DNA of 64,000 nucleotides, taken from Pseudomonadota bacterium (GTDB lineage Bacteria; Desulfobacterota; Binatia; Binatales; Binataceae). Under the pieces are notes generated by a model. That model did not search any database and was not told where the DNA came from. It saw only the letters and a list, made by a program, of their open reading frames with translations. The position numbers and the translations under genes are program-made. Location: NCBI GenBank assembly GCA_021323945.1, contig JAJPKA010000018.1:598853-662852 (forward strand), written 5' to 3'. Shown piece by piece: positions 1 through 64,000 of the stretch (position 1 is the first letter of the stretch; the number at the start of each line of letters is the position of its first letter).

Positions 1-1731
1 CAGCTTCTCCGCCAGATCTGAGGGAAGCGGGTTCAAGTAACGGAGATGTATATGAGACACCCGCTTGCCTTTTTCACGAAGTTGCTTTACCGCTTCGCGA
101 ATCGAACCGAACGTCGAGCCCCAGCCGACAACGACCAAAGGCCCGCCCGTCTCGTCGCCAAATATCTGGCAGGGCGGGATCTCGCGCGCGATACCGGCAA
201 TTTTCCGAGCGCGTGTGCGCACCATCAGCTCGTTATTGGCCGGTGAATAGCTGACATTACCGGTCAGGTCCTCACTCGAGAGCCCTCCGATCCGATGTTC
301 GAGACCCGGCGTACCCGGAATTGCCCAAGGCCGCGAAAGCGTCTCCGGATCTCGAATATAAGGCATGAAGCCCTCCGGATCGGTGCGAAAATTGACCTTG
401 ATCTCCGGCAATTTGTTGACGTCAGGCAGCAACCACGGCTCGGCTCCATTCGCCAGCTGACCGTCGGTCAAAAGAATGACCGGCGTCATGTATTTGACGG
501 CGATGCGCACAGCCTCATAGGCGCAATCGAAACAGTCGGCCGGAGTCGCGGCAGCGATAATGGGCAGTGGCGATTCACCATGGCGCCCATACATCGCCAT
601 CAAGAGATCCGCCTGTTCCGGCTTGGTCGGCATTCCGGTGGATGGACCCGCGCGCTGAATATCTGTAATCACGATTGGCAGCTCGGTCTTGACAGCGAGG
701 CCAATCGCCTCGGCCTTGAGATTCATTCCGGGGCCGGAGGTAGTAGTGACGCCGATTGCCCCGCCAAAGGCGGCTCCAACGGCCGCCGAGACACCTGCGA
801 TTTCGTCCTCGGCCTGAAAGGTATAAACGGGAAAGTTCTTATATCCGGCGAGCTCATGCAACACATCACTGGCTGGCGTAATCGGATACGACCCGAGAAA
901 GAGCGGGCGCCCCGCTTTGACGGCAGCCGCCACGAAACCCAGGGCGGTGGCGCTGTTCCCCGTGATGTTGCGATAAGTACCTGGAACGATGCGAGCCGCC
1001 GGCACTTCGTAGGAGCTGGTGAATAGTTCCGTGGTCTCGCCGTAATTGTAGCCAGCCTTTAATGCTTTCAGGTTCGCATTCAGAAGCTCGGGAGTGCGCT
1101 TGAATCGACCCTCCAGCCACTTGATCGTGCTTTCGATCGGTCGCTGGTAAAGCCAGGAGATCATTCCCAGGACAAACATGTTGCGACAACGAAACACCGC
1201 TCGATTATTCAGTCCGCTGTCGTGGAGAGCACGAGTGGTCAATTTCGTTACATCGACCTGGATCACCTGGTATTTGTCGAGCGAATGATCGGTCAGCGGA
1301 TTGGAGGTATAGCCGGCACGTTTTAAGTTAGCCTCGGTAAAAGCCTCACGGTCGATGATTATGACGCCGTTTGGCGGCATGTCATCGATGTTGGCTTTGA
1401 GCGCTGCCGGATTCATCGCGACCAGGACGTTGGGCTCGTCCCCAGCCGTGAACACCTCATCGCTGGAGAAATTGATTTGAAAGCCGCTGACCCCCGCGAT
1501 CGTACCGGCAGGGGCGCGGATTTCGGCCGGAAAGTCTGGCAAGGTCGCTATATCGTTGCCGGCGAGCGCGGATTCTGCCGTAAACTGCATGCCCGCAAGC
1601 TGCATTCCATCGCCCGAATCCCCGGCAAAACGGATAACAACGCTCTCGACCCGCTCGCCGCTCTTGCGCGTGGCACCGCCGAGCGCTGAGGACTGGGCAG
1701 CATGTCCCGCCGCCTCAGGTGGTAAAGCCAT
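1..1731 (-). CDS. korA: 2-oxoacid:acceptor oxidoreductase, fused gamma-alpha subunit (3' end outside window)
   Basis: Enzymes of this family decarboxylate 2-oxoacids (2-oxoglutarate in Kor) and pass electrons to ferredoxin; this subunit works with a separate TPP-binding beta subunit, which should lie beyond the left edge. The reading frame is open for 577 codons with no stop before base 1. Residues about 25-200 resemble the gamma domain (IRFAGDSGDGMQL near the N-terminus). After a linker comes the alpha pyrimidine-binding domain with the hallmark SYPITPASD and TTTSGPGMNLKAEAIG. The ATG at 1731 has an AAGGAG about 11 bases upstream; a GTG three codons earlier is possible but lies too close to that site. 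The fused gamma-alpha layout is the common bacterial KorA form. The exact 2-oxoacid cannot be read from sequence. Confidence 0.9.
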   Translation of the reverse strand, partial: MALPPEAAGHAAQSSALGGATRKSGERVESVVIRFAGDSGDGMQLAGMQFTAESALAGNDIATLPDFPAEIRAPAGTIAGVSGFQINFSSDEVFTAGDEPNVLVAMNPAALKANIDDMPPNGVIIIDREAFTEANLKRAGYTSNPLTDHSLDKYQVIQVDVTKLTTRALHDSGLNNRAVFRCRNMFVLGMISWLYQRPIESTIKWLEGRFKRTPELLNANLKALKAGYNYGETTELFTSSYEVPAARIVPGTYRNITGNSATALGFVAAAVKAGRPLFLGSYPITPASDVLHELAGYKNFPVYTFQAEDEIAGVSAAVGAAFGGAIGVTTTSGPGMNLKAEAIGLAVKTELPIVITDIQRAGPSTGMPTKPEQADLLMAMYGRHGESPLPIIAAATPADCFDCAYEAVRIAVKYMTPVILLTDGQLANGAEPWLLPDVNKLPEIKVNFRTDPEGFMPYIRDPETLSRPWAIPGTPGLEHRIGGLSSEDLTGNVSYSPANNELMVRTRARKIAGIAREIPPCQIFGDETGGPLVVVGWGSTFGSIREAVKQLREKGKRVSHIHLRYLNPLPSDLAEKL

Positions 1732-1868
1732 TTCAATCACCACTCCTTGTGCTAGAGAGTCGCAACTCCCACTTCTCCGCTTACGCAAGCCGCGTCAATA
1801 AATCAACATTACGAAGTGAAGTATAGCTAATGGCCAATGGAAACAAAAGGGTTCATAGCTCGGCGCGG

Positions 1869-4192
<2,324 letters not shown>

Positions 4193-4304
4193 TTAAAATG
4201 CCAAGGTCGCTGACCACCGTAACCAACTATCATCTTCGCGGCGGCGAGTCGGCGAAATTTCGGATGTGCAGCGGAGGGCACAGCGTCACAAAAAGGTGAC
4301 CGTT

Positions 4305-5000
4305 CTAGCGGCCGTATCCCATAGCCATCAGGAAATCGTCCAGATTATTGAAGCGCATGTACATATTATGTCGTTTCTGTTCGCCAATGGTGGTGCTGGA
4401 TTCCGGAGCGTAGGCGTGTCCCGGATATACCACGGTGCTGTCATCCAGATTCCGCAAGATATGGTTCAGACTGTAGTACATCTGCTCGGGATCGGAACCG
4501 GGCAGATCAACTCGCCCGCACGAGTTAACAAATAAAGTGTCGCCGGAGATGAGATTGCCCTCTACCAAAAAGCATTGAGAACCCGGCGTGTGACCCGGAG
4601 TGTGGATAAATTTGATCTCGAGCCGGCCGACCCTGAAAACATCGCCAGCGTCAACCTTGACCAAATCCGAGTCGCTTAGTCCAGAAACCCGTTTTACCCC
4701 TTCCGCCTCGTTCCGGTTCACGTAAACCTTGGCTTTCACTCGGCTGACCATTTCGGCCGCTCCCTGGATATTCTGGCCCATCAAATTGCCGCCAAGATGG
4801 TCCTGGTGATAGTGGGTGATTAATATCTTGTCGAGTCGGTAGCCTTTCGTCTGTACATAGTTGATAATGCGGTCCACGTCCCATGCGGGGTCCACAACTG
4901 CCGCTTCGCGCGTGACCGGATCGGCAATGATGTAAATAAAGTTAGCCATTGGACCGAGCTGAGCCTGGACCAGTGAAAGCTTTTTTTCCTGATCTGCCAT
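4305..5000 (-). CDS. metallo-beta-lactamase fold hydrolase (glyoxalase II / persulfide dioxygenase-like)
   Basis: A 231-residue cytosolic metallo-hydrolase. It carries the metal-binding THYHQDHLGG (residues 62-71, His63/His65/Asp67/His68), the later ligand stretch HTPGHTPGSQ, the bridging Asp in SGDTLF and a final His in VYPGHAY. This arrangement is shared by glyoxalase II (S-lactoylglutathione hydrolysis) and ETHE1-type persulfide dioxygenases, and the sequence alone does not separate them. The protein lacks the long C-terminal substrate domain of classical GloB. A rhodanese gene lies two genes upstream on the same strand, which mildly favours a sulfur role. The ATG at 5000 follows a GGGA. 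Confidence 0.85.
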   Translation of the reverse strand: MADQEKKLSLVQAQLGPMANFIYIIADPVTREAAVVDPAWDVDRIINYVQTKGYRLDKILITHYHQDHLGGNLMGQNIQGAAEMVSRVKAKVYVNRNEAEGVKRVSGLSDSDLVKVDAGDVFRVGRLEIKFIHTPGHTPGSQCFLVEGNLISGDTLFVNSCGRVDLPGSDPEQMYYSLNHILRNLDDSTVVYPGHAYAPESSTTIGEQKRHNMYMRFNNLDDFLMAMGYGR

Positions 5001-5141
5001 GATGATCCCGTGTTACTGATGAAATCGCCTCGATGATCGTTTTTACTTTCGAGAGTCGCTTCCACCAGGCGACCCTGCCTGGCGAACCAGCCTGTCGCCC
5101 AACGCAACCTTGTTACTTATTTGCGAATGGGCAATCGCACG

Positions 5142-5786
5142 CTATTCCGTGCGGGAATTGTCGGGATTTTTTTGACCGGCCGACCGCGCAGCCAATCGGA
5201 GTCCCCGATCCCAGAGAAACTCGGCCTGGCCAAGGCGCTTCGCCACCCAGCGTGATTGGACAAACAAGTGATCGCTCAGGCGATTCAGATAAGCCAGGAG
5301 GTGGTTGTTTAGCGGCTCTTCGCGGTTCAGTGCCCAACACACCCGTTCAGCACGACGGCATATGGTGCGCGCCTGATGCAAAAAGGCATTTAGTATGCCC
5401 CCGCCTGGTAAAGTAAACGAATTGAGCGGCTGCAAGCTCGTCTGCATCCGATCGATCTCGCGCTCGAGTTGGGTGACTTCGGCTTCACCGATATGGTGCA
5501 TACCCTCGTACTCACCCGACGGCGGGGTGGCAAGCTCGCTACCGACGTCAAACAGTTCATTTTGGAGCCGCCGCAGCATTTCGGCGAACCAGTCAAAGTC
5601 TTCACCGAGACCAGCTCGATACTCCGGGAGATAACTGCGAACAATACCGAGCGCCGCATTGAGCTCGTCAACCGTGCCATACGCTTCAAGGCGGTCCGAC
5701 TCCTTCGGCACGCGGCTTCCGCCAACCAGCGCCGTTGTCCCTTGATCACCGGTACGAGTGTAAATTCGCGTGAGCCGAATAGCCAT
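5142..5786 (-). CDS. cob(I)alamin adenosyltransferase, PduO type
   Basis: Transfers the 5'-deoxyadenosyl group of ATP to reduced corrinoid, making adenosylcobalamin. The N-terminal ATP-binding stretch TRIYTRTGDQGTT followed by SDRLEAYGTVDELNAALG (about residues 33-50) is diagnostic of the PduO family, as is the later helix RTICRRAERVCWAL. At 214 residues it is slightly longer than the typical 180-195, with a short Arg/Asn-rich C-terminal tail. It lies between the metallo-hydrolase and rhodanese genes on the same strand. No cobalamin riboswitch is visible upstream. Confidence 0.93.
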   Translation of the reverse strand: MAIRLTRIYTRTGDQGTTALVGGSRVPKESDRLEAYGTVDELNAALGIVRSYLPEYRAGLGEDFDWFAEMLRRLQNELFDVGSELATPPSGEYEGMHHIGEAEVTQLEREIDRMQTSLQPLNSFTLPGGGILNAFLHQARTICRRAERVCWALNREEPLNNHLLAYLNRLSDHLFVQSRWVAKRLGQAEFLWDRGLRLAARSAGQKNPDNSRTE

Positions 5787-5873
5787 GCTTCACCACCCTG
5801 TGCGACGTCTGATTCTCTAACAACGCCTTGGTCGAAGTTTGCAAACACGCGCGCAGCATTGAACTTCGACTAG

Positions 5874-6317
5874 TCAATGAGGATTGGCTTTGGCACGTAA
5901 TGCCTGGTAGGAACACTGGCCAAGTTCCCTGGAGACCGGTAACCCGGCATCGCGCCAACCGACAACCACAACTGTGCCCGAGGCGTCGCGAGCACCACCG
6001 AATCCGCCGCGCACGTTGGTTAGATCCTGGTAGCCCGCCTGCTCGAGAATTTCACATGCCCGTTGCGAACGGCCGCCTGCCATGCAGCCAACCACCAGTT
6101 TTTTGTCCTTGGGAAGGACCTTCTCCGCAACTGTCAGAAAAAGATCATTCGGTTCAGGCGGCGCTCCAGCCTTGAGAAAGACGACCGGTATATTCAGGGC
6201 CCCTGCCGGATGACCTTGCGCAAACTCCTCTTCCGTACGTACGTCAAGGTAAACCGCGTCAGGATTGTTCTGCAAAATCTGGTATGCTTCAGCCGGCTCT
6301 ACCTGCTTGATCGCCAT
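5874..6317 (-). CDS. single-domain rhodanese-like sulfurtransferase
   Basis: A 147-residue single rhodanese domain, expected to carry persulfide sulfur on its active-site cysteine. CMAGGRS at residues 78-84 gives Cys78 in the CxxGxR(S/T) loop of catalytically competent rhodaneses. The N-terminal YLDVRTEEEFAQGHPAGALNIP is the CH2A-like motif. A TTG lies two codons upstream, but the ATG at 6317 has GGAG seven bases before it and is preferred. No signal peptide is visible, so it is probably cytosolic. It could act with the metallo-beta-lactamase protein encoded downstream. Confidence 0.9.
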   Translation of the reverse strand: MAIKQVEPAEAYQILQNNPDAVYLDVRTEEEFAQGHPAGALNIPVVFLKAGAPPEPNDLFLTVAEKVLPKDKKLVVGCMAGGRSQRACEILEQAGYQDLTNVRGGFGGARDASGTVVVVGWRDAGLPVSRELGQCSYQALRAKANPH

Positions 6318-6507
6318 CAGCAATCTCCATATCTCGAAGAGATGGTTAAGGGGGAGCTGCCCATTGGAGTCCCGGTGGATAAGAGTCTATCCAAAATCGC
6401 AAGAAATTTCCGAGCCCGAAATGGACAAAGAACACAGCAGCAAGATGCGCTGTCTGAGGTAGAAAGCCAAATCGGCTATCGGCTTGGTCCAGCCGACCGC
6501 CGACGGC

Positions 6508-7029
6508 CTACGAATGCGGCGGTTGTTGCTGGCCCCATCGCTCGTAGTAGACAATTTCGCGCAAGGGTTTGAGTGGACGGGTCTGGGGCGGGTTGGCGGG
6601 ACTTGGATAACCAAATGCCAGAATCGTGAAAATCACCCACGGGGCGGGAACCTCCAAGATTCGCGCAATGCTCGGTCCATCAAAATTCCCGACCCAGCAG
6701 GTCCCCAAGCCCAGGCTCCAGGCTGCTGTTGCCATATTCTGAACGGCCTGCGCGCAGTCGATGTCTCCCCACCGCGTATTGCTGCTGTCTTTCAACACCA
6801 CCACGACTGAGGGCGCATCAGTAACGAATTTGCCGGTGGAACAGAGGGTACCAATCTCGCGTATGCGATCGTGATCGTAAACCACCACGAATCGCCACGG
6901 CTGAAGGTTTCGCGCGCTCATTGCATGGCGACCAGCGTTGATAATCTGGCGCAGCTTGTCGCTTTCCACCGGGTCGGGCGCAAATGCGCGCACCACCCTG
7001 CGTGTGGTGATGGCTTCAATTGCGTCCAT
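6508..7029 (-). CDS. nitroreductase family FMN protein
   Basis: Predicted FMN-dependent NAD(P)H oxidoreductase of 173 residues. The N-terminal TRRVVRAFAPDPV is the FMN-phosphate binding start typical of the family (usually TRRSxRxF). SARNLQPWRFVVV follows near residues 38-50, and LGLGTCWVGNF near residue 121 is the family C-terminal core motif. Homodimers normally form the active site. Substrates range from nitroaromatics to flavins and cannot be assigned here. The nearest downstream gene on the same strand is the rhodanese. Confidence 0.9.
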   Translation of the reverse strand: MDAIEAITTRRVVRAFAPDPVESDKLRQIINAGRHAMSARNLQPWRFVVVYDHDRIREIGTLCSTGKFVTDAPSVVVVLKDSSNTRWGDIDCAQAVQNMATAAWSLGLGTCWVGNFDGPSIARILEVPAPWVIFTILAFGYPSPANPPQTRPLKPLREIVYYERWGQQQPPHS

Positions 7030-7052
7030 CGGTCTTCAGCTTCTCCTGAAGT

Positions 7053-7331
7053 TCAGGTCTTGCGATAGACCGAAAATTCTTCGAGCAACTTGGCGGCCCG
7101 TTCCTGGGCGGAGGAAGTTCGCTGGGTACGAAGGAAGAAACGCACCACTTCCTCATAGCCTGCCTGGCCAGGCGGACTCGCAATCTCCACCAGCTCCTCG
7201 ATCAAGCTGGGGAACTTCTCACCGGGGATATAGTAATTGGCCCAACCAAAGTTGCAGTAACGGTGCAGAATTTTGGCGATCGTCTTCTCCAGCGATTCCC
7301 TCCGGCTGGCCGTCCCTTGTTCCTTTCCCAA
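7053..7331 (-). CDS. small protein of unknown function
   Basis: I do not recognise this protein. The open frame runs up to 7415, but its first 28 codons encode an implausible Arg-rich stretch. The TTG at 7331 has a GGAG seven bases upstream and gives 92 residues. The body is ordinary globular sequence, with HRYCNFGWANYYIPGEKF and a C-terminal helical region rich in Glu, Arg and Leu (QERAAKLLEEFSVY). It sits 23 bases upstream of the nitroreductase start and may be co-transcribed with it. Start choice is the main uncertainty. Confidence 0.55.
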   Translation of the reverse strand: MGKEQGTASRRESLEKTIAKILHRYCNFGWANYYIPGEKFPSLIEELVEIASPPGQAGYEEVVRFFLRTQRTSSAQERAAKLLEEFSVYRKT

Positions 7332-7471
7332 CTGAGCTCTCCAGCGGCGCCGCAGTAGCAGCAGGCACTGTCGGTTATGGGCGTGGACAGTTCGCGTCTG
7401 TTGCGGACGGCGCACGTTCTACACTTTAAAAAGATCTATATCGCAGAGTGCAACGCCCTTCATCAAGTCCC

Positions 7472-8377
7472 TCAGGCGCTTTTTTCGAGGTCAGCGGCCT
7501 GATCGGACCAAAGAAGCCGGTGATAGTCGAAGCCCGAAGCATCGGACACGCTGCACTTCACTACCTGAAAGTATGGCGAAAGGTCGAAATCGCGCGGGGT
7601 AATCAGGGTAGGTGAAACCATCTGCAACAGACCGGGTAGCGGTCGGCCGCGCCGCCGCAAACGATCTATCAGACCTCCAGTTCGCTGGACCGGCTCGAAG
7701 CCCGGTGGGAAAGGCTCATAACGGGGCACTATTGGATAACGCACGCGATGAAAGCATTCCGCAATCAGGCTGGAACAAATCACCCGGGTTGGATCGCCGC
7801 TGCCGAATTGAAGAGCCTGCCGGCGCCATCGTGCTGGAACCATCGACACCGGCAGAAAATAACGCATCAGGTCCAGGATGTTGCGAAAGTCATATTGATG
7901 GCCGACGTGGCTGAGTGCGTAGTCAATGATCATCCTCTGATCCGAGGCGCTCAATTTATAGGGCCGACAAATTCGGATATTAAAGTCCCGGTACTTGCTC
8001 AAGGGCGTTAGCACCACACCCTCTTCAATCAGCGCCTCCAGAACCAGTGATTTCGCTTCTTCGCCATATTTACTGAGCAATGCGCTATGCAGTTCAGGAT
8101 CGCGTTTAAGTGGCTCATCGCCGACATACAGCGCCGAATGCGACCAGGAGCTCTGCGTCAAGTATTTAATACATTCGCTGATGCGCTCGTTACCTTCCAC
8201 CAGAATAACGTCACATTTGCGAACAACGCGGCGAAGTTGGTCGATGTCGTTCGGAACGGCCAGCGTGTAACGCGCGACTGGCTTGGTCAATAATGATATT
8301 GCGAGCTTTCTTGTTCTGCGCAACAGCCTCGGAAATGGATTCAGCTTTCGCAACACCCTCATTGGTCCAGACAGCAT
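7472..8377 (-). CDS. YiiX-like permuted papain-fold (NlpC/P60) hydrolase
   Basis: A 301-residue protein resembling permuted NlpC/P60 hydrolases of the YiiX/YebB group, cysteine hydrolases acting on amide or ester bonds in lipids or peptides. The catalytic His is likely His80 in SSWSHSALYVG and the catalytic Cys Cys201 in VICSSLIAECF. The His-before-Cys order is the permuted arrangement. The first 35 residues are Arg/Leu-rich and could bind membrane; there is no clear cleavable signal peptide. An alternative ATG lies five codons downstream. Neighbours do not suggest a substrate. Confidence 0.8.
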   Translation of the reverse strand: MLSGPMRVLRKLNPFPRLLRRTRKLAISLLTKPVARYTLAVPNDIDQLRRVVRKCDVILVEGNERISECIKYLTQSSWSHSALYVGDEPLKRDPELHSALLSKYGEEAKSLVLEALIEEGVVLTPLSKYRDFNIRICRPYKLSASDQRMIIDYALSHVGHQYDFRNILDLMRYFLPVSMVPARWRRQALQFGSGDPTRVICSSLIAECFHRVRYPIVPRYEPFPPGFEPVQRTGGLIDRLRRRGRPLPGLLQMVSPTLITPRDFDLSPYFQVVKCSVSDASGFDYHRLLWSDQAADLEKSA

Positions 8378-8949
8378 GGGGCCGAAACGTAAGAATCGGC
8401 AGATCGCAACGCCATTATGATACGTCCGCCGCTTGCATGGTACAACGCGGCATTTTCACCAACTGGTAGCTTTAGATATCCTTGTATAGCTGTAAATGAT
8501 GAATATACAATTAATTGCACGATCTGAGTTTTGACCAATGTCAATCTGAAGCTCCTTGCCCGGGATTGTCCTGGTGGCGGCCTGGATGTGGGTGCCAATA
8601 CCGCTCAATCGTCCCCGGGCAGCGCACTAAAAGCGACGGAATATTGGCTCAGCGCCCAGCTTCTACGATCCGCAGAACCAAACAGAAAACCGGCCAAAAG
8701 CGAACAGCATTATGGGGCAGATCACGCGAGCCTCGACCCATAGCCATCACCATACCCGCTGCTCCCCGAGCCTCTCCCGAACGGGTTAAGCGTTAAGCTT
8801 GGCGTGTAAATGCTCGCATGCAATCGCCTTATGCTGATAATCGGACGGAGAGCCTGCTTGAGTGTAGAACCGTGCTGTGAAGCTATGCTACAGACCCTAC
8901 GATGAGTGACCGCATTCAGAGTTAAACCCAAACTGGGAGGATCCAGATA
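8378..8949. other. intergenic region between divergent genes
   Basis: No convincing gene is seen. The stretch around 8470-8520 is AT-rich and contains the perfect palindrome CAATTAATTG (8508-8517) next to TATACA-like sequence, a plausible promoter or operator zone for the minus-strand YiiX-like gene. A GGAGG nine bases before 8950 belongs to the next gene. Confidence 0.4.
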
Positions 8950-9321
8950 ATGGCCAAGTACACGTTTGTCGTGCTCACCAACCCGACGCCAGGTAAGGAG
9001 GAAGAATACAATCGCTGGTACAATGAGCAGCACATTCCCGATGTGCTTCAGGCTCGTGGCTTTGTTTGCGCTCAACGGTTCCGGCTGGCTGATACGCAGA
9101 TGGGTGGTGGGAACGATAAGCCCTACAAGTATTTGGCGCTCTATGAGATCGAAACGGATGATCTCAAGGCCACGCTCGATGATCTGTCCGCTCGCCGAGG
9201 CACATCTGATATGGTCATGAGCGATGCGATCGATCTTAAGGGCGCTGCCGCTTTCATTTTCAGCCCGATAACTGAAAAAGTGATGGCGAAGGACGTAGCT
9301 CGTCCTCGGCGCGCCGCCTGA
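8950..9321 (+). CDS. DUF4286/EthD-like dimeric alpha-beta barrel protein
   Basis: A 123-residue protein resembling DUF4286/EthD-type ferredoxin-fold proteins common in organisms that degrade organic compounds. The recognisable part is FVVLTNPTPGKEEEYNRWY followed by HIPDVLQARGF and AQRFRLADTQ (residues 5-50), which forms the first beta-alpha-beta unit. No catalytic residue is established for the family. The ATG has GGGAGG upstream. It stands alone ahead of purD with 160 bases between. Confidence 0.75.
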   Translation: MAKYTFVVLTNPTPGKEEEYNRWYNEQHIPDVLQARGFVCAQRFRLADTQMGGGNDKPYKYLALYEIETDDLKATLDDLSARRGTSDMVMSDAIDLKGAAAFIFSPITEKVMAKDVARPRRAA

Positions 9322-9481
9322 TGGTCGAACCGTCTCATTCCAGGTCCGCGATTGCGGTGTCATTTCGGTTGCGGTGGTGCGCGATGCGGTTCCGATTCAA
9401 ATGTCGGAATTTCCTGCGGCGGTGCGACGACGGCGGCCGTTCGTCCGAGTGACGGCTGCGACCTCGTTGTAGTTCCTGTTG

Positions 9482-10798
9482 ATGAAGGTTTTGGTGGTTG
9501 GTAAAGGCGCCCGCGAACATGCCCTCTGCTGGCGCCTTAGTCAAAGCCCCGAGGTCAGGAAACTGTTTTGTACCAGCGGTAATCCCGGGATGTACCGCAT
9601 CGCCACGCCGGTCGATCTCTCGCCGGTCGATATCAAACAGCTCGCTGACTTTGCGCAGTCACAGATGATCGATCTCACCGTCGTCGGCCCCGAGAATCCG
9701 CTGTCCCTGGGGATTGTCGACGAATTCGAGCGTCGAGGTTTGACGATTTTCGGCCCAACTAGAGGTGCTGCTCAGTTAGAAGCGAGCAAGAGTTTCGCCA
9801 AAAGCCTGATGCAAGAGGCGGGAGTTCCAACGGCGCAATGGGCGGCGTTCGACGATCCAGATGCCGCTCGCCGTTACGTCAAAGCGCGCAGCTCTCCGCA
9901 GGTTGTCAAGGCCGACGGCTTAGCCCTTGGAAAGGGAGCAACCGTCTGCGACGACACGGATTCGGCACTGCTTGCAATCGCTAAAGCCATGGAGCAGAGG
10001 CAATTCGGCGAGGCTGGTGCGCGCGTGGTAATCGAAGAACGTCTGACTGGGGAGGAGTTATCGTTCTTCGCTCTTTGCAATGGCGACGCAGCTATACCTT
10101 TAGGTATCGTTAGAGATCATAAGGCCGTGTTCGACGGCGACCAGGGTCCCAACACCGGAGGCATGGGCGCGTACTGTCCGGTCCCCCCCTACGACCAGCA
10201 ATTTGAACATCGGGTGATGCAAGAGGTGGTGCATCCTATCCTGCAAGCCCTGGCACGGCGGGGCACGCCGTATAAAGGAGTGTTGTTTGCAGGCTTGATG
10301 GTCAACGGTCATGAGATAGCGGTTCTGGAATTCAACGTACGCTTTGGCGATCCGGAATGTGAACCGCTGATGATGCGCTTCGAGGGCGACTTGGCGACGA
10401 CCTTGTTGGCTGTGGCTCAGGGACGCTTGGCCGATATCTCGTTCAAACTTTCACCGCGCAGTGCGGTCACCGTCGTGCTGGCATCGGCCGGCTATCCAGG
10501 TGATTATCGCACCGGGCTACCGATCAGTGGATTAGACCAAATCGAAGGCGCGGAACCCTCCGACCTCAAGGTGAAGTGGGCACTGGACAGAGTGCGGGTC
10601 AAGGCTTTCCATGCTGGGACAGCCTTGCGAAATGGTCAATTAGTGACCGACGGGGGCCGGGTCCTCGCCATCACGGCACTGGCCGAAGGTTTGGAAGCAG
10701 CGGCGGCGGCCGCGTATGAGGCTGCAGCCACCATCGATTTCGAAGGTAAGCACATGCGCCACGACGTCGGCCGCCGAAATCCGCTGATCGTCAGCTAA
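9482..10798 (+). CDS. purD: phosphoribosylamine--glycine ligase PurD
   Basis: Second step of de novo purine synthesis: joins glycine to phosphoribosylamine using ATP. The 438 residues match the family (about 430). The N-terminus VLVVGKGAREHALCWRL is the PurD signature, the ATP-grasp lid contains KADGLALGKGATV, and GPNTGGMGAYCPVPPY is the family-specific loop. A TTG directly precedes the ATG at 9482; the ATG is preferred because homologues begin MKVLVVG. No strong ribosome site is visible. It is followed after 29 bases by a TsaC-like gene, so the two probably share a transcript. Confidence 0.97.
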   Translation: MKVLVVGKGAREHALCWRLSQSPEVRKLFCTSGNPGMYRIATPVDLSPVDIKQLADFAQSQMIDLTVVGPENPLSLGIVDEFERRGLTIFGPTRGAAQLEASKSFAKSLMQEAGVPTAQWAAFDDPDAARRYVKARSSPQVVKADGLALGKGATVCDDTDSALLAIAKAMEQRQFGEAGARVVIEERLTGEELSFFALCNGDAAIPLGIVRDHKAVFDGDQGPNTGGMGAYCPVPPYDQQFEHRVMQEVVHPILQALARRGTPYKGVLFAGLMVNGHEIAVLEFNVRFGDPECEPLMMRFEGDLATTLLAVAQGRLADISFKLSPRSAVTVVLASAGYPGDYRTGLPISGLDQIEGAEPSDLKVKWALDRVRVKAFHAGTALRNGQLVTDGGRVLAITALAEGLEAAAAAAYEAAATIDFEGKHMRHDVGRRNPLIVS

Positions 10799-10827
10799 CG
10801 TCTCTCAATGTCATTGTTACTCAGCCG

Positions 10828-11436
10828 ATGACTGATAGTATTGACAGTGCCGCCAGCGCTCTGAAAGCAGGTGAGCTGGTGGTCTTTCCCACAGAAACCT
10901 TCTACGCGATTGGCGCCGACCCGGCGCAGCCCAAGGCTCTTGATCGACTCCTTAGGGTGAAGGGCCGCGAGCCGGACAAGCCCATAGCATTGATTGCCGC
11001 TAATAGCGACGCAGCCTTTTCCCTCGCCAGGGAGATCCCGCTTGGAGCGCGCTTGCTAGCAGAGAGGTTCTGGCCCGGACCGCTGACTTTGGTGCTGCCC
11101 GCCCGCCCCGGTCTGAACGAAAGCTTGGTCGGGCCGAGCGGGGGCGTGGGCGTGCGGGTCTCGTCTGAACCAATCGCGGTTCGATTAGCCGCTGCCGCCG
11201 GAGGCCTGATCACGGCTACTAGCGCCAACCTGTCGGGTCAACCAGCCGCCCGGACAGTAGCTCAGGCCCGCCAATCGTTCGGTGGGACGATCAATGTCTA
11301 CATCGACGGAGGCCTACTGGGTGCGAATGCGCCCAGTACGATCCTGGAATTTGCCCCAGATGGTTCATGGCGACTCTTACGTCGAGGGGCGGTTGACGAG
11401 AACCAAATCGCCGACGCCTTGAGGCTATCGCGATGA
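10828..11436 (+). CDS. tsaC: L-threonylcarbamoyladenylate synthase (Sua5/YciO/YrdC family)
   Basis: Makes threonylcarbamoyl-AMP for the t6A modification at position 37 of ANN-decoding tRNAs. The 202 residues match the single-domain YrdC/TsaC form, without the extra Sua5 domain. Seen are FPTETFYAIGADP (residues 21-33), KGREPDKPIALI with the conserved basic residues, WPGPLTLVL and TATSANLSGQPA, the last being the usual TSANxSG motif. FYAIG replaces the common YGLG, which is within family variation. It overlaps the following DUF1015 gene by four bases. Confidence 0.9.
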   Translation: MTDSIDSAASALKAGELVVFPTETFYAIGADPAQPKALDRLLRVKGREPDKPIALIAANSDAAFSLAREIPLGARLLAERFWPGPLTLVLPARPGLNESLVGPSGGVGVRVSSEPIAVRLAAAAGGLITATSANLSGQPAARTVAQARQSFGGTINVYIDGGLLGANAPSTILEFAPDGSWRLLRRGAVDENQIADALRLSR

Positions 11437-12809
11437 GCGGGCGTGGCGGACGAGTACAACCATTTCCTGCGCTGGTGTTTAATCGGGAACGTGCGGGCCA
11501 CCTCAAGGATCTCATCGCCCCTCCCTATGATCTGATTGATGAGACCCTGCAGCAACAGCTCTATGCCCGCAGCCCACACAATATCGTCCGCCTGGAGTTG
11601 AACCGCGACGCCGACCCTTATGGTTCGGCTGCGGCCACCATGGCACGCTGGATTGACGAAGGGATCCTGCGGCAGCTCCCGCCGGCCATATTTCTCTACA
11701 CTCAAGCCTTTGAACTCGATGGCCGGCGCCTGATCCGTACAGGATGGGTGGTGCGTATCCGGTTGGAAGAGTTCGAGCGCGGCCACATTCTGCCGCATGA
11801 GCGCACATTTCCGAAAGCCAAAGAAGACCGGCTCAGACTGCTCAGAGCCACGCGTGCCAACATTAGCCCGGTTTTTGGTCTCTATCGGTCGGGCAGCACA
11901 GCGCTCAAAGCCCTGATGGCCGCCGTCGCCGGCCGTCCCCCGCTGCTCGAGGCAACGGACGATCTCGGCATCCTGCACCAGGTGCGCCGAGTCGAATCCC
12001 CCGCCGAGATTGCGGTCGTTCAGGAAGCTCTCGAGTCGTCACAGGTGCTGATCGCTGATGGTCACCATCGGTACGAGACCGCCCTCGAGTATTGCCGTTT
12101 GATGCGGGCCAATTTGGGCGATACCGGGCGAGTCCAAAACAGGACCCAACCGCTGCACAGCTCCTCAAGCACTCGTCATCCAGGGACGATCAGGCAGTTA
12201 AGTGACAAACCGGCGGGTTCTGACTTTAGGCCCGAGGCCTACGTTATGATGACCTTGGTTGCGCTAGATGACCCGGGCCTTGTGATTTTACCCACTCATC
12301 GACTGGTTCGTGTGCTCGATCAAGCGCGGCTGGAGCTCTATAAGGCGCGAGTCCACGAGAAGTTTGAGATTGAGGAGTTCACTGATGCCGAGGCTATGAT
12401 AACGCAGCTTAAGCAGCGCGGCCCAGGATACATCGGAGCCATCATCCGAAACAGTTCCGCAGCGATTCTTCACCTGCGCGACCAGGATTTTATGTCCCGC
12501 GCATCGCCCGAGATCCAACCGGAAGTGCGTGGGCTGGATGTCGCCGTGTTGCACAAACTAATCCTTGACGAACTGCTCGGGATTACGCCGGAGACCGTGC
12601 GTCAGGGCGAGAATATCGCTTATACGCACGATCGGCACGTCGCCCTGCAGGCGGCGAGGTCCGGTGCGGCGGCAGCGGTGTTTTTGCTTAACCCGCCCAC
12701 GGTGTTCGACATTGAGAAAATCACCAACGCCGGGGCTCTGATGCCAGAAAAATCAACTTACTTCTACCCCAAGTTGCAGACCGGTCTGCTGATGAATCCG
12801 CTTTATTGA
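11433..12809 (+). CDS. DUF1015 family protein
   Basis: A 458-residue protein of the DUF1015 family, whose molecular role is not established in most bacteria. The family start appears as FPALVFNRE and LIAPPYDLID (residues 27-36). The highly conserved IADGHHRYETALEYC (207-221) probably marks the active or binding site. Beyond it the chain continues with mixed alpha/beta sequence and ends near the conserved NPP and FYPKLQTGL region. Its ATG overlaps the tsaC stop (ATGA), indicating translational coupling. A remote relationship to ParB-fold serine kinases has been suggested for such proteins but is not shown here. Confidence 0.9.
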   Translation: MSGRGGRVQPFPALVFNRERAGHLKDLIAPPYDLIDETLQQQLYARSPHNIVRLELNRDADPYGSAAATMARWIDEGILRQLPPAIFLYTQAFELDGRRLIRTGWVVRIRLEEFERGHILPHERTFPKAKEDRLRLLRATRANISPVFGLYRSGSTALKALMAAVAGRPPLLEATDDLGILHQVRRVESPAEIAVVQEALESSQVLIADGHHRYETALEYCRLMRANLGDTGRVQNRTQPLHSSSSTRHPGTIRQLSDKPAGSDFRPEAYVMMTLVALDDPGLVILPTHRLVRVLDQARLELYKARVHEKFEIEEFTDAEAMITQLKQRGPGYIGAIIRNSSAAILHLRDQDFMSRASPEIQPEVRGLDVAVLHKLILDELLGITPETVRQGENIAYTHDRHVALQAARSGAAAAVFLLNPPTVFDIEKITNAGALMPEKSTYFYPKLQTGLLMNPLY

Positions 12810-12871
12810 CCGGCACGGCCATGGGCCATTGATGAGCGCCGCGCAATCTGCGCGGTTATGAGATCTACTTG

Positions 12872-13447
12872 ATGAAGTTGCTGGGAATTGTCGGCAGTGT
12901 CACACCGCCGGGCCGCTTGCTCAGAGCAACCAGTTGGTTGCTCGACAACACGCGGGCTACCAAACAGGGACTCGAGACTGAACTGATCAACCTTGCCGAT
13001 AAGCGCATCGCCTTCGCCGACGGGCGCCCACCGCACGAATATGGTGACGATACCGCAGAGGTCATTCAGCATGTAAGTGCTGCCGGCGCGTTGCTCATCG
13101 CGAGCCCGGTATATCGAGGCTCGATCACGGGGGCGCTCAAGAACCTACTGGATCATCTCCCAGTGGAATCGTTGGCGGCGAAACCGGTGGGAATAATCGC
13201 CATGGGCGCCACAAGCCATCATTTCCTCGGGGTCGATTGGCATCTACGCGACATTCTCGCCTGGTTCGGCGCGCTAGTCGTGCCCACCAGTGTGTATCTC
13301 ACTTCAGGCGATTTCGTCGGAGGCGAACCAAGCGAGGTCGCCCGACGAGACCTCATAGAGCTGGCCGAAGCAGTCCTTCGGTTGTGTCAAATCGCGCCTC
13401 CTGCCGGACGCTTTCTCGGCCCGCAACCCTTGGCCAGTCGGCGTTAA
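12872..13447 (+). CDS. NAD(P)H-dependent FMN reductase, flavodoxin fold
   Basis: A 191-residue flavodoxin-like reductase. KLLGIVGSVTPPGRLLRA at the N-terminus is the phosphate-binding loop of NADPH-dependent FMN reductases (GSxRxxS type), and ASPVYRGSITGALKNLLDHL (about residues 80-99) is the second FMN-contacting segment. Such enzymes supply reduced flavin to two-component monooxygenases or azo/chromate reduction. A TTG precedes the ATG at 12872. The gene ends the purD-to-here run on the plus strand. Confidence 0.88.
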   Translation: MKLLGIVGSVTPPGRLLRATSWLLDNTRATKQGLETELINLADKRIAFADGRPPHEYGDDTAEVIQHVSAAGALLIASPVYRGSITGALKNLLDHLPVESLAAKPVGIIAMGATSHHFLGVDWHLRDILAWFGALVVPTSVYLTSGDFVGGEPSEVARRDLIELAEAVLRLCQIAPPAGRFLGPQPLASRR

Positions 13448-14763
13448 AACGTCCATAGAACGGGTTTGCTTTTGCTTGCACGGTCCGTCGAATGAGCGAT
13501 CATCGGTAGGCTGCACGAGGTGGCAATGCGCGATTAATATTGAAGAGCGCAATTTACTGAAAGTTGGATTCAGAGCGGCGTTTTGAGGTTTCTCTGCCGA
13601 CACCGTCTTGTTGGAGTCGCATCAAAAGCGTCTACTGAGGTCACTCGTATTAGATGTTAATTTCGCTTTGATTCCTTTCCCAAAGCAACAATTGCTGACT
13701 GGGAGCTCATACGAGTTGCAACCTGAGCGGGGCAAAATGCCACGACAAGCGTGGCATTTATCCACGCTGAATAGTGCGCAACAACTCGACTAATCATTTA
13801 GGTCCTCAAATAATCCTTGTAAACCCTCGAACTTCAGATTGACTGGCCGAGTCTTCAGATCGCGAAAACCGCTCGATACGAGATGCGTTGAGTGGCCTTT
13901 TGTATATTATCTACGATTCTTTCTAGTCTGATCCCGTCGCTCCTCTTTTCTCGGGGGTATTAGCTGATCGCTCGGCGCCGCGCCTTCTTCCTGAGACCGA
14001 CTAAGTGTCGATACGCTTCGCCACACTCCGAACCGGCGCTGCGTCACACCCCGTCACCGTTCGAAGCATAATTCGTCTAAATTCGACGCTTGCTACCTAT
14101 TCTTGAAAGACTTTCCGATCGCATCTCGTACTTAAACTAGAAGCTTTTCGCTGCCGCGACCAAAACTTGGCTAGGCAGTCGCCATGCCGAAGCTGTCCCA
14201 GACTCTAGCACTACATCCTTTTAACCGTTGAGCGCCGTAAAACTGAATAGGAACCGACAATATTGTTGTCCACGCCGAAATCGCAGTGCGATCCATTTAA
14301 AATACATTTAGTCGTTCCTACTCGATATCCTTCAGACCTCAAATAAACGATGCGAAATGCTAATTAATATTTGCAATTAAACACTGGGTGCTGCCGCAAG
14401 TTAGCGTGTAGTTAAGTCTGAGGGCTCATTGGTCACAATCAGAGTGCAGTGCTCGCATGGTTAAGGTCGCCTCAGCCCGGACCCTCGTAAGGCACCAGCA
14501 AAGTGAACATGAGGCAGCGGATTCCCTACCCAACAGCGTCAATGTTACGAGCGTGAGCTCTTTGCCAGCTGCGCTGCAGCAACTGGAAACTTCTCCTTCA
14601 GACCACCGTCGCGGTTATGTAATGGGACACCGTGTCGGAAAAGAGCATTCGCGGAACAGGATTTGCTCGGTGAGAACTCGCGACACACCGGATTACTAGT
14701 TCATCCTGGTTGATATCCAGTCCGACAAGTATCCGACATCGCATTTCAACCTAGGAGGTAGCT
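13448..14763. other. 1.3 kb stretch without a convincing gene
   Basis: Less GC-rich than its surroundings and full of stops in all frames. It holds one strong hairpin (annotated separately at 13735-13759). The short frame at 14457-14699 lacks a ribosome site and has no recognisable content. The stretch separates the conserved purD-type block from the collagen-like/prenyltransferase locus, and could be a decayed insertion or a long regulatory leader; I cannot tell which. Confidence 0.4.
13735..13759. terminator. hairpin with A- and T-flanks, possible bidirectional terminator
   Basis: A perfect 10-bp stem (AAATGCCACG / CGTGGCATTT) with a five-base loop. On the minus strand the 3' arm runs into TTTT; on the plus strand it ends in TTTA. 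It lies about 290 bases after the FMN reductase stop. Confidence 0.45.
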
Positions 14764-15378
14764 ATGGCAGAGCAGGGTTCACAATTTGGTCCCGGCAAAA
14801 TGAGTCTGCGGCTGGAGGAGAACGAGTGCGTCACTCTATCCCCGGAGTCTCCGCGCTTCCGGGAGTCCTACCAGCAAGTACGACCGCGTACGATTGAAGA
14901 AGTTCGAAATATTCTCGGGCTCACAGGCGACGCCGCTAAAGCCTTGCAGGAGAAGGGCTGTTGCCGGCCGTCCGCGGTTTCTTCGGCCTTAATCTCCGCC
15001 GACGATTTGACTGCACAGGACGATCCGACACGCATCCGCGCGCGGTCACTCGCCTATGCAGCCTCACGTGAATACGTCAGGGCTCCGAACCCGACGTACC
15101 TTTCACAATGGCAAGCTGTACTGAATCGTTTTCTCGAGATAAGCAACTCCGTCATAAATGTCGTGGTATTGCTCGACATCGATGTCGCTAACGGTGCTAC
15201 TCTGACCATCTCGCCCAATACGCATGCGATCTACGCCAACAATGTTCGCATCCACGGCAACGGCAGGATCGTCTGCCAGCGAGACATTACCTTCAAGATC
15301 AACTCGCTGGAAGGGATTTCGGCTCGGCCAGTCGCTGTGCCGCTCAGCTCGGCAGCGGCAAGCTTGATCGGCAGGTAA
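14764..15378 (+). CDS. unknown protein with beta-rich C-terminal domain, first gene of collagen-like/prenyltransferase locus
   Basis: I cannot assign a family. The ATG has an excellent AGGAGG site five bases upstream. The 204 residues split in two: a polar, helical N-terminal part (1-115, including a CC pair at 66-67) and a beta-rich part (about 125-190). The latter alternates hydrophobic strands in the pattern INVVVLLDIDVANGATLTI, then AIYANNVRIHGNGRIV, then QRDITFKI. That layout resembles rungs of right-handed beta-helix or surface-protein domains. No signal peptide or membrane segment is visible. It is followed 66 bases later by the collagen-like gene on the same strand, and the two probably share a transcript. 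Confidence 0.75.
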   Translation: MAEQGSQFGPGKMSLRLEENECVTLSPESPRFRESYQQVRPRTIEEVRNILGLTGDAAKALQEKGCCRPSAVSSALISADDLTAQDDPTRIRARSLAYAASREYVRAPNPTYLSQWQAVLNRFLEISNSVINVVVLLDIDVANGATLTISPNTHAIYANNVRIHGNGRIVCQRDITFKINSLEGISARPVAVPLSSAAASLIGR

Positions 15379-15444
15379 TTCTTTGCGCGGCTACCTGCAG
15401 ACCAAAGTTTTGGAAGAGGACATCTATCCAAAAGGGAGGAAGAC

Positions 15445-16095
15445 ATGCCGGATATAATCGCTAAAGGCGTTAACGGAGCCAATGGAAACAATGGTACGCC
15501 GGGCCAGGACGGACAGCCGGGCCAGCTCGGCGCTCACGGAGTCGATCATTGGAACGGCGATGATCCACCCGGTGATGGTCAGCGCGGCGGCGACGGTATG
15601 CCTGGCTCGCCAGGAACCGACGGCCAGAACGGGAGCAGCGGTAGCAACGTTACAATTCAGGTCACTGACTTTGTTGTGGGAGTCAATATCGACACCAGCG
15701 GAGGTCTCGGTGGCACCGGCGGTGCTGGGGGCAATGGCGGTGCGGGCGGACCCGGCGGCGGCGGTGGATTCCCTGCGGACAGCGGCGACCCGAGGGGCAA
15801 CGGTGGGCCTGGAGGAAACGGCGGTGGTGGCGGTAACGGCGGCAATGGAGGACGCGGCGGCGATGGAGGCAATATTACGGTCGTCGCCAAAACCATAACC
15901 ACCGGTACAGTGCATGCCAATGCAGAGGGTGGCGCCGGCGGCCTGGGTGGCGCCGCCGGTTTCGGCGGCGGATTCGGCCCCGGGGGCGAAGGCAAGAACG
16001 TTGGGCCGAATGGCGCTCCTGGTCCTAACGGTCGCACTGGCGCCAACGGCGCCCGTGGCCTCGACGGGACAGTCGATATAATCCAACAGTCTTAG
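15445..16095 (+). CDS. collagen-like glycine-rich repeat protein
   Basis: A 216-residue protein dominated by Gly. The N-terminal part (about 8-65) and the C-terminal part (about 180-210) contain Gly-X-Y runs such as GTPGQDGQPGQLG and GAPGPNGRTGANGARG. The middle is GG-X repeats (GGTGGAGGNGGAGGPGG) broken by two beta-strand-like segments: NVTIQVTDFVVGVNI near 69-83 and NITVVAKTITTGTVH near 142-156. No signal peptide, Cys or membrane helix is seen. The ATG has GGGAGG upstream, so the frame is deliberately translated, not a chance repeat. It lies between an unknown protein and a prenyltransferase-cyclase fusion. It could be a structural or surface protein or a substrate of its neighbour; neither is shown. 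Confidence 0.85.
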   Translation: MPDIIAKGVNGANGNNGTPGQDGQPGQLGAHGVDHWNGDDPPGDGQRGGDGMPGSPGTDGQNGSSGSNVTIQVTDFVVGVNIDTSGGLGGTGGAGGNGGAGGPGGGGGFPADSGDPRGNGGPGGNGGGGGNGGNGGRGGDGGNITVVAKTITTGTVHANAEGGAGGLGGAAGFGGGFGPGGEGKNVGPNGAPGPNGRTGANGARGLDGTVDIIQQS

Positions 16096-16162
16096 TTGAA
16101 ATCACCGAGCTGAAGCGTGAATCCATTTTCCCCGAATAGTTCGATCTAGCGGAGTTTATAAT

Positions 16163-18163
16163 TTGCTAATCGCCGATTATATTCGCAGCCAATTGGTGGC
16201 GCTAATCGATTGGGCCGGCATGAAGCCAAATTCCGCGGCGTCGCTGACCCAGTCGTTCCTCCTGCTAACTCGGGAGTCGCTCGACCAGCCGGTTCAACCT
16301 TGCTACCCGGGGCTGTCGTATATAAACGCCAACGGGCTGCCATTCCAGTGGGTTTTGCGCTTCGGCTCGGACTTGAATGGGCTGGGATTTCTCTGCGAAG
16401 TTGGGACGCCTGGCGAACTGCCTACCCAGCGCTTTACAAAATCGCTCCACAGGCTCGACCAGGTATGTGAGGCTATTGGGTCAAAACGACCGCTATGGCT
16501 TCGGGATGTGGCAGCGCGTCTCGTACCGCGAGATCACTGGCCTTTAAAATGGCGAAGCGCGATGTGGATCGGGATCGGGGCGTCAGCCAACGCGTTGCTG
16601 GTCAAGCCTTATTTTAACCTCAACCGCGATTCGGCTCGCGAGCGCTGGCTCCGCGTCGGCTGGGTGTTGCAGGATTTGGGGCGCTCGCGGTCGCTCGAGT
16701 ACTTGTGCGCGCTTTCAACTCAAGTCTCCGCTGGCTCCTGGCCAGTTGGAATCGCAATCGACGTCAGACCCGATGGTACTCCGGGACGCGTCAAGGTCTA
16801 CTTTCGCTCAGAAGCGGTTTATCCGCTTTGGCTGCAGCATTGGTATTCGGCTACCGGCTACGACTCTGACTCAAAAATAATGCGATGTTGCCTCGATTCC
16901 TTGCCGCTGACCGGCAATCGGCCGTATCCGGCTGGCGCATTTATCGTCAGCATCGAGTTCCATCCCTCCGACCACCTAAGTATCAAAACTGACTTGGCGG
17001 TCACCAAATGGGTGAAAGGTGATCAATCGATCGTCCCCGGAGCTCGACGACTCATTGCCGCGGTCGGTGGCGAAAGCGATTGTCTGGAACACGCACTCGC
17101 AGCAGTTGGGGCCTGGCCCGTTTCAACACCGGAGACCTCGAGCTTACGGTTTATTGGGCTGGGTTCCGAGCCAGACAAATCGTGTCACGTGAACGTTTAC
17201 GTCGAACCGCCACTGCTGACGCGCAAGCCCCGCAACATAGTAGCCGGAGCGGTTCCCTCGATTTCTGCCGCAATTACGCGCGGACTTTACTTTTTGAGCT
17301 CGCAGCAGCGCGACGCCCATTGGACGGACTTCAAGCTGCCAACAGGTGAATCGAACGCGTGGGTAACCGCCTTTATTTTGACACGTTTAGCGGAACTTCC
17401 ACATGAGTCGATTTCGGCCACGATCGGTAAACAGATCGAACAGGCGCTCGACTGGCTCCAGGCCAGCCGCAGCCCTAGCGGCGGATGGGGATACAACGAA
17501 ACAGTCGATAATGATGCGGATTCAACCTCCTGGGCCATTCTAGCATTGCGCCGCTTCAATCGGAGCGTTCCGGCAGAGGCCTTGAATTTTCTGTACCGAT
17601 GTCGCCGAACGGATGGAACAGTTGCGACTTTTGCTCCTGAAAGCGGCCTAGGACCGGGATGGACACAGGGAGTTCCTGATGTCACGGCAGTTGGCGTCAA
17701 AGCGCTCGAACAGCGACCTGATGCTTCCACCTCTTTGTTCACCCGCTGGCTGCAGCCGGACGGCACACTACCCGCCTATTGGTGGTCTACGCCGCTCTAC
17801 ACAGCTGCCGAAGTGCTCGACTGGGCTGGAAGCGAGACGACGTCACCGTTAGTTCGCCGGCTTGCCGAAGGTTTAAGCCGATATGTGGCATCCACCCTGT
17901 TTGAAGAGGCTTTACTACTGAGATGTCTTGTCGTGCTGCAGATGAAGCAGGCCTCCACCACGGTCGCAACGCGTCTGTGTAGCGCACAGCGCAGTGATGG
18001 TGCGTGGCCCTCAGCTGCGCTACTCCGACTTACTGTGCCCGAAGTCATCGAACCATGGCGGGCGATTAATGCGGGACGGCTGTATCCCGACCATCAAAGC
18101 CTTTTCACAACGGCGACGATCTTGTCGGCACTTGGACGTTACCAATCGAGCTGGCAGGAATAA
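16163..18163 (+). CDS. predicted ABBA-type prenyltransferase fused to terpene-cyclase-like alpha/alpha toroid
   Basis: A 666-residue, apparently two-domain protein. The N-terminal half shows four beta-hairpin segments of the kind found in ABBA/DMATS aromatic prenyltransferases: IGIGASANALLVKPYF (136-151), IAIDVRPDGTPGRVKVYF (197-214), FIVSIEFHPSDHLSIK (260-275) and FIGLGSEPDKSCHVNVYV (330-347). Lys148, Lys211/Tyr213, Lys275 and Tyr346 sit where diphosphate-binding residues are expected. From about residue 365 the chain becomes helical repeats like the squalene-hopene/prenyltransferase toroid: WTDFKLPTGES (387-397), SPSGGWGYNETVDNDADST (437-455, a QW-like turn plus a DADS motif), then DGT and DGAW turns. 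The TTG start has GGAG eight bases upstream. Domain calls rest on my motif reading, not a search. Confidence 0.7.
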   Translation: MLIADYIRSQLVALIDWAGMKPNSAASLTQSFLLLTRESLDQPVQPCYPGLSYINANGLPFQWVLRFGSDLNGLGFLCEVGTPGELPTQRFTKSLHRLDQVCEAIGSKRPLWLRDVAARLVPRDHWPLKWRSAMWIGIGASANALLVKPYFNLNRDSARERWLRVGWVLQDLGRSRSLEYLCALSTQVSAGSWPVGIAIDVRPDGTPGRVKVYFRSEAVYPLWLQHWYSATGYDSDSKIMRCCLDSLPLTGNRPYPAGAFIVSIEFHPSDHLSIKTDLAVTKWVKGDQSIVPGARRLIAAVGGESDCLEHALAAVGAWPVSTPETSSLRFIGLGSEPDKSCHVNVYVEPPLLTRKPRNIVAGAVPSISAAITRGLYFLSSQQRDAHWTDFKLPTGESNAWVTAFILTRLAELPHESISATIGKQIEQALDWLQASRSPSGGWGYNETVDNDADSTSWAILALRRFNRSVPAEALNFLYRCRRTDGTVATFAPESGLGPGWTQGVPDVTAVGVKALEQRPDASTSLFTRWLQPDGTLPAYWWSTPLYTAAEVLDWAGSETTSPLVRRLAEGLSRYVASTLFEEALLLRCLVVLQMKQASTTVATRLCSAQRSDGAWPSAALLRLTVPEVIEPWRAINAGRLYPDHQSLFTTATILSALGRYQSSWQE

Positions 18164-18758
18164 GCATGGGCTGAGGTAGCCGGAGTTAATCTCTCATTGA
18201 GTGAGCGGTTGCCGCCCAGGCGAGACTGGATCGATTCCTGCCAGCTAAGTTCATCTGAGTAGCGCTCCTCTGTCTATCCTGCAAAGTATAATTCACGCAG
18301 CAGCGGCCGACGCGAGGATTGTAGTGTCACCAGCTCGTTCCTCCGCGGAGAAAGCAGATTCAAGAAACTGCCTTGATAGTAGATGTCGACCGCTTCCGTA
18401 GAAGAAGCGTCGCGGTCGAGGTGAATATCGCCGCACGATCAGCAAATTAGAACACGAGTCATCCCGCTCACAGCTGACCGCGCGCACTGGCTCACTGTCA
18501 GACTGCGCGACTCAGCTCGATCCCTGCAAGCGAAAGCTCGAAAGGGGTCGATAAGGTCGAACGGCCGAGAAAAGTGCCCCCCGGCAAAATTTTGACCGTA
18601 TACTGAAAGTGCACTGCGCTATCATCAAAATCGAAGTGTCATTCCCACTCAGCCAGCAGTGAATTTTTGAAACAAACGCTCGCTTTGCAAAATATCGGGC
18701 AGATGTAGAATATTAGGTTTGCTGTCCGCGTCAGGCTTAGTTCCATTTGGAGGGACCT
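18164..18758. other. intergenic region, no gene seen
   Basis: About 600 bases between two plus-strand genes. All frames are short. The last 100 bases are AT-rich (TTTGCAAAATATCG and TAGAATATTAGG near 18685-18720) and probably hold the promoter of the flavin monooxygenase gene, but no clear pair of boxes can be fixed. Confidence 0.4.
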
Positions 18759-19883
18759 ATGAAATTTGGCTTGTTGTATGAAATGGAAACACCGCGCCCG
18801 TGGCATGCGCTGAGCGAATATAATACCTATTGGCAGGCGCTGGCACAGATCGAGCTCGCCGATCGCATTGGAATCGACTACGTCTGGGAGGTCGAGCATC
18901 ATTTTCTCGAGGAATACTCTCATAGTCCCGCGCCTGAGGTATTCTACGGCGCGGTAACCCAACGAACGCGGAATATCCGTATAGCACACGGTGTGCGTTT
19001 GCTACCTTTCAATTTCAACCACCCGATCAAAGTTGCTGAACAGGCAGCGGTGCTCGACATCATGAGTAACGGCCGGGTCGATATCGGTACAGGCCGATCG
19101 ACCACCGCCCAGGAGCTGGATGGCTTCGGCATCGACTACGATCGGACTCGAGAGGAAGTGCGCGAATCTCTCGAAATCATCGTTAAAGCGTGGACCGACG
19201 ATATCTTGGAGTATGACGGTAAACTCATGAAGATTCCGCCCCGCCGCGTGGTGCCAAAACCCATTCAGAAGCCGCATCCCCCGATGTGGATGGCCTGTGT
19301 GGCGCCAGACAGCTATGAACTTGCTGCTGACCGCGGGCTCGGCGCGTTGAGTTTCAGCCTTAATTTTGAGCAGGTGCAGAAACAGCTGGAAACCTACCAT
19401 AAGGTGTTCGCTCGGCGAAGCGACCAGATTCCCAAGGTCGCCAACGAAGCCTACGCCGGCCTTGTTATTTGCCACGTCGCGGAAAACAAGGATGACGAGG
19501 CCATTGGCCTGGAGGGAGCACGCTGGTTCATGCACAACGTGGCGAAGCTGTTCGAACCGCTTATGGTTAAGAACAAGCTGTATTCTTATGAGTACCTGCG
19601 CAATCTGATGTCGTTGGATCTCGATCCCAAGGATGTGCCTGACGCGCAACTCAAGCAGCATCACATGGTCGTGGTGGGCAATCCCGATGAGGTCTGTCGG
19701 AAACTGGAGAATTTCGAACGCGCCGGGGTGGATCAGGTCATCATGTTCAAACAGGCTGGCCGCATTCCCCACCAAAATATTATGAAATCCCTTAAACTCA
19801 TCGCGCGCCATGTTTTGCCCCATTTCAACCCGCACAAACGCATCGCCGAGCCGGAGACCGAATTGGCGGCGGCCGGCCGCTAG
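18759..19883 (+). CDS. LLM class flavin-dependent oxidoreductase
   Basis: Luciferase-like monooxygenase of 374 residues that would use reduced flavin from a partner reductase to oxidise an organic substrate. The TIM-barrel start MKFGLLYEMETP and VWEVEHHFLEEYSHSPAPEVF (about 47-67) are typical. VRLLPFNFNHPIKVAEQAAVLDIMSNGRVDIGTGRS (about 80-115) is the most conserved part of the family. GNPDEVCRKLENFERAGVDQVI near the C-terminus is the usual final barrel strand and helix. The ATG at 18759 follows TGGAGGG by four bases; an in-frame TTG four codons earlier is inside that site. The gene is monocistronic and ends before a strong bidirectional hairpin. Confidence 0.93.
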   Translation: MKFGLLYEMETPRPWHALSEYNTYWQALAQIELADRIGIDYVWEVEHHFLEEYSHSPAPEVFYGAVTQRTRNIRIAHGVRLLPFNFNHPIKVAEQAAVLDIMSNGRVDIGTGRSTTAQELDGFGIDYDRTREEVRESLEIIVKAWTDDILEYDGKLMKIPPRRVVPKPIQKPHPPMWMACVAPDSYELAADRGLGALSFSLNFEQVQKQLETYHKVFARRSDQIPKVANEAYAGLVICHVAENKDDEAIGLEGARWFMHNVAKLFEPLMVKNKLYSYEYLRNLMSLDLDPKDVPDAQLKQHHMVVVGNPDEVCRKLENFERAGVDQVIMFKQAGRIPHQNIMKSLKLIARHVLPHFNPHKRIAEPETELAAAGR

Positions 19884-19999
19884 TAATTGGTTGAAATGAT
19901 TTGGCACCGCGACCGTTGACTGGAATCCCCCTGCGCGAGATCTAATCGCAACCGAAGCGCTGAGTCCCTTAACCCCGACATCAGATTATCCAGAACATC

Positions 20000-20032
20000 A
20001 AAGAGGCGGGCCCGCGACGGACCCGCCTCTTT
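20000..20032. terminator. bidirectional rho-independent terminator
   Basis: An 11-bp perfect stem (AAAGAGGCGGG / CCCGCCTCTTT) with an 11-base loop, A-flanked on one side and T-flanked on the other. It lies between the convergent monooxygenase (plus) and DUF1302 (minus) genes, where it can serve both. Confidence 0.85.
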
Positions 20033-20083
20033 GCCGTCAGTGATTCGTGCCTTGCTTAGTCAATGGCGCAAGGCACAAACCAG

Positions 20084-22096
20084 CTATAACAGGTTAAAGT
20101 TGTATTGGAGCTGAGCAATGAGATAGCTCTGCCCCTTGAACAAGCCGACTCCTGCTTCCTTGTCACCGCCCAGAATCTCGATCGCCTGCAACTTTAGGAA
20201 GTACTTCTTGGTCCAGGGCGGATTCAATGTCAGCGACGGGAACAATGCGAAGGTATCTCCCTTGGGATTCCAGATCATGGTCCAGGTCGGTGCAAAATCC
20301 GACCACCACCACGAGGTGCCAACGTTAAACAGCACACTTACGTCATTCTTGAGATTCTGCTCACTCAGGTCGTTACCGACATACGAGAACTTCGCATTGT
20401 CCAGGATAGTGGTTTGAATCTCTTCCAGGTTTACGGTCAGGTTGCCCGTGGTCGTCAGCCAAGGAGCGTACGCCTGGTCGATATCCAAGGCTAGCATGTA
20501 TTTTACGACATCCGACCACCGCTGTCCGTTCATATCCTGGAATCGGTTGCTCTCGAACGAGACGTGGTTCTGATAGAGCATCTCACCACGGAACACGGCG
20601 GGAAAATACTCCGCGATTGAAGCAGGCATCGGCAGCGGCCTGTCCATCGTTACGCCGAACTCCTGGATTGGGTAATAGCTATAGTTCCAAAGGTTAGTGT
20701 AGGGAGTCCACTTCAGGCTCCAGGGAGCCCCACCGCTCACGTTGTCGTTGTAATAGAGCAGTGTCCATTCGGTTGCTCCAAAGAGGGTGTGGAGACGTAC
20801 CCCTTCGTTCCAGTTTTCGGGCTGCATTCCTGGCACCCGCCAGAAGCCCGCATCGACCAGCAGTCCGTCACCAATTGGGCCGTAGTTGCCCTGTCTCCTG
20901 CTTAATCCCAGGTTACAGACGGGATGGAAATTCTTCGGATAGGGATTAAAGCCGGGGCGCACCAAACCAGGGAGACAAACGAAGAACTCGCGCGCCGCTG
21001 GGGGATCGACCAGATTAGCTCCAACGCAAGGTCCGGGGAAGTTCACACACGGTCCAGCAAGCTGCTGCGACGAGGTCGCATATGGGCCATGCGGCGCCAA
21101 TGGAGCGTTTGCACCAAAGATTGCATCCGTCGAGTACTGAACGTCGAATCGAGCGCTTGGACCGTGACTCGCAGCCGGATAACACGGGTTCACGCGGCCG
21201 GCAGTTAGCTCGCTGTTGAACTTATTGTATGGATCGTGAGTCTGCTCCGGCCACCACCGCGGCTGAAAACCGGGCTCGACCACAACCTCGATGAAATTCG
21301 ACGTCAGAGGTCCAATTTCAGGTAGATTGAGAATAGGGTGGATCATCCACTGCGGGTCGCGTGACTGCTCGAGGTTGGCAAAACCGAAAGCCCAACAGGT
21401 ATCAGTGGGATTAACCACGTCGCCCACGCGGAAAGCCAGTGATTGTCCCCAAACAACTATCTGATTACCAATGAAAGTGGTAAGCGGGCCGGTTTTGTTT
21501 TCCCACCACGCGTCGCGCACCTGATAGTTGTTGTAAAAGTCATTGGTCACGTGACCGAAACTGGAGTGAAACGGCGTTGCCTGTGAATAGAAAGGATTGT
21601 TCGCGCTATTGAACGAGTATGGCGGTTCATACACGAACCACTCGCGCATGAAGAACGTATTGTTTTCGTTGAGCCGATAATTCTCGTCGATCTGCAAGAG
21701 GCTCCGAGCCACGGCCAAGTTGTTGCGGCTTCGCGTATACGCTTTCAGAGTTGTCGGATTTTGCCACATACCGAAGGTCTCGTTGGCGTAACCCGAAATG
21801 TGCAGACCACTGAGCCAGCCTGCCTCCGCCCCAGCTGGCTCGCTGGAGGTGCCGGCCCCGACCGCCGGCGCACCCGCGGCTCCCATCGAGGCTGAACCAC
21901 CCGCGCCCCCGGCTTGGGGCAAAACATTTGATACTGAATTAGTGATGCTCAACCCGTTGCTCGGCTGAGCGAAGATATCGCCAGCTCTGCTGGTGGCGAA
22001 CGAGAAGGCAATGATCAAGACGGTTGCCGCGATCGCATTGAATGCTCTCAAGCCTTGGCGGAGTACGCCAGAACACAGCCAGTCTCCGATCCCCAT
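20084..22096 (-). CDS. DUF1302-type outer-membrane beta-barrel protein
   Basis: A 670-residue protein resembling DUF1302 proteins of Gram-negative bacteria, which are often encoded near substrate-oxidising or RND-type genes and are thought to act in outer-membrane transport. It starts with a long signal peptide (hydrophobic core IAATVLIIAFSFATS, about 22-36). A Gly/Ala-rich linker follows (about 62-95), then alternating amphipathic strands typical of a barrel (for example FIGNQIVVWGQSLAFRVGDVVNP), ending in QLQYNFNLL. Most DUF1302 proteins end in an aromatic residue, whereas this ends Phe-Asn-Leu-Leu. The usual DUF1329 partner is not in this window. The ATG has an AAGGAGG six bases upstream. 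Confidence 0.8.
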   Translation of the reverse strand: MGIGDWLCSGVLRQGLRAFNAIAATVLIIAFSFATSRAGDIFAQPSNGLSITNSVSNVLPQAGGAGGSASMGAAGAPAVGAGTSSEPAGAEAGWLSGLHISGYANETFGMWQNPTTLKAYTRSRNNLAVARSLLQIDENYRLNENNTFFMREWFVYEPPYSFNSANNPFYSQATPFHSSFGHVTNDFYNNYQVRDAWWENKTGPLTTFIGNQIVVWGQSLAFRVGDVVNPTDTCWAFGFANLEQSRDPQWMIHPILNLPEIGPLTSNFIEVVVEPGFQPRWWPEQTHDPYNKFNSELTAGRVNPCYPAASHGPSARFDVQYSTDAIFGANAPLAPHGPYATSSQQLAGPCVNFPGPCVGANLVDPPAAREFFVCLPGLVRPGFNPYPKNFHPVCNLGLSRRQGNYGPIGDGLLVDAGFWRVPGMQPENWNEGVRLHTLFGATEWTLLYYNDNVSGGAPWSLKWTPYTNLWNYSYYPIQEFGVTMDRPLPMPASIAEYFPAVFRGEMLYQNHVSFESNRFQDMNGQRWSDVVKYMLALDIDQAYAPWLTTTGNLTVNLEEIQTTILDNAKFSYVGNDLSEQNLKNDVSVLFNVGTSWWWSDFAPTWTMIWNPKGDTFALFPSLTLNPPWTKKYFLKLQAIEILGGDKEAGVGLFKGQSYLIAQLQYNFNLL

Positions 22097-22392
22097 TGTT
22101 TCCTCCTTCGAGCGTCAAGTGGACAGGCCTTGCTTTGCCTGTCTCCCCCACCCGATCAGTCGTCCCCACGACCGATCTTTTCTCCATTCCGAGCGCCAGT
22201 AACTCTGCCGCATAGGTGCTGGCGCCGATGAAACTGCTCGTTATTGAGACTGCGTTGACAGTGCTATAGATTTCGCTTCGCTTTTATTTACTTGTTTTTA
22301 GCCCACCTCCTTCGAAGGTTTCCCCCAAAACACGGTTAGACCGCCCCTTCTTAACGGAGCTATAAAAAAAGGTCAATAGTCCGGTAGGTTGG

Positions 22393-23181
22393 CTATTGTT
22401 CCTTGATGCCTCCGAAAATAGCGAGGTCTAGATAGCGCCAATAGCAATCCACGGAGCGAAACCCCGCTTGGGATAACCAATGGAGCTGGTCGGTGAGGGA
22501 CGCGATTCGGCTCTCATGCTCGCCTCCAGCTAATCGCCGCTGTTCACGTATCTCCGCCTCGATTTCCTGCCGTGAACGGCTCATGCCTCGTTTGGATCGC
22601 TCCTGCTCCTGTATGGCTAGGAGGTTCAGCCTTTCGAATTGCTCCTTTAGTGCGGGTGGAGTACTAACGACATCGTTGTTGAGAAAGATCCCTCCTCGAG
22701 CGAGCAAGTCAAAGATCTCCCGGTAGAGTTCCTGTTTGCGCCGGTCGGTCAAATGATGAATCGCAATTGCCGAAACGGCGACATTGAACGGCCCGTTGGG
22801 CGTGCTTTCAACGTCTATTGGTCGCGCTCTATCTTGTAATGCACCAATCCACGAACTGTCCGACAGATCAGCTTTGCGGATTCGTGCGCGGGAGCCATAT
22901 TTCAACAACCGCTCAGTAGCATGGGCGATCATTGGCTCCGAGCCGTCGACACAGGTCACGGTTGCCGACGGAAAGTGCTTTAGGATCCTTTCCGTTAGCG
23001 AGCCGAAGCCCGCCCCCAGGTCGAGGACCGACAAAGACGCGTTGGGCGAGTAGGGAATAAGCTCTACCAGCAGCTTCAGCTGTTCCTCACGGCGAGGAAT
23101 AATGATCTCGGAATTTTCGAGGAAATAAGCGACTTTCCTTGCGTCGCCCCAACCACCGAGTGTATCGTGCCCAGCGACCAT
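22393..23181 (-). CDS. class I SAM-dependent methyltransferase
   Basis: A 262-residue Rossmann-fold methyltransferase. Motif I is VLDLGAGFGSLTERIL, the acidic post-I residue is in VTCVDGSEPMI, and NVAVSAIAIHHLTD is the motif IV/V region. These are typical of small-molecule methyltransferases (UbiE/Methyltransf_25 kind), and the acceptor is unknown. The open frame extends nine codons upstream, but the ATG at 23181 has GGAGG six bases before it and is preferred. The gene stands alone on the minus strand. Confidence 0.88.
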   Translation of the reverse strand: MVAGHDTLGGWGDARKVAYFLENSEIIIPRREEQLKLLVELIPYSPNASLSVLDLGAGFGSLTERILKHFPSATVTCVDGSEPMIAHATERLLKYGSRARIRKADLSDSSWIGALQDRARPIDVESTPNGPFNVAVSAIAIHHLTDRRKQELYREIFDLLARGGIFLNNDVVSTPPALKEQFERLNLLAIQEQERSKRGMSRSRQEIEAEIREQRRLAGGEHESRIASLTDQLHWLSQAGFRSVDCYWRYLDLAIFGGIKEQ

Positions 23182-23532
23182 TTCGCTCCTCCAGCCGAGA
23201 GTTGGCAAAAACCAAGCAAAATCCGGATCAGAGGTTTTTGCAAACGGTTCCGTTGGAGATGAAAAAAGCTACGCGGAATCCTGGAACTGCCCGCCAGATT
23301 TCGAACTCAAAGACGAAGCTACGCCGAAACGTCAACGCCTATTTGCTTGTCGTCATGGTCAAAAGGATGTCTACTAATTCTGACAGCTAGTGTCGCGTCG
23401 CACCCATAGTAATCGTCGAGGCCCGGCCTTCGACGAACTATTGCTAGCCGGCAATAGTTATGCGAAGTAAGCAAGTAAAGATATGCAAAGTTCAATGACA
23501 GGAAAGCCCTGACAACGAAAGGAGGCAGTTCC
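23182..23532. other. divergent intergenic region
   Basis: Some 350 bases between the methyltransferase (minus) and the VOC gene (plus). No gene is seen. The part near 23450-23500 is AT-rich (AAGTAAGCAAGTAAAGATATG) and is the likely promoter zone. AAAGGAGG at 23518-23525 is the ribosome site of the VOC gene. Confidence 0.4.
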
Positions 23533-24057
23533 GTGTCGCACAAAGGCTTTTCGCATATCGGGTTATCAACCTTAGATCTCGACAAGACGCGTGAGTTTTA
23601 CGAAGGAGTCCTGGGTTTCAAGCCGGTTCGCTGCGATACGATAACTATCAAGGAAGGCGGCAAGATTCGCCACATTTTCTTCGATACCGGGCGTGACCAA
23701 CTCATCGCCTTTATGGAAGCAAGAGGCGTGGAGGGTATTCCGGCGGAGTATGACGCGGGGATCAATCGCGGCTTGGGCGTACCCAGCGCCTTTTACCACT
23801 TCGCCTTCGAGGCCGGCAACGAGGCGGCCCTTGAGCAGAAGCGCCAGGAGCTGATCAGTAAAGGCGTTCAGGTCAGCGAGATAGTCGATCATGATTGGGC
23901 CAAATCGATCTATTTCAAAGATCCCAATGGTATGCAGCTTGAATACTGCTGCTTGACCCGGGAACTGAATGAAGACGATGCCAAAATGCAGGATCGGTTC
24001 TCGCTCTCCGTCAAGGCGCTGGGACTCGACGACGTAAGCCGCTTGCGTTCGCAGTGA
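23533..24057 (+). CDS. VOC family (glyoxalase/extradiol dioxygenase fold) protein
   Basis: A 174-residue vicinal-oxygen-chelate protein. The first module has the metal-ligand His in KGFSHIGLSTLDLDKTREFYEGVLGF. The second module has FYHFAFEAGNEAALEQKR and ends in IYFKDPNGMQLEYCC, where the Glu is the usual last ligand. The GTG at 23533 is preceded by AAAGGAGG and is clearly the start. Substrate is not predictable. Together with the GFA, SDR and MFS genes nearby it suggests small-molecule catabolism. Confidence 0.88.
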   Translation: MSHKGFSHIGLSTLDLDKTREFYEGVLGFKPVRCDTITIKEGGKIRHIFFDTGRDQLIAFMEARGVEGIPAEYDAGINRGLGVPSAFYHFAFEAGNEAALEQKRQELISKGVQVSEIVDHDWAKSIYFKDPNGMQLEYCCLTRELNEDDAKMQDRFSLSVKALGLDDVSRLRSQ

Positions 24058-24169
24058 CACTTTAGATTCCGCGGAACATCCAGCCAGGGTTGGTTGGCCT
24101 TCTCGGCTCGAGAATGGTGCGGCGGCTGTCGGCAGTTAGCCGCCGTCACAGGAAAAAGGGAGAGTCATC

Positions 24170-24580
24170 ATGGGTGTGCAAGGTGGCTGCATGTGCGGGC
24201 TGGTACGCTACGAATGTACGGCCGACCCCATATTCATGGGCAATTGTCATTGTCGGGATTGTCAGCGGGCGGCCGGCGCCGCCTATGCGCCCGCTATTGG
24301 CGTACCCCGCAATGCCGTAAAGATTACGGGAGAGGTCAAATACTACGAGTCGAAGGCTGACAGTGGCAACATGGCCCGGCGGGCATTCTGTCCGAATTGC
24401 GGGTCACGTCTGTTTTCGTTTCCGCCATTTGCCCCTGATCTGATGGTTATCCTGGCAACGAGTCTGGATGATCCCAGCATCTTCAAACCTGCCATGGACA
24501 TCTATACTTCCAGCGCACAACCGTGGGATCACATGAATCCGGCCTTACCTAAATTCCCAAAGATGCCACCACCAGGGTGA
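24170..24580 (+). CDS. GFA (glutathione-dependent formaldehyde-activating) family protein
   Basis: A 136-residue zinc protein with all expected cysteines: Cys7 and Cys9 (GGCMCG), Cys26/Cys28/Cys31 (NCHCRDCQ) and Cys74/Cys77 (FCPNCGS). The founding Gfa accelerates formation of S-hydroxymethylglutathione, but most members have no proven function. The ATG at 24170 follows AAGGGAGAG. It follows the VOC gene by 112 bases on the same strand. Confidence 0.9.
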   Translation: MGVQGGCMCGLVRYECTADPIFMGNCHCRDCQRAAGAAYAPAIGVPRNAVKITGEVKYYESKADSGNMARRAFCPNCGSRLFSFPPFAPDLMVILATSLDDPSIFKPAMDIYTSSAQPWDHMNPALPKFPKMPPPG

Positions 24581-24695
24581 TTGCGAAGTGCCGGCGTGAC
24601 GGCCTTTCAGACGCCATCGACCCTGGACGCAACACGTGAGCTATTGACGCCTAATCGTTTGCGCCCGGGCTGCGGAGACTGAGCCATTATACCGG

Positions 24696-25463
24696 TTAGA
24701 CAACCGCACCGGCGCTGGTGTGGATGGTCTGGCCGGTTATTTGTCGGCTGCCTGGCAGACACAGGAAGACGATCGCCGCAGCTACATCTTCGGGCATCGA
24801 GACCCGATGAAAAAGATTCTCGAGCGGCCCTGACGAGGCAATGCGTTGCAATGCCTCCGTATCGCCCAATACGCGTGTCATGCCCGTGGCGGTGATGCCC
24901 GGAGCCACGGCGTTTACGTTGATATCGTACTTTGCCAATTCGGCCGCAGCGCTGCGAGTCAACTGAACGACCGCCGCTTTCGAGCTGGCATATGCGATCG
25001 GTGATTGACGCGCCCGGAAGGCTGAACTGGAGCTGATATTCACGATGCGGCCGCCGCCACCCCGGTCGATCATGTGGCGCGCAACATACTTCATCATCAA
25101 CATCAAGGCCTTCAGATTCACCGTGTGGATGAAATCCCAGTCGCTCTCTTCCTGCTCGACCAGAGTTTGAAAGCGTCCGGCGACTCCTGCCGCATTGACG
25201 AGAATGTCAATGCGGCCGAACTGCTGAATCACGCGCTCGACGATGGTCGGAATGAGTTTTGTGTCAGCCAGATCGATGGTATAAGCGACAGCATCGCCGC
25301 CCTTTCTGCGCCCTTCTTCGGCTGCCGACCGAGCACCGGCTTCGTCGCGATCAAGCACCGCGACGGCCGCTCCCTGGTCAATGAGAGCGGTAACGGTAGC
25401 TCGCCCGATACCCGATGCGCCGCCTGTAACTATGGCCTTTTTGCCGATAAGCTCAGCGTTCAT
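24696..25463 (-). CDS. short-chain dehydrogenase/reductase
   Basis: A classical SDR of 255 residues. The cofactor loop TGGASGIGRAT is near residue 13, NAAGVAG near residue 90, and the catalytic Ser and Tyr-x3-Lys are in NISSSSAF and YASSKAA. The acidic residue in AVLDRDEAGA suggests NAD rather than NADP. The frame extends eight codons upstream, but the ATG at 25463 has GAAGGA seven bases before it. It lies downstream of the MFS transporter gene on the same strand (78 bases apart) and may use a substrate imported by it. Confidence 0.93.
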   Translation of the reverse strand: MNAELIGKKAIVTGGASGIGRATVTALIDQGAAVAVLDRDEAGARSAAEEGRRKGGDAVAYTIDLADTKLIPTIVERVIQQFGRIDILVNAAGVAGRFQTLVEQEESDWDFIHTVNLKALMLMMKYVARHMIDRGGGGRIVNISSSSAFRARQSPIAYASSKAAVVQLTRSAAAELAKYDINVNAVAPGITATGMTRVLGDTEALQRIASSGPLENLFHRVSMPEDVAAAIVFLCLPGSRQITGQTIHTSAGAVV

Positions 25464-25541
25464 AATCGAATCCTTCGAGCTAAACAATGCGCATTCGTTA
25501 GCATCACGCCAAGCTGCGGAAAAGACCTGTGTCTCCGTAAA

Positions 25542-26882
25542 TCAGGCCTGCTCCGGCTCGAAAGAGGGATCGTGCGGAGCGGCCGGCATGGTCTCCGGCG
25601 AGAGTTCCTCCAGTGTTCTACCCCGGGTTTCAGGGATAAAGGCCAGCACGAGAATAGCACCGATCACCGGGCCAGCGGCAAACAACGCCGCGGCATTACC
25701 CAGTCCCCCGAGACAATCAGATAAAAGACCCGCCAAAACCGGTGCGAGCGTCCAGCCCATCTGGCCGACCACCTGGACGGTTAGGCTAAATCCGGTGGCT
25801 CGTGCGCAAGTCGGAAAGAGCTCCGAAGACAGAGCCGAGGTTGCCGTTCGGGCACCTTGATAAGCAAACATAGTTGCCATAAAGGCCAACTGGATGGTCG
25901 ATCGAGTATCACTTTGGAACAGTATCGCCATTGCAACTGCGGTAGATATACAAAAAAAAGCGGCGGTAGCCCGCCGCCCAACCCGGTCGAGCAACTGGCC
26001 ACTCACCAAGGTGCCGACGGTTCCCAACAGGTAGGCCCAAATAACCGCCGAGCCGACCTCACTAGAACTCCAGTGATGGTCGCGCTTCGCGTACAAGCTG
26101 AAAAAAGAAATCGTAGGACCACCTGCAAGACCGATACAGTTGCAAACCATCGAAATCAGCAACATCCTCCTTGCCCAGGGTCCGGCGGCCGAATCCAGGC
26201 ACCTTCGCAACGGCTCAAAGAATGGGGGACGCTTGTCACCACGCTGTGCACGCTCGCGCTCGAGTGTGGTGAAGCGTGCGGTCTCGTGCATCGCCCGCCT
26301 CAACCAGGCAGTTAGCAGCAAGGGCGTTACGCCCAGCAGATACATGCCTCGCCATCCCCACCTGGAATCCGCGATGCGCCCATAGAGGAGTGCGGCGGCC
26401 GCTACTCCGAGAAAGGCCACCATTAGCAGCAGCGAGATGGCGCGCGCCCGCCAGTCCTCGGGAAATTCCTCGCCGATCATTATCACCGCAACTCCGAACT
26501 CGGCGGCCAGAAAAACCTGCGCTGCACTTTGAAAAATGGTGAAGGTCAAAAGACCGGTCGACAGCGCGGTGAGCAGAGTAAAACATCCATAACAGAGTAC
26601 CGTGATACTGAGGATCGGCTTGCGTCCCCAGCAATCGGCCAGACTTACGACAAAAAAAGAGAACACCCCGCCGAAACGGACGACCGTGGCAATTGCGCCG
26701 ATCGCGGCATCGCTTATTTTAAATGTGCGAGCGATATCTGGTGTGCAGAGATGGAAAATTGTGATGTCATATCCTTCGAAAATCGTCGCCGAAAGTAACA
26801 TTCCCAAAAGCGCGCAAAGATAGCCGCGAGAATGGGCTGGGATGGGCGTGGTCGCGACGGCTGCTTCCGGCGCCAGTTCCAT
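25542..26882 (-). CDS. MFS transporter (sugar-porter/AAHS-like)
   Basis: A 446-residue major-facilitator permease with about twelve hydrophobic helices. Seen are GYDITIFHLCTPDI in helix 1, the loop 2-3 motif LADCWGRKPI, and RVGRRAT in the equivalent loop of the second half. The C-terminal PETRGRTLEELSPE is the sugar-porter/aromatic-acid-porter ending. An organic acid or sugar is likely, by family only. It probably forms an operon with the SDR gene. The ribosome site is weak. Confidence 0.9.
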   Translation of the reverse strand: MELAPEAAVATTPIPAHSRGYLCALLGMLLSATIFEGYDITIFHLCTPDIARTFKISDAAIGAIATVVRFGGVFSFFVVSLADCWGRKPILSITVLCYGCFTLLTALSTGLLTFTIFQSAAQVFLAAEFGVAVIMIGEEFPEDWRARAISLLLMVAFLGVAAAALLYGRIADSRWGWRGMYLLGVTPLLLTAWLRRAMHETARFTTLERERAQRGDKRPPFFEPLRRCLDSAAGPWARRMLLISMVCNCIGLAGGPTISFFSLYAKRDHHWSSSEVGSAVIWAYLLGTVGTLVSGQLLDRVGRRATAAFFCISTAVAMAILFQSDTRSTIQLAFMATMFAYQGARTATSALSSELFPTCARATGFSLTVQVVGQMGWTLAPVLAGLLSDCLGGLGNAAALFAAGPVIGAILVLAFIPETRGRTLEELSPETMPAAPHDPSFEPEQA

Positions 26883-27386
26883 AGAGATGTTCTCAGAGCG
26901 CTAACCGGGCCATCCTGGTAACGCTTGTTCTTGTGCCTAAACTGCAACCCGTTTCGGCTCTACCGAAGCTTATGCGGGGCGGGGGTAGCTGAAAAGTAGG
27001 CTTTTCGTGTCTGCCATTTCCAACACCGACCGCAGTTCCCGCGGGCCTTGGCGGTCACAAAGCCCCGAGGAATTCAGAAAGCTTTGCTACGGGGCGGTTA
27101 ATCCGCCGGTTTCAAATGAAAACGCGCTGCTTGAAAGGTTTAACGTTTAGGTCAACATGGAGCTCAATCGGGATCTTGATTTCAATATAGGTCGCGGATC
27201 CCGTAGTAGATGCCTCGGAGCACCTCAGCGAATCGGCCGTAACCGATGACATATGTTCACGGCTTGCCGCGGTCGAAGTCTCATCGAAAAAATGGCCAAA
27301 AAAGTGCCCGTGTAGTCGGCTGGATGGGTATCCGCCGCCACTATCGCAACGGCGAGATTCGGAGGACGCTCCCTCTCGGAGAATGC
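26883..27386. other. intergenic region, no gene seen
   Basis: About 500 bases between two minus-strand genes. Only short frames without family resemblance are present, and I see no clear terminator or promoter. Confidence 0.4.
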
Positions 27387-28484
27387 TCAGAAGTCGCGCC
27401 GATAACTGACAAAATTAGCGCTGACCTTGGCTCCCAGACTTTCCGCAGTTCGTCGCGAGGGCCAATTGTCGTCGAGCACCAGGGTGTAACCAGCAAACGC
27501 CATTCGATGTTGTGCCATGGTAAGAAAAGAGCGGGCCGCCATCGCCCTGCCGATGCCGCGGCCGCGGGCCATCTCGAGCACCCCGATGTTAATCAAAGCG
27601 CCGCGGGTGCCGCCGCCACGCTCGGGCTTAAGCCGGACACCACTGCGGACCCGAGCGAGCGTCCCGCTAAGATCCGGCACGGAAAAAACCGCGCCAACCG
27701 GTTGCTCCTCGAACACTGCGATCATTGACAGATCGCTGACCAGGGTGCCGGCCAGCGGCAGTAGCATCGGTCGCACTTCCTCGCGTGAAACCGGATTCCA
27801 TCCCCAATGGCGAGCGAAGGCCGAATTGGTTACGTCAGTCCAGACGTCGATCGCCGCCAGAAATCCGTATTCGCGCCAACTTCGGATCACCACACCGCGT
27901 TGACGGGCAGCTTCGATCATTTGCCGGTAACGCGCCAGAGTCGGCGGAGTCAAGGGAGCAGTATAGTCGACCTGTCCCTTTTCCGTCATAAAGTGGGCGT
28001 TTTTAAAATAGCGATGGTAGCAGTCAGGGTTACCGCGCAGCAGAAACGAAGGAAGCTCCCCGTAGTTATCAATCGCGTACGGATAATCGAGAAAGGCGGC
28101 AAAACCACTTCGGGCCCCGGTCATTCCACGCTTGGCCAACCAATTAACCGCGGTCTCGAGCAGCGCCCCCGCCGCCTCATCCTCTCCGGGCAGCGCTTCG
28201 AAGTGGATCAACTGACCGAGCTTTTCATTCCAGTGTTCGTTGTAGCGGTAATTCACCACTGCGCTGACGCGAGCGACGAGCTTATTGTCGCGCCACGCGC
28301 AGAAAGGAGATAGATCAAGATGGGCGGCAATCAATGAGCGACCGGCCAGCAACTCGATCTCATTGTGAATATCGGGTGGCCACCACGCGTCGCGCCCTCC
28401 GTAGACTTCGAATGGAAACCGCGCGAAATCCTCGAAGCGCTCGCGCGTGCTGATTTGTTCAACTCGGACGCTTTGCGCACACAA
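27387..28484 (-). CDS. GNAT-like N-acetyltransferase family protein
   Basis: A 365-residue protein resembling the two-lobed GNAT-related proteins common in deltaproteobacteria. The C-terminal lobe has the acetyl-CoA loop GVLEMARGRGIGRAM, close to the R/Q-x-x-G-x-G/A pattern, followed by LVLDDNWPSRRTAESLGA, the usual final motif. The N-terminal lobe begins with FPFEVYGGRDAWWPPDI. The substrate is unknown. The frame starts with TTG at 28484 after GGGGTG; no ATG or GTG offers a better start. Confidence 0.8.
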   Translation of the reverse strand: MCAQSVRVEQISTRERFEDFARFPFEVYGGRDAWWPPDIHNEIELLAGRSLIAAHLDLSPFCAWRDNKLVARVSAVVNYRYNEHWNEKLGQLIHFEALPGEDEAAGALLETAVNWLAKRGMTGARSGFAAFLDYPYAIDNYGELPSFLLRGNPDCYHRYFKNAHFMTEKGQVDYTAPLTPPTLARYRQMIEAARQRGVVIRSWREYGFLAAIDVWTDVTNSAFARHWGWNPVSREEVRPMLLPLAGTLVSDLSMIAVFEEQPVGAVFSVPDLSGTLARVRSGVRLKPERGGGTRGALINIGVLEMARGRGIGRAMAARSFLTMAQHRMAFAGYTLVLDDNWPSRRTAESLGAKVSANFVSYRRDF

Positions 28485-28784
28485 TGTGGCTTCACCCCGG
28501 GGGCGACTGCTACAGCTAGACGCTGACTTCCAAATAAGTCAGAAACGCAAAGACTTTGAGACGATATCGCTAACCGCCGTTGTGAGCAGTCAACATTACG
28601 CAACTCGGCAGGTGACTACTTCCAAGCGGATGCTTCCCCCTCAGTCTCGTGGGACTTCCATTACCACAACCACCGAGCTCTAACCTGTTAAGCAGCCAGG
28701 TCACGCTCAGAATAACCGATCAACCATCGAGTAGCAAAATTTTCCTCGGGTAAGCAGAGCAATTCAGATCTCCAAGCGCAAGTG
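28485..28784. other. intergenic region, no gene seen
   Basis: Some 300 bases between the GNAT-like gene and the acidic-protein gene, both on the minus strand. Nothing recognisable is seen in it. Confidence 0.35.
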
Positions 28785-29321
28785 CTACATGTCCGGTGTG
28801 CTCTGCTGGTTTTGCTCATCGGGGTTCAGATCATTCTGCTGATCGTCAGGGTTTGGCTGATTTGCCTCTGGATTTTGATAATTCTGGTCATTACCTTCAT
28901 CCGGATTGACGTCTCCCTGCGGGACGCTCCCGCTATCATCTGTTGGGCCGGCCTCAGGAAGGTCGCCATTTTCGTTCGACTGCGCGTCGGGCTGGTCGGA
29001 ATTATAACCGCCGACTGCGTCACCGGACTGATCCGGCGCTTCGTTGACATTCGAATCATTCGCATCGTTCTGCGCAAGAGGCTGAAAGACAGATGAGTCG
29101 TAAACCAGGCTGGATCGGCCGCTGAGGCCAAGCTTCGACGGCGCGAAGCCCACTGGCCCGGGCAGGAGGACAGCGCAAAAAAACGCTGCGCTGAGCTGCC
29201 GAATAGCCAGTCTCAGCCTCGCGTAAGTGCCGGGCCGATGCTCAAAAATATTATGATTATTGTGCGGACTCGCCGACGGGGAAGAGCTGCCGCTGTGGCT
29301 CGGTCTGCAAAGATCGCGCAT
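28785..29321 (-). CDS. acidic low-complexity protein with one hydrophobic segment
   Basis: No family recognised. Of 178 residues, 1-35 are polar, about 38-60 form a hydrophobic stretch (LSAAFFCAVLLPGPVGFA) that could be an internal signal or membrane anchor, and about 80-178 are almost entirely Asp, Asn, Gln, Glu, Pro and Gly (PNPDDQQNDLNPDEQNQQ is typical). Such a tail is disordered and acidic and would lie outside the inner membrane if the anchor works as a signal. The ATG has TTGGAGG ten bases upstream, which supports translation. The downstream neighbour is the GNAT-like gene; addA lies upstream. Confidence 0.5.
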   Translation of the reverse strand: MRDLCRPSHSGSSSPSASPHNNHNIFEHRPGTYARLRLAIRQLSAAFFCAVLLPGPVGFAPSKLGLSGRSSLVYDSSVFQPLAQNDANDSNVNEAPDQSGDAVGGYNSDQPDAQSNENGDLPEAGPTDDSGSVPQGDVNPDEGNDQNYQNPEANQPNPDDQQNDLNPDEQNQQSTPDM

Positions 29322-29385
29322 CGAACACTGACCTCCAACTAGTTTAAAGCGGTCACACGCCCAGCGGTTGATTCACCTGGTAACG

Positions 29386-32300
29386 CTAAAGTCTAGGCCT
29401 AAGTGTCTCGTCTGGCCAGCATCGATCAACGAAGGTACAGCCCAAACTCTCGCAGACACACCGACTCGACGGTTTTTTTGGAAAGTCGCCTGCCGACTGA
29501 GCTCGGATTAGTTCGTGCCCCAGTGATAAGATGCGTCGCTGGATTTCAGGAAGCGGGTCTAAGGCCAGCGCAACCGTCTTTCCTGGCTCCTTCAAGAACA
29601 CTATTTCAGCCTCGATGGTTGCTTGGGGATATGCGGCCGCGACCGCCAGCGTATAAGCTTCCATCGGCAGCCTGTAGGGCTTTACGTCCGAAACAGCGGC
29701 ATACTTGTAATCACGAACGATGATTCGATTCGCTTGCTGAATTAGCGCATCGATCTGACCGCGTATGAACAAGCCATCGCCAAGGTGATGAAAAAATGGC
29801 ACTTCGCGGGCGCTAGGAGCTGCGAGTTTCCCGACACATTTCGCCAAGTCTGCGGCTATCGACCTGCGCTCGGTCGAATCGAGTCCGGCCGCGAGGCCGA
29901 AATGTTCGGTTAGTTCGAAAATCTCCTTTTCGTTCTTTGCCGAAAAATGCAACCGCTCCAGCACTGCGTGAGCCACGATCCCCATCACCAAGCTGTTCGA
30001 TTTTCCCCCACCATTCGTCCGGATCTCGGGGAGTTTCAGGTTATGGCGCAGATGAAACTGGCGGGGACATCGCTCGAAATCAGCAAGTGCCGTCGGACTA
30101 ATCACCAGTTCCTGGGCAATAGATGGCTTAAAGGCTAACCGACCTGCCGCAAGCGTCTCGATTGACGAAGTGTCGTCCGATGAAGCCTTTGGAACGCGGG
30201 ATTCGCTCGAGTATTTATGCGGCTGAGGTCTCATCAGCAGGACCCTTGAATTGCCACATTCGACGAGCATCTGATCCCTGTCAGAATTGATGAATCTTGC
30301 ATAGGCCTCATTGCCAATGAAGCTGCGGAGCTGTTCGGCCCAGCCGTGAACCATCGCGCCTTCGCTAATTATGAGGCGATCGCGCGCTCTTGTTAGTGCC
30401 ACATACAACAGCCGCCGCGATTCCGCATCCTGCTCGCTCCGACTCCGCTCACGAAAATCATCCAGGAGTTGGTTAGGGATTTCGTCCATTCCGCTACCGG
30501 TCGTGTCACACATCAACAACCCATTTTGAGGATCGACCACCGTGCGGCGTGAATCGGTCTCCCACTTACGACCGCAATCGGCCAGGATAACCACCGGGAA
30601 TTCGAGACCTTTCGCCTGATGGACGGTCATTAACCGAACCACATTTTCGCCTTCGCCGAGGATCTGGGCGGCGGGTTCATAGGGTTGCTGCTCGGCCAGA
30701 CGACGCAGATAGACGACGCAGTCGTGGAATACGAAAACTCGGCGTGACTCAAACTCACGTGCCAGATCAACCAGTTTGCGCACATTGGCGACTCGCTGCG
30801 TGCCCTGAGGAAGCCCGAGCAAGACGGCTTCGTAAGAAGTGGCGACGAGCGCATGCTCGATTACCGCTGCGATCGCACCACGTTGGCGAAGCCCGCGCAG
30901 TTCATCCAAAATCCGCCATGCGCGCGAAGCATCCTCCCGTCCCCTGGATAACCACGAAAAAGCAGGCCCGGCCTTAAAGAAAGCGGTGGAGAAACTACTG
31001 GACGGTGGTTCCTGCCGACCATCATTAGCGCTTACGCCACAAAGGGCGATCTCAGTGAGACAGTCATCCGAAAGGCCAAATAATGGTGAGCGGAGGGCGG
31101 CCACCAGCGCCAGCGAGTCGGACGGATTGTCAACTGTGGTCAACAACTCGATTAGGTCAAGAATTTCTTGACGACCGAAAAATCCGCGTCCTTTTACCGT
31201 ATATGCCGGAATCCCAGCGTTGAGCAGCGCGGTTTCATAAATCGCGACGTCAGTAAACGCCCGCAACAGTATCACCACGTCGCCGTATCGCACCGGCCGA
31301 ACGGCTCCGCTGACCGGGTCCGTCACAAGCTCTTTATCCACCAGTTCGACGATTCGACTAGCGAGGGCGCGCGCTTCCAGTACCCGCTTGTTGCTCGCAT
31401 TCCCTGCAATTAAAGCGCTGCTTGAAGAGCTCGGTTGCTGCGGCAAAGTCAGGTTCGCAATACCTGACTCGCCGACCGCGATCACGACTTCAACCGGGGG
31501 ATTCAAAGTCGAGGTGCGAAGTGGAGCCAGTTCGTGTTCCGGACCCCATTGGATCCAATAGGCAGGCGGAGGCGACTGCGACGCTCGCATGAGTTTGGCG
31601 CCGACACCGTTGACGAATGCTATGATGTTGGGCGAAGAACGACGGTTCCCCTGCAACGGCAACTCGCGAATCTGTAAATCTTCGAGGCGTTTGATCCGCT
31701 CAAATCCGCCAACGTCAGCGCCCCGAAAGCGATAGATCGACTGCTTTTCGTCCCCGACCGCAAACAAGTGTGGCGACGGCACATCGCGTTCGGGTTCAAC
31801 CAGAAGTGTGACGATTTGCTGCTGAATTTGATCGGTATCCTGGAATTCATCGATCAAAAGCTCTCGCAGTTCAGTTTTATAGCGGTGTCGCCTGTCGGAT
31901 TTGCTCGCCAGCAATTGCCGGGTGCGGAACAGAAGATCGTTAAAGGTGACAAGGCGTTCTTTGATCTTGACTTCATCGATTCTGGCTGCGACCTCGCGGA
32001 TCAACGCTGCGACTTCCTGCGCTCTTCGAACGGAACGGCACGCGCCATAAAGTGAGACAAGCTCGCCTTCGAGCCCGTAAGCGGTCGAGCAACGCCTGAC
32101 AATCGCCTTGATCGACTTGACGCATTCGGCAAGCTGTCCCCGCGCCTCGGGCAGGCAATCACAAAACTCGCGTAACAGAGCGAATCTTTCAGGTTCGACC
32201 TTTGCGTCAAGCGCCGTAATGCCTTGACGAAATTCGTCCTTGCGCATCCGTAGCGCGGCCGTCTTTTGCGCCGCTCTTTCATTCGAACAACTGAATCTCA

Positions 32301-33003
32301 GCAACTGTTCAACGAGGTTGACGAGTTGATGAGCGAGCTGGCTTATTCGATCCGCACCTTTCGCTGTGCGAACAGCCGTCGCCGAAGTCGCCTCCAACAG
32401 CCACTGTGACGTCTGCCCGATTCGTGCCAGCTCGTCGAGAATTCGCATGACCGTCTCGACGGCACCTTCACGCATCATCCTGCCGTGGAAGCCACAAGCG
32501 CGAACCAGATAAGCGGCAGCGGGATCCGACCGGCGCACTTTGTCGATTAGGAATTCTCGGCAAACGCGTTCGAGAAAAGTCTGACTTTCGTATTCGTCCA
32601 GCACCTCGAAATCAGGGTCAAGAGCAGCAGCGATGGCATTTTCCCGCAAAATCCGCCCACAGAAGGCGTGGATAGTCGAGATGCGTGCCGCTGTCAGTTG
32701 TCGATGCGCGGTGAAGAGATGGGTCCGAAGGTCACCGCGGCGCTCCGATTGAAGACGTTCCTCAAGCACTGCCGCAATACGCTCGCGCATATCGTAGGCA
32801 GCTTTCTCAGTGAAGGTTATTGCGGCCACCTGGAGCGGTGATAGCGGTGGGTAGTCTTTAATGTCGCCGGCGACCAATGCGACGAATCGGCGCGCCAGCA
32901 CCTCGGTCTTGCCCGAACCTGCCCCCGCTCTAATCAAGACGTTGCCTGGCGTCAGGATCGCGGCTCGCTGTTCGTCACTGAGAATGACAGGGTTCAGGTT
33001 CAC
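29386..33003 (-). CDS. addA: AddA-type helicase-nuclease subunit
   Basis: UvrD-like superfamily 1 helicase fused to a RecB-type nuclease, acting with AddB to resect double-strand breaks for RecA. With the GTG at 33003 it has 1205 residues, normal for AddA. Seen in order: Q-motif-like LSDEQRAAIL, Walker A AGAGSGKTEVLARRF, TFTEKAAYDMRERI, DEFQDTDQIQ (Walker B), GDEKQSIYRFRGADVG, VHQAKGLEFPVVIL, and YVALTRARDRLII. The C-terminal nuclease follows, with GQIDALIQ and IIVRDYKYA. The GTG overlaps the addB stop by four bases (GTGA), so the start further upstream at 33051 is unlikely. Confidence 0.93.
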   Translation of the reverse strand: MNLNPVILSDEQRAAILTPGNVLIRAGAGSGKTEVLARRFVALVAGDIKDYPPLSPLQVAAITFTEKAAYDMRERIAAVLEERLQSERRGDLRTHLFTAHRQLTAARISTIHAFCGRILRENAIAAALDPDFEVLDEYESQTFLERVCREFLIDKVRRSDPAAAYLVRACGFHGRMMREGAVETVMRILDELARIGQTSQWLLEATSATAVRTAKGADRISQLAHQLVNLVEQLLRFSCSNERAAQKTAALRMRKDEFRQGITALDAKVEPERFALLREFCDCLPEARGQLAECVKSIKAIVRRCSTAYGLEGELVSLYGACRSVRRAQEVAALIREVAARIDEVKIKERLVTFNDLLFRTRQLLASKSDRRHRYKTELRELLIDEFQDTDQIQQQIVTLLVEPERDVPSPHLFAVGDEKQSIYRFRGADVGGFERIKRLEDLQIRELPLQGNRRSSPNIIAFVNGVGAKLMRASQSPPPAYWIQWGPEHELAPLRTSTLNPPVEVVIAVGESGIANLTLPQQPSSSSSALIAGNASNKRVLEARALASRIVELVDKELVTDPVSGAVRPVRYGDVVILLRAFTDVAIYETALLNAGIPAYTVKGRGFFGRQEILDLIELLTTVDNPSDSLALVAALRSPLFGLSDDCLTEIALCGVSANDGRQEPPSSSFSTAFFKAGPAFSWLSRGREDASRAWRILDELRGLRQRGAIAAVIEHALVATSYEAVLLGLPQGTQRVANVRKLVDLAREFESRRVFVFHDCVVYLRRLAEQQPYEPAAQILGEGENVVRLMTVHQAKGLEFPVVILADCGRKWETDSRRTVVDPQNGLLMCDTTGSGMDEIPNQLLDDFRERSRSEQDAESRRLLYVALTRARDRLIISEGAMVHGWAEQLRSFIGNEAYARFINSDRDQMLVECGNSRVLLMRPQPHKYSSESRVPKASSDDTSSIETLAAGRLAFKPSIAQELVISPTALADFERCPRQFHLRHNLKLPEIRTNGGGKSNSLVMGIVAHAVLERLHFSAKNEKEIFELTEHFGLAAGLDSTERRSIAADLAKCVGKLAAPSAREVPFFHHLGDGLFIRGQIDALIQQANRIIVRDYKYAAVSDVKPYRLPMEAYTLAVAAAYPQATIEAEIVFLKEPGKTVALALDPLPEIQRRILSLGHELIRAQSAGDFPKKPSSRCVCESLGCTFVDRCWPDETLRPRL

Positions 33004-36000
33004 CAATCGCCTTCTATTTTTCGATAACGGCAAACGCGCCGATAGGGGCAATAGTCACTACATTGGAGCGGATCGACGTCGAAGTGGCCGGCGAGTGCCT
33101 CATTAACCAGATCCGCGAGTCGATCCCGTACGGTTTTCCGACGGCTGGACTCAACTTGGGAGCCCAAAAGGTCCAACGGAATCTCCTGCTCGGCCTGTTT
33201 GGCCCGGTTTTTTAAGACTATGTAACTGAGCTTAATCGATGCTCGCGGTGATAATTCTGAGCGGAAATGTTCAGCGGCGGCGAGTGCATATACAGGCATT
33301 TGCAAATCCTCGGCCGCGAAATAAGCCGGTTTTAATCGCTCCTCGTACTGTTTGAGTCGGCGCGACGTCTTGTAGTCAATCAGCCTGAGACTGCTGATCT
33401 GTCCTCCCTGCTCACGATAAATCTCCAGGCGATCGATGCGGCCCGCTAGCACAATCTCGGCGGCAGCCCCAGCCAACCCGGGCCGGATCGGAAGTTTAAA
33501 GTTGAACTCCAGCTCATGGAACAACTCCGAAGCTGCCTGGCCGGTTTCCAAACGAACTGCCTCATGCTCGATTAACTCTTCGACCATCGCCTCGATTATC
33601 AGCCAATCATTTTGGAAGAAGGCGGGGTCGGGCGCGGCGTGGCTTTCTCGCTCATGAAATTCCTCAAGCACTTCGCGCGCACACACACGCAGCGAGGCGG
33701 GGTCCGAATCCTGTGCCCGAGTGAAGATCTCCCTGACGATTTCGTGAACGAGCGTCCCGGTCTCCGCTGCGGTCCGCTGATAGTCACCTTCGGCAGTTTC
33801 CCGCAGACGCAGCACCTGCCCGGCTAGGAACTTAAAACCGCAAGTGGCCAGGTCCGTCAGTTGGGCGGCGCTCCAGCTTCGCGGCTGGCCATTGGGCAGG
33901 CGGAGCAATGAATGTCGCAAAACTGAGCTTGCTTGCACGCGGCCGTCATACTTCGTGGCACGTGAAAACTTTTCCGTATCGCTCGAAAGATCGATCGCGA
34001 GCCACTCGGCGCCGGATGTTCCTTTCGCTTGACGGCGGCGTTGCTTGACGAGTTCTTCCCTGGTTGGCAATGCGAAATATTGTTCGCGGCGGCGCTCGGC
34101 TTCGGTTCGACGCACAATTGAGTCGACCTCAACGACGCCCGCTAAAGTCGACATTCCCTGCTCTGGCAGCATTGAATCGAGCGCGGCGCGGGCCAGAAAC
34201 TCCTGGCGCCCGAAGCAGTCACTCGCCCGGGGAATCAAACCATCACCCGAGATCTGTTCGGCGCTCGTGTCCAGGATACGGCTTACTTCCTCAACGAAAG
34301 GCGAGACCACAAGCGGATTACCGGAAATATCCGCCTTCGAGTAAGTCAAAACGACCGACTCCGTCGCCATCGACATCGCCAAAAAAAACAAGAATGGCTC
34401 TTCGAGGTTCCGGTCAGCGTGGGTGCGAAGAATTGGTCCCGGTTGATCGGGTGCGAAACAGCCCAGCCGCTGCCGAATAGCGGCGCGCAACGATGCATTC
34501 AATCTCCCAATCGCGTGGTCTGAGATTAACGAATTTTGAAGGTGATGGATCGGAAACAGTCCATCGTTGAGGCCAATGATGAAAACCTGTTCAAAATCGA
34601 GACCCCGCGCATCCGTCACCGTGATCGCGCGCACCCCGTGCAGATGGTTTGATGCCGCCTCGGCTGTGGTTCGTTCAAACGTCTGCTCGACCAAAGCGAC
34701 AAACTGCTCGAGGCTGAGCTCGCGTTGCGGGCAAATAATTTCGCCCTCGCGCGCCAGCGCTTCCAACGCCGAGCGCACAGGGCCTGCTGCCGCGGCAGCG
34801 GAATCCGTCACCGATTCCCGCAAGGGATCAAAGCCGAGACGCGCCAAAACATCTGCGGTGCGCGCGACATGCCCCGCAATGGTCGCCGGATGTTCCAGCG
34901 TGACCAGCAAATCCAGGAATTGGCTCCACGGCCCAGCTGCGCGCTCGAGTGCTGCAAGCTGCCGTCGCAGTTCAACCGCGCGAGCATTATGAGGGTTTTC
35001 CGTCAGAGCTCGCCTTAGCTCCGCTCTTCGCTGCTTGATACAGCTGCCCAACGGCCGAGTCCTGCGATCGATATAGCCTACCAGGCCAGGCAGCTCGTCA
35101 TACCCGGAAGCGGCGAAACGCAGAAACGGCGCGCGGCACAGACTCAAGAGGCGGTCACGATGATAGTCCTCAAGGGGGATCCGGAGCACATCTTTAACCA
35201 CTCGCACCGCAGCATACGACAACAAAGGCCGTCGCTCATGGAAACACAGTGGGATCCGATAGGCACGGAACGCGGCTTCGAGATAATCTCTGTAGGGTGC
35301 CAAAGTGCGGGCGACAATCGCAATTCGCTCCAGCGGGATGCGCTCCGCAGGCGGCAGCTCCAGCATGCGACGAATAGCTCGAGCGACTTCTTCCGCCTCC
35401 CGCCTGCGATCGGGTGCCGCGAGAATTCGGACGGTTCCATCGGGCGGCGGAACATTTGCGCTGGTCACCCCACCCTCTCCCTTACCTTTGCCCGGCTCCA
35501 TAGATTCAGACCCGCCCTGCTCGGGCGTAGCCTGGTCAGCTGAACCTGCAAACAGGTGTGTTAGCACGAAACCCAGGCGCCCCCTGCGGCCATTTCTGCG
35601 GACAAAGTTCGGAAGGACTTTGTCAGCGATTGATGCCTCCGCGACGAAACGGTTCCAGGTAAGCTCGGCGAATCTGCGAACCTCAAGATCGAAAGGTTCG
35701 GCTTGAATCGTCAAAGTTGCGTCACCGATCAGTCGGATCAGCGATGAGACGAGCATGAACTGCACGAGACTCGGGTCGTAGACCTCAGCCACCAGCAGGC
35801 GTTCGATTCCGTCCAGGAAGTGGGGGCGCTGGCCAGTTTGCTCGGCACGATGCAGCCATTGAAGCACTAACCGCTCCTGGCCATGCGCGTCCACCGCCCC
35901 GGCCGCCTGAAGCACGGCTTCATACTCCGCGAAAATTTCGGCGATAGCGCCAACCCGGCTGGAATCTTCGTCGAGCAACTGCGCACAGGCCGCTCGCAAG

Positions 36001-36314
36001 TCGGTCGCCTCTACAGCCGCGCTTTTGAACTCATGGATGATGCGTAACAGATGCTCGCGGACGCCCACACTGGCGGGAAAAGGCAGCTGGAGGCCCCGAG
36101 CGGTAACCTGATTTATCGCTTGTTCGAGGGCCAGTCGCTCACCAATGGGTCCGATAGTGAGGTATTTGGGGTTTGCTTCGCGGCATAAGGCATCAACCAA
36201 CTGGGGGAAAGTCGTGAGCCGATGACCTATCAGTACCGAGTGTGTTCGAGTGTAGTGCTTGAGAAGATCTTCGACTTTATCCGCGGTCGGATAGATCGCG
36301 AGCACCGAATTCAT
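33000..36314 (-). CDS. addB: AddB-type subunit, PD-(D/E)XK nuclease with Fe-S cysteines
   Basis: Partner of AddA in break resection, 1104 residues. The C-terminal nuclease has GRIDRLEIY and LRLIDYKTSRR, the PD-(D/E)XK core. One Cys in LTDLATCGFKF and three in QCSDYCPYRRVCRY match the 4Fe-4S staple that encloses the AddB nuclease. The N-terminal helicase-like half begins VLAIYPTADKVEDLL and has no GxGKT Walker A loop, so it is probably a non-ATPase scaffold as in RecC-like subunits. The gene is first in the addB-addA pair and is coupled to addA by the GTGA overlap. Confidence 0.9.
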   Translation of the reverse strand: MNSVLAIYPTADKVEDLLKHYTRTHSVLIGHRLTTFPQLVDALCREANPKYLTIGPIGERLALEQAINQVTARGLQLPFPASVGVREHLLRIIHEFKSAAVEATDLRAACAQLLDEDSSRVGAIAEIFAEYEAVLQAAGAVDAHGQERLVLQWLHRAEQTGQRPHFLDGIERLLVAEVYDPSLVQFMLVSSLIRLIGDATLTIQAEPFDLEVRRFAELTWNRFVAEASIADKVLPNFVRRNGRRGRLGFVLTHLFAGSADQATPEQGGSESMEPGKGKGEGGVTSANVPPPDGTVRILAAPDRRREAEEVARAIRRMLELPPAERIPLERIAIVARTLAPYRDYLEAAFRAYRIPLCFHERRPLLSYAAVRVVKDVLRIPLEDYHRDRLLSLCRAPFLRFAASGYDELPGLVGYIDRRTRPLGSCIKQRRAELRRALTENPHNARAVELRRQLAALERAAGPWSQFLDLLVTLEHPATIAGHVARTADVLARLGFDPLRESVTDSAAAAAGPVRSALEALAREGEIICPQRELSLEQFVALVEQTFERTTAEAASNHLHGVRAITVTDARGLDFEQVFIIGLNDGLFPIHHLQNSLISDHAIGRLNASLRAAIRQRLGCFAPDQPGPILRTHADRNLEEPFLFFLAMSMATESVVLTYSKADISGNPLVVSPFVEEVSRILDTSAEQISGDGLIPRASDCFGRQEFLARAALDSMLPEQGMSTLAGVVEVDSIVRRTEAERRREQYFALPTREELVKQRRRQAKGTSGAEWLAIDLSSDTEKFSRATKYDGRVQASSVLRHSLLRLPNGQPRSWSAAQLTDLATCGFKFLAGQVLRLRETAEGDYQRTAAETGTLVHEIVREIFTRAQDSDPASLRVCAREVLEEFHERESHAAPDPAFFQNDWLIIEAMVEELIEHEAVRLETGQAASELFHELEFNFKLPIRPGLAGAAAEIVLAGRIDRLEIYREQGGQISSLRLIDYKTSRRLKQYEERLKPAYFAAEDLQMPVYALAAAEHFRSELSPRASIKLSYIVLKNRAKQAEQEIPLDLLGSQVESSRRKTVRDRLADLVNEALAGHFDVDPLQCSDYCPYRRVCRYRKIEGDW

Positions 36315-36693
36315 CGTCAGGCGAATCCTGGCTGGGCGTTTCGGCCAGGCAGTATCATCCGGAATTTACCGGATGAGCGCAGCTCGCAGAAGCATCACTG
36401 TCCCAAAGCTGGACTTTTTCGAACAGCTATTCGCATGATCATCATTGTTAACAATTAACTCAAACGACCAGCGAGGTCGCCGCCTCTGCCCGGATTCACG
36501 AAACAACCGATCACGCTTTCAGCAGCTGGTACAGGAAAACACAGGAAATCGCCGCTCGGCTTCGTGGGCCGCGGCACGTTTTCGGCACAAGTCCAGCTCA
36601 AAAGCGAGGAGCGGCCTTGACGCAATGAGCCCCTTTAAACAGGTTCATAACTATTTGACTCTTTCCAACAATTGATGTGACTGCAAATGCGGG
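36315..36693. other. intergenic region between tRNA-Lys gene and addB
   Basis: Nearly 380 bases with no gene seen. An AT-rich part around 36435-36460 (ATTGTTAACAATTAACTC) contains the palindrome TTGTTAACAA and could be a promoter or operator zone for addB on the minus strand. Confidence 0.4.
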
Positions 36694-36766
<73 letters not shown>

Positions 36767-36785
36767 CTGCCTGTTCAGTGGAAAT

Positions 36786-36862
36786 TGGGGTGAGTGAAGG
36801 GACTTGAACCCTCGACCACCGGGGCCACAACCCGGTGCTCTGCCAACTGAGCTACACTCACC
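36786..36862 (-). tRNA. tRNA-His (anticodon GTG)
   Basis: The acceptor GTGAGTG/CACTCAC carries an extra 5' G at 36862 opposite C73, the histidine identity pair. The anticodon loop reads TTGTGGC within CCGGG/CCCGG. The T-arm contains GGTTCAAGTCC. CCA is encoded at 36786-36788, unlike in the three neighbouring tRNAs. Confidence 0.97.
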
Positions 36863-36944
36863 GCCCTCATCATCATTGTAGCGTGGCTGCCACGGCGGCT
36901 GATGAATTCGTCCTACCGCATTATTCGCTCCGCCAGGCTTTCCA

Positions 36945-37017
36945 CGCGCCAGAAGGGATTCGAACCCCTGACCCGCGGCTTAGAAGGCCGCTGCTCTTTC
37001 CCCTGAGCTACTGGCGC
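36945..37017 (-). tRNA. tRNA-Arg (anticodon TCT)
   Basis: Acceptor GCGCCAG/CTGGCGC with discriminator G, D-arm TAGCTCAGGGGAAAGAGCA, anticodon loop CTTCTAA closed by GCGGC/GCCGC, and T-arm GGGGTTCGAATCCC. CCA is not encoded. It reads AGA codons. Confidence 0.97.
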
Positions 37018-37022
37018 ATCAA

Positions 37023-37096
37023 TCGGGGCGAGCCGATTTGAACGGCCGACCCCCTGCTCCCAAGGCAGGTGCGCTACCAGGCTGCGCCACGCCCCG
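37023..37096 (-). tRNA. tRNA-Pro (anticodon TGG)
   Basis: Acceptor CGGGGCG/CGCCCCG with discriminator A, D-arm TGGCGCAGCCTGGTAGCGCA, anticodon loop CTTGGGA closed by CCTGC/GCAGG, and T-arm with GTTCAAATC. CCA is not encoded. It is the first gene of the Pro-Arg-His-Lys cluster, only five bases from tRNA-Arg. Confidence 0.97.
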
Positions 37097-38040
37097 AACT
37101 TCTGATGGATTAACATAGCGGCGGTTCGCTCTCAACCAGCCCCTGCTGCGCGAAACTCCTGCCAGCCGTCCACCACAACCGATCGACTGCCTATCGCCAT
37201 CGCGGCCCTCCCCGTTTCCCATCAGTTGAGCTAAAGGATCAAAAACCTTTGCTACTTGTGGATGTAGTGGCCCGGCACCGAGCCCTGCGACCCTCGTGCA
37301 GGACGTACCAGCCTTCCGATTGGCATTGACAGGATTAGACCGGTTTCACGCGGCTCATCGCCAAGCCGCGTTCAGATCGGCACCATAGTCCCGCAAAGAT
37401 ACCTCCTCTGTCCAGGGCCGACGCAAAGCCTCGACGCTCAGGAGTCGTTCAGGGCACGGGCACCCAATGTACCCACCAATGTCAACGATGCTGATCGCGG
37501 GCCGCGCTGCACCAGATAAGACGATTTGCTGCCTGTTCGGAGCCGGAGTCGCAAATTGCGGCACTCCTCGCACCATGGTCTGGCCCTCTTCACGTCTCCT
37601 AATAGCGCTTAGAACAGTAAATTCGGAGGACTTATCCGTTAGCGGCCGAGGTTGCGTACCAAAGATCCATCTTTAAATTAATTAGCAAAATGCAAAAAGC
37701 CTTAATTTTCAAAGACTTACCCAGGTATCCAAGGGGTTGGGCTGGATCATTTTCGCACAATAGGAAAATCCCGGGATCGAAAGGAGTCGATTTATAGTTA
37801 GTTTTCTCCGGCATTACCCTTGCTTTACTAGCAGTCAGCGCTGCCATCTCCCCAACACGCCAGCGCTGTGTCCCCCAAGCAGGCCGGGCTGTCCCTCCGT
37901 GGGTCCCCCAACGTGCGGTCGCAAATCAGGCAGCCCGGCCTTTTTTTCAAGAATTTCCCAGCCAGGCCCAATCGCGGCTAAATGTCAGTGATGAAATAAT
38001 CACGGCGCTCATTCTTCCTTACTTAAAGGAGGCATCCGAC
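37097..38040. other. 940-base stretch without a clear protein gene
   Basis: The left part should hold the tRNA cluster promoter (minus strand). Short frames at 37355-37576 and 37467-37676 have no ribosome site or recognised family. The right part ends with a terminator-like stem and T-run (annotated separately at 37881-37947) although no gene precedes it on the plus strand, which leaves room for a small RNA. The ribosome site AAAGGAGG near 38025-38032 belongs to the next gene. Confidence 0.45.
37881..37947 (+). terminator. terminator-like stem with long loop and T-run
   Basis: AGGCCGGGCT (37881-37890) pairs perfectly with AGCCCGGCCT (37932-37941), followed by seven T residues. The 41-base loop is unusually long for a simple terminator. 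No protein gene lies upstream on this strand, so it may end a small RNA. Confidence 0.55.
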
Positions 38041-39351
38041 GTGTCATCCCCTCATTTTGATCCGCTGAATTCCTCTGCCCCACTCATCATCTACATCGAC
38101 TACAAGAGCCCATACGCCTATCTGGCGAAAGATCCGACCTATGCGATCGAGGATGAGCTCGGTATTGAGGTCGACTGGCGCCCGTTTACGCTCGACATCC
38201 CGAGTTATTTGGGTTCGGCTCGTCTCAATGACAAGGGTGAGCTGGTGGAGAATCAGCGCACTCCGCGGCAATGGAGCGTGGTCAGATACAGCTACCGCGA
38301 TGTGAGACGTTACGCGTCGATGCGCGGTTTAATTGCCCGAGGGACGACCAAGATTTGGGATTCTTCGCTCGCAGCCATCGGCATGTTGTGGGCAAAGCAG
38401 CAAGGCCGGGCCGTGCTCCGTCAGTACTCAGATATCGTGTACGATCGCTTTTGGAAACGTGAGTTAAATATCGAAGATGCATCGGTCATCGAAGCCGTTC
38501 TGCGCGAAGCAGGTGCCGAAACACTTGGATTCAAGGCTTATCTCGCCGGGGAGGGCCGTCTGCTTCATGACACCATCCAGCAACTCGCATTCGACGCCGG
38601 TATTTTCGGAGTGCCCAGCTACGTGGTCGACGGTGAGTTGTTTTTCGGCAGAGAACATTTGCCGCGAATTCGCTGGATTTTGACGGGACGCTCGGGACCG
38701 GCACCAGATGTGGCTTACGAATCAGAAGGTCAGCTGAGTGGAAAACCGGAAGGACCACTCTCAGTTGCGATCGATCTGAAAAGCCCAAGCGCTTACCTCG
38801 CGATAGCTCCAACGATCGCAGCTGCTGAACAGCTTCGAGTTGCTATTGAATGGCAGCCTCTGCTGGTCTCATCAAAGGAGCAAAGCGGCGCTTCAAGCAG
38901 CGAACGCGGGGCACGACATCGCCGAATGCGTGCCCAATATATCGAGCGTGACGTAATGCGATATGCTGCCGATCGTGGTCTCACGATGCGCGATTTTGCT
39001 CGTCAGCAGGACTCGACGCTGGCCGCAATTGCACTTTTGTGGATCCGCCGCGTCGCGGCTCCCCTCGCCAATAAGTTTGTGCAGCGAATTTTTGACGGTT
39101 ACTGGAGGGAGGGACTCAATATCGAGGACGAAACTGCCATTTGCAGCTTACTCACCGAAGTCGGGGCCCCCGTCGCCGGCTTCCCCTCGTACGCAGGCGC
39201 AGAGGGGCGCGCCGAGTTGGACCATCTGCAAAGCGAATTAATTAATGCCGGCTTGTTCGAGGTGCCAACTTATATTTTCGGGGGCGAATTGTACGTGGGT
39301 CGCCAACATCTGCCTCTCCTCCGCAGACTGCTGTTTGAAAGGGCAAAGTAG
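38041..39351 (+). CDS. tandem-duplicated DsbA/2-hydroxychromene-2-carboxylate isomerase-like protein
   Basis: Two thioredoxin-fold domains of the DsbA/HCCA-isomerase type in one 436-residue chain. Domain 1 starts IYIDYKSPYAYLA (about 17-29) and ends GVPSYVVDGELFFGREHL. Domain 2 starts AIDLKSPSAYLA (about 242-253) and ends EVPTYIFGGELYVGRQHL. No CxxC is present; Ser in KSPxAYLA takes the place of the active-site Cys, as in glutathione-dependent isomerases. Members normally have one domain of about 200 residues. A glutathione synthetase gene lies about 2 kb downstream. The GTG at 38041 has AGGAGG eight bases upstream. Confidence 0.85.
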   Translation: MSSPHFDPLNSSAPLIIYIDYKSPYAYLAKDPTYAIEDELGIEVDWRPFTLDIPSYLGSARLNDKGELVENQRTPRQWSVVRYSYRDVRRYASMRGLIARGTTKIWDSSLAAIGMLWAKQQGRAVLRQYSDIVYDRFWKRELNIEDASVIEAVLREAGAETLGFKAYLAGEGRLLHDTIQQLAFDAGIFGVPSYVVDGELFFGREHLPRIRWILTGRSGPAPDVAYESEGQLSGKPEGPLSVAIDLKSPSAYLAIAPTIAAAEQLRVAIEWQPLLVSSKEQSGASSSERGARHRRMRAQYIERDVMRYAADRGLTMRDFARQQDSTLAAIALLWIRRVAAPLANKFVQRIFDGYWREGLNIEDETAICSLLTEVGAPVAGFPSYAGAEGRAELDHLQSELINAGLFEVPTYIFGGELYVGRQHLPLLRRLLFERAK

Positions 39352-39414
39352 TATCTCTGCACCGCCAGAGCTCCAAGGCTCCGTCGCGTGCGCGGCTGGC
39401 AGGAGCAGCACGCT

Positions 39415-40380
39415 ATGTTTAAGGCACGAAGCTTTGACGTTCCCAGGGATAAGGCTCAACGTTCGCTGGATATGCCTCCAGCCGATGCACAATCCATCCA
39501 ACGCAAAAGTTTCGTCGCGCTCGAATTTCGTGTGGTTCGAGGAAAAGAGGACGATGCCGCCGGGATTTTGATTGCCCATGGAGCACTTGGCTGCGAAGTC
39601 ATCAGCATCAAGCGCCCTACCCCGGCCGGCAAGAAGCAAAAGCCCGAGCTTATCCTGCGCACCTATTTTGAGCGGATCAGCGCTTCGACGATCGACCGGC
39701 TTACGAATCAACTGACCGCGGCTGGAATGATAGCTGGCGCCTCAGCACCAAGACCGCAAGCGGTAGTCGACCCAGGATGGGCCACCATGTGGCAACAGCG
39801 CTTCACCCCAGTTCCGGTCGGCGAGCGTCTGCTCATCGTGCCGCCCTGGTACCGCAACAGGAATACAAAGCGGTTGCCAATCGTTATCCGACCAGGTCAA
39901 GCCTTCGGTACCGGCCATCATCCGTCAACCGCACTGACACTGAGAGCGATTGAGCGCCTCTGCACTGAGCAACGAATAATCGACGCGCTCGATGTCGGGA
40001 CTGGTTCGGGAATCCTGTCGATCGCGATGGTGAAACTCGGGGTGCCCAAGGTGATCGCGATCGATATCGACTCAGCCGCTCTCGTCAACGCCAAAGAGAA
40101 TGCACAGCTCAATCGGGTCTCCGGCCGGATTCGCTTTTCAATGATGCCGCTCGCTAATCTGTCCGGCAGGTTCGGCCTGGTCGCGGCCAATATTCTGGGT
40201 CCGACCCTGATCGGCCTGGCCGCCGATCTGAAGCGGAAGCTTCGCCGCGGCGCTTACCTTGTGCTCGCTGGTATCTTGCAGCGCGAGGTTGATGCTGTCG
40301 TTCGGGTTTACCAGGATGATCTCGCCTGTGTCGACGTGCAACATCAAGGAGTTTGGGCCACTCTCGTTTTCCAGAAATGA
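39415..40380 (+). CDS. prmA: ribosomal protein L11 methyltransferase PrmA
   Basis: Trimethylates ribosomal protein L11 with S-adenosylmethionine. From the ATG at 39415 (AGGAG nine bases upstream) it has 321 residues, slightly longer than usual (about 295) owing to a polar N-terminal extension of about 30 residues. The diagnostic linker motif FGTGHHPSTALTLRAIERL and SAM motif DVGTGSGILSIAMVKLG are present, followed by AIDIDSAALVNAKENAQLN and LVAANILGPTLIGLA. A GTG nine codons earlier is less likely. The stop overlaps the rsmE start. Confidence 0.93.
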   Translation: MFKARSFDVPRDKAQRSLDMPPADAQSIQRKSFVALEFRVVRGKEDDAAGILIAHGALGCEVISIKRPTPAGKKQKPELILRTYFERISASTIDRLTNQLTAAGMIAGASAPRPQAVVDPGWATMWQQRFTPVPVGERLLIVPPWYRNRNTKRLPIVIRPGQAFGTGHHPSTALTLRAIERLCTEQRIIDALDVGTGSGILSIAMVKLGVPKVIAIDIDSAALVNAKENAQLNRVSGRIRFSMMPLANLSGRFGLVAANILGPTLIGLAADLKRKLRRGAYLVLAGILQREVDAVVRVYQDDLACVDVQHQGVWATLVFQK

Positions 40381-41147
40381 AAACTCCACCGCGCTTTGTG
40401 ATCGGCGATGACGCCATTCACGGCAGAGGCGGGCGAATTGTGCAAGTTACCGGGCGTGAACTCCATCATATGCGCGACGTACTGCGGCTGCCTGTCGGAG
40501 CAGACATCGTGCTGGTCTGCACGGCTGGAGGCGAATATCCCGGACGCATCATTGGCTATGGGACCGATGCTGCGATTGTCAGGATCGCGCCAGCCCTGAC
40601 GCAGCCGGCAACCGTCCTGCCGCGTCTGATTCTCGCGGCAGGAATACTAAAGACGGCGCGAATGAACATGCTTGTGGAAAAAGCCGCCGAATTGAACGCG
40701 GCCGAATTCTGGCCGCTAACATGCGCCCGCTCCGTGGTGCGCGAACCGAGCTCGGGTCGCCGAGAACGTTGGTGGCGGATTTCGCTGGCGGCTGTCAAAC
40801 AGAGCCAAAGATCCGCCACGATGGAGGTCCACGACGCCGTTGACGTGATGACGATGCTCAAGCAAATACCCCATGCGGCGTTCCGCATCGTATGCCTACG
40901 CGGCGGAGCTCCCCTCGCCACAGTTCTGCAACCTCTGGGTGATGACCTGAAAGCCCCTCCTGCTATAGTTTTGGCCGTTGGCCCTGAGGGCGATTTCACA
41001 GATGAAGAGATCGCCGCGTTGCGCTCCGCAGGTTTCGTTGCCGCAGCACTCGGCCAAAACCGTCTGCGCAGCGAGACGGCCGCTTTGGCAGCATTGAGCG
41101 TCACGGCCGCTTTTCTGGCCGCGCGGCAGGAGAGAAAGCCCGGCTAG
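40377..41147 (+). CDS. rsmE: 16S rRNA (uracil-1498-N3)-methyltransferase RsmE
   Basis: SPOUT-class methyltransferase that modifies U1498 of 16S rRNA. The 256 residues match the family (about 245). The N-terminal PUA-like part contains GRELHHMRDVLRLPVGADIVL. The SPOUT core has AVGPEGDFTDEEIAALRSAGF and LGQNRLRSETAALAAL, the knot region that binds SAM. The ATG at 40377 overlaps the prmA stop (ATGA). prmA-rsmE adjacency is common in many bacteria. Confidence 0.95.
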   Translation: MKTPPRFVIGDDAIHGRGGRIVQVTGRELHHMRDVLRLPVGADIVLVCTAGGEYPGRIIGYGTDAAIVRIAPALTQPATVLPRLILAAGILKTARMNMLVEKAAELNAAEFWPLTCARSVVREPSSGRRERWWRISLAAVKQSQRSATMEVHDAVDVMTMLKQIPHAAFRIVCLRGGAPLATVLQPLGDDLKAPPAIVLAVGPEGDFTDEEIAALRSAGFVAAALGQNRLRSETAALAALSVTAAFLAARQERKPG

Positions 41148-41290
41148 CTGCGCTTAACCATCATACGGCAGTCGAGCCTGCGAGGAGTCGAGCGCGTTTG
41201 CGCAACCAATACCCTGAGCTGACAAGTTTGTGACAGTCAAAGCCATTGATTTCCAAAGCCTGAAGACGGGTCGAAACGAAATTGAAGCCG

Positions 41291-42241
41291 GTGAAAAAAA
41301 GGTTTGCCTTTGTGATGGATCCGCTGGAGAACGTGCTGCCCGACAAAGACACCACGTTCGCTTTCATGCTGGAGTCCCTCGCCCGTGGGCACGAGCTCTA
41401 TCATCTCGGGCTCAAGGATCTTTTTACCCTTAATAACCGGGTATTTGGGCGGGCTCGACGATGCCTGGTCATGCGCGAGACGCCCCACTTTCGTTTCCTG
41501 GACAGTGGCGTCGACTACCCGCTTGAAGATTTTTCGGCGATCTTCATGCGTAAGGACCCGCCGGCTGACGCCGCCTATCTGTATGCGACGATGTTGCTAA
41601 GTCTTACCGATCGTCGGTGCACGTTCATCCTTAATGAGCCCGCCGGGCTGCGCGAAGCGAACGAAAAGCTCTATTCACTGAATTTCCCTGAAGCCATTCC
41701 TCCAACCATCGTCACCTACGAAATAGCCCGGCTCAAACAATTCATGGCCGAACAAGGTGGGGAAATGATCGTCAAGCCGCTGGACGGACATGGTGGCGAG
41801 GGAGTGTTCCATGCTCATAGCGGTGACCGCAATTTGAATGCAATTCTCGAAACTGTGACGCATTTCGAGACCCGCCCTATTATGGCTCAGCGCTACCTCC
41901 CTGAGATACGTCATGGTGATAAGCGCTTATTGGTCCTCAATGGCGAGCCGCTGGGTTGCACGTTACGGGTGCCGCGTGACGACGAGCATCGCGGCAACAT
42001 CCATGTCGGCGGCAATTGCGTCAAGGCCGAGATTACTGAACGCGATCGCGAAATTTGCCGGATTTTGAAACCGCGTCTGGAACGCGATGGGCTCTATTTC
42101 GTCGGACTGGACATTATCGGCAGCTATCTTACCGAGGTGAACGTCACTAGTCCGACCGGTATTCAGGAAATCGACCGCCTCAATGGAGTCAACCTCGAAG
42201 CCAAGGTCATTGATTTTGTCGAATCTAGGGTGCCGCGATAG
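41291..42241 (+). CDS. gshB: glutathione synthetase GshB
   Basis: Joins gamma-glutamylcysteine and glycine with ATP, the last step of glutathione synthesis. The 316 residues match the family. FAFVMDPLENVLPDKDTTFAF lies at the N-terminus, the ATP-grasp region contains MIVKPLDGHGGEGVF, and NVTSPTGIQEIDRLNGVNLE is the signature C-terminal motif. The start is uncertain: GTG at 41291 is preferred because homologues begin just before the FVMDP strand, while TTG at 41282 also fits. Neither has a strong ribosome site. Confidence 0.93.
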   Translation: MKKRFAFVMDPLENVLPDKDTTFAFMLESLARGHELYHLGLKDLFTLNNRVFGRARRCLVMRETPHFRFLDSGVDYPLEDFSAIFMRKDPPADAAYLYATMLLSLTDRRCTFILNEPAGLREANEKLYSLNFPEAIPPTIVTYEIARLKQFMAEQGGEMIVKPLDGHGGEGVFHAHSGDRNLNAILETVTHFETRPIMAQRYLPEIRHGDKRLLVLNGEPLGCTLRVPRDDEHRGNIHVGGNCVKAEITERDREICRILKPRLERDGLYFVGLDIIGSYLTEVNVTSPTGIQEIDRLNGVNLEAKVIDFVESRVPR

Positions 42242-42622
42242 CTCGACAAGTCAGCAGAGGTCCTATTCCAGGACCGTCGCGATTACTGGAATCCGAAGTC
42301 CATCGCATCCCTGACGCATCAGCTGGCCAAGTGCGCCGACTTCCACAATCGCCACCGCTACTGCTGCGGAGTCATAAATCAGTTCAGGCTCCGTGAAGCC
42401 TGTCCTCTGAGCGCGTCCTCGTGAACAGGATCCGGCAGTTTGGCGCCGGCACCAGCCTCGCCATTGAGGAATTTTGCCCCATCAACTGTTGTGACCGTGG
42501 AAAAATCGAACAAATGATCGATTTCACGCGCCGAAGATGCAGCGATTCTCAATCAGGCGATTTTGGTACAGCTCGTGCGGAGCCAACCGCGAACACTTCA
42601 GTTTGGAAAACGGCTTTGTTGG
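42242..42622. other. intergenic region upstream of efflux operon
   Basis: About 380 bases after gshB. No recognisable gene or operator is seen. The frame starting at 42421 is out of phase with the TolC-like gene and lacks family resemblance. Confidence 0.35.
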
Positions 42623-43879
42623 ATGAAGTCAGCTGGGCGGAGGATCCAATTCTTCTGGGTAGTGCCGTGCGCTTTCGGATTGCTGCTTACCCTCCCATCC
42701 ACGCTACTCGCAGAGGAAATAACCCTCGATCAGGCAGTTGCGATCGCGGTTGAGAAAAACCCCGACCTCGCGGCAGTGCGCAACGAACTTCTCCTCGCTC
42801 GCAGCGAGGTGCAGCGTGCCAACTACGTAAGCCAGTTTAATCCCGAGTTGCTGAGCGAAGGCAACTATCGCGATCGTGCCGGCCATTCAAGCTCACAGGA
42901 GTGGCGCGGCCGGTTACTCCAACAATTGGAGATCTTTGGTCAGCCAGCGCTGCGGCGCCGGTCGGCGGCTTTCGGCTACCAAACTGCCCAGGCCAATGTC
43001 GCCAACCAGATTAGGCTGCTCACCGCGGTTGTGCGAATGACTTTTTTTGAAGCAGTCCGCGAGCGGCGTCGGAGCGCATTGCTGGAGGAGGTCGAAGCGC
43101 TCGATCATCGATTGGTCGATGCCGCGCGAGCTCGTTTTGAGGCTGGCGAAATAGGGCAAATCGATCTCAACCTAAGTCGCGTGCGTTACGGTGAGAGCCG
43201 GCGCGCCCGGATCGAAGCAATGGAGGCTTATCGCCTCCGGCGTTCGAGTCTTGGCCGTTTGCTCGGCAATGCCGTGGGCCCCGAACCCGAACCAGCCGGC
43301 GACCTCGAGGTTGCGCCGTTGAAAGCCAATCTTGACACTTTACTTGCCGCGGCACGGATTCATCGGCCGGATCTGCAAGCTGCTCTGAGCGAAATTTCCC
43401 GGCTCCGCACCGAGGCACAGTTAAATCGAAGACTGACTTTGCCCAATCCGACGGTTGGTCCTTTTTTCGGCCACGAGCAATCGAACGAGCGATTTATCGG
43501 TTTCGCCGTTGGATTCTCGTTGCCCCTCTTTAATCGCAGACAGGCAGAAACGACTGCGATTCAAGCTCGTCTGAACCAGGCACAACAGACGCTGCGGGCA
43601 ACTGAATTGAACATCGATCATGAAGTGCGCGACGCCTACAGCCGCTTTCTTGCCGCCGAGCAGGAACTACGTGCCAGTAGAGAGGACGTGGTCGTCCCGG
43701 CACGTGACAGCCTCGGCCTGCTCGAGGATGCCTTCAAGGCCGGCAAACTTGATCTGTTGAGCGTTTCAGTCGCAGAGCGCCAAGCCTTTGAAGCGCGAAT
43801 AGGTTATCTCGATGCCTGGTTCAACCTGATGTCGGCCAAGGTAGCGCTTGAGCTGGCAGTGGGTGGGGAGTCATGGTGA
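42623..43879 (+). CDS. TolC-family outer-membrane channel of RND efflux system
   Basis: Outer-membrane exit duct. From the ATG at 42623 it has 418 residues with a clean signal peptide (hydrophobic core FFWVVPCAFGLLLTL, cleavage likely after LLA). The mature chain has the long alpha-helical repeats of the TolC/CzcC family: EITLDQAVAIAVEKNPDLAAVRNEL opens repeat 1, and a second helical repeat begins near RIHRPDLQAALSEI. The stop overlaps the adaptor gene start by seven bases, so the three efflux genes are one operon. Confidence 0.9.
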   Translation: MKSAGRRIQFFWVVPCAFGLLLTLPSTLLAEEITLDQAVAIAVEKNPDLAAVRNELLLARSEVQRANYVSQFNPELLSEGNYRDRAGHSSSQEWRGRLLQQLEIFGQPALRRRSAAFGYQTAQANVANQIRLLTAVVRMTFFEAVRERRRSALLEEVEALDHRLVDAARARFEAGEIGQIDLNLSRVRYGESRRARIEAMEAYRLRRSSLGRLLGNAVGPEPEPAGDLEVAPLKANLDTLLAAARIHRPDLQAALSEISRLRTEAQLNRRLTLPNPTVGPFFGHEQSNERFIGFAVGFSLPLFNRRQAETTAIQARLNQAQQTLRATELNIDHEVRDAYSRFLAAEQELRASREDVVVPARDSLGLLEDAFKAGKLDLLSVSVAERQAFEARIGYLDAWFNLMSAKVALELAVGGESW

Positions 43880-45018
43880 GAACTCTTTGCTGTTTGATTC
43901 TGTTGGCTGCCTCCCCGCTGCTGGCCAGCGTCTCAGTCGCAGCTCAGCCTCCGCCTCAATTCATACACGTCAAGAGCTCGTCAAAGGTCTTGCGTGACCT
44001 GGTCTTGGCGCCGGTTATCCGAAAGCCGGTGACCGCACGCGTCACAGCGACCGCCATAGTTGAGCCCGATGCTGCTGCAGTCGCTCAAATAACCAGTCAG
44101 ATCCCAGCGCGTGTCGTACGACTAGTCGCGGAGCTTGGTCAGGCTGTTCGCCCCGGGGAGCCGCTGGTCATTCTAAGCAGTATCGAACTCGGTCAAGCCA
44201 AGACCGAGTATCTAAAGGCCCGTTCGCTGGAGGCGATCACCAATCAACATCTCCAGCGAGAAGAGGCGCTCTTCGCCAAGAAAATCACGCCAATGAAAGA
44301 TCTGCTCGAGGCTCGAGCACAACATGACACTGCGCTAGCGGAATACCAAACCGCGCGAGAGAGACTTCGCCTGCTGATACCGGCCTCGCAGATCAACCAT
44401 CTCCAATGGTCCCGCAACGGCGAACCACTGTCAGATTTTGCACTGACCTCGCCGATCGCGGGCACGCTGGTCAAACGCGACCTCTCAATTGGAGCCATGA
44501 TCGATCGCGACCGTCCCCCTCCCCTCGAAGTGATTAATCTCGAGCGGGTCTGGGTCATTGCCAATGTTTTCGAGCACGACCTCGGGCGTATCAAAACCGG
44601 CGATCAGGCCGACGTTACCGTCGTTGCCTACGGCGATCGGGTCTTTTCGGGGCAAATTACTTATATTGGCGACGAGGTTGATCGCACCACTCGCGCAGTC
44701 CGAACTCGAATCGAGGTACCTAATCCAGAACACCTGCTGAAGCCCGGAATGTTTGCTAAAGCCGCGATCGCCGCCCGCAACTCGCGCGAGGTGGTCGTCG
44801 CTCCCGAGTCGGCGATCTATCGGGTTAACGGCCATCCAGTCGTGTTTCGCGCCGCGGGCAATGACGGATTTGAGGTCCGGCCGGTCGAGCTGGGCCGCCG
44901 GGGAAACGGCGAAGTTGAGATTGTCGCGGGCCTGGAGGCCGGTGACAGGGTGGTCGCGAAAGGAGGACTCGAGCTCAAAAGTCTCATCTCAAACAGCGCC
45001 GCCAACCAGGAGCGTTGA
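43873..45018 (+). CDS. RND efflux periplasmic adaptor (membrane fusion protein)
   Basis: Links the inner-membrane pump to the TolC-like duct. The 381 residues begin with a signal peptide (LCCLILLAASPLLASVSVAA). The barrel-sandwich half-motif PARVVRLVAELGQAVRPGEPLV is near residues 77-98 and a helical hairpin follows. The beta-barrel contains ERVWVIANVFEHDLGRIKTGDQADVTV, and the membrane-proximal end has LEAGDRVVAKGGLEL. It resembles CzcB/CusB adaptors but lacks the Met- or His-rich N-terminal metal motif, so the substrate metal is not clear. Confidence 0.92.
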   Translation: MVRTLCCLILLAASPLLASVSVAAQPPPQFIHVKSSSKVLRDLVLAPVIRKPVTARVTATAIVEPDAAAVAQITSQIPARVVRLVAELGQAVRPGEPLVILSSIELGQAKTEYLKARSLEAITNQHLQREEALFAKKITPMKDLLEARAQHDTALAEYQTARERLRLLIPASQINHLQWSRNGEPLSDFALTSPIAGTLVKRDLSIGAMIDRDRPPPLEVINLERVWVIANVFEHDLGRIKTGDQADVTVVAYGDRVFSGQITYIGDEVDRTTRAVRTRIEVPNPEHLLKPGMFAKAAIAARNSREVVVAPESAIYRVNGHPVVFRAAGNDGFEVRPVELGRRGNGEVEIVAGLEAGDRVVAKGGLELKSLISNSAANQER

Positions 45019-45062
45019 AAGGGCACTGAGCAATTTGACTGGTTGGTGAGGACAGCGTAAGC

Positions 45063-48000
45063 ATGGCGGCCAAAATTTTCGACGCAGCGCTGCAAAACCG
45101 CTTGATGACGTTCATCCTGATCGTCGTGTTTGTCGCGCTCGGGCTGCGCGCGATGGTGCAGCTGCCGATCGACGCCTCGCCCGATGTCACCCCCAATGTA
45201 GTTCAGATAGTTACTGACGCGCCCGGCCTTGGTGCCGCCGAAGTCGAGAACCTCATCACTTTTCCAATCGAGGTCGCTATGCGTGGACTGCCCGGCATCA
45301 AGGAGATTCGCTCGGTCTCCCGCTTCGGGCTCTCATCCGTTCAAGTTTATTTTCGCGAGCAACTCGACACTTATTTTGTGCGCCGACTGGTAATGGAACG
45401 CTTACCGGAGGCTGCCGCGACTATTCCTCCTGGTTACGGACCGCCACAGATGACTCCAGTTTCGACCGGGCTCGGTGAGATTTTTCAATTCGAGGTCTTG
45501 GATCCGCACCGCTCGCCGATGGAGTTGCGTTCATTGCTCGACTGGCGCATTGCTCCCCGCCTCAAAGAGGTCCCCGGTGTCGTCGAGATCAACAGTTTCG
45601 GCGGTGAGCTCAAGACCTACGAAGTAGAGCTGCGCCCGGAAGCGCTGGTCGCTTACAAACTCACACTGGCCGAAGTATTCCATGCGCTACAGAAAAATAA
45701 CCTCAGCGCCGGCGGCGGTTACATCGTCCATAATGGCGAGCAGGAGGTGATCCGCGGTGCTGGCCTCGTCACCAATCTGACAGACATTGGCAACATTGTC
45801 GTCGCTACTCGAAATGAAGTTCCCGTTTATATTCGCAATCTCGGCAGGGTCACCTTTGCACCGATGTTGCGGCAGGGAGCGGTGACACGTGACGGCAAAG
45901 GTGAAACCGTCGCCGGGATTGTAATGCTACTGATTGGTGAAAACTCGCGCACGGTTGTTGACCAGGTCAAGGCCAAGCTTCGCGAGATTGAACCGACTTT
46001 GCCGAAAGGTGTGAAAATTGTTCCCTACTATGATCGTGCCGAACTGATTCGGCGCACGATCAACACTGTTGCTCACAATTTGGCCGAGGGCGCAATTCTG
46101 GTTTCGCTACTGCTTTTTGTCTTTCTCGGCGACTTTCGCGCCGCCCTAATCGTCGCTTCCGTCATCCCGCTATCGATGCTGGCCGCCTTCATCGGCATGA
46201 ATTGGATGGGCGTATCAGGCAATCTGATGAGCCTGGGGGCAATCGATTTCGGCCTGATCGTCGACGGCTCGGTAGTGATGATCGAGAATATATGTCATCA
46301 CCTGGCGCATGATCCTCAAACCAAGCGCTCGATGGTCCGTCAGGTATTTGAAGCAGGACATGAGGTTCTACGGCCTATCGTTTTTGCCATCGGCATCATC
46401 ATCGTGGTTTATCTGCCTATCCTCAGTTTCCAGGAGGTCGAGGGCAAGATGTTTCGTCCAATGGCCTTAACGGTCATCTTTGCGTTGTGCGGCTCTTTGC
46501 TCTTCGCCCTCACCTACGTCCCGGTAATGGCGTCAGTCTTTCTGAAGCAGGGTGTTGCGCAGGAGCCCTGGATCGTGCGCCAATGCAGTCGAATTCATGA
46601 ACGGCTGCGCCAGCTTACAATGACCTGGCCCCGAGCGGTCGTACTCGTCACCGCGGCGATACTTGCTGTCAGTCTGATCGCAGCGCCTTTTCTGGGCAGT
46701 GAGTTCATACCGACTTTGGATGAGGGCACGGTTAATCTCGACGTAATGCAGACACCGAGCATTTCCCTGGAAGAGGCCATTGCCAATTCCACTGAGGCCG
46801 AAAAGGCGCTGCTCGAATTGCCTGAAGTAACCCGAGTGGTCAGTAGAATCGGCCGTCCGGAAATCGCTACGGCGCCAAACGGGCCGGATGAGAGCGATGT
46901 CTATGTCTTCCTCAAACCGCGAGCACAATGGCAGGTTAAGAGCAAGGAGCAACTGATCGAGCAGATCGACCAAAAGCTGCGCGAGCGTGTGCCCGGGATG
47001 AGCGTCGCCTTTTCGCAGCCAATAGAGGCTCGCATTAATGACATGATCTCCGGCATCAAGGGCGACGTCGCAATCCACATCTATGGTGACAAGCTCGACC
47101 GCATGATGGCGCTGGGTACCAGGATAATGCAGATTCTGGGCTCGTTGCCCGGCGCCGCCGACGTCAAAATGATCCCCCGCAGCGGGCTTACCTCGGTCAA
47201 CATCGAGATAGATCGCGGCGCAGTAGCGAGATATGGCATCAATGCCTCTGATGTGCTGGACGCCATTGAGACCATCGGCGGTCACGTGGTCGGCCAGGTG
47301 GTTGAGGGTCAGGCTCGCTATCCGCTCCAGGTCCGCTTCGAAGAGACTGCGCGGCAGAATCTCGATCAGCTGCAAAATATCAGTGTGGCTTCACCGGCCG
47401 GCGCTCTCATCCCACTCGCACAACTCGCGAAGATCAGCGTAACCGAAGGTCCAGTCGCCATTTGGCGTAACAATCTCAGTCGGCGCGTGACGGTTGCCGC
47501 GAACGTGCGCGGCACCGATTTGGGCAGTTTTGTGGCGGCGGCCAGGTCTGCGCTCGCGAAGCAGGTGCAACTGCCGCAGGGATGGTGGCTGGAATGGGGT
47601 GGCCAATACGAAAATCTTGAGCGCGCCTGGAACCGGCTGATGCTGCTCGTTCCGGCCGCCCTCCTTTTAATCCTGGTGTTGCTTTACAATACGTTCTCGT
47701 CGATGCGCCTGGCACTGCTTATCTTTGGTAATGTGCTGTCAGGGGCAAGTGGAGGGATCTTCGCGCTCTTGCTTCGCGGCTTGACGTTCTCGATTACCGC
47801 GGGAGTGGGTTTCATTACGTTGTTCGGCGTGTCGGTGCTTAACGGCGTGGTACTGGTGTCCGAGATCAATCGACTCTGGGAGGCCGGCGCCAATATCGAT
47901 GAGGCAATCGGGTCCGCTTCGCGCTACCGTCTGCGACCTATTCTAATGGCCTCGCTCGTGGCGCTGTTCGGCTTCATCCCGATGGCCATTTCCCACTCTT

Positions 48001-48155
48001 CGGGAGCCGAGGTACAGCGGCCGCTCGCCACCGTGGTAATCGGTGGATTGATGACTTCGATGCCATTCACTCTATACGTGATCCCGATCCTCTATCGGTG
48101 GATTACACCTCAGAGCGATTCACCATCCGCGCCTACGAGTATCTCGACCGATTAG
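45063..48155 (+). CDS. CzcA/CusA-type heavy-metal RND efflux pump
   Basis: Proton-driven inner-membrane transporter of 1030 residues (CzcA family about 1040). It has the N-terminal helix MTFILIVVFVALGLRAM, the porter domain containing PGLGAAEVENLITFPIE and GLPGIKEIRSVSRFGLSSV, and the HME-family proton relay AIDFGLIVDGSVVMIEN near residue 394. The second half mirrors this with SGASGGIFALLLRG, and the chain ends VIGGLMTSMPFTLYVIPILY. The DFG-x3-DG signature separates heavy-metal pumps from drug pumps, but metal choice cannot be read with confidence. Downstream two-component genes may regulate it. Confidence 0.93.
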   Translation: MAAKIFDAALQNRLMTFILIVVFVALGLRAMVQLPIDASPDVTPNVVQIVTDAPGLGAAEVENLITFPIEVAMRGLPGIKEIRSVSRFGLSSVQVYFREQLDTYFVRRLVMERLPEAAATIPPGYGPPQMTPVSTGLGEIFQFEVLDPHRSPMELRSLLDWRIAPRLKEVPGVVEINSFGGELKTYEVELRPEALVAYKLTLAEVFHALQKNNLSAGGGYIVHNGEQEVIRGAGLVTNLTDIGNIVVATRNEVPVYIRNLGRVTFAPMLRQGAVTRDGKGETVAGIVMLLIGENSRTVVDQVKAKLREIEPTLPKGVKIVPYYDRAELIRRTINTVAHNLAEGAILVSLLLFVFLGDFRAALIVASVIPLSMLAAFIGMNWMGVSGNLMSLGAIDFGLIVDGSVVMIENICHHLAHDPQTKRSMVRQVFEAGHEVLRPIVFAIGIIIVVYLPILSFQEVEGKMFRPMALTVIFALCGSLLFALTYVPVMASVFLKQGVAQEPWIVRQCSRIHERLRQLTMTWPRAVVLVTAAILAVSLIAAPFLGSEFIPTLDEGTVNLDVMQTPSISLEEAIANSTEAEKALLELPEVTRVVSRIGRPEIATAPNGPDESDVYVFLKPRAQWQVKSKEQLIEQIDQKLRERVPGMSVAFSQPIEARINDMISGIKGDVAIHIYGDKLDRMMALGTRIMQILGSLPGAADVKMIPRSGLTSVNIEIDRGAVARYGINASDVLDAIETIGGHVVGQVVEGQARYPLQVRFEETARQNLDQLQNISVASPAGALIPLAQLAKISVTEGPVAIWRNNLSRRVTVAANVRGTDLGSFVAAARSALAKQVQLPQGWWLEWGGQYENLERAWNRLMLLVPAALLLILVLLYNTFSSMRLALLIFGNVLSGASGGIFALLLRGLTFSITAGVGFITLFGVSVLNGVVLVSEINRLWEAGANIDEAIGSASRYRLRPILMASLVALFGFIPMAISHSSGAEVQRPLATVVIGGLMTSMPFTLYVIPILYRWITPQSDSPSAPTSISTD

Positions 48156-49183
48156 AAGTTTCAATTCGGTTTGAAATCGCTGTCCAAACCGGTTGTGGCG
48201 AAAACCAACAGGGTTTTTGGCAAAATGCCCCGATAGCCGTATCGCCCCGCATATCAAGCGCGGCTTGAAGCCAAAGATCGCGCCGGCTTGCTGGCCCACC
48301 GTTTGCTTCCACAGCTTCTTGCCCTGCCCCTGAGACGCCGCGCTACCAGCATACTCCTCCCAGGTGCTGTGGCGCGGCGCTCCTCTTTCAAATTGCGCTT
48401 GAATCTTGAACCGCAGTGCAACGGAGGCTTGCGACGCGAGCCGTATAGACGGCCATTCAGGCGTCCGACTCGAGGCGGCTCGCCACAAAGAAGGAGCGGA
48501 GGGTGTGTCCAACGCTGAGATCGACACTCCGTCGACCCTGGTAAGGAGAAAGGCAATACAGCTGGCGAAGCCGCCAAAAGACCAGACCGCCAGCTAAACA
48601 CTTGCGCAGGCTTTACAAATTAATCGCAGAGGAGCGATTGAAGAAGGTGGGGGAAGCCAGAGCGCCTGCGATTTAGAACATAAGGACGATTTGTTTGAAT
48701 CTCAGTGACTCTGAGGAGAAGGCGTCCCCCACGGCCTCTGAAACGGAGCACCAATCGTGCCATCCATGGTAAGGGTGCTCCGGGAGCTTGACTTGGTGCT
48801 TTGCGCCTTTTTTGATCGGCGTGTAGTTCGAGTTGTGGAGAGACGCTACAAGTGGTGTGGCAATTTGACGCACTGAGCAGAAACGAGCTGGACCGTGCCC
48901 GCTACAGCAGGCTAGCTCAAAGCAGCGTGGCTGACCATGGGCCGCGTCGCCGAGCCCACTATTCGCAGGATTAGGCGTCAGAACCGGCAACTCACTGGCG
49001 TTTCAGCCGACGTCTAGGCTTTCGTGCCTTTGAAGACTCATGCCGAGCTCGGCCCAGGATTTGTATTCAGACAAGCATGAAGTACACGAGAACGAGAGTT
49101 ACGCAATCCGCTTTCGGTCAACTGCTACGGCGAGCCGTTCGAAGCAAACTGTGTATCAGCCGGTCTGAAACCGCGCTTAAAAT
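48156..49183. other. 1 kb stretch without a convincing gene
   Basis: Separates the efflux operon from the histidine kinase. Frames at 48120-48527 (minus) and 48673-48990 (minus) have biased composition and no family resemblance. I see no clear terminator. The region may hold the promoter for the two-component genes. Confidence 0.4.
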
Positions 49184-50671
49184 TTGCCTGTGACTATCGG
49201 TAGACGTCTTGTGTTGGTGCTGCTCCTGGCCATGACGCCCGTGGTGGCGGTCTACACATATTGGAGCGCACGATGGTCGAGCCGGAACTACATTGCTGAC
49301 TTGAAACGCGAAACCGCAGCTACCACCCGGGCCTTGGCACCCGTGTTGGCTACTTATCTGCAGCAAGAGCAGTGGGCAAAAGTGCGTGAAATACTCCAAC
49401 GATTGAGCGCCGACGAAACCGCAAGCGCGGTGCTGCACCGCGACGGCCAGCCCTGGTACTCGGTTCCGGAAGTCCCTGACAAACTGATCGTCAAAGCGAT
49501 GGATCGCGTTCGCCAGCAGCAGGATCTCGATTTCGAGGCAAGCGTCGCCGGTCGTTACTGGTTCTGCCGCATCGTTCCTTTGAATGGCAACGGCGTGATT
49601 GGATATCTGCTGGTGGCCCAAGATTGGAGCGACATCGGCGAGGACGTCCGCCAGCGGATGCTGCCTCCGGTTGGAGCTGCACTTTTGGTGACAGCGTTAA
49701 TCGCCGCTTTGATACCGATCTTTGTTAATCGTTATGTGTCCCGGCCGTTGGCGGAACTCTCGCGCCGCGTGCTCCGCTTCTCGGGCGCGGACCAATCGGG
49801 CAAAACCGTAGCCAACAACGAGGTCGAGCTGCTCAGTGAGGAGTTTCAAAGACTCGATCAGCGGCTGACGAAAGCCCACGCGGACCTGCTCGAGCGGCAC
49901 CGCTACGAGCTGGAACTCGACCGGCGACTTCAACGCTCCGACCGGCTGGCAACGATTGGAACCCTCGCCTCAGGACTGGCGCACGAGATCGGAACGCCAA
50001 TGGCCGTTATTAGAACGCGGACTGAACTGCTGCTTGAAAGCAACCTTGGTCACGAAAAAACTCGAGAAGGATTGGAAATCATCCTGCACCAGATCCAACG
50101 CATCTCGCGCATCGTGCAGATGCTTTTGGATTATGCCCGCAACCGCGAGCCTGTGCGCGCCAGGCACGACATCACGATGATCATCGAGCACGTGGTCAAG
50201 CTGGTTGAAACCGAAGCCAAGCGGCGTGGCGTAAGAGTTGAAGTGGAACACGATGGGACACCCCTCATGGTCGAATGCGATCCGGAACAGCTCCAGCAGG
50301 TGTTTATAAACCTCGCGGTCAATGCCTTTGACGCGATGGTGCCGAACCGGGGGACGCTTCGCGTCACCGCTGAAGTTGAACACCAAAGCAACCAGACTCG
50401 CTTTGCCAAGGTGACCTTCGAGGACAACGGGTCCGGCGTTCCGCCACAGTTTCAGGACCAGGTGTTCGACCCATTCTTCACGACCAAACCGCCGGGAAAA
50501 GGCACAGGAATGGGTCTGTCCGTCAGCCAGGCGATAATCCATGATCACAATGGCGATATCAATTTTGATAGCCAACCCGGCGTTACCCGCTTCTATGTGC
50601 GAATCCCAATGCTGCCCGATAGCGGAACCGCGCGGATTTACAAAGAGGCAATCGCGGAGCATTCAACTTGA
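49184..50671 (+). CDS. membrane sensor histidine kinase
   Basis: A 495-residue sensor kinase. A first membrane helix (about 8-27) and a second (about 163-181) flank a periplasmic domain of about 135 residues with no recognised ligand fold. A HAMP linker follows (about 182-235), then HisKA with the phospho-accepting His267 in GLAHEIGTPMAVI. The ATPase has QQVFINLAVNAFDAM (N box), FEDNGSGVP (G1) and TTKPPGKGTGMGLSVSQAII (F/G2). The start is TTG at 49184 or GTG at 49190. Its stop overlaps the regulator start, so the pair is certain. ZraS/AtoS-like kinases have this layout. Confidence 0.93.
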   Translation: MPVTIGRRLVLVLLLAMTPVVAVYTYWSARWSSRNYIADLKRETAATTRALAPVLATYLQQEQWAKVREILQRLSADETASAVLHRDGQPWYSVPEVPDKLIVKAMDRVRQQQDLDFEASVAGRYWFCRIVPLNGNGVIGYLLVAQDWSDIGEDVRQRMLPPVGAALLVTALIAALIPIFVNRYVSRPLAELSRRVLRFSGADQSGKTVANNEVELLSEEFQRLDQRLTKAHADLLERHRYELELDRRLQRSDRLATIGTLASGLAHEIGTPMAVIRTRTELLLESNLGHEKTREGLEIILHQIQRISRIVQMLLDYARNREPVRARHDITMIIEHVVKLVETEAKRRGVRVEVEHDGTPLMVECDPEQLQQVFINLAVNAFDAMVPNRGTLRVTAEVEHQSNQTRFAKVTFEDNGSGVPPQFQDQVFDPFFTTKPPGKGTGMGLSVSQAIIHDHNGDINFDSQPGVTRFYVRIPMLPDSGTARIYKEAIAEHST

Positions 50672-52062
50672 CTGAACGGCAAGCAACGATCCTGGTCGTC
50701 GATGACGACGCCGAAATGTGCAGCGCTGTCTGCGACGTCCTGAGGCAGTCTGGCTATCTCGCACTGAGTGCCCAGTCCGGCTCCGAGGCACTGGAGACCG
50801 TTCGTCGGGAGCGGCCCGACTTGCTCATCTCGGATCTGCGCATGACCGAAATGTCCGGCCATCAGCTGCAACAGGAGCTCCAAGCGATTGCGCCCGATCT
50901 CCCGGTGGTAATAATCACCGCGTTCGGCACTATCGAGAGTGCTGTCGAGTCGATGAAACTCGGCGCGCGTGACTTCATCACCAAGCCCTTCAGCAACAAA
51001 GAGTTACTCCTCGTGGTGTCTCGCGCGTTGGAAAATCGGCGCCTGCGGCAGGAAGTCAAGCAGCTGCGAGTCGAGCTGGCCCGCAGCTACGGTCTGCCAA
51101 ACATTATTGCGGCAGACCCGAAAATGGCAGCAGTTTTGGAGATGGCTGAACGTGTTGCTGACAGCCTCGCTACCGTCCTCATTACAGGCGAAAGTGGCAC
51201 TGGAAAAGACCTTCTGGCTCGCGCGATTCATTTCTCCAGCGCGCGGCGGGAGGGCCCCTTCATACCAATCAACTGTGCAGCAATTCCGGAAAACCTCATC
51301 GAAAGTGAACTGTTCGGTTATGCCCGGGGCGCCTTCACCGATGCGCGCCAGGCCAAGACCGGACTTTTTATTGCCGCGCGCGGTGGCACGTTGTTCCTCG
51401 ATGAAGTAGGTGAAATGCCGGTGCCGCTCCAGAGTAAACTCTTGCGTGCCATCGAAGACAAAAAGATCCGGCCTTTGGGAGCAACCGAAGAGATCCCCGT
51501 GGACGTCCGGATCCTAGCTGCCACCAATGCTAACCTAGACAAGGCTCTCGAAAGCGGCAAATTCCGCTCCGACCTTTATTACCGGCTGTCCACGGTCACC
51601 CTCGCCATTCCGCCGCTACGCGAACGACCGGCCGATATCCCTTTGCTCATCAAACACTTTCTGGCGCGCGCCAGCGCCGAAGCCGGTCGCGATGTGCCCG
51701 AAATCGAACCACAGGCAATGGCGCGACTGTTGCGCTACCCGTGGCCAGGCAATGCGCGCGAACTGCAAAACGCGATTCAACGCGGGGTAATATTGGCCCG
51801 CAATAATGTCCTTACTATTAACGAGTTGCCGCCGAAAGTGGCCGGGACCGGCTTTTCCGCCGCCCGGATGCTGAGCGAGGCAGTAGACAAGCGGTTAAGC
51901 CTCGATCAGCTCGAGCGCGATTACATCCGCGCGGTGGTCGAAGCAGTCAACGGAAACAAAACCGAAGCCGCCAGCATCTTGCGGATCGATCGCAAGACCC
52001 TCTATCGCAAACTGGAAGAAGCGTCTGAGACTGAGTCGAATGAATCCAGCGCTGAAAATTGA
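50668..52062 (+). CDS. NtrC-family sigma-54-dependent response regulator
   Basis: A 464-residue activator of sigma-54 RNA polymerase. The receiver domain has VDDD (11-14), phospho-acceptor Asp56 in LLISDLRM and Lys106 in ITKPF. The AAA+ domain has Walker A GESGTGKD (174-181), the sigma-54 contact loop ESELFGYARGAFTDA with GAFTDA in place of GAFTGA (221-226), and GGTLFLDEVGEM (Walker B). The C-terminal Fis-type HTH contains NGNKTEAASILRIDRKTLYRK. The TTG start overlaps the kinase stop (TTGA) with GGAG eight bases upstream. Likely targets include the efflux operon upstream, by proximity only. Confidence 0.93.
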   Translation: MTERQATILVVDDDAEMCSAVCDVLRQSGYLALSAQSGSEALETVRRERPDLLISDLRMTEMSGHQLQQELQAIAPDLPVVIITAFGTIESAVESMKLGARDFITKPFSNKELLLVVSRALENRRLRQEVKQLRVELARSYGLPNIIAADPKMAAVLEMAERVADSLATVLITGESGTGKDLLARAIHFSSARREGPFIPINCAAIPENLIESELFGYARGAFTDARQAKTGLFIAARGGTLFLDEVGEMPVPLQSKLLRAIEDKKIRPLGATEEIPVDVRILAATNANLDKALESGKFRSDLYYRLSTVTLAIPPLRERPADIPLLIKHFLARASAEAGRDVPEIEPQAMARLLRYPWPGNARELQNAIQRGVILARNNVLTINELPPKVAGTGFSAARMLSEAVDKRLSLDQLERDYIRAVVEAVNGNKTEAASILRIDRKTLYRKLEEASETESNESSAEN

Positions 52063-52097
52063 GCGGCCGACTCAAGGCGGCCACGCTAATCACGCGT

Positions 52098-53342
52098 TCA
52101 GCGGCGGTCCTCGTCCGATTCCATCATTGCCTGGCCGTTGATGCCGGACGGTCGCGGGCTCCCGTTATGCCGGGTAAAGCTCGGCACGTCGAGGGCGCTC
52201 TCGTCAATCAGCCCGAGACGACGAACCGGTTTGCTGGTACCGTTCGTCGCGACAGGTTGCCCTGTCGGTGCAGACGTGGCTGGCTCACCCTGAACTGATT
52301 CGGACGCGACTGACTGGATCTGCGTCTCTTTGGTCGGAGAAGGCATAGAAGCCGAAAACGTATGACGTGCAGCCCGCGGCTCTCGCCCGTATTCGCCGAA
52401 GCCAGTTGCGATGACCGTGACGCGGATCTCATTCGCCATCTGCTCGTCAATTACGGCGCCGAAAATAATATTGGCATCTTCGTGCGCCTCCTCCTGAATC
52501 AGGCTGGCGGCTTCGTTCACCTCATAGAGCGACATGTCAGGTCCACCGGTAACGTTGATCAGCAACCCGCGAGCGCCCCTGATCGACGTATCCTCCAGCA
52601 GTGGACTCGAGATGGCGCGCTGCGCCGCATCGGCCGCCCGATTTTCTCCCGAGGCACGAGCCGTACCCATCATAGCCATACCCATATCGGCCATAATCGA
52701 ACGGACGTCGGCGAAATCAAGATTGATTAGCCCATGAACGGTGACCAGTTCCGAGATCCCGCGAACCGCCTGCAGCAAGACGTCGTCGGCTTTCTGAAAA
52801 GCTTCTCTCAGGGTAGTGGTGCGGTTGGCAACTGATAAGAGACGATCGTTCGGAATTGTAATCAGTGTATCAACGGCTTCTTTTAACTCGCGCAGACCCT
52901 CTTCAGCCTGGTTCTGGCGCTTGCGGCCCTCGAACTGAAAGGGTTTGGTAACCACTGCGACGGTCAGAGCACCGCTCTCGCGCGCAAAACGGGCGATCAC
53001 TGGTGCTGAACCGGTACCAGTGCCGCCGCCCATTCCGGCTGTAACAAAGACCATTTCAGCGTCTGCCAGCAGCTGGCGCAAACGCTCCTCATCCTCGAGC
53101 GCTGCCTTACGGCCGATTTCAGGATTACCACCCGTTCCCCGTCCGCGGGTTAAGCTTTGACCGATCTGTAGCCGGCTCGGTGCAGTATTGTTGAAGAGCG
53201 CCTGCGCGTCGGTGTTTACGGAAACAAACTCCACATTGCGCAGACCAGAAGCGATCATGTGGTTGATCGCGTTACCACCGCAACCACCGGCGCCGATTAC
53301 TTTGATCCGGGCTCCTGGTTCGTTCTCAATGACGTCGACCAT
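52098..53342 (-). CDS. ftsZ: cell division protein FtsZ
   Basis: Tubulin-like GTPase that forms the division ring. The 414 residues have the usual globular GTPase: [14 protein letters not shown] (about 18-31), the tubulin signature [15 protein letters not shown] (about 103-117) and the synergy-loop region [19 protein letters not shown] variable Pro/Ser/Thr-rich linker and a C-terminal tail [11 protein letters not shown] follow, the latter matching the FtsA/SepF-binding peptide. The ATG has GGAGGTG upstream. Usual upstream partners ftsQ and ftsA are absent from the next 1.2 kb, so ftsZ here is detached from a division cluster. Confidence 0.97.
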
Positions 53343-54440
53343 AGTTCACCTCCACGACCACTCATTCTTTAGTGGAGCGATGCTCGCTGATGGGCCCCAC
53401 AACCAGACAGTCGCCAAGACTATCCGGCCGGCACGCCGAGGCGAGCTCCTTGGCAGAGTCAGAAACAGCTGTTCTGAGCCGACGCCTAAAAACCCTGACG
53501 AGGATCAGCGTCGCCGAAGCTTAATTGATAGGCAGCGAAACAACCCAGCCGCCCAACTCCGCAACCACCATATGATTGTGACGCGAAACGGTCCAGAGTA
53601 GCCAGTGGGTCGTTCGTCAGCTTTTTCCACAAGTTATGCAACGACTTTTCCCCAAAACCGGACTCCGGTTGGTTAATCTCAGGCCATTGTGTCGACTGCG
53701 GAATCAGCAACAACCGCGCGAAGCTCTCCCCTTTCATCTCACCAAAAATCCGTCGGTCGACCGGCGGGTGTACTCATCCTCAATGCGAATGACTACTAAG
53801 TGAGTTAGACATGAGAAAACACAAGGCGATAAACTTTCCACTATAGAAAGACACACTCGGTTTCTTTAGAAGCTGCCGAGTATCAGTTGCTGATTTCGAT
53901 CGGGCAATGCCGAGCTTCAATTGTCCGAATGGCTGGTCCATTTTTTAGTGACTGCGCGAAAGCTCACAGGCGTCACGCCGCCGTCGAACAAAACTCCTGG
54001 TGCTCCGTTCTGCTCCGCCATTCCCGCCTCACAGCATCGATCGGAACGTGCTTTAATTACCAAAGGCCGCTGCCAACACACAGCACGCGCTACGCCCCGA
54101 CCAATCGAACGTTGCGATTTCACCTCACTTGCAAGTGGCCTCACCGTCGTGCCGGCCGTGAGGAACGGCCGAAGGTCAAGAGCCCCTCACCGCAACGTCG
54201 CCGAGGCATTCGCCTCCTCTAAATTGAGCCTGCCTGCGAAACTGCCCCGGCCCGCAAGCTTGCGCCCGTCCCGCCAAGCTCAATCGGCCCTGCGCGCAGT
54301 GATTGCTTTACAGGATCCCTGTGAGAACGGGCTACCTGCAGCCTCCGAGCCGGAGAGGCTTTTATACAAGGGGATGGCTACACTTGCGGCCAATACGCGA
54401 TCCTATAGTTTCTATCGCAGCATCTGACACACAATCAGTA
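53343..54440. other. 1.1 kb stretch without a convincing gene
   Basis: Frames at 53486-53737 (minus) and 53921-54427 (plus) are open but show biased Arg/Ser/Ala composition and no good ribosome site or family resemblance. The ftsZ promoter must lie in the left part. The stretch marks the boundary between housekeeping ftsZ and the chaperone island. Confidence 0.4.
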
Positions 54441-54446
54441 ACTCAG

Positions 54447-54463
54447 TGACTCAATTTGAATCA
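54447..54463. promoter_or_regulatory. near-perfect palindrome, candidate operator
   Basis: TGACTCAA-T-TTGAATCA, matching its own reverse complement at 7 of 8 positions per arm. It lies 46 bases upstream of a -35 box. Three further AGTCA/TGACT pentamers (54497-54501, 54510-54514, 54518-54522) surround that promoter. Confidence 0.45.
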
Positions 54464-54508
54464 TTTGCATAATTAGTGTCTTTTTATGGTACATAGAGTC
54501 ATTTAGTG

Positions 54509-54538
54509 TTGACTTGTAGTCATAGGCATTGGTATAGA
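54509..54538 (+). promoter_or_regulatory. sigma-70-type promoter for the unknown protein at 54631
   Basis: TTGACT (54509-54514), an 18-base spacer and TATAGA (54533-54538). The -10 overlaps an upstream ATG (54538), which supports the start at 54631 for the following gene. The -35 box itself contains one TGACT motif. Confidence 0.65.
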
Positions 54539-54630
54539 TGAAAGTAATTCATCGTAGCTTGTTTAAACCAATGACATTTGCAGGCCGAGCAGCATCGGGT
54601 CACACGGTATACGAGCAAGGGGGGAACCAG

Positions 54631-55179
54631 ATGCAAAATCAGCAATCAGTGTGTTCGACGGACGACTTACTCTCACAGACCGATATCATTTTGCCGTCGC
54701 AGTACTTCGGTTTGATGGGTAGTGCGGGCTTGTCAGGTGAACAGCGCCTGATGCTCGCGGTGCTGGTAGACGCCATTAACGTTTTGCAGAGCTGGAAAGG
54801 TGCAGGGGGTGCTCACAAGCGTCGCAATTATGCCGAGGCCGCGCGATGGGTAAATACCCCAGGAACTACCCATCCCTTTTCGTTCGACAGTGTTTGTGAT
54901 GCGTTGGGAATCGACTCCGAACTGCTGCGGTCCCGTCTCCGTGGACTGACGGTTCCGCCCGCCAGCCTGTCGAGTCGCACTCGTCTTGCCCGTCTCCGAC
55001 TGAAGGAATTGAGCCGAAGACAGCGCGTCACGGTGAACCGCTCCCGCCGGCGCGGCAATGTCCCCGGTAGGCGCCGTATAGTGGTGGAAGACCACGCGGC
55101 GAGCTCCTCCTGGAGGGTGCGCATCGAAGACGTTCAGGAGCGTACGATGCCGGTCTCGGTTTGGCCACCGATCTCGTAA
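54631..55179 (+). CDS. conserved-looking protein of unknown function
   Basis: The frame opens at 54538, but that ATG sits inside the -10 box. The ATG at 54631 has AAGGGGGG six bases upstream and gives 182 residues. Residues about 36-103 read as a compact helical domain (GEQRLMLAVLVDAINVLQ, RRNYAEAARWVN, HPFSFDSVCDALGIDSELLR). I associate this with an uncharacterised protein type seen in deltaproteobacteria-like genomes, from memory only. The C-terminal 70 residues are Arg-rich and may bind nucleic acid. A small HTH gene follows in the same direction, and together they precede the chaperone genes. Confidence 0.75.
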   Translation: MQNQQSVCSTDDLLSQTDIILPSQYFGLMGSAGLSGEQRLMLAVLVDAINVLQSWKGAGGAHKRRNYAEAARWVNTPGTTHPFSFDSVCDALGIDSELLRSRLRGLTVPPASLSSRTRLARLRLKELSRRQRVTVNRSRRRGNVPGRRRIVVEDHAASSSWRVRIEDVQERTMPVSVWPPIS

Positions 55180-55342
55180 CTCAGCGACAGACTTAATCAA
55201 CAGACCGCCAGCGGGATGTTAACAATAGGACAGCAGAATCTTGATTCGAGCTAAAGGAGAGTCTAGTTTGGTGTTCGGCATGCGAGGTCCGTCAGTTGAA
55301 GGGTTGCGCGTCCCGCTAACCAAAGGATAACTTGATCAGGCG

Positions 55343-55558
55343 ATGAAAAATGAGGCCAATGCAGCCGTTCGAGACGATATCATCACAGTGCGTGAGCTCG
55401 CCGATCTCCTACGGCTGCATCCTGCCTTGCGTGCGCACGCTTCGAATATCTATCGCCTCTTGCGGCAAGGCAAGCTTCCCGCTTTTAAAGTAGGCTCCGG
55501 TTGGGCTTTTAGTCGCGAGGCGGTCGGCCGGATGATCGAGCGCGAGCTCAGCCAGTAG
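55343..55558 (+). CDS. excisionase/MerR-type HTH DNA-binding protein
   Basis: A 71-residue protein consisting of one winged helix-turn-helix of the excisionase (HTH_17) type. ITVRELADLLRLHPA forms helices 1-2, SNIYRLLRQGKLPAFKVGSGW the recognition helix and wing, and AFSREAVGRMIERELS the C-terminal helix. Such proteins act as excisionases or small transcription factors. No integrase or phage gene lies nearby, so a regulatory role for this island is more likely. No strong ribosome site is seen. Confidence 0.85.
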   Translation: MKNEANAAVRDDIITVRELADLLRLHPALRAHASNIYRLLRQGKLPAFKVGSGWAFSREAVGRMIERELSQ

Positions 55559-56065
55559 ACCCTCCCGTTTTCAGCCCAACATCAGGCCCCCAGGGACCTT
55601 GTTAACGAGCACGATGTCTGGGGAATTTCTCTTTACTTGACTGCTACCAGTGGAGGTTGGCGCAGCGCCCTGTCTTAGCGCCAGCGTTTACGAGATGCTT
55701 TTGCTCTGAATAGGACCGTCGAAGCGGAAGACTTCCACGACCAGAGCGCCGATGAACCGATCAGCATCAGCAACCAATCATCGTTGAAAAAAGCCCTACG
55801 ATGCGGCGTGGCTGGAGATTCACTTAATGATTCATTACCAGTCTGCAGCACGTGCGCCACAAGCGTGAGGGTTCACTGGCAGTTTCAACTTTCCACCTAC
55901 TGCCTTAGGAGCAGTTCAAAACTCCACAAAGAACAGGAGTTTATCCGGCGCCGCCAGTGCGAGCTTTTCGCGATAATTCACCTGACTTCAGGCGATAGTC
56001 TGACTTCACTTCAGTTGAACAGTGATTAGATTGCTTGGTGGAAGAACTCCCTCAAAAAGGAGGTG
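55559..56065. other. intergenic region, no gene seen
   Basis: About 500 bases of mixed sequence after the HTH gene. No convincing frame, promoter pair or heat-shock (CIRCE or sigma-32) element is seen. AAAAAGGAGG at its right end is a strong ribosome site for the micro-ORF. Confidence 0.4.
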
Positions 56066-56071
56066 ATGGCT

Positions 56072-56230
56072 GTGCTGGCGATCGTCGAGAAGTGGCTCGC
56101 ATGGTTAGCCTCCTCGTGGAGCAAGTTGTTCTGTCAGAAGCGAATGCCTCCGGCAGAACTTCTTCCCGCAAGGGGTGGTTCTTCCGGAGCTAGCCTGCCG
56201 TGGTCGAATAGGCGGCTGGATCGCGCCTAG
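56072..56230 (+). CDS. possible Trp-rich amphipathic micropeptide
   Basis: A short frame of 52 residues. AGGAGG (56058-56063) lies eight bases before GTG 56072; an in-frame ATG at 56066 is too close to that site. Residues about 1-20 form an amphipathic helix (VLAIVEKWLAWLASSWSKLF) with three Trp, followed by a basic Cys-containing turn and a Pro/Gly/Ser-rich tail. It could be a membrane-associated small protein, a leader peptide or chance. The strong ribosome site and position ahead of the Hsp20 genes favour translation. Confidence 0.4.
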   Translation: MLAIVEKWLAWLASSWSKLFCQKRMPPAELLPARGGSSGASLPWSNRRLDRA

Positions 56231-56541
56231 CGCGGTCTGGTCCAGGTTTCGCCGAGGACTGGCGTCTGTTTTCGCCAGTTTGAGGCGATACCGGCGCCCA
56301 CGAGGATAGGCGGCGACTAAGCCGTTCGGCCGGCGGCTCGTCAGTTCGGAGGTAAGCCGGCGGGTCGAAAGGTGGTGTGCAAAGGGATGCGCGTTTTATG
56401 CGCGACATCCCGCCCCGCCTGACGGCAGGCGGGCCGAATACCGCTCTGTTCGGGCGCCGAGCCCGGACGGCTCTTTTCGCTGATACCGAGTCGGTCGCTG
56501 TTTTCCAATCAGAATCACATCTCTTAGGGAGGGCTCAAACG
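56231..56541. other. leader region of the Hsp20 gene cluster
   Basis: About 310 bases. It contains a perfect 8-bp hairpin with a 4-base loop (CCCGCCTG-ACGG-CAGGCGGG, 56414-56433) and further GC-rich self-complementary sequence to about 56475. GAGCCC near 56460 is complementary to GGGCTC at 56531-56536, which abuts the AGGGAGG ribosome site. A temperature-sensitive leader is therefore conceivable. No CIRCE repeat or clear sigma-32 boxes are seen. Confidence 0.4.
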
Positions 56542-57000
56542 ATGGCGAATTGGGATCCTTGGCGGGAGATCGATGAGCTACGTCGTGAGATCGATCGGGC
56601 CTTCGAAGACTTTGGTCTTCAGATGGAGCCGCGCTTTCGGGCGGCGTTTCTTCCGGGGCGTATGGCGCGCGGTTACCCCCTGGTTAACCTGCAGGAAGAC
56701 CGCGAGCATCTGTACGTTGAAGCGATGGTTCCAGGAGTCGATCCGAATGCTCTTAAGTTAACTGTTGTTCATAATTCGTTAACGATTTCCGGCGAAAAGA
56801 AGGGACCACCCTCCGAGGTAAAGGCGGAATCATTCCATCGTGAAGAGCGTGCCGCCGGGAAATTTGTTCGCAGTATCACTTTACCCGTGGAGATCGACGA
56901 CCAGAACGTAAAAGCTGAGTTCAAAAATGGCCTGTTGCTCGTGACTTTGCCGAAAGCCGAGAAGGCCAAGCCGAAGCAGATCAATGTCCAGGTCTCGTAA
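56542..57000 (+). CDS. small heat shock protein Hsp20 (first of three)
   Basis: ATP-independent holdase chaperone. The frame is open from 56377, but the ATG at 56542 (GGGAGG upstream) gives 152 residues starting MANWDPWREIDELRREID, the usual bacterial Hsp20 N-terminus. The alpha-crystallin domain spans about 45-145 (PLVNLQEDREHLYVEAMVPG, the FHREERAAGKFVRSITLP core, and NGLLLVTLPKAEKAKPK with the A-x-x-x-n-GvL-type motif). It is followed after 52 bases by the second Hsp20 gene. Confidence 0.95.
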   Translation: MANWDPWREIDELRREIDRAFEDFGLQMEPRFRAAFLPGRMARGYPLVNLQEDREHLYVEAMVPGVDPNALKLTVVHNSLTISGEKKGPPSEVKAESFHREERAAGKFVRSITLPVEIDDQNVKAEFKNGLLLVTLPKAEKAKPKQINVQVS

Positions 57001-57052
57001 AAACCCTCTACCAATCAAAACCGGTGAGCTTTGATAGCAGGAGGCAATCGCC

Positions 57053-57454
57053 ATGGCGGAGAAAACTGCACCGATAGCGACGGAACCACAGCGCGGCGGC
57101 CGAAGCCGCGAAATTACCCGCGCCAGGGAGCGTCACCTACGGCCCCCTGTCGATATTTATGAGACCTCGGAAGGCCTGGTCCTGGTGGCAGATCTTCCGG
57201 GAGTCACAAAAGAGACACTCCGAGTCGACGTTGATGGCGATCTTCTGACCATCAGTGGCAAGGCAGGTCACATCGCTCCGGGTGATGCGATTTATCGCGA
57301 GTATGAGCTTGCCAACTTCTATCGCCAGTTCGAACTGGGCGATGAAGTCGACCGCGACAAGATCACTGCCGAACTGAAGCAGGGGGTACTGACCCTAAAA
57401 TTGCCCAAGGCCGAAAGGGTTAAACCAAAACAGATTGAGGTCAAGGTCGGCTAA
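57053..57454 (+). CDS. small heat shock protein Hsp20 (second of three)
   Basis: A 133-residue holdase with a short charged N-terminus (about 35 residues) instead of the WDPW-type arm. The alpha-crystallin domain covers about 35-130: PVDIYETSEGLVLVADLPGV, LLTISGKAGH, YREYELANFYRQFELGDEVD and QGVLTLKLPKAERVKPK. The ATG has AGGAGG eight bases upstream. The different N-terminal arm suggests it may co-assemble with its neighbours rather than duplicate them. Confidence 0.95.
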   Translation: MAEKTAPIATEPQRGGRSREITRARERHLRPPVDIYETSEGLVLVADLPGVTKETLRVDVDGDLLTISGKAGHIAPGDAIYREYELANFYRQFELGDEVDRDKITAELKQGVLTLKLPKAERVKPKQIEVKVG

Positions 57455-57539
57455 CCGCGAGCGAGCACGGCGACGCCAGAATTAGTCGGTCGTCGGCGAT
57501 GGCTCGCTTGCCTGGCCGTTTTGCGATGGGAGGACGACC

Positions 57540-58133
57540 ATGGCTGAACTTGTCCCGGAAAGCTGGAAGGAACCTCTAAGGCGGCTGCGTGAAGACATTC
57601 TCGACGCCCTCGACCGATGGTGGCATCGCCGCCGGCAAAACAGTGGCGAAGAGGGAGCAGAGCTGCCTGTCTCCTTGAAAGAAAAGTTGACGGATTTGCG
57701 CGCAAACTTGCGACGGGCGGCTGACCGATTACTGCCCGGCCGCATAAGCTTCTCGCGCGTGCGTGACGATGCGGGCGAGTTCTGGTTCCCCTCGTTTTTC
57801 GAAGCCGGCGGGCCGCCGCTCGATCTTGAGGAAACGAGCGACAAGATAGTGATCACCGCCGAGATGCCGGGCCTTGCGAAGGATGAGTTCGCGGTTGAAC
57901 TAAGCCAGGATCGGCTTGTTCTGCGTGGTGAGAAGCGGCGTAGTACCGAGGAAGAGGGCAGCGGATACTATTACGCCGAGCGCAGCTTCGGCTCCTTTTT
58001 CAGAGTGGTGCCGCTGCCTTGCGAAATAGATCCGGAACATGCAACGGCGCAATATAAGAATGGTTTGCTGAAGATCATTCTGCCAAAGAGCGCCGGCGCG
58101 CGGGCTCGACGGATTGAAGTTAAAGTTGTATAG
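57540..58133 (+). CDS. Hsp20 with long N-terminal arm (third of three)
   Basis: A 197-residue small heat shock protein. Residues 1-75 form an unusual charged helical arm (WKEPLRRLREDILDALDRW, then KLTDLRANLRRAADRLL) with heptad-like spacing. The alpha-crystallin domain (about 95-197) contains PPLDLEETSDKIVITAEMPG, GYYYAERSFGSFFRVVPLP and NGLLKIILPKSAGARARR. The ATG follows GGGAGG. The long arm sets it apart from the two Hsp20 proteins upstream and may mediate client or partner binding. Confidence 0.93.
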   Translation: MAELVPESWKEPLRRLREDILDALDRWWHRRRQNSGEEGAELPVSLKEKLTDLRANLRRAADRLLPGRISFSRVRDDAGEFWFPSFFEAGGPPLDLEETSDKIVITAEMPGLAKDEFAVELSQDRLVLRGEKRRSTEEEGSGYYYAERSFGSFFRVVPLPCEIDPEHATAQYKNGLLKIILPKSAGARARRIEVKVV

Positions 58134-58166
58134 GAGGCTGCTTCGGCCGCTCAGCAACATCGCACC

Positions 58167-58886
58167 ATGCTGGCGAAAACACAATATGCCATCCTTGGCG
58201 TGACGCCGATCGAGAGCCCGGCTGGGTTACGCCGGGTTTTTCGTCGGCTGGTCAAACGCTACCATCCCGACCGCGCTGGTTATGGAGCGACCGCCACTTT
58301 CCAGCGAATCGTCGAAGCCTACAGGATGCTGGAACTGACTGAGCGGCGTAACCGTCATGAGTCTGCGCTAACCGACGCTGCACCGCTGCAGACCGGTTCT
58401 GCTTCGTGGACGCTCCAGCCTGGCACTGAGCCGCGCGCCTTCCTTCCCGCGGAGGTTCCCACCATCAAGCTCGAGGTGACGTCGTTTCTGCCGTTCGACT
58501 CACTCGCTCGCCAAGTGAATCAGCAACTCCATCCCGGGCATACTTTCAACGACGACGATTGGGGGCCGGTGGAGCTCTCTGTCACACTTGCAGTCGATGA
58601 GGCTGCGCGCGGCGGAGTCGCGCTTCTTGACCTTCCCGCCTGGTATCCGTGCAACGCATGCGGCGGGACGGGTCAGGCCGGGACCGCGCCGTGCGAAGCA
58701 TGTGATGGAGAAGCGCTTGAGCTTGGGGAGGAACGAGTCCGCGTCTGTATACCGGCGCGAAGTTCGGCCTACACGCGTCTGGAGCTGCCCGTGCCGTCAA
58801 TGGGGGTCGTCGGAAAGTATCTTCGCTTACATATCCGCGTCGTATCGAGCGCGCGGCTTGAGCACCTAAGGGCAAATTACACGTGA
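58167..58886 (+). CDS. reduced J-domain protein (DnaJ-like) with half zinc centre
   Basis: A 239-residue Hsp70 co-chaperone candidate. The J-domain is at residues 4-57 with the essential HPD at 33-35 (KRYHPDRAG). There is no G/F-rich linker. The middle is Pro/acidic sequence, followed by a beta-domain like the DnaJ C-terminal fold (ELSVTLAVDEAARGGVALLDLP). It carries only one pair of zinc motifs, CNACGGTG (162-169) and CEACDG (176-181), instead of four. No dnaK lies nearby. Its stop overlaps the protease start (GTGA), tying it to that membrane protein. Confidence 0.85.
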   Translation: MLAKTQYAILGVTPIESPAGLRRVFRRLVKRYHPDRAGYGATATFQRIVEAYRMLELTERRNRHESALTDAAPLQTGSASWTLQPGTEPRAFLPAEVPTIKLEVTSFLPFDSLARQVNQQLHPGHTFNDDDWGPVELSVTLAVDEAARGGVALLDLPAWYPCNACGGTGQAGTAPCEACDGEALELGEERVRVCIPARSSAYTRLELPVPSMGVVGKYLRLHIRVVSSARLEHLRANYT

Positions 58887-59731
58887 CAATCTTCGATGCT
58901 TTCTGGTTCTTCCTGATACTGGCGAGCTTACAGCCCGTAATTCGCCAAAAATTTCTGGAAGCGAGCCGCACTCGGCTCATCCGCGCGCTGGAAAGGCGGC
59001 GCGGCAGTCGCGTTATCGCGCTGATCCACCGCCAGGAAACCATGTCGCTCTTGGGTTTCCCGTTGGTTCGTTACATCGACATCGACGATTCAGAGGAGGT
59101 GCTTCGCGCGATTCAGCTGACTGATGCGAAGGTGCCGATCGATTTGATCCTCCATACACCCGGGGGATTGGTTCTGGCCGCCGAGCAGATCGCCAATGCC
59201 TTGGCAAGCCATCCGGCCGAGGTGACGGTGTTTGTCCCGCACTACGCAATGTCCGGCGGAACGTTGCTTGCCTTGGCGGCGAACCGCATCGTGATGGCAC
59301 CGCACGCGGTGCTGGGCCCGGTAGACCCGCAACTCGGCCAGTGGCCTGCTGCATCAATACTCGAGGCGGTAGCGAAGAAGGACAGCAAGGATATTGACGA
59401 TCAGACTCTGATCATGGCCGACGTCGCGGCTAAGGCAATGGCTCAGGTGTGTAGCTACGTGAGGGAATTGCTGTTATCTCGCGGATGGACAAAAGAAAAA
59501 GCCGAACAGTTGGCACGGACCATGACCGAGGGACGCTGGACTCATGACTATCCGATAACCGTCAAAGAAGCGAAAGCCCTCGGCCTGAACGTTTCAACCG
59601 ACATGCCGCCGGAAGTCTTTAGCTTCATGCGACTCTTTCCGCAGGTTGCGATGCGCCGACCGAGTGTCGAGTACATGCCGATGCCGTATAGCCCCCCACC
59701 ACCACCCCGCGGTGAAAGAGGGCCGAAGTAA
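58883..59731 (+). CDS. membrane-anchored ClpP-fold serine protease (SDH/SppA-like)
   Basis: A 282-residue protein resembling the serine dehydrogenase proteinase family (ClpP/crotonase fold, SppA relatives). One membrane helix (about 3-19) anchors it with the catalytic domain in the cytoplasm. VPIDLILHTPGGLVLAAEQI (84-103) is the oxyanion strand-turn. The likely nucleophile is Ser124 in HYAMSGGTLLALAA, followed by MAPHAVLGPVDPQLG. The C-terminus is Pro-rich (PYSPPPPPRGERG). The GTG start overlaps the J-protein stop, so the two are translated together. It probably degrades membrane or misfolded clients. Confidence 0.85.
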   Translation: MTIFDAFWFFLILASLQPVIRQKFLEASRTRLIRALERRRGSRVIALIHRQETMSLLGFPLVRYIDIDDSEEVLRAIQLTDAKVPIDLILHTPGGLVLAAEQIANALASHPAEVTVFVPHYAMSGGTLLALAANRIVMAPHAVLGPVDPQLGQWPAASILEAVAKKDSKDIDDQTLIMADVAAKAMAQVCSYVRELLLSRGWTKEKAEQLARTMTEGRWTHDYPITVKEAKALGLNVSTDMPPEVFSFMRLFPQVAMRRPSVEYMPMPYSPPPPPRGERGPK

Positions 59732-59784
59732 GAATCCAGTCAGGGAAACACAGAAAAATTCGTGCGTTGTGAATGGCTTGACCG

Positions 59785-60804
59785 TCAATGTGTGTAAAGC
59801 GCGGCCGCCTCGCGCGCCAGCTTTGCGATTTCCTTGCGGAGGGCAGGCGGTTTCAGCACCTTAACCCACGGACCTAGGCTAAGGATGAAATTACGTAGCT
59901 CAGTGGTCCCCCTGACACGCATGGTCAGGACGGTCTTGCCGTCGCGTCGCCGGTAAAATTTCTGCGTCGGATGGATCTGTCGAGGTCGCAAGTACGCTTC
60001 AGTATCGCCAAGCAGAAGCAGCTCAACGTCAGTCTCCGGCCCATCGATGAGCCCGAAGGTCCCGTTAAGATGTTTTTGCGGGTGATAGCTCCTCGGATAC
60101 ACAAATCGGATCCGATTGTTGTCACTGTCGAGAAGGAATTCAGCCTTCCGGATCCGCTCGACCGCCAGATAAATGATTCTCTGATACAGTCGGCTCAGAC
60201 CGAGTACATAGAGTCCGCCTCGGTAGGCGACGAGCGTGTAGGGTTCGAAGTCATGCTGCCTGCCCTCCCCGGCGAGCCCAATATAGTCGACGCGGATCAG
60301 GTTCTGCCCGATCAGTGCCCTAAGTATCACGTCGAGCTGATCATCGTAGGCCTGATAGCTCTTGGGCGCGTATGGGACCGTGTAAAACTTGCGTTCGAAA
60401 CCGCTAAGTTGATCTTGCTCATGCGGTGGCAGTTTGCCGAAGTTCCGTTCCCACAGGTCTTCGATGCTTTCCTTCATCACGGTGCCTTCCAGGAACCTGA
60501 GCAGAGTCAAGGTAAAGTAGAGGGAGGCAGCGCGATACGGATTAGAGTCCGATGAGCGCGCCGAAGAGCTGAGGCGCAAGTAGCGCCGCGGGCCCCGCTG
60601 AACGACTTCGATCAATGGACGGCCCAGCGAATCGCGCAGGCCGTCGCGACAGGCGGCAACATAACGGAGCAACGTCCGCTCCGTGATGTGGAGCTCCCTG
60701 TGAATGGCCTCGAAGCTCCAGCCGTAGGGGCGCGAGCCCAGTTCGAGCACGATCCGTGCGAGGCGGAGCGCCGCCGGGTAGGTGGGCCGTCTTCCGTTGC
60801 CCAT
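59785..60804 (-). CDS. WYL-domain transcriptional regulator
   Basis: A 339-residue regulator with an N-terminal winged HTH (GWSFEAIHRELHITERTLLRYVAA, about 28-51) and a WYL domain in the middle (about 150-230: VILRALIGQNLIRVDYIGL, FEPYTLVAYRGGLYVLGLS). A WCX-type C-terminal domain follows (TVLTMRVRGTTELRNFILSLGPWVKVLKP). WYL domains bind ligands such as nucleic acid or nucleotides. It is divergent from the AAA ATPase gene with 86 bases between starts, and convergent with the protease gene, so it is the natural candidate regulator of both. Confidence 0.92.
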   Translation of the reverse strand: MGNGRRPTYPAALRLARIVLELGSRPYGWSFEAIHRELHITERTLLRYVAACRDGLRDSLGRPLIEVVQRGPRRYLRLSSSARSSDSNPYRAASLYFTLTLLRFLEGTVMKESIEDLWERNFGKLPPHEQDQLSGFERKFYTVPYAPKSYQAYDDQLDVILRALIGQNLIRVDYIGLAGEGRQHDFEPYTLVAYRGGLYVLGLSRLYQRIIYLAVERIRKAEFLLDSDNNRIRFVYPRSYHPQKHLNGTFGLIDGPETDVELLLLGDTEAYLRPRQIHPTQKFYRRRDGKTVLTMRVRGTTELRNFILSLGPWVKVLKPPALRKEIAKLAREAAALYTH

Positions 60805-60890
60805 GGATGCTTCTTTACCCCACTCTCTCGTCAGCGGTTGACCAAGCGATGGTTTATCTTACAGCTGGAAATCGTTCAGGAGGTAATTGC

Positions 60891-62033
60891 ATGGACGAGA
60901 GGCTGGCCTATCCAGCCGTGCCAAGATGGAGCGTCAGCCCCGCAACTCACAATTTCGCCGCAAGCGTGTTCGAGGCGATTCTCATCAGCAACGGCTTCGG
61001 TGTGCTTGTCAACCGCAAACTCGCCGAACAGCGGGAGCGACTCCGGCCTGACAGCTTTGCGACGCCCGTCATCCTGTGGCGAGATGGCGAGTACTCGCGC
61101 AGCCTGCTCTTACGTTGGCGGCAGCCCGCTGCGATCGCATTGATCGATCAGCATGCCGACCGAACGCTTGAAGTCTCGGTGGCGAGCGACGACCTGCTGG
61201 CGGCACATGAAATCGTTGCTGAGGTCGACAAGGTCGTCCCGCGCGAGGATTCGAGCGGCGAAACGGTCGTTCGAATGCTCTTTTGGCATGCAGCGGACAC
61301 GGCGGAAATCACTGAGCGCGAGATCGAAGTTGCAGAGTGGCACAAAATCGCCACCAATTACGCCGACGAAACCCGCCGGCGCCTCGCAGGACTGATGGAA
61401 GGTTTCAGACCGACCAAGAGTAAGGGACGGCTTTTGCTGTGGCACGGTGAGCCAGGCACCGGAAAGACTTTCGCAATACGGGCGCTCGCCTGGGCATGGC
61501 GCGATTGGTGCCGGTTCGAATATGTGGTCGATCCAGACCGGTTGTTCGCGAGCCCCAGTTACCTTACTGAAGTGGCCCTCGAAGGACCTGCTGGCCGCTT
61601 CCTCTTCGAGGAGAGGTGGAACAGCGCAAAATGGAGGCTGCTGGTCATCGAAGACAGCGGCGAGCTAATGGCGATAGACGCAAGGAACCAAATCGACCAG
61701 GGACTGTCGCGGCTTCTCAATCTCACCGATGGCATCCTCGGACAAGGGACCAATCTCTTAATCCTGGTCACTACCAACGAGCAACTGGGCAGCCTAAATC
61801 CCGCTGTGCGGCGACCCGGCCGCTGTCTCTGTGAGATCGAGTTTCGGCGATTCAACCGTGAGGAGGCCAATGCCTGGCTGCGAGGCGCGGGCTCCGATGC
61901 ACAGGTCACGCAGGCTTTGACCCTCTCCGAACTGTACGCGCTGCGAGACGGCCAAAAGCCCATGAGTCCACCAAAAGCCATTGGTTTCCGTCCCGCACAA
62001 ACCCGTGTCGAGGGTAATAGAGCCGGCGCCTGA
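60891..62033 (+). CDS. AAA ATPase with DUF5925-like N-terminal domain
   Basis: A 380-residue AAA protein. The first 160 residues form an alpha/beta domain of the kind annotated DUF5925 (from memory). The ATPase core has Walker A GEPGTGKT (186-193), Walker B RLLVIED (249-255), sensor LVTTNE (292-297) and arginine finger RRPGR (307-311). It lacks a zinc finger or protease domain, so it may remodel proteins for a separate protease such as the ClpP-fold neighbour. The ATG at 60891 has AGGAGG eight bases upstream; the frame upstream of it is spurious. It is divergent from the WYL gene. Confidence 0.9.
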   Translation: MDERLAYPAVPRWSVSPATHNFAASVFEAILISNGFGVLVNRKLAEQRERLRPDSFATPVILWRDGEYSRSLLLRWRQPAAIALIDQHADRTLEVSVASDDLLAAHEIVAEVDKVVPREDSSGETVVRMLFWHAADTAEITEREIEVAEWHKIATNYADETRRRLAGLMEGFRPTKSKGRLLLWHGEPGTGKTFAIRALAWAWRDWCRFEYVVDPDRLFASPSYLTEVALEGPAGRFLFEERWNSAKWRLLVIEDSGELMAIDARNQIDQGLSRLLNLTDGILGQGTNLLILVTTNEQLGSLNPAVRRPGRCLCEIEFRRFNREEANAWLRGAGSDAQVTQALTLSELYALRDGQKPMSPPKAIGFRPAQTRVEGNRAGA

Positions 62034-62715
62034 GAGTCGAACCCGACCTCAGCGGACGCGAGGTTGCGCGCTTGTACGACTCCTTCGCTCGGTAGCGCAA
62101 GACCCCTGCAGAAGAACAAGGCATGAGGGCGAGCCCTCTGCGCAGCTGCGCGTCCGCGGCCTGCACGACCGGTCAGGTCCAAACCTCGCAGTCCCAACAC
62201 CTGCTCTTTCGGCCGAACTGGCTGAGCATATTCTCGGATCGCAAAGGCCTGGTTGCCTCGCCCGATGTTTGCAAAGCCAAATCTGCTTGATGTTGCGGGA
62301 TTTCCGGCTCGCGACGGGTCACGGTCCCCACATGAAGACTCGCGTCAGCCGCCCCCGTCGGATTCGCTCGACTCCCGTCAAGTCGATCACCAGCGCCACT
62401 ACATAGAACATTGATACGCTGCCAATGCCGAGTACACCCGGCAAAGGCAATCTCCGTCACGGTTTCCAGCCTACGAGGAAAATCAGCGCTTTCCGTACGC
62501 GCATTGTTCAATACCGTCGCGCTCGCTCCCCGTCGTCGACCTCGACAAAGCTGCTCCTCTTCCCGAAGCGAGCGTTCCAACATCAAGGATTCATATTCCA
62601 GGATCGCGCACGGCTCGCCCGATTTACCGGCTAGCGGGAGTTCCTGCTGAACTCAACTCTTGCACTATCCACAAGATCATCGGCAGATGCTGAGAGTTGA
62701 TTCGGAAAACTTGGC
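62034..62715. other. 680-base stretch without a convincing gene
   Basis: Lies between the convergent AAA ATPase (plus) and zinc-finger (minus) genes. The frame at 62173-62586 (minus) is Arg-rich and unrecognised. No clear terminator is seen. Confidence 0.4.
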
Positions 62716-62925
62716 TCACGTCGACGAAAGCTCCTTCAAGGCTGCTTTCTGCTTTTTTGTTATGGGGTCCCAGCCAAGCGTTCCTTCGGCACTGCGCTCC
62801 AGTAGAGCCCGTGCCTCGGCAGCCGTCCGCCGATGCTCGAGCTGAAGGTGCTCTAACGCACCGCGCTGCACGTGCGCGAAACACAGCGGGCATCTTTCGC
62901 TTCGGAGAGCCTGAGGTAATCCCAT
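62716..62925 (-). CDS. small C2H2 zinc-finger-like protein
   Basis: A 69-residue protein. Cys12 and Cys15 in CPLC and His26 and His31 in ALEHLQLEH give C-x2-C-x10-H-x4-H, close to a classical C2H2 zinc finger, which is uncommon in bacteria. The C-terminal half (RRTAAEARALLERSAEGTL) is helical and ends in Lys-rich sequence. No strong ribosome site is seen. It is the last gene of a minus-strand unit with the GIY-YIG-like and pentapeptide genes. Confidence 0.65.
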   Translation of the reverse strand: MGLPQALRSERCPLCFAHVQRGALEHLQLEHRRTAAEARALLERSAEGTLGWDPITKKQKAALKELSST

Positions 62926-62999
62926 GATTTTGACTCACCGCAAGTAACGTGATTACTGCAATCGCGAAACCCAAGCGAGCGACGCTTTGTTGGCTCGCG

Positions 63000-63500
63000 T
63001 CATTGATGATTGGGTCCGACTGAATTTCGTGAATTCGTAGTCACACCTTGGCAGTTTCGCCAGAGGTCGATGGGCGGTCGATGCAGAGAGCAGCTCCTAA
63101 CCCTATGAGGGCCAGTAATCATCATTTTGCCCAAAGCGGTTTCCGCACACGTGAGACAGAGGCATTCCGCACACCAGGCAAGATATAGTCTGACCGGCTC
63201 AATTTGATGAGGCAGACAATGGTGTGACCATAAAGAATGGCCGCCCTTGTGTTGGTAGGCTTCTCGGGGCGACGGATCGTCCCCTGTAAAGCCTAGCAGA
63301 TCACACAGCAGCCGTCCGATCTGATAACGTAAGTAGGCCGCCTGACTCACATAGAGAATTCGATCCGCCTCGGTCGGCAAGCCTCGCCATGGCTTCTCAG
63401 ACACGAGGTAGACACCGGCCGCTTCAGGGGGACGTTGCCATGGGCTGTGCACCACAGTGGCAAGATAGTCGCCAATCTTGTGAGGTCCTTGCCAGCTCAT
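63000..63500 (-). CDS. GIY-YIG-like domain protein
   Basis: A protein of 166 residues from the ATG at 63500 (20 bases after the pentapeptide gene stop). EAAGVYLVSE (26-35) and DRILYVSQAAYLRYQIGRLL (46-65) resemble the two strands and helix of GIY-YIG nucleases (GVY...LYV...R...G), although the second motif reads YVS rather than YIG. A Cys-rich stretch follows (WCAECLCLTCAET, 109-121). The last 45 residues look less conserved and could be non-native sequence after a frameshift. The catalytic Glu is uncertain, so nuclease activity is not assured. Confidence 0.55.
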   Translation of the reverse strand: MSWQGPHKIGDYLATVVHSPWQRPPEAAGVYLVSEKPWRGLPTEADRILYVSQAAYLRYQIGRLLCDLLGFTGDDPSPREAYQHKGGHSLWSHHCLPHQIEPVRLYLAWCAECLCLTCAETALGKMMITGPHRVRSCSLHRPPIDLWRNCQGVTTNSRNSVGPNHQ

Positions 63501-63520
63501 ACGAGCACCAGCATTTTCTA

Positions 63521-63892
63521 CTAGCAGTAGACAAAATGCCCACCGCATGCACGCAGATATTCAAACAGGCCACGCGTAATGCCTTCCGCTCCACTTAGCC
63601 AACTGCGTTGAAAGGAGTTTCCTCTCAAAATCGCGCCGTCGAAGCGTGCCCATCGAAGATCGCAGCCCAAAAATATAGCTCCCGTCAGGTCGGCTCCGGA
63701 AAAATCGCACCCGCACAAAGAAACGTTTTCAAAGCAAGCCTCGTGGAGATCGGCCGCGGAGAAGTCGACATAATCGAGGGTCGTTTCACGGAAGTGTCTG
63801 CCGAACAGTTGCTGCTTTTCCAAAGCGGTGAATACAATCTTGCGGGGCTTAGCTGTTGTGCGCGAGCGCCTGACGAATAAGTCGTAAAACAA
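63521..63892 (-). CDS. pentapeptide-repeat protein
   Basis: A 123-residue protein whose residues about 38-95 form a short right-handed quadrilateral beta-helix of A(D/N)LxX repeats (VDFSAADLHEACFENVSL, DFSGADLTGAIFLGCDL, RWARFDGAILRGNSF). The N-terminal 30 residues are basic. The TTG start has a GGCGGA eight bases upstream and lies about 21 bases after the expected transcription start. Short pentapeptide proteins of this kind have no uniform function. It heads the minus-strand unit at the window's right edge. Confidence 0.75.
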   Translation of the reverse strand: MFYDLFVRRSRTTAKPRKIVFTALEKQQLFGRHFRETTLDYVDFSAADLHEACFENVSLCGCDFSGADLTGAIFLGCDLRWARFDGAILRGNSFQRSWLSGAEGITRGLFEYLRACGGHFVYC

Positions 63893-63919
63893 TGTAATTT
63901 TCCGCCCAGATTGTAATGT

Positions 63920-63947
63920 ATTGTAAACTGACGTAATCTGATGTCAA
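63920..63947 (-). promoter_or_regulatory. sigma-70-type promoter of the pentapeptide operon
   Basis: On the minus strand, TTGACA (63947-63942), a 16-base spacer and TACAAT (63925-63920). A second TTGACA lies directly upstream (63953-63948). A direct repeat ATTGTAA-TGT-ATTGTAA (63910-63926, plus strand) overlaps the -10 box and may be an operator. Confidence 0.65.
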
Positions 63948-64000
63948 TGTCAAACCCTACCAATGCCAGTCGGCCCTCTGCTGATCGGCTCCTAACGCTC

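Follow-up and report, generated by a model that had tools for sequence, protein, structure and literature searches.

A fused enzyme gene at the end of a three-gene row

Within the window, by which we mean the whole 64,000-nucleotide stretch of DNA analysed here, a gene for a 666-residue protein occupies positions 16163–18163 of the forward strand, exactly where the first-pass annotation had placed it. It is the third gene in a tight row, preceded by the genes for a protein of no known family (protein A) and for a Gly-rich, collagen-like protein, the three being 66 and 67 bases apart. The features of this row are given below.

14764..15378, forward strand: protein A (204 aa), of no known family; opens the cassette
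15445..16095, forward strand: collagen-like Gly-rich protein, 216 aa, conserved partner
16151..16154, forward strand: likely ribosome-binding site (GGAG), read from the sequence, before the TTG at 16163
16163..18163, forward strand: fusion enzyme of 666 aa with a TTG start, assigned as an ABBA/DMATS-type prenyltransferase plus a monodomain class II terpene cyclase
16163..17212, forward strand: predicted prenyltransferase domain, residues ~1–350 (with E79, K148, Y150, R209, K211, Y213 and Y346), from ortholog identity, the TIGR03429 match of the ortholog and a three-sequence profile
17213..17260, forward strand: probable interdomain linker, residues ~351–366, placed by the ends of the domain alignments
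17261..18142, forward strand: MstE-like class II cyclase domain, residues ~367–660, from PDB matches to 6ij1 (1.9e-21) and MstE (3.3e-16)
17513..17527, forward strand: codons of DADST (residues 451–455), the putative class II acid motif, aligned with DADTT of MstE

The chain had originally been read as an ABBA-type prenyltransferase joined to a terpene-cyclase-like domain, with the boundary near residue 365. Both parts of this reading were borne out, the cyclase by PDB matches that begin at residues 367 and 368, and the prenyltransferase by way of an ortholog and profiles. For the whole fusion, the best NCBIfam match was to SCO2321_fam, at 30.5 bits against a cut-off of 300.

Assignment of the cyclase domain

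When the whole protein was searched against the PDB with phmmer, residues 368–657 matched 6ij1, described as 'Prenylcyclase', and residues 367–658 matched MstE (6sbb), in each case over the whole domain of these monodomain cyclases. A profile (A6) of the cyclase domains of the window, Paracoccus and Deinococcus proteins (the latter two are described below) reached 8pak at 1.3e-31 and five MstE sequences at 2.4e-23 to 2.9e-21. The likeness to MstE (6sbb and others) and 6ij1 extends to motifs, namely DADST opposite DADTT, YWW, and a further stretch that reads FTTAT in MstE and HTTAT in 6ij1; D-x-D-S-T and YWW are invariant in all three of the cyclase domains that we aligned. Pfam cyclase and toroid models gave matches below cut-off only. 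Taken together, these similarities argue strongly for an MstE-like monodomain class II cyclase, and homology implies an alpha/alpha toroid, the single-sequence AlphaFold2 model of this domain (pLDDT 36) being too low in confidence to test the fold. The solved MstE and 6ij1 chains, at 346–367 residues, consist of the cyclase only, whereas the cyclase of the window follows a prenyltransferase domain.

Assignment of the prenyltransferase domain

Searched alone, the N-terminal domain gave no hit to any Pfam (E up to 10) or NCBIfam family, and in the PDB it found one unrelated chain (E 0.43) and no DMATS relative. In another genome of the phylum (G365), we identified a standalone ortholog of 358 aa that is 39 % identical to this domain, and because such a protein exists on its own the N-terminal part can be regarded as a real domain. 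The ortholog matches NCBIfam TIGR03429 (DMATS aromatic prenyltransferase) over residues 48–353 at 6.6e-6, although its score of 25.6 bits against a curated cut-off of 163.85 does not reach that of the family. PF11991 (Trp_DMAT) was not found in the window's own genome, a search that has no bearing here as the control was equally silent.

Two profiles were used, A4 from the window and G365 sequences, and A5 from these two plus the corresponding Paracoccus domain, which is 20 % identical to that of the window. No DMATS structure was found in the PDB with A4, with the G365 domain alone or with the Paracoccus domain alone; profile A5 matched 6zs0/6zrz (2e-6), 7w8u (2.6e-6) and PriB 5inj (2.5e-4). 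At E up to 10 it returned six distinct PDB sequences, including CymD 6os3 (0.65) and one unrelated regulator (0.26); PriB and CymD we take to be DMATS-type. The alignment to 7w8u is nearly full length, running as a single stretch over profile positions 6–355, and 6zs0, 6zrz and 5inj are aligned mainly in the first half.

In this alignment K148-x-Y150, R209-x-K211-x-Y213 and Y346 fall on the VKVY, RVKVY and VYV stretches of 7w8u, and E79 is aligned with the Glu of LVEPG. The K-x-Y, K-x-Y and Y positions of such enzymes are diphosphate-tunnel residues, which bind the diphosphate. Across the three prenyltransferase domains aligned, K148/Y150, K211/Y213 and Y346 are invariant; in Paracoccus E79 is replaced by Asp and R209 lies opposite a gap. 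The first-pass annotation had named K148, K211, Y213, K275 and Y346 as tunnel residues: four of these stand, by their invariance and their position on the K-x-Y or Y stretches of 7w8u, and K275, which is Cys in Paracoccus and Thr in the aligned 7w8u, has to be withdrawn.

The domain resembles bacterial DMATS-type prenyltransferases (6-DMATS 7w8u, 6zs0, PriB and, at E 0.65, CymD) in its profile matches and K-x-Y motifs, but differs from them in that the similarity is very low, below family cut-offs, and in that the solved chains (360–405 residues) have no fused cyclase. A single-sequence AlphaFold2 model of the domain showed strand hairpins alternating with helices at a pLDDT of 34, too low to test the fold. 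We regard the DMATS/ABBA-type assignment, which draws on the ortholog and the profiles, as indirect but consistent.

Conservation and distribution of the cassette

The G365 prenyltransferase gene is likewise the last of a three-gene cassette, in which protein A, the collagen-like protein and the enzyme follow in the same order. Protein A is 33 % identical to its counterpart (L002:34-732) in a MAFFT alignment and 28 % over 197 residues by BLASTP (E 2e-24), and the collagen-like proteins (G365, L002:797-1450) share 58 % identity. As the G365 enzyme has no cyclase domain, cyclisation is not required for persistence of the cassette. We compared all ORFs of at least 20 aa between the two loci, 388 from 11–24 kb of the window against 484 from 16 kb of G365, and 13 rows came out at E 0.01 or below; the top three, protein A, the collagen-like protein and the prenyltransferase, were the only convincing matches, the other ten being antisense to cassette genes or short. 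No short precursor ORF common to the two loci was found in this comparison. Two larger partner proteins stand beside the enzyme instead, and no peptide could be recognised as a precursor.

When 395 genomes of the phylum were searched with the fusion, three gave a match: the window's own, G365 with its standalone protein, and G093 with a weak cyclase-like match. The last of these (G093/L003), which covers residues 372–464 only at E 8.2e-7, was rejected as a fusion relative and represents a distant squalene-cyclase-like match. Protein A was found in two of the 395 genomes, the window's own (G000) and G365. The prenyltransferase profile matched one of 46 genomes in the order of G365 (G365 itself), one of 41 in the window's order (its own) and one of 394 in a draw from the phylum (G365), and the cyclase profile matched one of 395, again the window's own. 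The collagen-like profile matched the own genome among 297, with G365, which may lie outside these 297, not among the matches. These profile searches scored few candidates per genome (for example five of up to 63 for the cyclase profile), such that misses are possible. On these counts the cassette looks rare and patchy in the phylum.

Outside the phylum, sampling comprised a plasmid collection and one genome-contig scan, in which a 37-residue Macrococcus match (E 2e-5) was taken as noise; viral contigs gave 84 pattern matches with no relative among them. Titles and abstract openings among the literature matches listed contained no description of such a cassette, and the term 'collagen-like' was absent from the best 10 of 101.

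The same domain pair in the opposite order

A tblastn search of 72,556 plasmid records with the cyclase matched three records. The fusions found in Paracoccus and Deinococcus are as follows.

L009:7749-9845 and L011:478-5365: intact reverse-order fusion, plasmid NZ_CP102356.1 of Paracoccus sp. SMMA_5_TC
L005:8965-11130: broken reverse-order pair, annotated as two CDS, plasmid NZ_CP097152.1 of Deinococcus sp. QL22

The Paracoccus protein (P0009, 698 aa) is intact and identical in SMMA_5, and in it the prenyltransferase follows the cyclase. In Deinococcus sp. QL22 a 430-aa cyclase CDS runs into the start of the prenyltransferase and the next CDS (235 aa) holds the rest in the same frame, the prenyltransferase domain being interrupted by two in-frame stops; profile A5 finds the two pieces of this domain at E 1.1e-8 and 1.8e-6. 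Profile A4 did not find these reverse-order domains significantly (E 1.2 for Paracoccus and 0.13 for Deinococcus, against 0.07 for the best reversed decoy). An hhalign comparison of the window/G365 group with the reverse-order domains gave a score of 55.1, a probability of 92 % and an E-value of 6.3e-7, whereas the controls reached at best 24.7 among 100 shuffles of the columns, and 12.3 on reversal. Searches of the plasmid collection by tblastn with the two prenyltransferase domains and with G365 protein A matched none, the Deinococcus prenyltransferase piece matched itself only, and the G365 collagen-like protein matched none in a search limited by the low-complexity filter.

The pairing first seen in the window is therefore present in one chain in other organisms, intact in Paracoccus and broken in Deinococcus, with the order reversed. 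The prenyltransferase and cyclase domains are thus joined in both orders, and since this is so, the two steps are presumably coupled; the reverse-order fusions further suggest that they have been joined more than once.

The sequences also bear on whether one or both domains have decayed or become non-catalytic binding modules. The lack of conservation at K275, the loss of R209 and E79 in Paracoccus and the broken Deinococcus copy would all fit such decay; against this, the window gene has an open reading frame with both the core K-x-Y/K-x-Y/Y set and D-x-D-S-T intact, and we consider decay very improbable. The fusion is real and is probably an active prenyltransferase–cyclase.

Around the Paracoccus fusion runs a long row of genes, whose products are a PLD-like protein, a tyrosinase, an EAD1 protein, trypsin-like proteases and an ATP-binding protein, together with hypothetical proteins. 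The EAD1 and trypsin genes suggest that this row may resemble published conflict systems; the main text of PMC7159879 has no squalene, terpene, prenyl or tyrosinase terms, and PADLOC gave weak matches (1.8e-4 to 8.5e-3) for two of the neighbours.

Comparison with known fusion enzymes

The claim that a chain of this kind would be a new architecture fails, because a fusion of an ABBA prenyltransferase with an MstE-like cyclase, NctPC, is already in print (in the passage devoted to it in PMC13290415, a review of 2026). That passage, citing Hubrich et al. (2024), has NctPC attaching a C20 geranylgeranyl group to Trp and then cyclising it. The window protein shares with NctPC an ABBA-type P domain and an MstE-like C domain in one chain, a likeness by description in that passage, which does not state the domain order. 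NctPC belongs to ribosomal peptides, going by the title of the paper cited there, whereas no short precursor was found here and the genes conserved alongside the enzyme encode protein A and the collagen-like protein. A second parallel is offered by HAD-TCbeta drimenol synthases such as AsDMS. According to the relevant part of PMC12365925, these likewise combine two catalytic domains in one chain, one of them a class II TCbeta domain whose closest likeness is given as merosterolic acid synthase; the other is a HAD phosphatase, where the window protein has a prenyltransferase. The fusion type has therefore recently been described, and it is the conserved gene setting with a collagen-like protein that is new and unusual.

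Candidate acceptors and proposed function

The collagen-like protein contains 37 % Gly in the window and 35 % in G365, and each ortholog has six runs, separated by breaks, in which the Gly-x-x triplet is repeated four or more times. Its Pfam Collagen matches are below cut-off, and PHROGs gave two weak matches only, both to the G365 protein. Both orthologs have a single Trp, at position 36 (window codon 15550–15552), situated in the break after the first Gly-x-x run, where it is the sole identity between G32 and P42 of the pair. This conservation spans two sequences, and as 50 of 141 aligned columns are identical even when columns with Gly in both are excluded, the retained Trp36 is at most suggestive.

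Protein A too has a single conserved Trp (116/162), in a QW-x-A motif, and it accompanies the enzyme in both of the 395 genomes that have it. It might itself be the acceptor or a carrier, with the collagen-like protein as a structural partner. The Trp appears to lie in an ordinary amphipathic helix, which would provide a structural explanation for its conservation, and we regard such a role for protein A as quite unlikely.

The chemistry is likely to be prenylation of Trp (or another aromatic) followed by class II cyclisation. We favour, with about an even chance of being right, an NctPC-like bifunctional maturase whose target for terpenylation is a ribosomal product of its own operon, the best acceptor candidate being Trp36 of the collagen-like protein; we accordingly hypothesize that this protein is a substrate. 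The DMATS/ABBA domain would bind a prenyl diphosphate through K148/Y150, K211/Y213 and Y346, and this donor could come from polyprenyl synthases, for which the own genome has three matches above cut-off. The chain, probably C15–C20 by analogy with NctPC, would be passed to an aromatic residue, most likely Trp, of the ribosomal partner, whereupon an aspartate of DADST in the MstE-like domain would protonate the attached polyene to give a polycyclic terpenoid. The candidate product is a terpenoid-lipidated, possibly membrane-anchored collagen-like protein.

In its most specific form, this proposal would amount to a post-translational modification in which a Gly-x-x collagen-like protein, rather than a short peptide, bears a polycyclic terpenoid on one loop Trp, installed by a single fused enzyme of the operon, with the related cyclase-less operon leaving the chain linear; we think it unlikely that all of this holds. 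The locus extends prenyltransferase–cyclase fusions to a genetic setting with no recognised peptide precursor. The cassette is small and testable, having three genes and a single candidate Trp, and the window and G365 versions form a natural pair with and without the cyclase.

Neighbouring genes

Three genes around the cassette have functions that might be connected with small-molecule metabolism.

12869-13447: FMN reductase
18747-19883: luciferase-like monooxygenase
22393-23208: methyltransferase

All lie within 5 kb and could tailor a small molecule, and the nearest solved cyclases and DMATS enzymes act mostly on small aromatic compounds. Both points would suit a meroterpenoid synthase whose substrate, a soluble aromatic metabolite such as indole or hydroxybenzoate, is first prenylated and then cyclised; the two partner proteins would in that case be storage, scaffold or surface proteins. 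However, a Pfam scan of 29 window proteins (67 ORFs of at least 150 aa are listed for the window) matched no polyketide or peptide synthetase and so gave no sign of such a cluster around the gene, and none of the tailoring genes is common to G365 in the stretches compared. We hold a small-molecule product to be possible but doubtful.

A G365 methyltransferase gene (L006:11093-11782; Methyltransf_25, 2.7e-9) lies directly upstream of protein A. It was rejected as the equivalent of that at 22393-23208, as the two do not align convincingly (best E 1.1). PADLOC gave no match for the window proteins scanned, nor for G365 protein A. For a 670-aa ORF on the reverse strand (20084-22096), Pfam, PHROGs and PADLOC all came back empty, and NCBIfam gave a weak match only (E 0.39). 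Further along the same strand (29386-36314), two adjoining large proteins have UvrD-type helicase and PD-(D/E)XK nuclease matches, and are reminiscent of an AddAB-type repair pair.
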